DNA of 33,243 nt, taken from positions 1 to 33,243 of the forward strand of contig PWJZ01000057.1 in NCBI GenBank assembly GCA_003559855.1, given 5' to 3'. The notes beneath the pieces are model-generated. The model saw nothing but the letters and a program-made list of their open reading frames with translations, ran no database searches and was not told the origin of the DNA. The position numbers were made by a program, and so were the translations under genes. Numbering within the stretch: position 1 is the first letter of the stretch; each line of letters begins with the position of its first letter. Below, piece by piece: positions 1-33,243 of this stretch. Source of the DNA: Bacteroidales bacterium (GTDB taxonomy: Bacteria; Bacteroidota; Bacteroidia; Bacteroidales; UBA7960).

Positions 1-149
1 AAACTATAAAAACCATCATAATTGCATATCATTTAAAAGCGCAATAAGCATATATTCAGACGTTTACAAAAAATATTTTTTAACGTTATTCGTCATTTAA
101 ATTTTTATCGGACACTAATGACTTGCCATTATAATTAATCTGTCTTATT

Positions 150-1499
150 TTAGAAACTTACTTTCATACCAACATAAGCCCCGTTAAGAATTTTTCCTGC
201 CATATCATAAACAGAGCTTTCTTTTCCGTACATCAGGCTTGCACCCGCCTGCGCAGTCAGCTCGTCAGTGAGCCTCCATGTAATACCGGGTCTTATTAAG
301 TACTCTTCAGAGGTTATGTTGTAATAACCCGACAATTCCACATCAATTACTTCATAGGCAAAAGACCTGTTAAGTGTGACCATGACGGCATGGTTGAATT
401 TTTCCTGTTGTTGAAAAATCTTCCTGTTGAACAGTTCCGGTTCATAATTGATCATGTCAATGGCATATTGCATCATGTTATCAGTGTCGGGCGGGTCAGG
501 TATGACTGGTTTTTGGAGTTTTTCGTAGTTGATTGTGTACTTGCCTACATATTGTACAATTGATATTATATTAAAAATGTTCCTTTCAAAGCCGGCAACA
601 TAGCTGATATCCGGATTGGGTATGTGCATGTTTTGTTCGTAGTCTTTTGTATGGTTGTAAGCCAATTCGCCGCGAATTATTGAATTATTAACAGGTAATG
701 CAAAATCGGCACCCGGAGTGTTTTTTTTATAGAAGTCGGCAACATATTCAATGTTAAGTTCGGGTAAAATATCTATATTTTCAACCCTGAAACCGTAAAA
801 AGTGTCGTATCCTCTAAAGTAGGAGAATGAAAATCCAATGGCAGGCAGCTCGAAGTTCATTCTTGCACCAAAGCCTGAATTTTTAAGCGTTTTATCCGGC
901 ATTACTGTTTCACTGAAATGTGCATTGCCTCCCATGTCGAACAGATCATAGCGATAATTTGACTTATTGAAAACAGGAATGGCTATTAAGTCCAGTTCGG
1001 CTGATGGCGTGAAACGAACTTTCGAACGAATTATGAAGTTTGACATTAACTGGTCGTCATGATCCGGGGTAAGAAAGAAATAGTCGTGTGGTGTGATATT
1101 GTCGGTAGGATTGAAGCCATCCGTGCGTCCCCATGAGACTATCTGATTACCTATGTAAAAAGAACTATTTTCACCCCGGTAAGCAGCATAGGCTTCTTTT
1201 AGTTCAACAATTGTTTGCCTTTCGTCAAAAAACAACCCTTCGCGGATTCTCACATCACCATGAAAAAAGGTTTTACCCCTTGACACCCTTCCCTGCAAAG
1301 CAAATTCGCCAAACAGAGTTGTGAAATCGTAGCCATCAGAACCACCGTAAGCCGAGCCCCTGGCATATCCGTTAAGAACAAAGCTGCTTGTATCGTCACT
1401 ATCATCACGGTCGGATGTAATGCTTTCAAATAACCCTTGCGCCTGTGAAACAAAACCGCTGATAAACAATATTAATATCAGCAAAATTTTTTTTGACAT
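150..1499 (-). CDS. Outer-membrane porin-like beta-barrel protein (DUF1302-like)
   Basis: Predicted exported outer-membrane protein of 449 residues. I chose the ATG at 1499 because it begins MSKKILLILILFISG, a clean signal peptide ending near FVSQAQ; the frame stays open 25 codons further upstream but that extension has no export signal. The mature part is rich in alternating hydrophobic/aromatic strands and contains WGRTDGFNPTDNITPHDYF, which resembles the W-G-x-x-D-x-x-N-P segment of DUF1302-type porins. The C-terminus ends in a strand with terminal Phe (YVGMKVSF), typical of BAM-inserted barrels. Substrate is unknown. It is transcribed away from the AraC-type gene and has no obvious operon partner in the window. 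Barrel assignment is fairly firm; family name is from memory of motif similarity. Confidence 0.7.
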   Translation of the reverse strand: MSKKILLILILFISGFVSQAQGLFESITSDRDDSDDTSSFVLNGYARGSAYGGSDGYDFTTLFGEFALQGRVSRGKTFFHGDVRIREGLFFDERQTIVELKEAYAAYRGENSSFYIGNQIVSWGRTDGFNPTDNITPHDYFFLTPDHDDQLMSNFIIRSKVRFTPSAELDLIAIPVFNKSNYRYDLFDMGGNAHFSETVMPDKTLKNSGFGARMNFELPAIGFSFSYFRGYDTFYGFRVENIDILPELNIEYVADFYKKNTPGADFALPVNNSIIRGELAYNHTKDYEQNMHIPNPDISYVAGFERNIFNIISIVQYVGKYTINYEKLQKPVIPDPPDTDNMMQYAIDMINYEPELFNRKIFQQQEKFNHAVMVTLNRSFAYEVIDVELSGYYNITSEEYLIRPGITWRLTDELTAQAGASLMYGKESSVYDMAGKILNGAYVGMKVSF

Positions 1500-1549
1500 G
1501 ATCTTTGGCTTGTGTTTTTTGTATTGAATGTCGAAATAATTAATCAATA

Positions 1550-1557
1550 CAAAATTA
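1550..1557 (-). promoter_or_regulatory. Possible -7 promoter element for the porin-like gene
   Basis: On the minus strand this reads TAATTTTG, matching the Bacteroidota TAnnTTTG element, about 50 nt upstream of the chosen ATG at 1499. No good TTTG box is seen 19 nt further upstream, so the call rests on the -7 match and its position only. Confidence 0.3.
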
Positions 1558-1692
1558 GCCTTGCCGCATGTCAATATGGTTTTAGTTTTAAAGCGTGTAC
1601 TTGTTGAAGTTGTTCAGGTTTTGAAGTTTTAAAAATCGAACTTTAAATTTGCTGCTTTATAAGTAACATGTTGTGAGGCATTGATCAATTTA

Positions 1693-1726
1693 CCGACTGC
1701 CGACTGCCCACTGCCAACTGCCGACT
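1693..1726. repeat. Imperfect tandem heptamer (CCGACTG-type), about five units
   Basis: Successive units read CCGACTG, CCGACTG, CCCACTG, CCAACTG and CCGACTA. The array lies in the intergenic space between the porin-like gene and the AraC-type gene (whose stop is at 1761). It is far more GC-rich than its surroundings. Function unknown; it behaves like a short minisatellite. Confidence 0.8.
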
Positions 1727-1760
1727 AAATTTGTGTGCATTTGTGGATTAAATATTCAGC

Positions 1761-2846
1761 CTATTTGTCAGAGTTTTTTTTCAGAACATCTACATAACCG
1801 GCAGGTGTATATCCGGTTATATTTTTGAAAACGGTAAAAAACGATGATTTGCTACTGAAACCACATTCGTAGCCAATGGCTTCTATGGAGTAGATATCTT
1901 TTTTCTCTATAAGCTGTTTTTTAACTTCTTCCACCCTGTATTCATTAACAAACCGGAAAAAGTTCTTGCCAATATCAACATTTAGAACTTCTGTTAACTG
2001 ATATTTTGGTATTTTCAGGTAGTCTGAAAGCATACTCATGTTCAGCTCCGGATCAAGATATGGCCTTTCGTTTTTAAAATGTTCAAGAAGCTTGTTTTTA
2101 ATAACCGTTTTTTGATTTTTTGTCAGAACAGACCTTCTGTATTTTATCTGTTCAGCATCATCATCTTTTATTAATACTCTTTTTTGCATCAATCTATAAA
2201 ACCCGAGTATATAGACAAGCAAAAGCATTACGGAGTATATATATATGTTAGTTATAGGTATTTTGATATTGAACAATACGGCATTTATGCCAATAATGAC
2301 TGCAATTCCGCAAAACAAATTATAGAATACCACAACAAACAATAGCCATCCAAGCTTTGTGTCATATTCGAGAGTTGAAAACTCATTTCTAAGTTTTTTT
2401 CTATGCCTGAAAACAATAATTGCACTAACAGTATTATATGATATCCATGAAATAATGGAAGCAGCAGAAAATGAATACCTGAACCAAATGGTTGCATCCG
2501 GGTCAAAGAAGAATTTCAAAGAATAAGGTTCCTGTAAGATATAAGCGGTTATTTTAAAAGCGATAAAGGGAAGTAGATGTAGAAGTTGAATATATTTAAG
2601 CTTGAAGGATTCATCTGTAAGGGATTTCACGTAGAGGTAGAAAGCCGGATTAAAGAGTAAAAAAGAGCTTGACAAAAGAGGGGTTTCGAATATTCTTATA
2701 TCAATTGCACAGCTCAAAAACTCGAAGGCCAACAAACATAGCCAGGCAGTTAATATCTGGTCGGAGACGCTTCTTTCTCTTTTCGCCATCATAAGGATTG
2801 CGGCAAAAAGCCCATGCGAAACACCAAGCCATGCAATTACTTCCAT
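1761..2846 (-). CDS. AraC-family transcriptional regulator with N-terminal membrane domain
   Basis: 361 residues. The first ~215 residues are mostly hydrophobic and form several predicted membrane segments, e.g. around residues 5-20, 30-50, 120-145, 165-190 and 195-215. They are followed by a basic linker and a C-terminal AraC/XylS DNA-binding domain from about 250 to 355. The second helix-turn-helix is recognisable in IGYECGFSSKSSFFTVFK followed by TGYTPAGY, the classic AraC signature. This is the known Bacteroidota architecture of a membrane-embedded sensor fused to an AraC domain; the ligand is unknown. The ATG at 2846 gives a hydrophobic N-terminus without a cleavable signal. It stands alone, separated by an 819-nt gap from the AbgT gene, which runs the other way and could be its target (inference). 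Confidence 0.85.
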   Translation of the reverse strand: MEVIAWLGVSHGLFAAILMMAKRERSVSDQILTAWLCLLAFEFLSCAIDIRIFETPLLSSSFLLFNPAFYLYVKSLTDESFKLKYIQLLHLLPFIAFKITAYILQEPYSLKFFFDPDATIWFRYSFSAASIISWISYNTVSAIIVFRHRKKLRNEFSTLEYDTKLGWLLFVVVFYNLFCGIAVIIGINAVLFNIKIPITNIYIYSVMLLLVYILGFYRLMQKRVLIKDDDAEQIKYRRSVLTKNQKTVIKNKLLEHFKNERPYLDPELNMSMLSDYLKIPKYQLTEVLNVDIGKNFFRFVNEYRVEEVKKQLIEKKDIYSIEAIGYECGFSSKSSFFTVFKNITGYTPAGYVDVLKKNSDK

Positions 2847-3665
2847 CTAACTATATGTTTATTTATTGAAAAGCATAAAGTAAAATTTCCTCTTTGTACA
2901 TTGAATACTTAACGCCTTGGTCCTATACCAATCAAGATAACCAAAACAGGTTAAAAAGTTGCCAAAACTTCATATACAGCAAAATGCATAAAACTATTAT
3001 GCTGATAAAGATAAAACTTGTTTTGGCTTATCTATGTTGTGTTGTACTTGCAAAATTAATATAAACTGATAAAGATTAAACGTTTATACCTAAACTGAAC
3101 ATCCGGAAATATTCCTTTATTGAACCCAGGTCAGTTATCAAAGTCAAACGGCAATTAAAGATAATTGAAACATGTTAATGACCTGCGGGGTTAAATTCAT
3201 TGTTAAAAACCTCCGAAAACTTTTATTTTTCATTGTTTATGGTACAGCCAATTTTCAGCTTTACTGATTTATCTGTTGTACAAAAAACGCAGCATCAAAA
3301 AAAAAAACATCAGACTGTTTTAAAATGACGGTAGTCGGAAAAAATAGTTTCTGACAACAAAGTTGGGTTAAATGGCAGGTTGAGCCAAAAAATTATATCT
3401 TTGTCGGGTTTTGTAAATTTTGACTTTAAATGGTAATTCATCCGGTCAATATCCGGGAGCCTGCAAGTCGGCTGCATAAGCTTTTACAGATCAGTGTGAG
3501 TAATTATAAAAAGTAATAATGATGACGGGACGAAAAAAGTTTCATAAAACATGATGACCTGGCAGGTTGAATTTCATTTTTTGTCAAAATTCAAAGTTTA
3601 CCAAAAAAGTTCAATATTTCAACATATTGATATGATCATTACCACAAAAATAATTATTTAGAACG
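2847..3665. other. 819-nt AT-rich intergenic region upstream of two divergent genes
   Basis: No convincing coding frame. Two candidate -7 elements are present: TATCTTTG at 3396-3403 on the plus strand, about 260 nt before the AbgT ATG, and TAATTTTG on the minus strand at 3051-3058, about 205 nt before the AraC-type gene. Neither has a good TTTG box at the normal spacing. A run of twelve or so adenines lies near 3300. I saw no riboswitch or strong hairpin. Confidence 0.4.
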
Positions 3666-5216
3666 ATGAAAAAAAATTGGGGAAAAATAAGAAATTATTC
3701 AAACAAAGCATTTATAAAGTCGCTTGATTATGTAGAGGTTGTCGGCAATTTGCTGCCGCATCCTGCCAGTATATTTGCACTACTTGCTTTTTTTGTTATA
3801 CTGTTATCATGGGTAACTCATTTGATTGGCATATCAGCAACTCATCCGGTTGATGGCGAAGTCATTATGGTAAACAATCTTATCAGTTCTGATGGCATAC
3901 GCTGGATTTACACTAATATTCTTGATAATTTTCTGAAGTTTCCTCCTCTCGGATATGTTTTGGTTGTGATGGTAGGTATTGGTTTGGCGGAGGGCACGGG
4001 GTTATTTAATGTAATGATACGGGCTTTGGTTTTGAATTCGCCGCCCAGGATTATTACTGCGGCTGTTGTTCTTGCCGGGATCATTTCGGGTTTGGCTGTT
4101 GAGGCTGGTTATGTGGTTCTTATACCATTAGGGGCTATGATATTTCACGCCCTTGGCAGACACCCAATGGCTGGTCTGGCAGCGGCTTTCTGTGGTGTTA
4201 GCGGCGGCTTTGGTGCAAACTTTTTTATAGGCTCTATAGACCCCATACTCGCCGGTATCTCTACTTCCGCAGCACAGCTGATCCAGGAAGACCTGGTGGT
4301 GAATCCCGCAGTTAACTACTATTTTATGATAGCATCAAGTTTTGTGGTGCTGTTTGTAGGAACATGGTTAACTGATAAAGTCGTCGAACCCCGGCTTGGA
4401 AAATATGAAGGCCAAACCGAGAAATTTACAATAAAACTTCTTACACAGGAAGAAAACCGCGGATTGAAATGGGCAGCCATCAGCGCAATTTTGTTCGTTG
4501 TTTTGATGGCTCTTACCGTTATACCGGAAAATGGAATTTTCAGAGACCCCGAAACTGGCTCCGTACTGCACTCACCATTTTTTGACGGCATTATTATCGG
4601 GATAATGGTATTATTCTTTATACCGTCGCTAGTGTATGGTTTGATTGTAAAAACTATACGAAATGATAAGGATATGATGAAGCATATTATCAAATCAATG
4701 AGCGGTATGGGTTCATATATTGTGCTGGTTTTCTTTGCAGCGCAGTTTGTATATTTCTTCAATCACTCCAACCTCGGCTTGATAATTGCAATCAAGGGTG
4801 CAGCCGGCCTTAAGGAAATAGGTTTTACCGGACCGGCACTAATCGTGGCTTTTGTTTTACTCTCGGCATTTATTAATATGTTTATGGGCAGTGCATCAGC
4901 CAAGTGGGCTATAATTGCTCCGGTATTTATCCCTATGCTTATGCTGCTGGATAATCCCTACCACCCAGGTATTACACAAGCAGCATTCAGAATAGGTGAT
5001 TCACTGACCAACCTGATAACGCCAATGATGAGCTATTTTGCCCTTATAGTTACTTTTGCGCAAAAATATGACGAAAAATATGGTATAGGTACAATTATAT
5101 CTACAATGCTTCCATATACTATCTTCCTCGGAATAGCATGGATTGCCTTACTGGTGTTGTGGATGTTTCTGGGAATACCTCTCGGCCCCGACGGACCTAT
5201 CTTCCTGAATGGATAA
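3666..5216 (+). CDS. AbgT-family transporter
   Basis: 516-residue integral membrane protein of the AbgT family, whose characterised members import p-aminobenzoyl-glutamate (AbgT of E. coli) or export sulfonamides/antimetabolites (MtrF of Neisseria). Length fits the family (about 510). Family-typical segments are visible: the N-terminal NLLPHPASIFALLAFFVI, the GLAVEAGYVVLIPLGAMIFH hairpin region with PMAGLAAAFCGVSGGFGAN, and the C-terminal FINMFMGSASAKWAIIAPVF followed by RIGDSLTNLITPMMSYF. Many strongly hydrophobic helices span the protein, with a charged loop near residues 240-265. The ATG at 3666 is the only sensible start. The substrate cannot be told from sequence; import of p-aminobenzoyl-peptides for folate salvage or efflux are both possible. 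Confidence 0.9.
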   Translation: MKKNWGKIRNYSNKAFIKSLDYVEVVGNLLPHPASIFALLAFFVILLSWVTHLIGISATHPVDGEVIMVNNLISSDGIRWIYTNILDNFLKFPPLGYVLVVMVGIGLAEGTGLFNVMIRALVLNSPPRIITAAVVLAGIISGLAVEAGYVVLIPLGAMIFHALGRHPMAGLAAAFCGVSGGFGANFFIGSIDPILAGISTSAAQLIQEDLVVNPAVNYYFMIASSFVVLFVGTWLTDKVVEPRLGKYEGQTEKFTIKLLTQEENRGLKWAAISAILFVVLMALTVIPENGIFRDPETGSVLHSPFFDGIIIGIMVLFFIPSLVYGLIVKTIRNDKDMMKHIIKSMSGMGSYIVLVFFAAQFVYFFNHSNLGLIIAIKGAAGLKEIGFTGPALIVAFVLLSAFINMFMGSASAKWAIIAPVFIPMLMLLDNPYHPGITQAAFRIGDSLTNLITPMMSYFALIVTFAQKYDEKYGIGTIISTMLPYTIFLGIAWIALLVLWMFLGIPLGPDGPIFLNG

Positions 5217-5307
5217 AAAGGCGGTAAGTGTTGATTTTGAGCATGTTTTTACACAATAATAAGAATAAAAGCGAGAGTACATGCGTTCAAATTATTGCAA
5301 AAGTTGA

Positions 5308-6978
5308 ATCGACAGCCCGGGTGAAAATCCCGATGAAAGCCTTTTCTGGATGGAGCTCGGCTATGGCGACGGTGAGTACACAGGCAATATCTCATCTCAA
5401 AAGTGGGAAAGCTTTCATTTTACCGGTTAACATGAATACGATTATCAATACGATGATTTAAACCGCCTGTCACAAGCTGATTACTCGCCCGAAAACCGCT
5501 ACTCAACCAGCTATCATTATGATATAAACGGAAATATAATCAACCTGAAACGCAGAGGTAAAACTTTTGAAAACGAATTTGATATTATTGATAATTTGAT
5601 TTATCTTTACGGCTGCAATGTATTACAAGCCGTTGATAACGTTACGCTCACTCCGGGCAGGAACAGCTTTCAGGACCATGGATCTTATGGAGCGACTTTT
5701 GATTATCCGGAATATTATTACGATTCAAACAGGAACATGATAAGAGACCATAACAAGGGAATAAAAATAACCTATAATTTTCTCAATTTGCCTGCGAATA
5801 TTGTGAAAATTGATAGCGAACCGACACCGCTTTTTTGCTACAACTACGATGCTATGGGAAGAAAGCTCCGCCAGAAGACTTATTTATATATCTCCGGAAG
5901 GCAAGACAATACACGTGATTATGCCGGAGCGTTTGTATATTCGAATAAGGAGCTGAGCTATGTCAATCACCCTTACGGGCGTTTTACCGTGAACAATGAA
6001 AACGAGCTTATTTCGGAGTTTCATGTACGCGATCATCTTGGCAACACCCGTATTGTATTTGTTGCCGGCAACACCGGCGACAAGCTTGTTACGCAAGAGC
6101 CCAATTACTACCCTTTCGGTAAAACCATTCATAACCTCAATTATAATCATTCCTCAAACCGCTATTTATACAACTCCAAAGAATTTGAAACTGCCAACAG
6201 CCTGAATTGGTATGATTACGGCTTCCGCTTTTACGACCCACAAATTGCTAGGTGGCATGTGCAAGACCCACTCGCAGAAAAATATTACTCCATATCTCCC
6301 TATGCTTACGTGGCGAATAATCCCATCATATACATTGACCCGGATGGTAGAGAAATTTGGTTATATCAATATGATGAAGATGGAAACGGAGTAGCTGAAT
6401 TACAATACACGCCTGGCATGGAATACGATGGGGACAACACTTTTTTTGCAAATGCAATTACAACATTAAATCAAATGAATTCTGTTGAAATTGGAAGTAT
6501 GGTGCTTAGTGATTTGCATGTAAGTGATAACGTGTTTGGTGTTACTAATTTATCTGCTGTAATTGGTGATGCGCATCAATTTATCGAAAATGCTGAAGGT
6601 GGTAGTATATTAAGAATGGGTGAAAATTTTGCATTAGAAGGTCTGGCTCACGAAATGTTCCATGGTTATCAACATGAAATGGGTCAAGGAGGAGCATCAA
6701 TTTTTAATGAAGTTGAAGCTAATTTGTTTGGATATTCTGTTACTTCTCAGTATGCATATGACAACACATTACCATTTGGGAGTGCTACCCCTATGGGTAA
6801 TGCTAATGCAGCAGGCAGAGCTTTTGAGAATTCATTTTATAATTTACTCCAAAGCAATACATTTCCAAGAGAACAATTTGATACGGCTGTGCAAAATTTT
6901 CAAAGAGGTTCAATAAAAAATGCAACGGGGGCTATAATAATTATCCTTTGCAAAGAAGCAATCAAACAGTTCCTCTAA
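5308..6978 (+). pseudogene. 5'-truncated Rhs tip with C-terminal zincin-like (HEMFH) toxin domain
   Basis: Recognisable Rhs core begins right after a TGA at 5305-5307 with MELGYGDGEYTGNISSQKW, the usual YNGNISxxxW segment, but is broken by an in-frame TAA at 5428-5430. The same frame resumes with YDYQYDDLNRLSQADYSP and runs to 6978. It includes HVRDHLGNTRIVF, YYPFG, WYDYGFRFYDPQIARWHVQD and YAYVANNPIIYIDPDG, i.e. the Rhs-associated core and its PxxxxDPDG junction. After the junction the sequence is unrelated to Rhs. It contains GLAHEMFHGYQHE (HExxH at 6649-6663) with a possible third ligand in FNEVEANLF, a metallopeptidase-fold effector similar in layout to M91-type Rhs toxins. The only late ATG candidate is at 5737; without its long N-terminus it is an orphan tip, not a full Rhs protein. 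A putative immunity gene follows 34 nt later. Confidence 0.75.
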
Positions 6979-7012
6979 TAAGTAGGTTTTATCCTTTAAT
7001 GCGCTAATAATC

Positions 7013-7432
7013 ATGAAATCACTTTACCTTATTCTTTGTTTTTTGTTTTTATTGAATATGGCTTTTTCGCAAGATATTGGGGAAGTTTCATTTAAATATG
7101 ATAAAACACCAGAAGTCTTCATGGAAGGCTTATCTGATTCCTTAATCTGGTCTGGTAATGTAATAATTAGTTTCTCTGATTTAGAAAACTTGCTTGTCGA
7201 AAACATAGAGTTAAAGAGCTATATCGTTCGCAAAAAAGATAAAACAGACGTTATCTGTGGAAATATGTTACCAAAACGTGTAGAGCCTTGTAATGAAGAT
7301 TTTGAAGCATTGTTTTGTGATATTGAAAAGAAAATCCGGCAATTTGACTTTTATGTAAAAGGAGATAAAAACACTTTGTGTAGTAAACGGGTTTCTTTTT
7401 TGCTCCATTTTGTTATAGTACCAAAGGAGTAA
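7013..7432 (+). CDS. Exported protein, candidate immunity protein for the zincin Rhs tip
   Basis: 139 residues beginning MKSLYLILCFLFLLNMAFSQ, a clear signal peptide, so the mature protein would be periplasmic or surface exposed. I do not recognise a family. The mature part is mixed alpha/beta-looking and holds four cysteines (in VICGNM, VEPCNED, LFCDIE and TLCSKR) that could form disulfides. It starts 34 nt after the stop of the Rhs zincin tip on the same strand, the normal location of an immunity gene, and that position is the only argument for the role. An alternative is a simple hypothetical exported protein carried along by the Rhs cassette. Confidence 0.55.
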   Translation: MKSLYLILCFLFLLNMAFSQDIGEVSFKYDKTPEVFMEGLSDSLIWSGNVIISFSDLENLLVENIELKSYIVRKKDKTDVICGNMLPKRVEPCNEDFEALFCDIEKKIRQFDFYVKGDKNTLCSKRVSFLLHFVIVPKE

Positions 7433-7536
7433 AATTATCAATCAGAAGCTGTATTATTTCCTCACCACCGTTTGCGCCGATTTGCAATCAAGCGGAAATC
7501 GAGGCTTATAAATATAAACGGTTAATATTTACAATA

Positions 7537-7573
7537 AAGTTGAATGCCCGACCATGTTCTGAGCATTCAACTT
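7537..7573 (-). terminator. Perfect 11-bp inverted repeat, probable terminator
   Basis: Arms AAGTTGAATGC (7537-7547) and GCATTCAACTT (7563-7573) enclose a 15-nt loop. On the minus strand the stem is followed by TTTATTG. It overlaps the last codons of the XRE-tail fragment that ends at 7567, so it probably terminated that gene; it could also serve the plus-strand gene ending at 7432. Confidence 0.55.
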
Positions 7574-7764
7574 GATAATGCAGCAATATTTTTAAGCTTT
7601 ACCGATTTAATAAGCCCGTCAATGGTGTATAGGATATGGTTTTTATCATCGCTTTCCATTTTCTCAATTTCATTTAGCCTTTTGAGCATATCAGGTTCTT
7701 TCAGGATATTTCCTGAACCTGCACCTTCCACCCCAAATCCAAAATAATCATTCCCAATATTGGA
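7567..7764 (-). pseudogene. Remnant of an XRE-family regulator, C-terminal tail (copy 2)
   Basis: The minus-strand frame ends with LKRLNEIEKMESDDKNHIL and then IKSVKLKNIAAL, which resembles the helical tail that follows the helix-turn-helix in Bacteroidota XRE regulators (E-K-M-x-x-x-D-K type). Upstream it reads NIGNDYFGFGVEGAG, a segment that recurs at 10464-10512. The DNA-binding domain itself is missing. The frame can be opened further 5' with a nominal start at 7845, but that extension is the wrong frame of the neighbouring fragment, so I treat only the tail as real. Confidence 0.5.
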
Positions 7765-7767
7765 AAG
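7719..7767. repeat. 49-nt dispersed repeat, copy A
   Basis: Reads CTGCACCTTCCACCCCAAAT then continues to CCCAATATTGGAAAG. It matches 10464-10512 with only about four or five differences. It lies within the XRE remnant; the second copy lies beyond the lipoprotein gene of the second Rhs module. See the matching entry for copy B. Confidence 0.75.
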
Positions 7768-7780
7768 AAAAGTGAAGTGT

Positions 7781-7924
7781 CTAAAGTGCCGCCACATTCT
7801 TCTGAAAGAACTCTTTAAACTTTCTTTTAGTAAGCATTGTATCAATGATATTAAAGACGGTGCTGCGGTCTTTTTCGTCCGGTTGTTGGATTAATTTTAC
7901 TTGTTCCATCAAAAGTTTGTACTC
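7781..7924 (-). pseudogene. Remnant of an XRE-family regulator, C-terminal tail (copy 1)
   Basis: Minus-strand reading gives EYKLLMEQVKLIQQPDEKDR, then STVFNIIDTMLTKRKFKEFF and QKNVAAL followed by a stop at 7781-7783. The pattern D-E-K-D-x-x-T-V-F-x-I-I-D-T-M-L-T-K is the common C-terminal tail of short helix-turn-helix regulators in Bacteroidota. The frame stays open upstream (to about 8006) but there it only translates the GC-rich palindromes, not a DNA-binding domain. It therefore looks like a gene whose 5' half was replaced by repeat DNA. It has no start codon and lies head-to-tail with a second such tail in another frame. Confidence 0.55.
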
Positions 7925-7957
7925 AGCGGCGCGCCGGCCTGCCCAAACAGCGGGCTG

Positions 7958-7976
7958 TCCCGACTTTTTGTCGGGA
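7958..7976. repeat. Small TCCCGAC/GTCGGGA palindrome
   Basis: Perfect 7-bp arms TCCCGAC and GTCGGGA around TTTTT. Related TCCCG...CGGGA hairpins occur at 9097-9112 and 11330-11345, all within the Rhs island. Confidence 0.75.
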
Positions 7977-7980
7977 TGAA

Positions 7981-8048
7981 TGCGATAAGACTTAGAATTG
8001 CGTCAAAGGGGTTTATCCATCTTTGGTTGCAATTCTTGCCTTATCGCA
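7981..8048. repeat. Long imperfect inverted repeat
   Basis: Left arm TGCGATAAGACTTAGAATTGC (7981-8001, 9 outer and 8 inner pairs) and right arm GCAATTCTTGCCTTATCGCA (8029-8048) surround a 27-nt loop. The right arm is part of the 48-nt direct repeat. No transposase lies inside. Confidence 0.7.
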
Positions 8049-8058
8049 GAGCGGGTGG
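8011..8058. repeat. 48-nt direct repeat, left copy, flanking HEPN/MNT
   Basis: Begins GTTTATCCATCTTTGGTTGC and ends CAGAGCGGGTGG; 46 of 48 positions are identical to 9024-9071. Both copies are followed, after unrelated sequence, by a TTTTGCTACTTTTT hairpin. The pair brackets the HEPN/MNT genes. Confidence 0.85.
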
Positions 8059-8118
8059 TGCGGCGAAGCCACCATGAGTCCCGTGGACGAATACCCATTG
8101 TTTGGGCTTGATTTTTTG

Positions 8119-8145
8119 CTACTTTTTCATCTAAGGAAAAAGTAG
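8119..8145. terminator. CTACTTTTTC/GAAAAAGTAG hairpin
   Basis: Perfect 10-bp arms at 8119-8128 and 8136-8145 with a 7-nt loop, T-rich on one arm and A-rich on the other. A shorter relative (8-bp arms) sits at 9120-9141 in the equivalent place of the second repeat unit. Probably a structural element or bidirectional terminator travelling with the repeat. Confidence 0.5.
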
Positions 8146-8279
8146 AAGAAAAAGTTTAAGAAAAAGCTTGCCACGTCCCATTTCAGGATTTATCCATAAG
8201 ATCAGATTACCGGTTCATTTTTATAAAGGCTGGGTAGTTTTGTTGCAAATAATAAGACTTATGATATTAAAGATTTTCT

Positions 8280-8287
8280 TATCTTTG
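8280..8287 (+). promoter_or_regulatory. Candidate -7 promoter element for HEPN/MNT
   Basis: TATCTTTG matches TAnnTTTG and ends only 5 nt before the HEPN ATG at 8293. If used, transcription would begin at or next to the ATG, giving a leaderless mRNA. No clear -33 TTTG box was found. Confidence 0.4.
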
Positions 8288-8292
8288 AGATT

Positions 8293-8700
8293 ATGAAAAA
8301 CAATGAATTTAATAAAGATAAACTGATTGAATACTGGATTGATGGTTCAGATGATGATTATGAAACCATGATGGCAATGTTTAAATCAAAAAAATATAAC
8401 TGGTCGTTATTTATTGGACATTTAATGCTTGAGAAGTTATTAAAAGCTCTTTATGTTAAAGTAAAATCTGAATATCCTCCTTTTATACATAATTTATTAA
8501 GATTGGCTGAAAAATCAGGTATAGAACTTTCAACTAACAAAAAAGAGCAACTTGTTACTATCACAGCTTTTAATATCAATGCAAGGTATGATGATTATAA
8601 AAATAGCTTTAAACAACGTTGCACTCGTGATTTTACAACCGAGTGGATTGAAAAACTAAAAGACTTAAGATTATGGATAAAGCAATTAATAAAGCAATAA
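8293..8700 (+). CDS. HEPN-domain protein (HEPN/MNT pair)
   Basis: 135 residues, entirely helical in appearance, matching small HEPN-domain proteins. It opens with W-x-x-x-S-D-x-D-Y-x-T (YWIDGSDDDYETM), then YNWSLFIGHLMLEKLLKALY, a segment typical of the first HEPN helices, and ends NARYDDYKNSF...CTRDFTTEWIEKLK. The R-x4-6-H ribonuclease motif of classic HepT toxins is not visible, so catalytic activity should not be assumed. It overlaps the following MNT nucleotidyltransferase gene by 28 nt, the usual compact order of HEPN/MNT toxin-antitoxin loci in which the nucleotidyltransferase modifies and silences the HEPN partner. Both genes sit between the two copies of a 48-nt direct repeat, suggesting they arrived as a unit. 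Confidence 0.85.
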   Translation: MKNNEFNKDKLIEYWIDGSDDDYETMMAMFKSKKYNWSLFIGHLMLEKLLKALYVKVKSEYPPFIHNLLRLAEKSGIELSTNKKEQLVTITAFNINARYDDYKNSFKQRCTRDFTTEWIEKLKDLRLWIKQLIKQ

Positions 8701-8996
8701 CAGATTATATAAAATTAATTCAGGACAAATATAATGGCTTGGTGTCTGTATATGTATTTGGTTCACATGCAAAAGGGGATACAAATAAAGATAGTGATAT
8801 AGATTTAGCGTTGATTTTTAAGCAATTAGATGATTCTAAACGCTTTGATATTCAGGTACAACTGATGTTGCTTGCATCTCAAATTGACACCAGAATTGAA
8901 CCCCATCCAATATCTCAAGATGACTTTTATTCTGGAAATCCATTTGTTGTTGAGATAAAAAAGACCGGATTTGAAATATTTGAAAAAGACTTATAA
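8673..8996 (+). CDS. MNT-type minimal nucleotidyltransferase (partner of HEPN protein)
   Basis: 107 residues with the polymerase-beta nucleotidyltransferase signature GSHAKGDTNKDSDIDLAL: Gly30-Ser31, then ten residues, then Asp42-x-Asp44. A later acidic residue in IDTRIEPHPIS (near 90-95) is the likely third metal ligand. MntA-type antitoxins AMPylate their HEPN partner in characterised systems; the same reaction is plausible here but is inferred. The ATG at 8673 lies inside the end of the HEPN gene (28-nt overlap), indicating translational coupling. The gene ends 27 nt before the right copy of the 48-nt repeat. Confidence 0.88.
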   Translation: MDKAINKAITDYIKLIQDKYNGLVSVYVFGSHAKGDTNKDSDIDLALIFKQLDDSKRFDIQVQLMLLASQIDTRIEPHPISQDDFYSGNPFVVEIKKTGFEIFEKDL

Positions 8997-9023
8997 ATTC
9001 ACATTCAGCATTAGCAATAAAAG

Positions 9024-9071
9024 GTTTATCCATCTTTGGCTGCAATTCTTGCCTTATTGCAGAGCGGGTGG
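9024..9071. repeat. 48-nt direct repeat, right copy, flanking HEPN/MNT
   Basis: Begins GTTTATCCATCTTTGGCTGC and ends CAGAGCGGGTGG; differs from 8011-8058 at two positions (C/T changes). The long left inverted-repeat arm present before the first copy is degraded here. It is followed by a TCCCG/CGGGA mini-hairpin (9097-9112) and a T/A-rich hairpin (9120-9141). Confidence 0.85.
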
Positions 9072-9096
9072 ACGCATCGTTTGGGATAGATGCCTG

Positions 9097-9112
9097 TCCC
9101 GTCCATTCGGGA
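9097..9112. repeat. Small TCCCG/CGGGA palindrome
   Basis: Five-bp arms TCCCG and CGGGA around six nucleotides. Same type as 7958-7976 and 11330-11345. Confidence 0.55.
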
Positions 9113-9143
9113 TTTTGCTACTTTTTTATCAAGAAAAAAGTTA

Positions 9144-9151
9144 TATCTTTG
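9144..9151 (+). promoter_or_regulatory. Candidate -7 element upstream of orphan Rhs tip
   Basis: TATCTTTG followed by AG, the same ten bases as before the HEPN gene at 8280. It lies 20 nt before the ATT that occupies the start position of the orphan tip. No clear -33 box. Confidence 0.35.
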
Positions 9152-9170
9152 AGCTATATATAACAAAAAA

Positions 9171-9935
9171 ATTGGCTGTAAAAAACTCGCAATATATCCT
9201 GAAAAAACAAGTGCTACCTGGCACGTTAGGGCTTTTGGCGAACATAAAAAAATCCACGTAAATTGGTATGATTACGGAGCGAGGTTTTATGATGCGGAAA
9301 TAGCTCGTTTTCACACGATTGACCCGTTAGCTGAAAAACACCCTTACGAAAGCCCATATGCATACGTAGGAAATAATCCCATAATATTCATAGATCCCGA
9401 TGGCAAAGAAAAACTTATTGCTTTAAATAAAGATGACGAAAAGGACCGTAAAAGAATAGCTGCTGCTGAAAACTTTCAAGAGCAAAATGAAAGAACCGAA
9501 ATTCACATTTTCGCACATGGTAATGAAGAAGGAATTGTTGTTGCAACAGAGGAAGAGGACAAAGAAATTGGATCTCCTGAAGAACTTGCAGCTTATTTAA
9601 CAGAAACCAGTGAAGTCTGGCAAACAGCATCAGGAGAAGGAATAACTTTGGTTTTACATTCATGTGATACAGGAAAAGGCACCTTTGCACAAGATGTTTC
9701 AGCCCACGATGCTTTTGATAACGTTACAGTAGTTGCTCCCACAGGAAAAGTATTTCTCCGAGCTGATGGAAAAACAGGAACTTACAGGCAAAATCGCTAT
9801 GATCCATCTAAGGCAGATACCAGCAGACCAGAAAGGTGGCGTGTATTTGAAGGAGGTAAGGAAACCGGATCATACAGCGGTGGATGGCAACCCAAAAGTA
9901 AACCAACATTATGGGATAGAATTCTTTATTATTAA
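9171..9935 (+). pseudogene. ATG-less orphan Rhs tip with caspase-like His/Cys C-terminal domain
   Basis: One open frame of 254 codons, bounded upstream by a TGA at 9150-9152, with no ATG anywhere. It begins ATT-GGC-TGT ([20 protein letters not shown]) where the related tip at 11290 has ATG-GGC-TGT. It then shows Rhs core: [36 protein letters not shown]. After the junction comes a charged linker and a domain with [11 protein letters not shown] (His at 9516) and [13 protein letters not shown] (Cys at 9663). A His-Gly after a hydrophobic strand and a Cys after a second strand is the layout of clan CD (caspase/C80-like) peptidases, so a protease effector is likely but unproven. It ends WDRILYY. 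A lipoprotein gene follows 12 nt later. It may be silent until recombined onto a complete Rhs gene, or use ATT. Confidence 0.65.
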
Positions 9936-9947
9936 AATTGCATAAAT

Positions 9948-10436
9948 ATGAAATGGGTAGTTAAATTATTTATCACAACCGTTCTGTTTTACGGATGTAG
10001 TCGTTGTTCAGAATCTGAACATGAATGCTTAAGGTTAAACCCACCTCCTGAATGTGAAGACAAATTAAAGAAAGCTGTTTTATATAAAGGGGATACAAAA
10101 GCATACAGATTATTATCGCGTGCATATCTTAATTATGCAATAAGACAAGAGTTTTTGCTATATGCTATGATAATGGCTAATAAATATGACCATCCACAGG
10201 CATATTTTGACGTTTTAAATTCTTTGACAAAAGTTTTTTGGGACGATTTAACAAAAATGGATGAAAGATCTGCAGAAATGGCAATTGAATATCTTATTAT
10301 TGCTTCAGAAAAAGAACATCACCAGGCAAAAAATATGATAGAAAAACATGGTATAAACAGAGAGGATAACAGCAAAGAACAGATACTTAAAATTTATAAG
10401 GGCAGACTTGTTAGGCAAGGAATTTTAGAAGAGTAA
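9948..10436 (+). CDS. Lipoprotein, candidate immunity protein of the caspase-like Rhs tip
   Basis: 162 residues starting MKWVVKLFITTVLFYGCSRC. A hydrophobic stretch ends at a Cys in LFYGC, a plausible lipobox, so it is probably a periplasm-facing lipoprotein. The rest is helical and resembles the paired-helix TPR/Sel1 style (DTKAYRLLSRAYLNYAIRQ; ERSAEMAIEYLIIASEKEHH). It begins 12 nt after the stop of the orphan tip on the same strand. That tight spacing and the envelope location fit an immunity protein that blocks a delivered effector in the periplasm or captures it at the membrane. The role is inferred from position; no family recognised. Confidence 0.6.
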   Translation: MKWVVKLFITTVLFYGCSRCSESEHECLRLNPPPECEDKLKKAVLYKGDTKAYRLLSRAYLNYAIRQEFLLYAMIMANKYDHPQAYFDVLNSLTKVFWDDLTKMDERSAEMAIEYLIIASEKEHHQAKNMIEKHGINREDNSKEQILKIYKGRLVRQGILEE

Positions 10437-10463
10437 ATATTGACATTGTTTTATGTTTTTTCC

Positions 10464-10512
10464 CTGCCCCTTCCACCCCAAAACCAAAATAAACATTCCC
10501 AATATTGGGAAA
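10464..10512. repeat. 49-nt dispersed repeat, copy B
   Basis: Reads CTGCCCCTTCCACCCCAAAA and continues through the perfect palindrome TTCCCAATATTGGGAA (10497-10512). Matches copy A at 7719-7767. On the minus strand it encodes NIGNVYFGFGVEGAG, equivalent to the segment in the XRE remnant, so this is a shorter relic of the same unit. Confidence 0.75.
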
Positions 10513-10642
10513 AGATTCGCTAATGAAAGTTTTAGCAAATCTTATCAATTCAGCTTGGGATAATTGTAACCAAAAAATAAAAACCGGTGTGGTTTGAGAT
10601 GGATACTATAAAAAAGTGATAATGAAAAAAGTATTAAATGGT

Positions 10643-10978
10643 TTATTCTGTCAAACCAGCTTTCTTTAACAATATTAAGATTTGCTCTTTTGTAATATTT
10701 TCCAGTTGGGTCTTATCATACATATAAACCAAATATACTTCAAAATCTTTTTTAATAAGAAAAGTAATAACTCTTGCTCCGGAAGATTTGCCTTTGCTTT
10801 TTGAGCTTATTGCCAAACCTGTTTTGTAGATCCCATAACCCAAATGAATACCTGTTTCAGGGTTTTCTGAAAGTTTTTCAACAAGTAATTTCAAATCAGC
10901 TTTTAATGATGGGTGTTTCTTATACAGCTTATTAAAAACTTTCTTAAAGATAGGGGTGGGATAAACTTTATAGCTCAT
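10643..10978 (-). CDS. RelE/ParE-family toxin
   Basis: 111 residues from the ATG at 10978 (MSYKVYPTPIFKKVFNKLYK). It shows the RelE/ParE layout: N-terminal helix with F-x-K-x-x-x-K-L-x-K-K, a helix LKADLKLLVEKLSENPETG, and the beta-sheet segments IYKTGLAISSKSKGKSSGAR, VITFLIKKDFEVYLVYMYDK, ending in a helix. Family members inhibit gyrase (ParE) or cleave ribosome-bound mRNA (RelE/HigB). Which applies here cannot be decided, though the KTGL...GKSSGARVI stretch is common in Bacteroidota members of unknown target. The ATG overlaps the antitoxin stop by 11 nt, indicating translational coupling with the antitoxin first. Confidence 0.82.
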   Translation of the reverse strand: MSYKVYPTPIFKKVFNKLYKKHPSLKADLKLLVEKLSENPETGIHLGYGIYKTGLAISSKSKGKSSGARVITFLIKKDFEVYLVYMYDKTQLENITKEQILILLKKAGLTE

Positions 10979-11180
10979 CAATAAAATCTTGTGCGGTTTG
11001 CTTTTCTATTTTACCTTCCTGTATTAGCTTAACCTGGTTAAGGCTGTTTTGCAGTTCACTCAATGTTTTTTTATCAGGTTCAGGAACTTCAACATAATCA
11101 AGAGTCTTGATAAACTCTAAAAAAGCATTGAATTTATTTTCACTAATATTTAGGGTCAACTGTTTCATTTTTAATTGCAT
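10968..11180 (-). CDS. Antitoxin of the RelE/ParE-type pair
   Basis: 70 residues (66 if the second ATG at 11168 is used). It opens KQLTLNISENKFNAFLEFIK, a beta strand plus helix like ribbon/AbrB-neighbour antitoxins. The C-terminal part, KTLSELQNSLNQVKLIQEGK...TAQDFIDEL, is a charged helix of the kind that wraps the toxin. I cannot name the exact family. It lies directly upstream of and overlaps the toxin gene. The stop TAA is embedded in the toxin start (ATGAGCTATAA). Such antitoxins often repress their own operon. Confidence 0.75.
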   Translation of the reverse strand: MQLKMKQLTLNISENKFNAFLEFIKTLDYVEVPEPDKKTLSELQNSLNQVKLIQEGKIEKQTAQDFIDEL

Positions 11181-11289
11181 CCTTGATTATTATTATGTGC
11201 AAAATTACTACAAATGTCTGAAAATTACAATAGTAATTACTTTGTTTTTGATTAAAGAAAAACTATTTTTGAACTTAATAACCAAAAAA

Positions 11290-11556
11290 ATGGGCTGTAA
11301 AAAACTTGCATATTGGAGCGAAGCGGAAATCCCGACCCTTCGGAACCCTGAAAAAACAAGTGTTACCTGGCACGTTAGGGTTTTTGGTGAACATAAAAAA
11401 ATCGACGTGAATTGGGGAGTTTATCCCGCTATATGCGGGAATTACCGGGCACGGTTTTATGATCCCGAAATAGCACGGTGGCACGTGATTGACCCGCATG
11501 CGGAAAACAGGAAAAAGATACAGACAATAAAATCCTCCGCAGACTTATTAACCTGA
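11290..11556 (+). CDS. Orphan Rhs-tip fragment with two in-frame insertions
   Basis: 88 codons from ATG 11290: MGCKKLAYW...NPEKTSVTWHVRVFGEHKKI, then RARFYDPEIARWHVIDPHAE and a non-Rhs ending IKSSADLLT. Aligned codon by codon with the tip at 9171 it carries two extra stretches. About 30 nt (within 11311-11346) lie between GCA and CCT, and about 21 nt (within 11416-11454) replace the YDYG of [10 protein letters not shown]. Both keep the frame and both contain small GC-rich palindromes. The frame could be read from further upstream (11107) but the GCKKL start matches the paralogue, so I use 11290. The core breaks off just before the DPDG junction, so no toxin is present and it is probably non-functional debris. 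Confidence 0.6.
   Translation: MGCKKLAYWSEAEIPTLRNPEKTSVTWHVRVFGEHKKIDVNWGVYPAICGNYRARFYDPEIARWHVIDPHAENRKKIQTIKSSADLLT
11330..11345. repeat. TCCCGA-type mini-palindrome inside the orphan tip
   Basis: TCCCGA then CCCT then TCGGAA: six-bp arms with one mismatch, within the first in-frame insertion. Confidence 0.55.
11425..11439. repeat. CCCGC/GCGGG mini-palindrome inside the orphan tip
   Basis: Perfect 5-bp arms around TATAT, within the second in-frame insertion. Confidence 0.65.
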
Positions 11557-11681
11557 GGCGTAAAACAATTTATTTCAGCAAAGTGAAACAAATAAAAAAA
11601 ACCTGATATCTGCTTTACCCACCGTTATTCAAGAATTCCGTGAGATTTATCAAAATTTTTTGAAAAAAATTCAAAAAAAAA

Positions 11682-11712
11682 TTTGGTTTTTTAAAAAACA
11701 GTATTACCTTTG
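11682..11712 (+). promoter_or_regulatory. Bacteroidota-type promoter of the ABC/GntR operon
   Basis: TTTG at 11682-11685, a 19-nt spacer, then TACCTTTG at 11705-11712: an exact match to the TTTG-N19-TAnnTTTG consensus of Bacteroidota primary sigma factor. Transcription would start near 11717, some 50 nt before the ATG at 11767. Downstream lie spaced GTAGT repeats (GTAGTGTCGTAGTA and GGTAGTAT at 11713-11743), a plausible operator for the GntR protein encoded in the same operon. Confidence 0.75.
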
Positions 11713-11766
11713 TAGTGTCGTAGTAAAATAGAACGGTAGTATTTATAAATCAAAAAAATTACAACC

Positions 11767-12615
11767 ATGGTAAATATTGAAAATTTAACTTTTAATTACA
11801 GGAGGAAAGGGTTGTTGTTTGATGACCTCAGCATGCGTCTTTCTGCAGGCAGGATATATGGTCTTTTCGGCAAGAATGGTGCGGGAAAGACTACCTTGCT
11901 GAAACACATCTCCGGATTACTTTTTCCGAAAAAGGGTAGATGTATGGTTTTTGATGAGCATGCAGGAGATCGTAAGCCGCGGGTTTTGGCTGATATTTTT
12001 GTAGTTCCCGAGGAGTTTGATTTGCCAAACGTTTCATTGCAATCCTTTATTACTATCAACTCACCTTTTTTCCCAAAGTTTGACAATATTCAAATGTCGA
12101 AGTATATGGAAGAATTTCAGGTAAGTAACGGGCAGAAGTTGACCACTTTGTCGTACGGGCAGAAGAAGAAGTTTCTTATTGCTTTCGGCTTGGCAACCAA
12201 TACTTGTTTATTGCTTATGGATGAGCCTACAAACGGGCTTGATATTCCTTCAAAAAGCCAGTTTCGCCGTATTATAGCTTCCTCTGCAGATGAAAACAGG
12301 TGTATTCTTATTTCAACTCACCAGGTACGCGATCTGGCTGATATAATTGATCAGGTGACCATCATTGACGAAGGCAAAATAATATTTGATCAAAGCATTG
12401 AAGATATTTCCAAAAAATTTGTCTTTGGAAAGATTAAAGATGAAAAGAAGTATGAAGTGATCTATGCCGAAGATATCTTAGGTGGTAAAGCTGCTATTTG
12501 TCGTAACGAAGGTAAAGAAAGCGAAGTTGATATGGAGCTTCTTTTTAATGGAGTTATAAACAATCCGGAAGAAATCAATAACGAATTTAAAAAACAGCAA
12601 TCATGGAAAACATAA
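11767..12615 (+). CDS. ABC transporter ATP-binding protein
   Basis: 282 residues with a complete nucleotide-binding domain. It has Walker A GKNGAGKT (35-42), an ABC signature LSYGQKKK (from 128) that departs from LSGGQ, Walker B CLLLMDEP (147-154) and an H-loop ISTHQ (His185). The last ~70 residues are an extra charged domain. It energises the membrane protein encoded next. Size and neighbours fit the YtrB-like type found with YtrA-family GntR repressors, usually linked to envelope stress or antibiotic/peptide response; the substrate is unknown. It starts 50 nt after the predicted transcription start and overlaps the permease ATG at 12603 by 13 nt. Confidence 0.9.
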   Translation: MVNIENLTFNYRRKGLLFDDLSMRLSAGRIYGLFGKNGAGKTTLLKHISGLLFPKKGRCMVFDEHAGDRKPRVLADIFVVPEEFDLPNVSLQSFITINSPFFPKFDNIQMSKYMEEFQVSNGQKLTTLSYGQKKKFLIAFGLATNTCLLLMDEPTNGLDIPSKSQFRRIIASSADENRCILISTHQVRDLADIIDQVTIIDEGKIIFDQSIEDISKKFVFGKIKDEKKYEVIYAEDILGGKAAICRNEGKESEVDMELLFNGVINNPEEINNEFKKQQSWKT

Positions 12616-13364
12616 ACAGATTTAATATTAAAAGGATATTTCAGATTATTTACAGGCAGCTTATAATAAGTATAAAGCCATGGACAATTGGAATTGGCGC
12701 TGCGGGAGGATTTTTGTTCGGCGTATATATCTTGCAGGTAATAGCATCAGGAGGTAGTTTCAACCTTGATGCATTTGTTTCGTTTGGTTTCGTTATTGTT
12801 TTTGTGGGCGGCTATATTTTTACCAGCAATATTTTCAATGAATTACAATCGCCGGTGAAAAGCCATTATTATCTTACCCTTCCTGCCAGGGCTGAAGAAA
12901 AGCTGATAGCTGCATGGCTGATCAGCTCGGTTTTTTTTGTTATAGTCTCGCTTGCAATAATGTTCCTGATAAGCTTTATTATCAGCGGAATCCTTGCACT
13001 ACTCTTTAACGGTGGCCTGCAATTGTTCAATCCTTTTACCAAGGCGGCCATGACAACTACAGGTGTTTATCTTGTGACACAGACAATATTCCTGCTTGGC
13101 AGTGTCTATTTCAGGAAATTTAATTTCCTTAAAACATTACTCTCTGTTTTTTTGGTATATATCACCCTTTTTGTCTGGATATTAATTATGATCTTTTTAG
13201 TTATCAGGCCCCAGGATATGGTTTTTGCCGGTGCATTTGATATTGACATTGATTTTCAGAAAGCACTGGCAAAATCCGAAATAATATCTTTCATTTTTTG
13301 GTATGTTATCGGACCGTTTTTTTTGATTGTCAGCTATTTTAGATTAAAGGAAAGGCAGGTGTAA
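12603..13364 (+). CDS. ABC transporter membrane subunit
   Basis: 253 residues with about six hydrophobic segments (around 27-48, 58-75, 98-130, 148-165, 178-203, 225-245) and a short basic N-terminus (MENINRFNIKRIFQIIYRQL). No periplasmic binding protein is nearby, consistent with an ABC-2/exporter-like or sensory transporter. It overlaps the ATPase gene by 13 nt and its stop is 2 nt before the GntR ATG, so the three are translationally coupled. No specific family motif recognised beyond the membrane topology and the context. Confidence 0.8.
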   Translation: MENINRFNIKRIFQIIYRQLIISIKPWTIGIGAAGGFLFGVYILQVIASGGSFNLDAFVSFGFVIVFVGGYIFTSNIFNELQSPVKSHYYLTLPARAEEKLIAAWLISSVFFVIVSLAIMFLISFIISGILALLFNGGLQLFNPFTKAAMTTTGVYLVTQTIFLLGSVYFRKFNFLKTLLSVFLVYITLFVWILIMIFLVIRPQDMVFAGAFDIDIDFQKALAKSEIISFIFWYVIGPFFLIVSYFRLKERQV

Positions 13365-13366
13365 TC

Positions 13367-13729
13367 ATGGAATTTATTGAGAAACAGCCCATTTATATGC
13401 AAATTGCAGATCATTTCTGTGAAAATATTCTTGAAGGTAAGTGGAAAACTAACGACAAGATACCTTCGGTTAGGGAAATTGCTGTTGTAATGGAAGTCAA
13501 TCCCAACACTGCTATGCGTGCCTTTACCTATCTTCAGGATAAAGGTATAATATATAATAAAAGAGGTATAGGATATTTTGTTGGTGAAGACGGGCATAGC
13601 AAAGCATTAAAGCTTAAGAGGGACGACTTTATCGAAAAAGAAGTACCAAATTTTTTCAAGACCATGAAGATTTTGAAATTTTCATGTAAAGAATTGGAAG
13701 AGCTTTATGAGAATGAAACTGACAAATAA
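13367..13729 (+). CDS. GntR-family regulator (YtrA type)
   Basis: 120 residues: an N-terminal winged helix (QPIYMQIADHFCENILEGKW, DKIPSVREIAVVMEVNPNTA, AFTYLQDKGIIYNKRGIGYF) and only a short helical tail (about 75-120) instead of a large effector domain. That short C-terminus is the mark of the YtrA subfamily, which dimerises through the tail and represses its own ABC operon. Here it is the third gene of the operon rather than the first. The repeated GTAGT bases after the promoter at 11705 are a candidate binding site. Confidence 0.9.
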   Translation: MEFIEKQPIYMQIADHFCENILEGKWKTNDKIPSVREIAVVMEVNPNTAMRAFTYLQDKGIIYNKRGIGYFVGEDGHSKALKLKRDDFIEKEVPNFFKTMKILKFSCKELEELYENETDK

Positions 13730-13766
13730 TTATTAACAATTATAAAAATTAAAACACGTACAAATC

Positions 13767-14513
13767 ATGAAAAAAAGTAATATCATATTATTATCCGCTT
13801 TTTTATTGTTGTTGGCAGGTATAGCCATAACAGCGGTTTATTTGCGGGGTGTTTTGCTTGAAGAACTTGAAGAGCTTGAACAGGGCGACGGAAATATTGT
13901 TAAGGAACAGCGTCATGTTTCACCTTTCGGCAAGCTGAATGTTTCGGAAAATTTAACCGTATATTTTGCGCAGGATACTGTAAGTGAGTTTTTTGTGGAG
14001 GCCGACAGCAATTTGTTAAAGCATATAAAGACCGATGTTGCAGACGGTGTAATGAATATCTCTTACAGTCGTGGCATCAGGGCAAGAAATGTTAAAGTGC
14101 ATATTTCGCAGGAATTTTTGGATGAGGTCAGCTTATCGGGCGGGAGCCGGTTTATGGCTGATAAACCAATGATGGTTGGTGATATTTTTTTGATCGCAAA
14201 CGGTGGTTCCCGGTTTGAAATTGAAGGGGAGTTTGAATTGCTGAACATGGAGCTTAATGCAGGCTCATATGCTATACTATCGGGTCGTTGCGGGGATTTA
14301 TACGTTTCAGCCACTGCAGGCAGCAATTTAAAGGCTGAAGAAATGGAAACACAAAATGTTGTGTTGAATGCAACGGCAGGGTCTAACCTTGAAGTTCATG
14401 CAGTGAAAACTTTAAGTGTAAATGCTACATCGGGCAGTAATATAAGTTATTATGGTAAACCGGAGCTAAAACAGGTTCAAACAAGATCAGGTGCTTCTTT
14501 AAGGCAAAAATAG
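13767..14513 (+). CDS. DUF2807 (head GIN-type) exported protein
   Basis: 248 residues. An N-terminal hydrophobic segment (6-27) acts as signal or anchor. The rest is a DUF2807 beta-solenoid, beginning with RHVSPFGKLNVSENLTVYF and continuing with regularly spaced G-S-R/G-S-N turns (LSGGSRF, ANGGSRF, TAGSNLKA, TAGSNLEV, TSGSNISY). Members are common in Bacteroidota and are envelope-located, but their biochemical role is not established. It follows the GntR gene by 37 nt on the same strand and is probably part of the ABC/GntR operon. Together with the transporter this suggests an envelope-maintenance or stress function (inference). Confidence 0.85.
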   Translation: MKKSNIILLSAFLLLLAGIAITAVYLRGVLLEELEELEQGDGNIVKEQRHVSPFGKLNVSENLTVYFAQDTVSEFFVEADSNLLKHIKTDVADGVMNISYSRGIRARNVKVHISQEFLDEVSLSGGSRFMADKPMMVGDIFLIANGGSRFEIEGEFELLNMELNAGSYAILSGRCGDLYVSATAGSNLKAEEMETQNVVLNATAGSNLEVHAVKTLSVNATSGSNISYYGKPELKQVQTRSGASLRQK

Positions 14514-14527
14514 AGACTTGAAAGTTA

Positions 14528-14866
14528 TTAATAAAACAAATATTTTTTTGTCTTGTTTATCCAGCCTGCCTGATGCCGGTAATTAACGAAGTAGATATTA
14601 ACGTCAGCCTGGTGTGAATAGTCTGTAAAGTATATTGCTACATCTGCCTGATGACGGTAGTCAGTGAAAAACCACTTTCCGTCGTTTCTGCCTGTCTGGT
14701 GCTGGAAGTCAACCAAATAGACACACAGGTCTGCCTGGTGACGGTAGTTAACTACAAACACCCTGACATCAGCCTGATGTGCATGTTGAACGCTGAATAC
14801 CTTTTGCGAGACAGCATTGAATGAAATAAACAGCAGCAATAATGATATAATAATATAATGTTTCAT
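14528..14866 (-). CDS. DUF6150-like exported protein with HQAD repeats
   Basis: 112 residues. Signal peptide MKHYIIISLLLLFISFNAVSQ, then six near-identical strand repeats of the form (F/V)xx(Y/F)xHQADxxIY: VQHAHQADVRVF, VNYRHQADLCVY, VDFQHQTGRND, TDYRHQADVAIY, TDYSHQADVNIY, VNYRHQAGW. The pattern predicts a small repetitive beta sheet with rows of His, Gln and Asp on one face. It matches what is called DUF6150 in Bacteroidota (recalled, not searched). Function unknown. It converges on the DUF2807 gene with a 14-nt gap and lies just downstream (10 nt) of the beta-lactamase-like gene on the minus strand, perhaps co-transcribed with it. Confidence 0.7.
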   Translation of the reverse strand: MKHYIIISLLLLFISFNAVSQKVFSVQHAHQADVRVFVVNYRHQADLCVYLVDFQHQTGRNDGKWFFTDYRHQADVAIYFTDYSHQADVNIYFVNYRHQAGWINKTKKYLFY

Positions 14867-14876
14867 TTTATTTCTG

Positions 14877-16757
14877 CTAATGATAGTTAAATCCGATAAA
14901 GTTCCAGTAATATAGCTGGAAGATCACAAGAATATTTACTATCGTGATTAAAACGTAAAATGTCCGGCTGCGCAATTTTATATTTTTTGCCGGTAGTATT
15001 TTAACTGAATTATATATCATTAATATGGTTAAAATAATAAATACAAACGGCAACATCAGGGCGAATATCATTCCTGAAGCCGGTGGTGCCGAGCAGACAA
15101 CTTTTTCGGGATCTCCTATTGCCAAACTAAGCACAATATAAAAAAGCAACAATATAAATGCAGCCCACCATGCGGCCAGTTTAGCCCGTACGGGCAGGAA
15201 TTTTAATGTTTTTCTCAAAGGCTTGTAATTCAATCTTGTAAAAAATATTGCAGGCCAGAAAATCAAAAGAAATAGTGATAAGATTATTGCAATTAAAAAT
15301 ATTGCCATATTCAGCGTTTGGCTTTCATGAAAGGGAACTTTGTCTGCGGCCATTATAGCCCAGTTTCCTAAAAAGCCATGAGCAATTCTGCCTTTTTCAT
15401 CTTTTTCGAAGGCAAGGATTTCGCAGCTATGTTTTTCACGAAAAATCAGACTGTCAATAGGTACCCAATATTTTACCTCACCCATAAAATCAGTTTTCAG
15501 CATATTCTCTTCGACAGTTGCTTTACCTTGGCTCATAAGGGAGATTATTTTTGTATAATCCGTATGGGGGTATCTGTTAATCTTATAGTTGCCTGCGAAT
15601 TTATTCATATAATCTTTGCTTAATTCAATAGCCGGGTTGAGTTCCTTCTTTTTTTCGAAATATTGGTCAACGAAAACACCCAATACGTTTTGGTAAGCCA
15701 TGGCGCCACCATCGCTATTGAAAGAGACAAACAGACCCAGGTTATGTTGCGGAAACAGAGCCATTAAAGAGTGAAACCAAAATGTGTTGCCGCCATGACC
15801 AATAATCTGCTGACACTTAATGCTCATATCCATAAAGCCGTAACGGCACGGGTTAACCATAGGTGCATGATACATCACAGGTTCAAGCATTTTTGAGTAG
15901 GTAGCGGAATCCATAATTATGGTATCATTGAAATAGCCATGCTGCAGAAACATTCGCATGAAATCGGCCATATCTTTGGCAGTGGTTGTAACGCTGCCTG
16001 CCGGTGGTATTGATACATATTCAAATGGTCTTTCAACCATTTCTCCTTCTTCAAATTTATATCCTTTACTGATATTTTCAGCCAAATCACCAGGTAGAGG
16101 CTGGCGAAAAGTTGTATTGTACATTCCAAGCGGGGTAATAATATGCTTTTCAACATATTCATTCCACTCCAGGCCTGAAATTATTTCGACAATATGTGCT
16201 GCGATAGCGGTACCATGATTGGAATATGATGCGTGAATACCAGGCGGACGCACTCTGGCGGGCAACTGCCTGCTTAGCAGCTCATCGAGCGGCTTTTTGG
16301 CCAACTCTTCAGCAAAAAGCCCCGTAATAATATCCTCAAAGCCTGGTGTATGACTCATCAGGTGAGTCATGGTAATTGGATCTTCGAAGGTGTCGGGAAT
16401 TTGAAAATCTGTAAGATAGTCGTTGATATTACGGTTCAAATCCAGCTTACCTTGTTCAACCAATTGCATAACAGCTACCCATACAAACATTTTGGATATT
16501 GAACCGATACGAAAAAGTGTTTTGTCCGGATTAACCGGCAAACGTTTTTCCAGGTCACCATAGCCGTAGCCTTTTAATAATAATATCTTGCCGTCTTTGA
16601 CAATACAGGCCGTACCACCTGCTATGTTGTTATCTTTTAGCTTTGAAGCTATCAAACCATCCATAAAAGCATCAACATGAACGGAATCCAATTCTGCCCT
16701 GGTGTTGACAGTCAACGCTATTGCCAGCAATATATAAACAACTGTTAGCTTTTTCAT
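14877..16757 (-). CDS. Serine beta-lactamase-like hydrolase with C-terminal membrane domain
   Basis: 626 residues. A signal peptide (1-21) precedes a class C beta-lactamase/PBP-like domain with all three motifs: SISK (Ser86 nucleophile, Lys89), YSN (178-180) and HGG (321-323) in place of KTG. A region around 385-470 follows, then about four hydrophobic helices (near 483-505, 527-547, 555-580, 595-620). Such proteins are usually peptidases/esterases acting on peptidoglycan or D-amino-acid peptides rather than resistance enzymes; the substrate is unknown. The membrane tail would hold the enzyme on the periplasmic face of the inner membrane. Ten nucleotides separate it from the downstream DUF6150-like gene. 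Confidence 0.88.
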   Translation of the reverse strand: MKKLTVVYILLAIALTVNTRAELDSVHVDAFMDGLIASKLKDNNIAGGTACIVKDGKILLLKGYGYGDLEKRLPVNPDKTLFRIGSISKMFVWVAVMQLVEQGKLDLNRNINDYLTDFQIPDTFEDPITMTHLMSHTPGFEDIITGLFAEELAKKPLDELLSRQLPARVRPPGIHASYSNHGTAIAAHIVEIISGLEWNEYVEKHIITPLGMYNTTFRQPLPGDLAENISKGYKFEEGEMVERPFEYVSIPPAGSVTTTAKDMADFMRMFLQHGYFNDTIIMDSATYSKMLEPVMYHAPMVNPCRYGFMDMSIKCQQIIGHGGNTFWFHSLMALFPQHNLGLFVSFNSDGGAMAYQNVLGVFVDQYFEKKKELNPAIELSKDYMNKFAGNYKINRYPHTDYTKIISLMSQGKATVEENMLKTDFMGEVKYWVPIDSLIFREKHSCEILAFEKDEKGRIAHGFLGNWAIMAADKVPFHESQTLNMAIFLIAIILSLFLLIFWPAIFFTRLNYKPLRKTLKFLPVRAKLAAWWAAFILLLFYIVLSLAIGDPEKVVCSAPPASGMIFALMLPFVFIILTILMIYNSVKILPAKNIKLRSRTFYVLITIVNILVIFQLYYWNFIGFNYH

Positions 16758-16882
16758 TCGTATAAAATGAAGTTAAACTTATGATTACTAATGATATATA
16801 TTATTCAATGTTTGGTTTATTAATTCTTAATCCATGCAACCCTTATGTTTTTTATACTCCCTTCGTTTCCCATACGGACGGG

Positions 16883-16900
16883 ACCGGCTTTCAGGCCGGT
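16883..16900. repeat. ACCGGC/GCCGGT hairpin in the gap between lipoprotein and beta-lactamase genes
   Basis: Perfect 6-bp arms around TTTCAG inside a GC-rich patch (about 16865-16925) in an otherwise AT-rich spacer. It lies downstream of the lipoprotein gene. There is no adjoining T-run on the minus strand, so it is not a clear intrinsic terminator. Confidence 0.4.
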
Positions 16901-17032
16901 TACTCAAATTGCTCGTGAGACCGCTTTGCTAAATTCGCTAAGTTCATTATCTTTTATGAACAATATTAAATGAGGGTTTCATCGGATTTCTTATTTTAGT
17001 TATTTTTTATATCAAAGACATATCATCTGTTA

Positions 17033-17428
17033 TTAATCCATAGAGGGATAAATACAACGCATAAGGAATTCGCCTGAAGGATATTTGCTTTTTTCGACAT
17101 GCAGTTTAAGTTTATCAGGATATTTATCATCAAATGGTCCAAGTTCAAGGATCAACCATATTTCAGCCATTTGTTCTATATGCAGGCTTTGCGAGTTTCT
17201 TACTCTCCAAAAGTCATACCTTGAATCGCCAATTGACATAAGCCCGTCTTCATAAAAAATAGTTGGTGCTGAAAGGTCATAATTGGCACCTGGTGCCAAT
17301 TCAATTATATCAGGAACGCCCCATTTGGTGTCAATAAGATAATCCTTGTTAAACATGAGTTCTTCATCTTCGCATGAAAAGATAAAAACAAAACTAAAAA
17401 TAAAGAGGGCTTGAAATAGTTTTTTCAT
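17033..17428 (-). CDS. Small lipoprotein at the end of the usher-like operon
   Basis: 131 residues from the ATG at 17428: MKKLFQALFIFSFVFIFSCE, with lipobox FIFSC followed by acidic EDEEL, typical of a Bacteroidota lipoprotein (the acidic stretch may be a surface-export signal). The frame is open 21 codons upstream, but only this start gives a signal peptide. The mature part, IDTKWGVPDIIELAP and YDFWRVRNSQSLHIEQMAEI, resembles small lipocalin-like lipoproteins; I cannot name a family. It lies 79 nt downstream of the usher-like gene, same strand, and may be an accessory of that system. Confidence 0.65.
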   Translation of the reverse strand: MKKLFQALFIFSFVFIFSCEDEELMFNKDYLIDTKWGVPDIIELAPGANYDLSAPTIFYEDGLMSIGDSRYDFWRVRNSQSLHIEQMAEIWLILELGPFDDKYPDKLKLHVEKSKYPSGEFLMRCIYPSMD

Positions 17429-17507
17429 AATGTTTGGTGTAACCTGTTTTTTGTTTATGTTTTTATTCATAACATGCTTTTGTTCCGGCAAATTATCAGA
17501 TTACCGG

Positions 17508-20500
17508 TTATTTATCAATAATGGTTATTTCAACTCTTCTGTTTCTTGCCCTGTTTTCTTCGGTATCGTCGGGTGCAACCGGTCTGCGGTCTTCGTAGCC
17601 GACATATTCGATATTTCCGACGCCTTGTTCAAACATGTATCTTGCAACGGCTTCAGCGCGCCTGTTGGAAATTCCTCTGAAATCCATTGTTTCTAACGCA
17701 TCCGAATGGCCGGCAATCTGGATCCTTACATTCGGGTTTTCCTTCAGTTGTTCTATAAGTCGATCAAGTTCGGGATATGCTTCAGTAGGTATTTCATCGC
17801 TTCCTGAATCGAATACAAGATTCCTCAACTCAATTTTTGAACCTACAATAATATTTTCAAGCAATACTTCCATTTCTACATCCTGAATTGTAAGGGTCGG
17901 CTCAAGGTCAAGTTTTTCAGAATAGAGCCAGTATCCCGGGGTAACTAAAATTAACGAATAATTTTCCCCGGTCATGAAGCTGGTATTAAATCTGCCGGTA
18001 TTTCTGTCTGAGCGTGTTGTTTCGATGGTCCTTCCCGTTCTGTTATCAACGATTTCAATTGTAGCCCTCAAAGGTTGCAGCGTCATTCTGTCTTTAACAT
18101 ACCCTGACAAATTTGTGCGCCTTACTGTCATAACTTCTGCATCCACATCAGCTTCACTCGGATAAAAGTCTATTCTGCGTCTTCTTTCATCAAACACAAA
18201 ATTTACTTCAAATTTTTTGTAAGCATTCAGGTGAACGACAAAATTATTTTGGCGAAGGGTGAAATGGTCTTCAAAAATATCACGTATTGATACCACGTAA
18301 TCGTCGAGGCTGGGAGCATATATTTCAAATTTGCCCTGCCCGTCGGTAAGCGTTGAGAGAGTGTTGCCCCTGGCATCGGTAGCAGTTACCCTTATGTTTG
18401 ATACATCTATTCTGCCCAGGGTTGACAGCTTACTTCGGTTAAGTATGACTTTGCCGAAAATTTTGTTTCTTTCCAGAAACGGAACATAAATGTTCTTGTC
18501 TTTATTGACATGAACAATCATTTCGGTTACATCAGGTACAAAAGTGCCGTTTCTTTTATCCATTGAATTTATAACAATTCTGTAAAGCCCTGCGGCAAGG
18601 TTTTCATAAGTGACGGTTCCGTCCATTCCGGAAAGCAATTTGTTGTTGACCAATTGCCCTGTAAATTCATATTCTTTTTCAAATTCATCATAATAACGTG
18701 TATCCTCACGATAAATGGTTACCAATACATTATTGACGCCTGGTTCATTGGGGTCTTTACGCAGGTTGCCGTTCAAGTCTTTAAACAGATGCACTGTCAT
18801 ATCGTAATACTTAACCCTTGGCTGGTTCCAGTAAAAATCTTTTTTTAGCCTTATCTCAAAGTAAGTGCTGGAATAATCGTATTTGTCTTCGGTGATAAGG
18901 TCGGTAGACATCTGATATCCCAAAGTGTTGAGGAATGATACCGTAAACCCTTTGGGCAGGTAAAAATCCAGCTCGTTATGCATGTGTAGCCTTGTGGTTT
19001 TGAAGGTGAAGTCGTGCATAAAATTCAATCTTGATGAAAGCTTTACTATATTTCTGTAGATAAAGGTTTCGTAATAAGGCATAATGCGTATACTTTGAGT
19101 AAAATAAGCCTGGTAAAAATAAACTAATTGCTGGTTCAGGGCATAGGGTCCGTAGAAATAGTTCAGGAATGCTCCCCAGTTTCCGCTTTTCATATTAAAG
19201 CTGAAATCGGCACTAAAGAACTGTTTTCTGTCATCCAGGTAATGAATATTTGCTTCGTTGTCGGGTTCTGAAAAGCTGGTCACAAAGCTATAACCTATTG
19301 ACAATGAAGGGTTGAAAAACATAAGATGGCTTTCCCTGATCCGTGCTCCTATTTCAAATTTTGCACTATTGGTAATAAAAGGGTCGTCGCCATTGAAGTG
19401 AAAAAATGCATTTGAGCCGCGTCTTTCATAAATGGGGCCGAAAAAATATGCAAATCCTGTATCCATGTATCTTGTGGTTCTTAAATTAGCCCGCCTTGTA
19501 CTATGAAACCTGTCTGAAAATATCCCTGAAGTACTTTCAACCACAGGTTTGCTGACTCTGTCGTAAAATATCAGATCAAATAAAAGTCTTTCCCTGTAGC
19601 GGTAATTTATCGTGCCCAAAAAGTTGTGACGTCCTGCATAATGACCGTAATAATTTGTAGTGCCAAACTGTTCATTCAGGCGGATTCTGATATTATTTAT
19701 TCTGCCCGAATAGTTAACTCTGAATCCATAACCGATTTCCTGTTGATTTATCTCATTAAAGGTTACATCGCTAAGACCTGCATCTAATGTAATATGATGA
19801 TTTTTGAATAAAGCCAGATTGGTACCTACTCCATATATATTTGCATCACTGTTGTACCATCTGTTTTCGGTCGTTGCAAATCTTGTATGAAGGCCAAGTT
19901 TAGCCCACCGAGCATTAAATATGCCGCCATAATTTCTGATTGGTCTGTATGGGTTTTCGGCTGCTATGCCTTTGATCTCATAGCGGTTAAAAAACCTGTA
20001 ATTCAATTTCAGACCTCTTCCCAGCCCATGCTTGAGAGGCATTCCTGTAAGGTCTCCTATAATAACATTAAATACCGGGGCGTTGTATGACACCCTGAAA
20101 CGGCTTCGGTCTAAAAAATCGTCGGTTCTGCCGATCCCATATGCCCTGAACCTGTAGCTTATGTTGCGATCCCGGCGAAATAAGATGTTTCCCTGCACGG
20201 CTCCTGAAAAATAGGGGTCATATTCACTAAAAAGGTTATGGATCATAGCCTCGGCAATCAAGGGAATTTCACCCGGAGGGATTTCATACCTGAAAAAATT
20301 TGCAAGGTGTCTGAACCAGAAGGTAGTCGTGAATCTCCTTTCGTCTGTCGTAGCTTCAAGGTCAACCCTGAAAAGTGATTGATTGTTAAGTTCATTCTGA
20401 TCCTGTTCAAGCAAAACCGGTATGGTAATAGTAGTATCTTTGCCCGATTCAAGCCGAACATCAAATAAAAGACTGTTATTCTCTTCGTTTGGAAGAATAA

Positions 20501-21062
20501 CATTATCAGTGCTTCGTAATTCAATGAATATCAGTTCGTCTATATTACCCTGATTTTCAAAATTAAAGCTTAATATGCTTTGACTTGTTTCAAGATCGAA
20601 ATACGAGACTCTTGTAATGGGTCTGAATCTAAGGTTGGACCTGCTGGGTATTTTTACATAACAATAGGCGTTTGCCAATGTATGGTCGTAGCGGTCATTG
20701 ACAGATGCGATAATTGAATAACCTATTTCACCCCTTACATCTTTTGTTGCAGCCACCCTGATGGGTATCAGCAGTGTATCCCCGCCTTCAATCGTATAAT
20801 TGCGTTTTTCTTCTTTTATAACGGTCCAACCGACCGGAGCATTGAAGTCTATAACGACAACATGAGGCATGTTGCTTCTATTTACTACATTCAATACGTT
20901 AAAAAATGTTTCATCGGGTTCTATTTGAAGGTCTTCATGCCGGAAGTAAGCTTTCAGATCAGGTTGGTCATAATTGAAATCGGATAGATTTTGAGAAAAG
21001 CAGTCAATATGGCTAACGGTAAAAATTACTACATATAACACATATTTAAATTGAATATTCAT
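17508..21062 (-). CDS. Large usher-like outer-membrane barrel with C-terminal OmpA domain
   Basis: 1184 residues from ATG 21062 (signal MNIQFKYVLYVVIFTVSHID, ending near CFSQ). In order: Ig-like domains in about 20-280 (e.g. FFNVLNVVNRSNMPHVVVID, VGWTVIKEEKRNYTI); a very large beta-barrel from about 285 to 765, rich in aromatic strands such as VIIGDLTGMPLKHGLGRG. Next comes an SdrD-B-like domain with DLNGNLRKDPNEPGVNNVLV; a carboxypeptidase-regulatory-like domain (IFGKVILNRSK, LSTLTDGQGKFEIYAP); another beta sandwich (LSGYVKDRMTLQPLRATIEI); and a C-terminal OmpA peptidoglycan-binding domain (VFDSGSDEI, IAGHSDALE, NRARNRRVEITI). The barrel plus beta-sandwich order recalls ushers, and the neighbours are a PapD-like chaperone gene and two pilin-like genes. 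OmpA fusion to an usher is unusual. Usher function is inferred. Confidence 0.7.
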   Translation of the reverse strand: MNIQFKYVLYVVIFTVSHIDCFSQNLSDFNYDQPDLKAYFRHEDLQIEPDETFFNVLNVVNRSNMPHVVVIDFNAPVGWTVIKEEKRNYTIEGGDTLLIPIRVAATKDVRGEIGYSIIASVNDRYDHTLANAYCYVKIPSRSNLRFRPITRVSYFDLETSQSILSFNFENQGNIDELIFIELRSTDNVILPNEENNSLLFDVRLESGKDTTITIPVLLEQDQNELNNQSLFRVDLEATTDERRFTTTFWFRHLANFFRYEIPPGEIPLIAEAMIHNLFSEYDPYFSGAVQGNILFRRDRNISYRFRAYGIGRTDDFLDRSRFRVSYNAPVFNVIIGDLTGMPLKHGLGRGLKLNYRFFNRYEIKGIAAENPYRPIRNYGGIFNARWAKLGLHTRFATTENRWYNSDANIYGVGTNLALFKNHHITLDAGLSDVTFNEINQQEIGYGFRVNYSGRINNIRIRLNEQFGTTNYYGHYAGRHNFLGTINYRYRERLLFDLIFYDRVSKPVVESTSGIFSDRFHSTRRANLRTTRYMDTGFAYFFGPIYERRGSNAFFHFNGDDPFITNSAKFEIGARIRESHLMFFNPSLSIGYSFVTSFSEPDNEANIHYLDDRKQFFSADFSFNMKSGNWGAFLNYFYGPYALNQQLVYFYQAYFTQSIRIMPYYETFIYRNIVKLSSRLNFMHDFTFKTTRLHMHNELDFYLPKGFTVSFLNTLGYQMSTDLITEDKYDYSSTYFEIRLKKDFYWNQPRVKYYDMTVHLFKDLNGNLRKDPNEPGVNNVLVTIYREDTRYYDEFEKEYEFTGQLVNNKLLSGMDGTVTYENLAAGLYRIVINSMDKRNGTFVPDVTEMIVHVNKDKNIYVPFLERNKIFGKVILNRSKLSTLGRIDVSNIRVTATDARGNTLSTLTDGQGKFEIYAPSLDDYVVSIRDIFEDHFTLRQNNFVVHLNAYKKFEVNFVFDERRRRIDFYPSEADVDAEVMTVRRTNLSGYVKDRMTLQPLRATIEIVDNRTGRTIETTRSDRNTGRFNTSFMTGENYSLILVTPGYWLYSEKLDLEPTLTIQDVEMEVLLENIIVGSKIELRNLVFDSGSDEIPTEAYPELDRLIEQLKENPNVRIQIAGHSDALETMDFRGISNRRAEAVARYMFEQGVGNIEYVGYEDRRPVAPDDTEENRARNRRVEITIIDK

Positions 21063-21081
21063 TTCAACCTGTTTCTGTTTT

Positions 21082-21651
21082 TCATTGTGCCGTAATCTTA
21101 AACTCAATATCTACGACATAATAGCCTGCCGGCTCACCCAGTAATATTTTAGATCCTTTACCGCATCTGTAAGTAATAATGATTTTGTTATCATTAAAAC
21201 CTCCCTGTGGAGCATCTGCTACTAGGAGTTGATATCCACTATCCAGATCTTTTTCTGGCTGCATCCAGGCTGAAAGGTCTGTATTACCACCTCCGTCACC
21301 GGCTTCGATCGAAATAATGTCAAGGTCCAGCTGCTTGCCGCTGTCGCCTATAATAAACATTGTTGAAGCCTTGAATTCCAGGTCCCAACTCCTGCCAGGA
21401 TCGTCTTCATCGATAAAATATACTGCCAGCCTTGTCCAGTTTTGATATTCCACGCCTTCCTCGTATTTGTTCATTGAATTGATCCTGAAATCTACACTGC
21501 CACCACTTTCAATCCTAATCATCATTGTATCCGGCTGTGAATTTTGTGCGTGGATTAGGTTGTTAGCGAAAACAATATTAACAATAATAGTTATTATACA
21601 TATGTAGTATCTCTTTATTGTCATTCCAATGATTCTTTGACCTGCTGGCAT
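21082..21651 (-). CDS. Pilin-like secreted subunit B
   Basis: 189 residues (180 from the ATG at 21624, MTIKRYYICIITIIVNIVFA, which looks the better signal peptide start, cleaved near LIHAQ). The mature protein has RIESGGSVDFRINSMNKYEE, then a W-D-L strand, and ends NDNKIIITYRCGKGSKILLG followed by AGYYVVDIEFKITAQ. These match the other small protein at 22079-22681 (LNVVSGGNVEF, NDNDFTIHWRCG, closing hydrophobic strand). The alternation of hydrophobic residues and the closing G-x-Y-x-x-x-(I/V)-x-F-x-(I/L) strand resemble spore-coat-U/pilin-type chaperone-usher subunits. It is followed by the usher-like gene after 19 nt, so it is probably a minor or tip subunit made with the usher. Function inferred from context. 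Confidence 0.6.
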   Translation of the reverse strand: MPAGQRIIGMTIKRYYICIITIIVNIVFANNLIHAQNSQPDTMMIRIESGGSVDFRINSMNKYEEGVEYQNWTRLAVYFIDEDDPGRSWDLEFKASTMFIIGDSGKQLDLDIISIEAGDGGGNTDLSAWMQPEKDLDSGYQLLVADAPQGGFNDNKIIITYRCGKGSKILLGEPAGYYVVDIEFKITAQ

Positions 21652-22078
21652 TTTATTATAAACAATTCGTAACAGGTAACCGAGCTTGATCTTTGTACTC
21701 GGAAGTTAAGGCCCGGGATTGAATAGCATCAATGATTTTTACTGCTTAGCCATTCCTGTTAAAAACCTTTTAACCCGGCTTGCCCTTTTCTAATTAAATA
21801 CTAATAATATGTTATATATCTTGCTTAGTTAAAAGTTTATAATTATATTACTTTTATTTAGCCAAACTGCTTAATTAGCAAATAAAATCCGTTTAAATAA
21901 ACACATAAAAATATCATCCTCATGATCAGTTGCTTGGTATCGGATCGTATACTTTCATCAAGATCAACCTTTCATAAATAAAGAAACAGTCAAAAAATCC
22001 TGCCCTGCCACATCATATTGAATATGATACTGATTTTTAAGACAGGATTTAATGACCGGTCATTTGTATGATATTTTT
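21652..22078. other. 427-nt intergenic region between the two subunit genes
   Basis: No coding frame seen. It contains the terminator for subunit A (21995-22050) and then about 340 nt of AT-rich DNA that must hold the promoter of the subunit B/usher-like operon. I found no TAnnTTTG match on the minus strand in it. Confidence 0.5.
21995..22050 (-). terminator. Hairpin terminator after pilin-like subunit A
   Basis: Outer arms AAATCCTG and CAGGATTT, with a nested ATCATATTGAATATGAT stem inside. On the minus strand the outer stem ends GGCAGGATTTTTTG, giving a T-run immediately after the hairpin. It lies 28 nt downstream of the subunit A stop, so it would separate subunit A from the subunit B/usher-like transcript. 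Confidence 0.65.
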
Positions 22079-22681
22079 TTATTCTGCTGGTCTTAATATC
22101 AGGAACACATTAGTGGCATATCTATCGGCAGCAAGTTGTTGCTCCAGTATAGACACCGGGTTCATTCCACCTTCCTGCGTACCACAACGCCAGTGAATTG
22201 TAAAGTCATTGTCGTTAATGTCACCGGCATTTGAATTGGTGCCGTCATAACCGACTATGATCTCTTCGGTATTTGTAAGAGCAGACGGGTTTGCCTCAGT
22301 TGATGGAATATTCAGCACAGTTTCATTATTGTCTCCATTGGCTTCAACATGATATCCGATATTGTCAAGCTCCATACCGGTACCGTCAATGTCATCGGTA
22401 GAAACCAGCATGTCTTCTTCTGAATACATAACAACATCCCAGTCGACCGAAGAGGCAACCGTAAACCTTGTATCGTATGGCGGTGAATTGAAAATACCTT
22501 CCTGATAGTCAGCCAGGGTTATAAAACTAAACTCAACATTACCTCCCGAAACTACATTTAAACGTAAAATGGAGCTGAGAGTAACAGCAACAGGTACAAC
22601 AGCCCTGTCGTCAACGGCTTGCCCGAAAGAAACATTTCCTAAAAGCAAACCACCGATTAACAAATAGATTATCCGTTTCAT
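22079..22681 (-). CDS. Pilin-like secreted subunit A (probable major subunit)
   Basis: 200 residues: signal peptide MKRIIYLLIGGLLLGNVSFG (cleaved near FGQA), then a strand-rich segment AVVPVAVTLSSILRLNVVSG, GGNVEFSFITLADYQEG, SVDWDVVMYSEEDM, and toward the end NDNDFTIHWRCG and ADRYATNVFLILRPAE. It is related to subunit B at 21082 by the SGGxVxF...YxxG block, a WD(V/L) strand, the ND(N)-x-x-I-x-(Y/W)-R-C-G block and the closing hydrophobic strand. It has its own candidate promoter (22728-22735) and terminator, so it could be expressed at higher level than the usher-like operon, as major pilins often are. Only one cysteine (in RCG) is obvious. I infer a secreted subunit; no named family is assured. 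Confidence 0.6.
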   Translation of the reverse strand: MKRIIYLLIGGLLLGNVSFGQAVDDRAVVPVAVTLSSILRLNVVSGGNVEFSFITLADYQEGIFNSPPYDTRFTVASSVDWDVVMYSEEDMLVSTDDIDGTGMELDNIGYHVEANGDNNETVLNIPSTEANPSALTNTEEIIVGYDGTNSNAGDINDNDFTIHWRCGTQEGGMNPVSILEQQLAADRYATNVFLILRPAE

Positions 22682-22727
22682 AGATTGTAAATTTAAGTTA
22701 ATAAGTAAAAAATTAAATTTCAGGGGA

Positions 22728-22735
22728 CAAATATA
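22728..22735 (-). promoter_or_regulatory. Candidate promoter of pilin-like subunit A
   Basis: Minus strand TATATTTG, a TAnnTTTG match, 47 nt upstream of the ATG at 22681, with TTTA 18 nt further upstream as a weak -33 box. Confidence 0.5.
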
Positions 22736-22815
22736 AAATATTTATTTTAATCATAAACACAACAGGACGAAAAATTGAAATTTTAACAAAAAACATTTAT
22801 TTCAGAATTATATAA

Positions 22816-24804
22816 TCAACCTCCATTGTCGCCCAATTTAAATCCTATAACCAGAACATCATCAATTTGGTCTTCGCCTTGTTTCCAGTCAAAGAAGTTT
22901 TGTTTAAGCAATTTTTCCTGTATATCCATAGGCTCTTTATGAATATCCAGCAGCAGGCTTTTAAAATTTTTCAACAATAATTTTCTGTTTTTCGGCCCAC
23001 CAAACTGATCGATATATCCGTCGGAAAATATGTAAAACCATGTAGGTTTATCAACGTGAATAGTGGATTTGGTAAAATTTCTTTCGCTTTCTCTTTGAAC
23101 TCCTCCTATTGACATCCTGTCGCCTTTGATCACGTTAATATCGCCGTTTTGTATATAAATTATTGAATTTTGCGCACCTGAAAACTGTACCGTTCTGTTT
23201 TCTTTATTTATAACACAAACCGATAGATCCATACCGTCGCGGTTTTTTCCATCTTCCTGTTTTAATGTTCTTCTAACGCCTTTGTGCAGCAGTGTTAATA
23301 TTTTATCGGGGCTGGTAATACCGTTCTGTGTTATCTCGTCCAGCAGATTGTACCCGATCATCGACATAAATGCCCCGGGCACGCCATGGCCTGTACAGTC
23401 AACAGCCGAAATAATGAACTTGTTGCCTTTTATCGGCAGAAAATCATTGTTTCCGTTGCCGCTTGATATCAAATCCTTTTTGATATTTTCACCTTCTTTT
23501 TTGGTTAAAACCGTTTTTTCGTGTTGTTTTTCATCATATTTTTTTTCGATCTTTTCACCAATTTCCTTAAACCAGTAAAAATCACCGCTGACTACATGCA
23601 ACGGTTTAAAGAAGATAAAAGATTCGGGAATATGATTTTTTAAAGCATCGCGCGGAGGGAATATCGCTTTTTGTATTTCCCTGGCATAGTTGATACTATG
23701 AGTGATCTTAAGGTTCTGATCTTCAATTTTGTAATATGCCTCCTGTAATTGTTTACTTTTGTTTTCTATCTCCTTATTGATAAATTCCAGCTTTTTATTG
23801 GCTCTTTGTTTTGCAATGTAGTTCCTGTATAGTATTATTAAGAGTATTAAACCAATTATAAGCACACCTATTCCATACGACATGACTACTCTTTGTGTTC
23901 TTTCCCGTTCTTCCTGTTTGTCCAGTTGTGCCCTTTGAAGTTCCCTGTCTAGCTCTATACTTTCCATTTCCTGATGTATCCTGCGTTCACGTTCTTGAGC
24001 TAGTAAGAGTGAATCTTCCTTAGACTGAACGATCCTGCGGATTGAATCCTGCTCTTCCTGGTATATCCTTCTCTGTAACTGCATCTCCAGCTCACGGGCT
24101 CTCTTTTCAAGCTGTGTACGCCGTATCTCAACCTGAGTTTGCATTTCCCTCTCTTCATAACCTTCTCTTATAGAACGTGTTGCAAGGAAATCTTTATGTG
24201 TTAAATATTTTTGCAGGTATTCGTTGGCTTTTGCTACCATACCAAGATTGTTGTAATATCGGGATAGCTGGCTATATATATTTAAAAGAAGCGATTGGTA
24301 ATTATTATCAATGCATATATCTTTTGCTTCAAGGAGGTATTCAATAGCTTCGTTATAATCCCCTTTCAAACCAATTACATATGCAAGGTCTACCAATCCC
24401 GATGATATGACCAGAGTGTTGCCAAACTCCCTGCGTACCTGAAGACTTTTTCTGAAAAATTTGTGAGCGTTTATCAAATCTTCCGAATCAAGATAAATAA
24501 GTGCAATGTTGCTGTAAACTTTTCTGATATTGTCCAAATCATTTATCCTTTGGTAGTAAGGTATGGTTTCGTGAAAATATTGGATAGCTAAATCAGTTCT
24601 TTGATTATCCCAGTAAAGAAATGCTATTTTGTTCAGATGCGCAACAGCGTTCGTGTACTCGCCATGGCTTGCATAGTATGTGACCATTTCTTCATATTTT
24701 TCCAGCTTTTCCTGATCCGCATCGCTTAACGGAATTGGTGACTGTGAAAAACAATCTATTTGAAACAAAAACAGTGAAAAAAGAATTATAAGGCTCTTTT
24801 TCAT
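22816..24804 (-). CDS. TPR-containing SpoIIE-family Ser/Thr phosphatase
   Basis: 662 residues. Signal peptide (MKKSLIILFSLFLFQIDCFS), TPR-like helices about 30-205 (AVAHLNKIAFLYWDNQRTDL, VYSNIALIYLDSEDLINAHK, YNNLGMVAKANEYLQKYL), a long charged coiled coil about 220-300, one membrane helix (about 307-328, YGIGVLIIGLILLIILYRNY), a second coiled coil, and a C-terminal PP2C/SpoIIE domain. Metal-binding and core motifs are present: SGDFYWF, DCTGHGVPGAFMS, GMDLSVCV, FSDGYIDQFGG and QIDDVLVIGFK. So a periplasmic TPR sensor would control a cytoplasmic phosphatase acting on phospho-Ser/Thr of an anti-sigma-antagonist-like protein. Two SiaC-family proteins encoded 2.3 kb away are the obvious candidates, as SiaA acts on SiaC in Pseudomonas. 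It lies first in the minus-strand series leading to the subunit and usher-like genes. Confidence 0.88.
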   Translation of the reverse strand: MKKSLIILFSLFLFQIDCFSQSPIPLSDADQEKLEKYEEMVTYYASHGEYTNAVAHLNKIAFLYWDNQRTDLAIQYFHETIPYYQRINDLDNIRKVYSNIALIYLDSEDLINAHKFFRKSLQVRREFGNTLVISSGLVDLAYVIGLKGDYNEAIEYLLEAKDICIDNNYQSLLLNIYSQLSRYYNNLGMVAKANEYLQKYLTHKDFLATRSIREGYEEREMQTQVEIRRTQLEKRARELEMQLQRRIYQEEQDSIRRIVQSKEDSLLLAQERERRIHQEMESIELDRELQRAQLDKQEERERTQRVVMSYGIGVLIIGLILLIILYRNYIAKQRANKKLEFINKEIENKSKQLQEAYYKIEDQNLKITHSINYAREIQKAIFPPRDALKNHIPESFIFFKPLHVVSGDFYWFKEIGEKIEKKYDEKQHEKTVLTKKEGENIKKDLISSGNGNNDFLPIKGNKFIISAVDCTGHGVPGAFMSMIGYNLLDEITQNGITSPDKILTLLHKGVRRTLKQEDGKNRDGMDLSVCVINKENRTVQFSGAQNSIIYIQNGDINVIKGDRMSIGGVQRESERNFTKSTIHVDKPTWFYIFSDGYIDQFGGPKNRKLLLKNFKSLLLDIHKEPMDIQEKLLKQNFFDWKQGEDQIDDVLVIGFKLGDNGG

Positions 24805-25130
24805 ATAAATTAAATATTTTCTGTTATATTGAGCGTAAAATTATAAAAAAGTTGATCGTGTATTACAATCCTGTATAAAAAAAATCAATCTTTAAATGGT
24901 ATTTTACGTATTTCATTTATAAAAAGATTTCTTTTAGGACAAATTTAACATTTACTTTAATAAAATTAATGATAAAAACACTAATTTTGTATTCCGTATT
25001 TTTATGGAGAAAAAAACGAAAACACTGAATTAATTTTACAAAAAACGTAATATTTTTATACGTATAAGATAAATTTCGGTTTTTTTCAAATTTAAAATCA
25101 TAATAAGCTTACAAACTAATTCAAAAAACC
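24805..25130. other. 326-nt divergent intergenic region (phosphatase / chaperone)
   Basis: Very AT-rich, no coding frame. It must drive both the phosphatase (minus) and the chaperone (plus). The only TAnnTTTG match toward the chaperone is TAATTTTG at 24982-24989, without a good -33 box and about 140 nt from its ATG. Confidence 0.4.
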
Positions 25131-25934
25131 ATGAAAAAGAGGTTGTTATTGATCAGCGTAAAAATTTTTGCCATTTCGATATGTTTAGTGGCGCAAGATT
25201 TTGAAGTAGCACCTATACGCATGAATTTTCGAAGTGAACCCGGTGAAACCGAAACCAGGACTTTTACCATAAGAAATCATGGAAATCGTAAAGAGACTAT
25301 AGTTTTAGCAACGCGTGATTACCTTGTTCACCGGCATGGTGAGAGGGAGCTTTTGCCTCCAGGTACTACCAGGTATTCCATGGCCAACTGGATAACTTTC
25401 AATCCTTCTTTCGTTGAATTGCAACCCAATGAGGAAGAAGTCGTACAGGTGACATTCCAGGCACCGTTAGACGATTACTCGTCAAAATGGGGAATTATGA
25501 GCTTTGCTTCAACCATAGAAAGAACGGCATATTCGGCTGATAAGAATGTTCAAACGGGCCTGTTCGTTTCCGGCAGGGTAGATGCTTATATTACCTATAC
25601 ACCACCAACCACCCAGGAACCAAATATTGTGATAAGCAATCTGAGGGAGGTTACATCGGAAGATGATAAGGACAGGATCTTTACCGTCAATATAGACAAT
25701 CTGGGTGATAATTTAACGCGGTGCGAGCTTTACTTGATAGCATCAAGTCTGGTAGCCGATGTAGAGAAGAAATTTGAAACCATCAGAATTACCGCCTATC
25801 CACAGTCATCACGAACTATTGAGCTTGAATTGCCGGATGTGCTGGAAAAAGGCAGATATTCATTGGCCGCCATACTGGACTATGGAAGCAAAACCTACCT
25901 TAAAGGTACTCAGATAACTATTGATGTTGACTGA
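25131..25934 (+). CDS. PapD-like periplasmic chaperone
   Basis: 267 residues with signal peptide MKKRLLLISVKIFAISICLV (mature start near AQDFEV). It has two Ig-like domains. The first reads FEVAPIRMNFRSEPGETETR, TFTIRNHGNRKETIVLATRD, ANWITFNPSFVELQPNEEEV and VQVTFQAPLD, the usual order of a pilus chaperone N-domain (x-P-x-R-x-x, x-N-x-x...P, then L-x-P-x-x-x-x-x-V). After GRVDAYITYTPP the second domain covers about 165-265 (IVISNLREVTSEDDKDRIFT, YPQSSRTIELELPD). It would hold secreted subunits unfolded-competent in the periplasm. It is encoded divergently from the phosphatase/subunit/usher-like series, the only chaperone candidate in the window. A structural chaperone role is inferred from fold and neighbourhood. 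Confidence 0.65.
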   Translation: MKKRLLLISVKIFAISICLVAQDFEVAPIRMNFRSEPGETETRTFTIRNHGNRKETIVLATRDYLVHRHGERELLPPGTTRYSMANWITFNPSFVELQPNEEEVVQVTFQAPLDDYSSKWGIMSFASTIERTAYSADKNVQTGLFVSGRVDAYITYTPPTTQEPNIVISNLREVTSEDDKDRIFTVNIDNLGDNLTRCELYLIASSLVADVEKKFETIRITAYPQSSRTIELELPDVLEKGRYSLAAILDYGSKTYLKGTQITIDVD

Positions 25935-25949
25935 CCCTAATTAACATTT

Positions 25950-27140
25950 ATGATTAAGGGAAATATTATTTTTTTTCTGCAGGTTTTGATCTTTTTGGCA
26001 ATACACACTATTGCCTGTGGTCAAATCCACGAATTTCGTATTTACTATAATTCTACCGACGAATTAAAAGAAAAATTTTCAGGATATATTTCAGAAGGGG
26101 ATACAATAAAAAAAGGCAGATATTATTATTATCTGCCCGGAAAAATAATTAATCAAAAAGGATATTTTCTTGATGATAAGCCCGATGGTTTGTGGGAGAT
26201 TTTCTATGAAAGCGGTGAACTTCATCAGAAAATCGAGTTTGAAGAGGGCGTTAGATCAGGCAATTATTATGCTTATTTCCCCGATGGAAATATAAAGCAA
26301 AAAGGATATTACCTGAATGGTAAACTTAATGGTGAATTTGTGTCATACTACAGTAATGGTATTGTGGAAAGTATTTCAAACTACAGAGATGGTAAACATA
26401 ATGGTTTGAAGAAGATCTTTCATCCGAACGGTAAGGTTTTTAAAAAGTATGAATTGGTGGATGGTGTCGAAAATGGTGTTTGGAAACGGTTTTATGAAAA
26501 CGGAATGATCAATTATGACGGAATGAAAAAAGACGGGCATTTTTATGACACCCTGATAGTATATTATGAAAATGGAAATTATCAGAGGTTTTGCTATTAT
26601 GAGAACGGTTTGCTTGAAGGTGATTATTTATCTTTTCACCCTAACGGCAATATTCAGATAAAGACCACATACAGCAGTGGCAAAATTAACGGTGAATTCA
26701 CCGAGTATTATATAACAGGGCAAATACTGCAGCAAGGCTTTTATAAGAATAACCGTAAAGAAGGTATTTGGCGGTCGTACCATCAAAACGGATCAATTCA
26801 TGCTGTGGGAAGATTTGAAAATGATTTTTTTTCAGGAATATGGAAAGTATATTTTTCCAATGGAAATTTAAAACAGAAAGGCAAATATAAAAACAGCCTG
26901 TCCAAAGGTTTCTGGGAGTTTTTCAATGAAAAAGGCGATATCATATTTTATGGCAATTACGGTAATGATTTGAAGCGGGGCTTGTGGATAACCCACCGGT
27001 ATTATAAGGGCGTTGAAACAGCGACTATTGATTTATACAGGGAAGATCAACCCGTTGAACGACTATTGGGTATGGGGGAAGCCAGAGAAAAAGCAGGCAT
27101 ATTACATATAAAAGGAACTCCATTGATCATTCATAACTGA
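25950..27140 (+). CDS. MORN-repeat exported protein
   Basis: 396 residues; N-terminal hydrophobic segment NIIFFLQVLIFLAIHTIACG serves as signal peptide (a Cys at its end could be lipidated, but the lipobox is poor). About twelve MORN-type repeats follow, each with an aromatic pair and NG turn, e.g. EIFYESGEL, YAYFPDGNI, VSYYSNGIV, KRFYENGMI, LSFHPNGNI, RSYHQNGSI, KVYFSNGNL, with G-x-(W/F) between them. Such tandem repeats (often labelled YwqK-like) make elongated beta-ribbons; function is unknown. It begins 15 nt after the chaperone stop, same strand, so the two are probably one operon. Its last 14 nt overlap the end of a SiaC gene on the other strand. Confidence 0.75.
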   Translation: MIKGNIIFFLQVLIFLAIHTIACGQIHEFRIYYNSTDELKEKFSGYISEGDTIKKGRYYYYLPGKIINQKGYFLDDKPDGLWEIFYESGELHQKIEFEEGVRSGNYYAYFPDGNIKQKGYYLNGKLNGEFVSYYSNGIVESISNYRDGKHNGLKKIFHPNGKVFKKYELVDGVENGVWKRFYENGMINYDGMKKDGHFYDTLIVYYENGNYQRFCYYENGLLEGDYLSFHPNGNIQIKTTYSSGKINGEFTEYYITGQILQQGFYKNNRKEGIWRSYHQNGSIHAVGRFENDFFSGIWKVYFSNGNLKQKGKYKNSLSKGFWEFFNEKGDIIFYGNYGNDLKRGLWITHRYYKGVETATIDLYREDQPVERLLGMGEAREKAGILHIKGTPLIIHN

Positions 27141-27558
27141 TAAAACTGAATTTCAAATCGGCAATATCAGCAAAATCTTCGCCCGCTTCCAGCATATCTT
27201 CATCATCTTCAAGATAATGCCATTCAATTGTCAGTTTTTCATCTTTTGATTCTATAATTTTTATGATATCTAGTATTTCAAGAATCATCTTGGAGGAAGC
27301 AGTATTAAAATATTCAAAAACAAAGATTATTTTAGTGCCTTTTTTTGGTTTTTCTGCATACGAACTGATCCAGTCTTGTATTTTTTTATAAAAGCTTTTA
27401 GCGTCTTCCGGTAAAGAACGGCCGGAAAACTTAATATATCCCTTATCCTTATTCAATATAACTTCCGGCGTTTCAGATGTGCCTCTCAAGAACAAGGCAT
27501 TGCCGGTTGGTTCTTGTTCAAATACGGCTTTATTCTCCTGCTTTGTAGAAATTTCCAT
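27127..27558 (-). CDS. SiaC-family regulatory phosphoprotein, copy 1
   Basis: 143 residues with the DUF1987/SiaC pattern: TPEVILNKDKGYIKFSGRSL followed by PEDAKSFYKKIQDWISSYAE, EYFNTASSKMILEILDIIK and WHYLEDDEDMLEAGEDF. In Pseudomonas aeruginosa, SiaC is phosphorylated by SiaB and dephosphorylated by the SpoIIE-type SiaA, and its unphosphorylated form acts on a diguanylate cyclase. The Thr/Ser cluster in FNTASSK is the likely phosphosite by analogy with anti-sigma-factor antagonists. The gene overlaps the end of the convergent MORN gene by 14 nt and follows copy 2 by 73 nt. A partner kinase (SiaB-like) was not seen in the window. Confidence 0.82.
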   Translation of the reverse strand: MEISTKQENKAVFEQEPTGNALFLRGTSETPEVILNKDKGYIKFSGRSLPEDAKSFYKKIQDWISSYAEKPKKGTKIIFVFEYFNTASSKMILEILDIIKIIESKDEKLTIEWHYLEDDEDMLEAGEDFADIADLKFSFISYE

Positions 27559-27631
27559 AAAATTAACAATTTAAAGGGTTGTTTTTATTGAACAGGTTGA
27601 TAAATTCATAAAATATCATCACTTTTTATAA

Positions 27632-28069
27632 TTATAACCAATATCTGACAAAATTAAAGTTTATACCCGCCCTTTCTTCAAAATCTTCACCCGCTTCAAG
27701 CATATCATCGTCTTCATCAAGATATCGCCATTCTACATATAAAAGACTTTCTTTCTTTTCAAAAACTTGTTTAATTAAATCAAGAAGTTCCAGTATCATT
27801 TTTGAAGATGAAGAGTTAATGTATTCGTATTGAAATATAACTCTTGTATTAATTTTTGTGGAACTGGCGTAGTTTACTATCCAGTCCATAATTGGTTTAT
27901 AGAAATTTTTCGCATCCTCAGGTAATGAACGCCCGGTCAGTTTAATTAAACCTCCGCTCTTATCCAAAAGTACCTCCGGTGAATCCAAAGTACTTTCCAA
28001 ATAGAAAAAATCAAGATTTGGTGCGTCTTGTAATTCCTTGTATATGTCTTTTCTTGCTGAAGTTTCCAT
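27632..28069 (-). CDS. SiaC-family regulatory phosphoprotein, copy 2
   Basis: 145 residues, paralogous to the next downstream gene: SPEVLLDKSGGLIKLTGRSL followed by PEDAKNFYKPIMDWIVNYAS, EYINSSSSKMILELLDLIK and WRYLDEDDDMLEAGEDF. The serine run in INSSSSK replaces the Thr/Ser run of copy 1 at the presumed phosphosite. It is the first gene of the two-gene minus-strand unit. A TAATTTTG element (minus strand, 28124-28131) lies 55 nt upstream and may be its promoter. The pair may interact or respond to different phosphatases; the closest candidate phosphatase is the TPR/SpoIIE protein encoded 2.8 kb away. Confidence 0.82.
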   Translation of the reverse strand: METSARKDIYKELQDAPNLDFFYLESTLDSPEVLLDKSGGLIKLTGRSLPEDAKNFYKPIMDWIVNYASSTKINTRVIFQYEYINSSSSKMILELLDLIKQVFEKKESLLYVEWRYLDEDDDMLEAGEDFEERAGINFNFVRYWL

Positions 28070-28426
28070 TTTTCAGGTTAGAATTAAAAAAACTGTTACA
28101 AATCAAATGTTTTTTTCAATAATCAAAATTATAAAAAGTTTCATTACAAAAAACAAAAAAAATGAAAAAAAATAATATTTTTTTAGCTAAATTGATGAAT
28201 TAATTTGGTTGAATAAGTTTTTTGAACGATAATTTACAAAATGTGAAAATTAATCTTTTGCTTCAAATCCGGCAATCTGCAACAAATGTATCAACAAATT
28301 CTTTTAATCTGATATTACAAATGAATTTAGCTTTTTATTTTCCCCTTTTTATTGAAAAAAATGTTTGTAGTTTTGCACTGCAAAAAATACTCTTTTAAAA
28401 AAATGCAGATAAATTTGATTTAGATA
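28070..28426. promoter_or_regulatory. 357-nt divergent region with candidate promoters for SiaC and Pit genes
   Basis: No coding frame. On the plus strand TAGTTTTG at 28368-28375 matches TAnnTTTG, about 50 nt before the Pit ATG. It overlaps a perfect odd-length palindrome TTTTGCA-C-TGCAAAA (28371-28385) that could be an operator. On the minus strand TAATTTTG at 28124-28131 points to the SiaC pair. Neither -33 box is strong. Confidence 0.45.
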
Positions 28427-30706
28427 ATGGAAAATATTTATCTGTTTTTCGTCATTGCTTTGTTTATTTTGGCTGTATCTGACCTTGTGGTGGGAGTCGG
28501 CAATGATGCTGTTAACTTTTTGAATTCAGCGGTAGGTTCAAAAGTTGCTCCATTTTATGTAATACTTTCAATTGCTGCTGTTGGTGTATTATTTGGTGCT
28601 ACCTTCTCGAGTGGTATGATGGAAATTGCCCGTCAGGGTGTTTTTTACCCCGACCAGTTCTACTTCAAAGAGATAATGATCATTTTTTTGGCAGTAATGA
28701 TCACCGATATTATCCTGCTCGATACATTTAACACATTCGGGCTTCCTACCTCAACCACTGTATCTATTGTTTTCGAATTGCTTGGTGCGGCTGTTGCTGT
28801 TTCTTTATTCAAGATATATTTTACTGACGTTGCTGCCCAGGCACAGGATTTAGGCAATTATATTAATTCGGCACGGGCATTGCTCATTATTTCAGGTATT
28901 TTATTGTCGGTAGTAATAGCATTTACGGTTGGTTCAATTGCTCAATTCCTTACGCGCCTGTTATTCACTTTTAATTATGAAAGAAAATTACCTTTTTTCG
29001 GAGCAATATGGAGTGGAATTGCGGTAACAGCAATAATATATTTCATCCTGGTTAAAGGAGCCGGCGGGGCTTCATTCATGACTGAATCAGCAATTGAATG
29101 GATTGAGCAAAATTCATTTTATATTCTGCTTTGTTCTTTTGTTGGGTTTGCCTTTATAGCACAGTTACTGATTTCATTATTTAAATTTAATATTTTCAGG
29201 GTTATTGTTCTTATAGGAACATTTTCTTTAGCTATGGCATTTGCGGGCAATGACCTGGTAAACTTTATCGGGGTTCCTATTGCAGGATATGAATCTTTTA
29301 AATTTTTTATCAGCGATCCTTCGCAGACACCCACAACCATGACCATGGAGTCGTTGCTTGAACCTGTACAGACACCCACGGGTTTTTTGCTGGCAGCGGG
29401 AAGCATAATGGTTCTGGCATTGTTTTTCTCGAAAAAAGCACGTACCGTTTCTAAAACCGAGGTAAACCTTGCCCGCCAGTCGGAAGGGTATGAACGTTTT
29501 TCATCGTCTTTGTTTGCTCGTACTATTGTAAGAAAAGCCCGTGACGTTAATAAAGCTGTAAAAAAAGTTCTGCCCGGAAAAGTTTTGGATTTTATTGATA
29601 AAAGGTTTGACCGGGCTTTATACATGCGGCGCAGAAGAATTCGTAAAGACGAATCATCTTTTGATATATTAAGGGCCTCTGTTAACATGTTTGTTGCCAG
29701 TATTTTAATTGCCTTTGCCACATCATTGAAACTTCCGTTGTCAACTACTTATGTCACTTTTATGGTGGCTATGGGGACTTCTTTATCCGACAGGGCATGG
29801 GGCCGTGAAAGTGCGGTTTACAGAATTACCGGAGTAATTACCGTTATTGGCGGATGGTTCTTTACAGCGTTCAGCGCTTTTACGGTTGCATTTATCTTTG
29901 CATGGTTTATAAGCTGGGGAGGAATAACCGCAGCTGTTATTGCTATTGCTATAGCTTTTGTCTTTGTTATCCGCACTCATTACCTTCATAAAAAACTCAG
30001 CGCAAAGAAAGAAATAGAAGAAGAAAAAGAAAAAGATAAGGTGGATGTTGAAGTATGCGGCGAAAATGTGATGGAACAATGCAAATCTACTATCATTGAC
30101 ACAGTTGTTTCCGTATCAAAACTTTATAATACAACCATTAGTTCTTTTTTACTGGAAGAACGGAAAAAACTTAAAAATACCAGGAAACACATCAAGGAAT
30201 TTAATAAATATACAAAAAGCCTCAAGAAAGACGTTTACTTTACTTTACGTAAACTGGAAGAAGGTTCTGTTGAAACAGGGCATTATTACGTGCAAATTAT
30301 TGACTACCTGCGCGAAATAGCACACTGCCTCAATTTTATAGTTGAACCGCTCCATGAACACATCGAAAACAACCATAAACCTGTTATACCCGAACAGGAA
30401 GAAGAATTGCTGCAATTAAATGAGAATGTTGCCTTATTATATGGCAAGATACTGGAAGTACTTAAAACTGATGATTTTGACAGGGTGGAAAACGTTATTC
30501 AATTGCAGCAAGATATATTGTACGAATTGGACAGATTGAAAAAAATGCAGGTAAAACTTATCAAAAAAGCAAAGGTTAAAACCCGTAACAGCTTATTGTT
30601 CTTCAATCTGCTGTCTGAGACAAAAAACCTGTTGCTCCATTCGATCAATATGTTCAAATCACACCGTGATTTTATGATACATCATAACGGTGAGGTTAAG
30701 ATATAG
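28427..30706 (+). CDS. Pit-type inorganic phosphate transporter fused to a PhoU-like domain
   Basis: 759 residues. The first ~530 form a PiT/SLC20-type transporter with the duplicated signature: VVGVGNDAVNFLNSAVGSKV in the N-half and FAGNDLVNFIGVPIAGYESF in the later half. Many membrane helices are seen, plus LPTSTTVSIVFELLGAAVAV and LKLPLSTTYVTFMVAMGTSL. From about 555 to 750 there is a soluble, helical PhoU/DUF47-like tail (EKEKDKVDVEVCGENVMEQC..., HYYVQIIDYLREIAHCLNFI). Classic Pit proteins are about 500 residues and take the DUF47 partner as a separate gene; here they are one chain, a form common in Bacteroidota. The substrate is Pi (with H+ or Na+). ATG at 28427 gives a membrane segment right at the N-terminus. 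Confidence 0.9.
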   Translation: MENIYLFFVIALFILAVSDLVVGVGNDAVNFLNSAVGSKVAPFYVILSIAAVGVLFGATFSSGMMEIARQGVFYPDQFYFKEIMIIFLAVMITDIILLDTFNTFGLPTSTTVSIVFELLGAAVAVSLFKIYFTDVAAQAQDLGNYINSARALLIISGILLSVVIAFTVGSIAQFLTRLLFTFNYERKLPFFGAIWSGIAVTAIIYFILVKGAGGASFMTESAIEWIEQNSFYILLCSFVGFAFIAQLLISLFKFNIFRVIVLIGTFSLAMAFAGNDLVNFIGVPIAGYESFKFFISDPSQTPTTMTMESLLEPVQTPTGFLLAAGSIMVLALFFSKKARTVSKTEVNLARQSEGYERFSSSLFARTIVRKARDVNKAVKKVLPGKVLDFIDKRFDRALYMRRRRIRKDESSFDILRASVNMFVASILIAFATSLKLPLSTTYVTFMVAMGTSLSDRAWGRESAVYRITGVITVIGGWFFTAFSAFTVAFIFAWFISWGGITAAVIAIAIAFVFVIRTHYLHKKLSAKKEIEEEKEKDKVDVEVCGENVMEQCKSTIIDTVVSVSKLYNTTISSFLLEERKKLKNTRKHIKEFNKYTKSLKKDVYFTLRKLEEGSVETGHYYVQIIDYLREIAHCLNFIVEPLHEHIENNHKPVIPEQEEELLQLNENVALLYGKILEVLKTDDFDRVENVIQLQQDILYELDRLKKMQVKLIKKAKVKTRNSLLFFNLLSETKNLLLHSINMFKSHRDFMIHHNGEVKI

Positions 30707-31289
30707 TTTTAAAATCATTATACCTTCCTGCTATAATCCCGATAAGATCAATGATAGTATGATCAAATTTCTCATGAACAGGTCCCAGTCCGGCAAAAAC
30801 CTCCCGTGATCTGTTGATAACACTCTTTATACAAGCTTTATTGATATTCATCTTACAATAAATCAAACTTGCAATGGCTGACTTCCAGGGATTGGCTTTC
30901 ACTCTTATTGTATTTGGAGAATACCTTGCAGGGTGAATATGAATGTAATAATCATCAAAATTACCTTTAAGCATAGTCCAAACAGAGCCATCATCAATAC
31001 TTATGTTATGAAAACCCTTGTCTGCAGTATCGAGCCATTCAAAATACCTTGTTTTGGAAAAAATTTTATTGTTTTTCAATTTAGCGGTTATTTGATCGCT
31101 TATGCCAGCTTCGTTTAGATTGCCCGTATAAAGGTCGAATTGTGAACCGCCAATGGATTTAAGTGTTCTGGATATTTCTTCTTTCGAAACAGTTTCACGC
31201 TCACACAAAAGAACGATCATCCTGCTGACATATCCCAGGTGATGCTTCCATCCGTTGAGCAGTATCGGTGGTTTCAGGCAGGAGATCAT
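30696..31289 (-). CDS. Unrecognised 197-residue protein
   Basis: I do not recognise a family. The protein is soluble, without signal peptide or membrane helices. It begins MISCLKPPILLNGWKHHLGY and contains charged helices (RETVSKEEISRTLKSIGGSQ), an aromatic strand region YYIHIHPARYSPNTIRVKAN followed by PWKSAIASLIYCKMN, and a C-terminal helix (HEKFDHTIIDLIGIIAGRYN). The ordered, non-repetitive composition makes it a real gene. It converges on the Pit gene with an 11-nt overlap of coding ends and has a 586-nt non-coding stretch upstream. Confidence 0.6.
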   Translation of the reverse strand: MISCLKPPILLNGWKHHLGYVSRMIVLLCERETVSKEEISRTLKSIGGSQFDLYTGNLNEAGISDQITAKLKNNKIFSKTRYFEWLDTADKGFHNISIDDGSVWTMLKGNFDDYYIHIHPARYSPNTIRVKANPWKSAIASLIYCKMNINKACIKSVINRSREVFAGLGPVHEKFDHTIIDLIGIIAGRYNDFKTIS

Positions 31290-31875
31290 GAGACGTTAAT
31301 TTTTGATATTTGCAAAATCCTGTAACATTTTCGTGAAATTACAAAATAATATTTTTTTAAAGGTTAGTTTTATTCCTCGTTTTGAAAATAAACATTGCTT
31401 TTATCCGTTTTGCATTATTTTCAGACTTCTTAAAATAATTCCATCACACTAACCAGTAAAACAAAGTAGCATGAAGATAATGAGCGATATATCACAAACA
31501 AGTACCGTATAATATGGACAATCAAAAATATTATTAAGTAAGGACAAAAACTTTAGTTTGATTTACCAATGGATTGAATTAACCTTATGTGTTTCTATGT
31601 GTACTATGTTCCTGTGTGGTTCAAAAAAAAACTTCAAAAAAAATAAATTTAAACACATAGCAATTCCAATCTTTAAATTATTCTGTTCTAGCCCCCAAAC
31701 CTTTGCACAAAATTACTAATTTAGATTTGTAATTCTAAACTGTATTTGGGTATGTTTCGGTCATTAAGATTTCCGATATTGAATATTTTTGTAATTTAGA
31801 GTTTTTAATTTGTTATTTCTGTTAATATCAGGATCAGGTTTTCAAGGAACAAAATAACATTAAACGTTTTAAAAT
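31290..31875. other. 586-nt AT-rich intergenic region upstream of rtcB-like gene
   Basis: No coding frame or RNA gene recognised. TAGATTTG at 31722-31729 (with TTTG at 31702-31705, 16-nt spacer) and TATTTTTG at 31784-31791 are the two TAnnTTTG matches toward the rtcB-like gene; the first has the better companion box but short spacing. No strong hairpin seen. Confidence 0.4.
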
Positions 31876-33045
31876 ATGGTAAGAGAGATCAAGACCGAAC
31901 GTATACCGATAAAAATGTGGGTTGATGAGATTGAGGAGGGTGCTATGGAGCAGGCAAAAAATCTGGCTAATTTGCCATTTGCTTTTAAACACATAGCATT
32001 AATGCCTGACTGTCATCAGGGTTTTGGTATGCCTATAGGGGGTGTATTGGCAACCCGTGATGTAATAATTCCTAATGCGGTGGGTGTTGATATAGGCTGT
32101 GGGATGTGTGCGGTACAAACATCCTTAAAGGATGTTGACAGGGAAATTCTTTTAAAGCTGCTCAACGACATTCGCATGCGCATACCGCTTGGTTTCAAAC
32201 ATCATAAGAGTTCCCAAAGCCATGATCGTATGCCGGAAGGATATGATATTGACAAGCTTAACGTAGTCAGGCGCGAATATGATCGTGCTACCTACCAGGT
32301 AGGAACCCTTGGCGGAGGCAATCATTTTGTTGAAATACAGAAAGGTTCTGACGGCAATATCTGGATAATGGTCCATTCAGGTAGCAGGAATATCGGAAAA
32401 CAGGTTGCTGACTATTACAATAAGCTTGCGATAAGGTTAAACGAAAAATGGAAAAGCCCGGTACCGCGCAGGGTGCAGTTGGCATACCTGCCGCTTGACA
32501 CAAAAGAAGCACAGGTGTATATCAGGGAGATGGAATATTGCGTTGACTTTGCATTTGCCAACCGAAAGCTGATGATGGAAAACACCATCGAAGTTTTTAA
32601 AAATACTTTCGGCGCCGATTTCAGAACAGCGCCCATGATAAATATTGCTCATAACTATGCTGCAATAGAAAAGCATTTCGGTGTCAAGGTCGTTGTTCAC
32701 AGAAAGGGAGCCACTTATGCCGGTGAGGGTACAACAGGTATTATTCCGGGCAGCCAGGGAGCAAACAGCTATATCGTAAAGGGCAAGGGCAACAAGGACA
32801 GCTTTATGAGCTGCTCACACGGCGCCGGAAGAGTTATGGGCAGAAAACAGGCAATGAGAAATCTAGACCTGAAAACCGAAATGAAAAAATTAAATGAAAA
32901 AAATATCATCCATTCCATAAAATCACATAAAGACCTCGATGAAGCAGCCAGCGCATACAAGGATATTGATGAAGTTATGCGGTTGCAGGAAAACCTGGTC
33001 GATATATTGCTGGAACTTGAACCGCTGGCGGTGATAAAAGGATGA
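31876..33045 (+). CDS. rtcB: RtcB-family RNA ligase
   Basis: 389 residues, close to the bacterial RtcB size (about 400). All metal and guanylylation residues can be found: Asp72/Cys75 in VGVDIGCGM, Asn149/His150 in GTLGGGNHFVEIQ, His167 in MVHSGSRNIG, His259 in INIAHNYA, and His315 in CSHGAGRVMGRKQA (the histidine that would be guanylated). Known RtcB joins 2',3'-cyclic phosphate or 3'-phosphate RNA ends to 5'-OH ends with GTP and Mn2+, in tRNA and other RNA repair. The upstream gene order shows no RtcA or RtcR. The ATG at 31876 fits the family N-terminus (IKMWVDEIEEGAMEQAKNLA). Confidence 0.92.
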   Translation: MVREIKTERIPIKMWVDEIEEGAMEQAKNLANLPFAFKHIALMPDCHQGFGMPIGGVLATRDVIIPNAVGVDIGCGMCAVQTSLKDVDREILLKLLNDIRMRIPLGFKHHKSSQSHDRMPEGYDIDKLNVVRREYDRATYQVGTLGGGNHFVEIQKGSDGNIWIMVHSGSRNIGKQVADYYNKLAIRLNEKWKSPVPRRVQLAYLPLDTKEAQVYIREMEYCVDFAFANRKLMMENTIEVFKNTFGADFRTAPMINIAHNYAAIEKHFGVKVVVHRKGATYAGEGTTGIIPGSQGANSYIVKGKGNKDSFMSCSHGAGRVMGRKQAMRNLDLKTEMKKLNEKNIIHSIKSHKDLDEAASAYKDIDEVMRLQENLVDILLELEPLAVIKG

Positions 33046-33243
33046 GTGCAGGGTTTTTTATTGATTATCAAAAAGTCTTTTAATTTTGCAGAATCGTGCT
33101 TGCTGCAAAAATGTATAATCCCGCAGTTTTAGTAGATGCACGCAAATAATAACATAATATCGGAGATAATTATATCAGCGAAAATCTGCGTAATCTGCGG
33201 GAAAAAGCACAGCATACTCAAATAAAAGTATAACATAAAAGAA

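What the first reader, a model, noticed from the sequence alone, without database searches (positions are those of the whole stretch)
17033..25934. Candidate chaperone/usher-like surface-polymer system with OmpA-anchored barrel
Within 9 kb lie genes for two related secreted strand-rich subunits, a PapD-like two-domain periplasmic chaperone and an 1184-residue outer-membrane barrel protein, plus a lipoprotein. Seen: signal peptides, Ig-like motifs, barrel-like strand content, OmpA motifs, and shared blocks in the two subunits. Known: classical chaperone-usher loci contain chaperone, usher and subunits. Inferred: this is a Bacteroidota analogue that has replaced or added an OmpA anchor, and may build a surface fibre or coat.
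Basis: partly seen in the sequence, partly recalled or inferred. Interest (0 to 1): 0.85.

Follow-up and report, generated by a model that had tools for sequence, protein, structure and literature searches.

The report
Bacteroidota chaperone-and-barrel fibre assembly locus
This stretch of an environmental Bacteroidota genome encodes a conserved kit (a folding chaperone, two fibre subunits and a giant outer-membrane channel with a cell-wall anchor) that most likely builds a surface fibre, and its subunits are related to protein fibrils known so far only as electron-microscopy structures.

Summary
The locus encodes a PapD-family two-domain chaperone, two homologous secreted subunits, an 1184-residue outer-membrane protein (two Ig-like domains, a 26-strand barrel, Ig-like domains, OmpA) and a lipoprotein.

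The module is tightly linked: both subunits sit directly before the barrel gene in 49 of 49 loci with room, and the chaperone lies upstream in 33 of 37. Related barrel-plus-chaperone pairs without OmpA occur elsewhere in the phylum.

A pooled chaperone profile matches E. coli FimC-type chaperones (E 5e-9). Sister-locus subunits match fibrils TLP-1/TLP-2 (E 1e-18), also the best fold match of SUB1 (Z 10.9). SUB1 has a constant N-terminal extension like a donor strand; SUB2's is shorter in 50 of 50 loci.

Best reading: a Bacteroidota counterpart of the chaperone-usher pathway. SUB1 polymerises, SUB2 starts the fibre, the barrel is the assembly pore. The barrel misses the usher definition (no PF00577 match, no plug, 26 strands), though a weak profile signal leaves distant descent from ushers open. 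Polymerisation is inferred, not shown.

The parts
17033..17428 (-). small lipoprotein (LIPO): hydrophobic signal then ...IFSC|EDEE; found after the barrel in the closer relatives
   Evidence: ORF; start codon and lipobox chosen by reading; LIPO-profile hit in 16 of 64 loci
17508..21062 (-). outer-membrane assembly barrel (BARREL): signal peptide; two Ig-like domains (about 36-258); 26-strand barrel (268-743); Ig-like/SdrD_B/CarboxypepD_reg-like domains (about 750-1068); OmpA peptidoglycan-binding domain (1077-1184)
21082..21651 (-). SUB2: secreted subunit without the N-terminal extension; proposed fibre initiator or tip
21985..22078 (-). terminator-like hairpin plus T-run just after SUB1; proposed to hold SUB2/BARREL expression below SUB1
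   Evidence: -30.1 kcal/mol, z -5.29, 0 of 200 shuffles as stable; similar signal in 26 of 50 relatives' gaps against 1.5 expected from shuffles, by a crude test
22079..22681 (-). SUB1: major subunit; mature N-terminal extension about residues 22-37, then a beta-sandwich
   Evidence: AF2 pLDDT 90.1; best fold match TLP-1b Z 10.9, then Csu pilin Z 7.0; Q-to-GG length 24-25 in 50 of 50
22816..24804 (-). TPR + SpoIIE-type phosphatase, SiaA-like (PHOS); proposed regulator
   Evidence: PF07228 E 1.6e-12, SiaA model E 8.9e-47 but below its cut-off (160 of 700 bits); upstream of barrel in 38 of 42 loci with room
25131..25934 (+). PapD-family two-domain periplasmic chaperone (CHAP)
25950..27140 (+). 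secreted MORN-repeat protein, next gene after CHAP; role unknown
   Evidence: PF07661 E 4.7e-26; directly follows CHAP in 35 of 36 loci
27127..27558 (-). SiaC-family regulatory protein; probable regulator, not part of the assembly core
   Evidence: PF09345 E 1.7e-35; SiaC-like ORF somewhere in the fetched stretch in 21 of 32 loci with at least 9 kb before the barrel
27632..28069 (-). second SiaC-family protein
   Evidence: PF09345 E 2.8e-32

Best explanation
The locus is a Bacteroidota chaperone-barrel pathway that assembles an extracellular fibre by donor-strand complementation. SUB1 and SUB2 are exported to the periplasm, and the PapD-family chaperone caps their unfinished beta-sandwiches. 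The complexes go to the 26-strand barrel, whose two N-terminal Ig-like domains are the probable docking site. SUB2, which has a fold but no donor strand, enters first and starts (tips) the fibre. SUB1 subunits then follow, each plugging its N-terminal extension into the previous subunit. The growing fibre leaves through the barrel, which is held to peptidoglycan by its C-terminal OmpA domain. A hairpin after SUB1 keeps SUB1 in excess, and a SiaA/SiaC-like switch may control the locus. Shown by computation: gene content, linkage, homologies, fold predictions, the SUB1/SUB2 N-terminal difference, the hairpin. Inferred: chaperone-subunit binding, order of assembly, translocation through the barrel, polymerisation, regulation.
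For: Linkage: a subunit gene directly before the barrel in 55 of 55 loci with at least 700 nt, both subunits in 49 of 49 with at least 1.5 kb, CHAP upstream in 33 of 37 with at least 6 kb; barrel (18 of 59 genomes) and chaperone (19 of 59) share 17, P 1e-11 if genomes were independent. In 395 phylum genomes, 14 barrel places covering at least 500 of 962 model positions (12 genomes) all have a chaperone match nearby: 13 within 2.5 kb, the window's own at 4.1 kb; 7 of the 14 were not in the query alignments. Chaperone: pooled profile E 5.4e-9 over 200 columns and both domains to nine K-12 chaperones, score 66 against at most 19.4 in 60 shuffles; basic residues at the classical anchor positions, K/R30 in 28 of 37 and R149 in 36 of 37 (mapping by the alignment). 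Subunits: SUB1 model best matches TLP-1b/1a Z 10.9/10.5, then Csu pilin Z 7.0 and many pilins near 6; sister-locus subunits match TLP-2/TLP-1 at E 1e-18; pooled subunits against TLP E 1.3e-9 over 57 columns. Division of labour: SUB1 extension constant in 50 of 50, SUB2 shorter in all 50 loci. Pilus-like sister operons (tandem subunits, chaperone, barrel, two-domain 477-478 aa protein with a C-terminal subunit domain) in 4 of the 5 loci. Hairpin.
Against: The barrel has no PF00577 match and only a weak, type-1-only usher signal. Closest barrel fold is the Mtr-complex barrel (Z 20.6), above ushers (about 14). No plug-sized insertion (longest inter-strand loop 25 residues), so how the pore is kept closed is unexplained. 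SUB1 alone against PDB sequences finds TLP-2 only at E 0.57. The type-1 chaperone alone against K-12 chaperones was weak (E 0.026), no better than against pilins (E 0.009, 32 columns); it took pooling with types 2 and 3. The chaperone-like match of the barrel N-terminus is seen with type 1 and the pool but not between type-2 or type-3 barrels and their own chaperones (E 0.12 and 0.25). SUB1 against pilins is under Z 8, which may be only a common arrangement. No complex was modelled and no experiment exists. That TLP-1/2 are helical fibrils from pond water is recalled; I could not read the source paper.
Confidence: 0.8

Rival explanations
1. A strongly diverged true usher: the barrel descends from PF00577 ushers, has lost the plug and gained OmpA, and the locus is a new clade of the chaperone-usher family.
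For: Type-1 barrel profile against seven K-12 ushers: E 4.5e-4, 121 columns inside the barrel, score 46 against at most 25.9 in 40 shuffles, 22.1 for a TonB-receptor profile and 19.4 for LptD. PapD-family chaperone. Barrel plus C-terminal Ig-like domains align with FimD 140..833; Foldseek FimD E 1e-10.
Against: The signal does not hold for the pooled, type-2 or type-3 barrels (E 0.09, 0.051, 0.041) nor for type 1 against single ushers (best E 0.0064). No PF00577 match; 26 strands counted, no plug; the Mtr barrel fits better.
Confidence: 0.35
2. A chaperone-assisted secretion pore that places SUB1/SUB2 on the surface as a coat or as single adhesins, without a donor-strand fibre.
For: OmpA anchor and open barrel would suit a static platform; no electron microscopy of this organism; a coat cannot be told from a fibre by genomics (inference; the barrel and OmpA are).
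Against: SUB1 relatives are the protomers of cryo-EM entries 9ikj/9ikk, 16 chains each (helical fibrils by recall); constant conserved SUB1 extension, shorter in SUB2; hairpin after SUB1.
Confidence: 0.15
3. An MtrB- or LptD-like conduit (sheath for another partner or lipid exporter), with the subunits as lumen plugs.
For: Best barrel fold match Mtr-complex chain B Z 20.6, LptD Z 15.2; no plug of its own.
Against: None of the 15 window proteins scanned matches a cytochrome or Lpt family; the steady neighbours are the subunits and a PapD-family chaperone; sister loci hold several tandem subunits, not one plug.
Confidence: 0.05

Closest known systems
Chaperone-usher pili (classical FimC/FimD/FimA; archaic Csu)
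   Same: PapD-family two-domain chaperone, subunits with N-terminal extensions plus one without, outer-membrane barrel followed by Ig-like domains, hairpin after the major subunit gene (this last parallel recalled)
   Different: Barrel does not match PF00577, 26 strands counted instead of 24 (24 recalled), no plug, two N-terminal Ig-like domains, added OmpA; subunits have no Pfam family; phylum Bacteroidota, outside the distribution given in the introduction of PMC4654587 (passages read)
TLP-1/TLP-2 fibrils (PDB 9ikj, 9ikk; assigned to the CryoSeek study from memory)
   Same: Full-length sequence homology with subunits of the sister (type-2) loci; best fold match of SUB1
   Different: TLP chains are 236-237 aa, mature SUB1 about 180; a 2026 review passage (PMC12967142) says that pond-water filaments of this study line could not be conclusively identified; the CryoSeek paper itself was not held
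Type V pili of Bacteroidales (FimA/Mfa1)
   Same: Bacteroidota surface fibres built by strand exchange (recalled)
   Different: Here no lipobox in the subunits, no FimA/Mfa Pfam hit, and a dedicated chaperone and barrel
SiaABCD biofilm switch of Pseudomonas aeruginosa
   Same: SiaA-like phosphatase and SiaC-family proteins beside a fibre locus; in P. aeruginosa SiaA/D regulates the CupA fimbriae (PMC4768041, abstract read)
   Different: SiaB and SiaD were not looked for here; the phosphatase scores below the SiaA cut-off
Mtr-complex barrel (6r2q chain B)
   Same: Barrel fold, Z 20.6, rmsd 5.5 over 426 residues
   Different: Gene neighbourhood, flanking domains and OmpA differ

Membership tests
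Chaperone-usher pathway | PapD-family two-domain periplasmic chaperone | tested here: met
   Profile of 16 chaperones of three locus types against nine K-12 chaperones E 5.4e-9, 200 columns, above all 60 shuffles; a larger pool gave E 2.3e-6, type 3 alone 2e-5, type 2 alone 3.1e-4, type 1 alone 0.026. PapD_N sub-threshold hits in 2 of 37 type-1 members, best 0.0059
Chaperone-usher pathway | Basic residue pair anchoring the subunit C-terminus (classical type) and alternating hydrophobic G1 donor strand | tested here: met
   Type 1: K/R30 28 of 37, R149 36 of 37; hydrophobic at 140 (35 of 37), 144 and 146 (37 of 37). Positions mapped by the alignment, not by structure. Of nine type-2/3 rows only two keep the second basic residue (L195, L191)
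Chaperone-usher pathway | Usher of family PF00577 | tested here: not met
   No PF00577 hit in the barrel, 0 of 59 relatives over cut-off. Weak profile-profile signal for type 1 only, E 4.5e-4; pool E 0.09
Chaperone-usher pathway | 24-strand barrel with an inserted plug domain | tested here: not met
   26 strands counted in the AF2 model, longest inter-strand loop 25 residues; prediction only
Chaperone-usher pathway | Ig-like C-terminal domains after the barrel, as in FimD | tested here: inconclusive
   FimD 140..833 aligned to 266..958, Z 14.0, rmsd 9.9 over 503 residues
Chaperone-usher pathway | Polymerising subunits with an N-terminal donor extension, initiator without | tested here: met
   Q-to-GG length 24-25 residues in 50 of 50 SUB1; SUB2 shorter in 50 of 50 loci; fold match to many pilins starts at SUB1 residue 36-38. 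Assumes cleavage before Q; donor function itself not shown
Chaperone-usher pathway | Donor-strand exchange between subunits | not testable with these tools
   No complex prediction or coordinates available
TLP-1 fibril family | Sequence homology to TLP-1/TLP-2 protomer | tested here: met
   Sister-locus subunits E 9.6e-19 and 2.2e-18 full length; sister subunits to SUB1/SUB2 E 5e-9 and 1e-9; pooled profile E 1.3e-9 over 57 columns; SUB1 profile alone only E 0.57
TLP-1 fibril family | Forms a helical fibre | not testable with these tools
   needs microscopy
Type V pili | Lipoprotein precursor subunits of FimA/Mfa families | tested here: not met
   Signal peptides end before Q, no lipobox (read); no such Pfam hit for either subunit

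The most novel reading that the evidence does not exclude
Bacteroidota evolved their own outer-membrane fibre-assembly platform, not descended from ushers: a plugless 26-strand barrel with two built-in Ig-like docking domains. It works with an ancient PapD-family chaperone to build TLP-1-type fibres by donor-strand exchange. The orphan fibrils TLP-1/TLP-2 are products of such loci.
Probability: 0.36. Interest if true: 0.92.

Novelty: new variant of a known kind. Interest (0 to 1): 0.83.

Why it matters
Chaperone-usher systems are described from Proteobacteria, Cyanobacteria and Deinococcus-Thermus (PMC4654587, introduction passage). This would extend the principle to Bacteroidota with a different barrel, and so make a direct test of which usher features (plug, strand number, N-domain) the mechanism really needs. 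It also offers a gene-level origin for TLP-1-type fibrils (environmental cryo-EM fibrils by recall; [quoted passage not shown]

Tried and rejected
True usher membership: not met on the Pfam match and the plug, but not excluded as ancestry. The type-1 barrel profile scores 46 (E 4.5e-4) against K-12 ushers, above 40 shuffles and above TonB-receptor and LptD controls, while pooled, type-2 and type-3 barrels and single ushers give little. Single-type chaperone comparison was weak; pooling gave the match. SUB pool against K-12 pilins stays weak (E 0.0027, 35 columns; score 24.9 against at most 15.5 in 40 shuffles). Type-3 subunit set against PDB sequences: no hit (that alignment also held two L191 rows that look thioredoxin-like and the two window subunits, so it is a poor test). 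IMG/VR scan: none of 74 matching stretches encodes a relative. TLP-2 against 395 phylum genomes: 1 hit, G378, 36% over residues 5-94, whose locus has two TLP-like subunits, chaperone and barrel; no close match, so the producer of TLP-1 stays unknown. Barrel search tallied 103 of 395 genomes, but most listed rows cover only a short C-terminal stretch; I counted only the 14 listed places covering at least 500 positions. Foldseek's first ranks for the barrel protein are ciliary proteins, read as Ig-domain matches. Literature: six searches aimed at this kind of system listed no paper that I recognised as describing it; I saw listings and abstract starts only. bioRxiv and most subscription papers are not held, so this is weak evidence. 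Three searches for the TLP paper did not find it; one search was on SiaA/SiaC.

Of 65 loci I examined 64. Linkage counts leave out loci whose contig ends too soon. The SiaC count (22 of 34) counted ORF rows; one search gives it per locus (21 of 32).
Full report
What is there. Within 17033-25934 lie, on the minus strand, PHOS-SUB1-SUB2-BARREL-LIPO and, divergently, CHAP followed by MORN. Pfam finds OmpA (E 1.2e-14), a CarboxypepD_reg domain and a weak SdrD_B domain in the barrel protein, SpoIIE and TPR in PHOS, MORN repeats in the last gene, and nothing in either subunit. Among 50 SUB1 and 56 SUB2 family members scanned, no Pfam hit is better than E 0.016. Two SiaC-family genes follow (E 1.7e-35 and 2.8e-32).

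Conservation. In 59 genomes (own and relatives), CHAP is found in 19, BARREL (without its OmpA part) in 18, SUB2 in 17, SUB1 in 19. CHAP and BARREL share 17 genomes, P 1e-11 if genomes were independent, which they are not. A genome-collection scan gave 65 loci, of which I examined 64, leaving out L178, a Desulfonema match to residues 759-964 only. Where the contig has room, a subunit gene is directly before the barrel in 55 of 55 loci, both subunits in 49 of 49, PHOS upstream in 38 of 42, CHAP in 33 of 37; MORN is directly after CHAP in 35 of 36 and CHAP divergent in 35 of 36. Organism titles are mostly Bacteroidales or unspecified Bacteroidetes/Bacteroidota, with some Flavobacteriales, a Crocinitomicaceae MAG and MAGs labelled Chlorobiota.

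Sister systems. Two further kinds of locus share chaperone and barrel. Type 2 (for example L089-L091, L195) has a 197-229 aa subunit, a second subunit, a 971-982 aa barrel and CHAP. Type 3 (L189, L190, L192, L193) has tandem 178-212 aa subunits, CHAP, a 933-936 aa barrel and a 477-478 aa protein whose C-terminal part matches the subunits, like a tip adhesin; L191, the fifth locus fetched, lacks the latter. None of 11 sister barrels scanned has an OmpA hit. Profile comparisons tie the types together: barrels E 7e-34 to 4e-86, type-1 chaperones to types 2 and 3 E 3e-43 and 1e-41, type-3 subunits to SUB1/SUB2 E 3e-13 and 1e-14. In 395 phylum genomes, 14 barrel places with at least 500 of 962 positions matched all have a CHAP match nearby, 13 within 2.5 kb and the window's own at 4.1 kb; seven places were in the query alignments and seven were not, and those seven are all within 2.5 kb.

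The chaperone. A pooled profile of 16 chaperones matches nine K-12 PapD-family chaperones over both domains (E 5.4e-9, 200 columns; score 66.3 against at most 19.4 in 60 column shuffles). A larger pool gives 2.3e-6 and type 3 alone 2e-5; type 2 alone gives 3.1e-4; type 1 alone is not convincing (0.026). The type-1 alignment puts conserved basic residues (28 of 37 and 36 of 37) at positions that I take to be those holding the subunit C-terminus in classical chaperones, and the DYG motif opposite NDYG of FimC. PMC4654587 (passages read) says that classical chaperones use two basic residues in domain 1 and archaic ones do not, so the type-1 chaperone looks classical in this respect. Only two of nine type-2/3 rows keep the second residue.

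The subunits. SUB1 is predicted with pLDDT 90.1; mature residues 22-38 form no strand. Its best PDB matches are TLP-1b and TLP-1a (Z 10.9 and 10.5 over 161-162 residues), then the Csu pilin (Z 7.0) and a long list of chaperone-usher pilins near Z 6. Many of these alignments begin at SUB1 residue 36-38, about where the pilins' own extension ends (the pilin extension is recalled). Type-2 subunits match TLP-2 and TLP-1 along their whole length (E 9.6e-19, 2.2e-18) and SUB1/SUB2 at E 5e-9 and 1e-9. By direct profile search SUB1 finds only TLP-2, at E 0.57. That these entries are helical fibrils from pond water (CryoSeek) is recalled; the paper is not held. Signal peptides end before Q. From that Q to the conserved GG, SUB1 has 24-25 residues in 50 of 50 rows with a conserved PVxVTLNSILRL pattern; SUB2 has a median of 11 (56 rows, range 8-28), and SUB1 is longer in 50 of 50 loci. 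The type-2 second subunits read the same way (sequences). One subunit with a donor strand and one without is what a polymer with an initiator needs. This is the strongest anatomical argument for a fibre, and it assumes cleavage before Q.

The barrel. The model (pLDDT 85.2, pTM 0.57) has two N-terminal Ig-like domains, 26 barrel strands by my count and further Ig-like domains before OmpA. The longest loop between barrel strands is 25 residues, so there is no inserted plug. Best fold matches: Mtr-complex chain B Z 20.6, LptD Z 15.2, FimD/PapC about 14, the FimD match running through its C-terminal domains at high rmsd. Usher descent is open: the type-1 profile gives E 4.5e-4 to seven K-12 ushers over 121 barrel columns, score 46.1 against at most 25.9 in 40 shuffles and 22.1 and 19.4 for TonB-receptor and LptD controls; the pooled, type-2 and type-3 barrels give E 0.09, 0.051 and 0.041, and single ushers at best 0.0064. 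The N-terminal part of the type-1 and pooled barrels matches the chaperone family (E 2.8e-5; E 6.4e-6 over 183 columns, score 54.5 against at most 19.1 in 40 shuffles). Type-2 and type-3 barrels do not match their own chaperones (E 0.12, 0.25). A chaperone-like docking module is therefore suggested, not established.

Expression and control. A strong hairpin with a T-run follows SUB1 (-30.1 kcal/mol, z -5.29). By a crude test, 26 of 50 relatives have one in the SUB1-SUB2 gap against 1.5 expected from shuffles. PHOS resembles SiaA, below the model's cut-off, and a SiaC-like gene lies in the fetched stretch of 21 of 32 loci with at least 9 kb before the barrel. In Pseudomonas aeruginosa SiaA/D regulates CupA fimbriae (PMC4768041, abstract). 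The parallel is suggestive only.

Conclusion. The locus works like a chaperone-usher system but should not be filed as one, because two usher-defining tests are not met. It is best described as a Bacteroidota chaperone-barrel fibre pathway, probably the machinery behind TLP-1-type fibrils.

Noticed in passing
L180:1-3237 (G005:C11): A different usher-like protein (1078 aa; by reading, a plug-like stretch and a SPOR-like C-terminus) gives a sub-threshold PF00577 hit. Matches occur in 7 of 59 genomes, two of them short or weak; none of the 7 carries the barrel described here.
   Followed up: partly
window 27127-28069(-) and 22816-24804(-): SiaC-family pair and SiaA-like phosphatase beside the fibre locus: a possible partner switch controlling fibre production.
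   Followed up: partly
window 25950-27140(+): Secreted MORN-repeat protein almost always directly after the chaperone gene (35 of 36); its role is unexplained.
   Followed up: partly
window 14528-14866(-): Small secreted protein made of repeated HQAD/YRHQA motifs.
   Followed up: no
L189, L190, L192, L193: Type-3 loci with tandem related subunit genes and a two-domain tip-like protein; L191 has its barrel near PorU/PorV-like genes (by reading).
   Followed up: partly
G060, G070, G153, G268, G366: These genomes hold a second chaperone match, and G153 and G268 a second long barrel match: more than one fibre system per cell.
   Followed up: no
phylum families f42 and f48: Many genomes have chaperone relatives without a long barrel match; their partners are unknown.
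   Followed up: no
L112 (G041:C34): A locus with type-1-like subunits, chaperone and MORN but a 996 aa barrel without OmpA hit, a possible intermediate.
   Followed up: no
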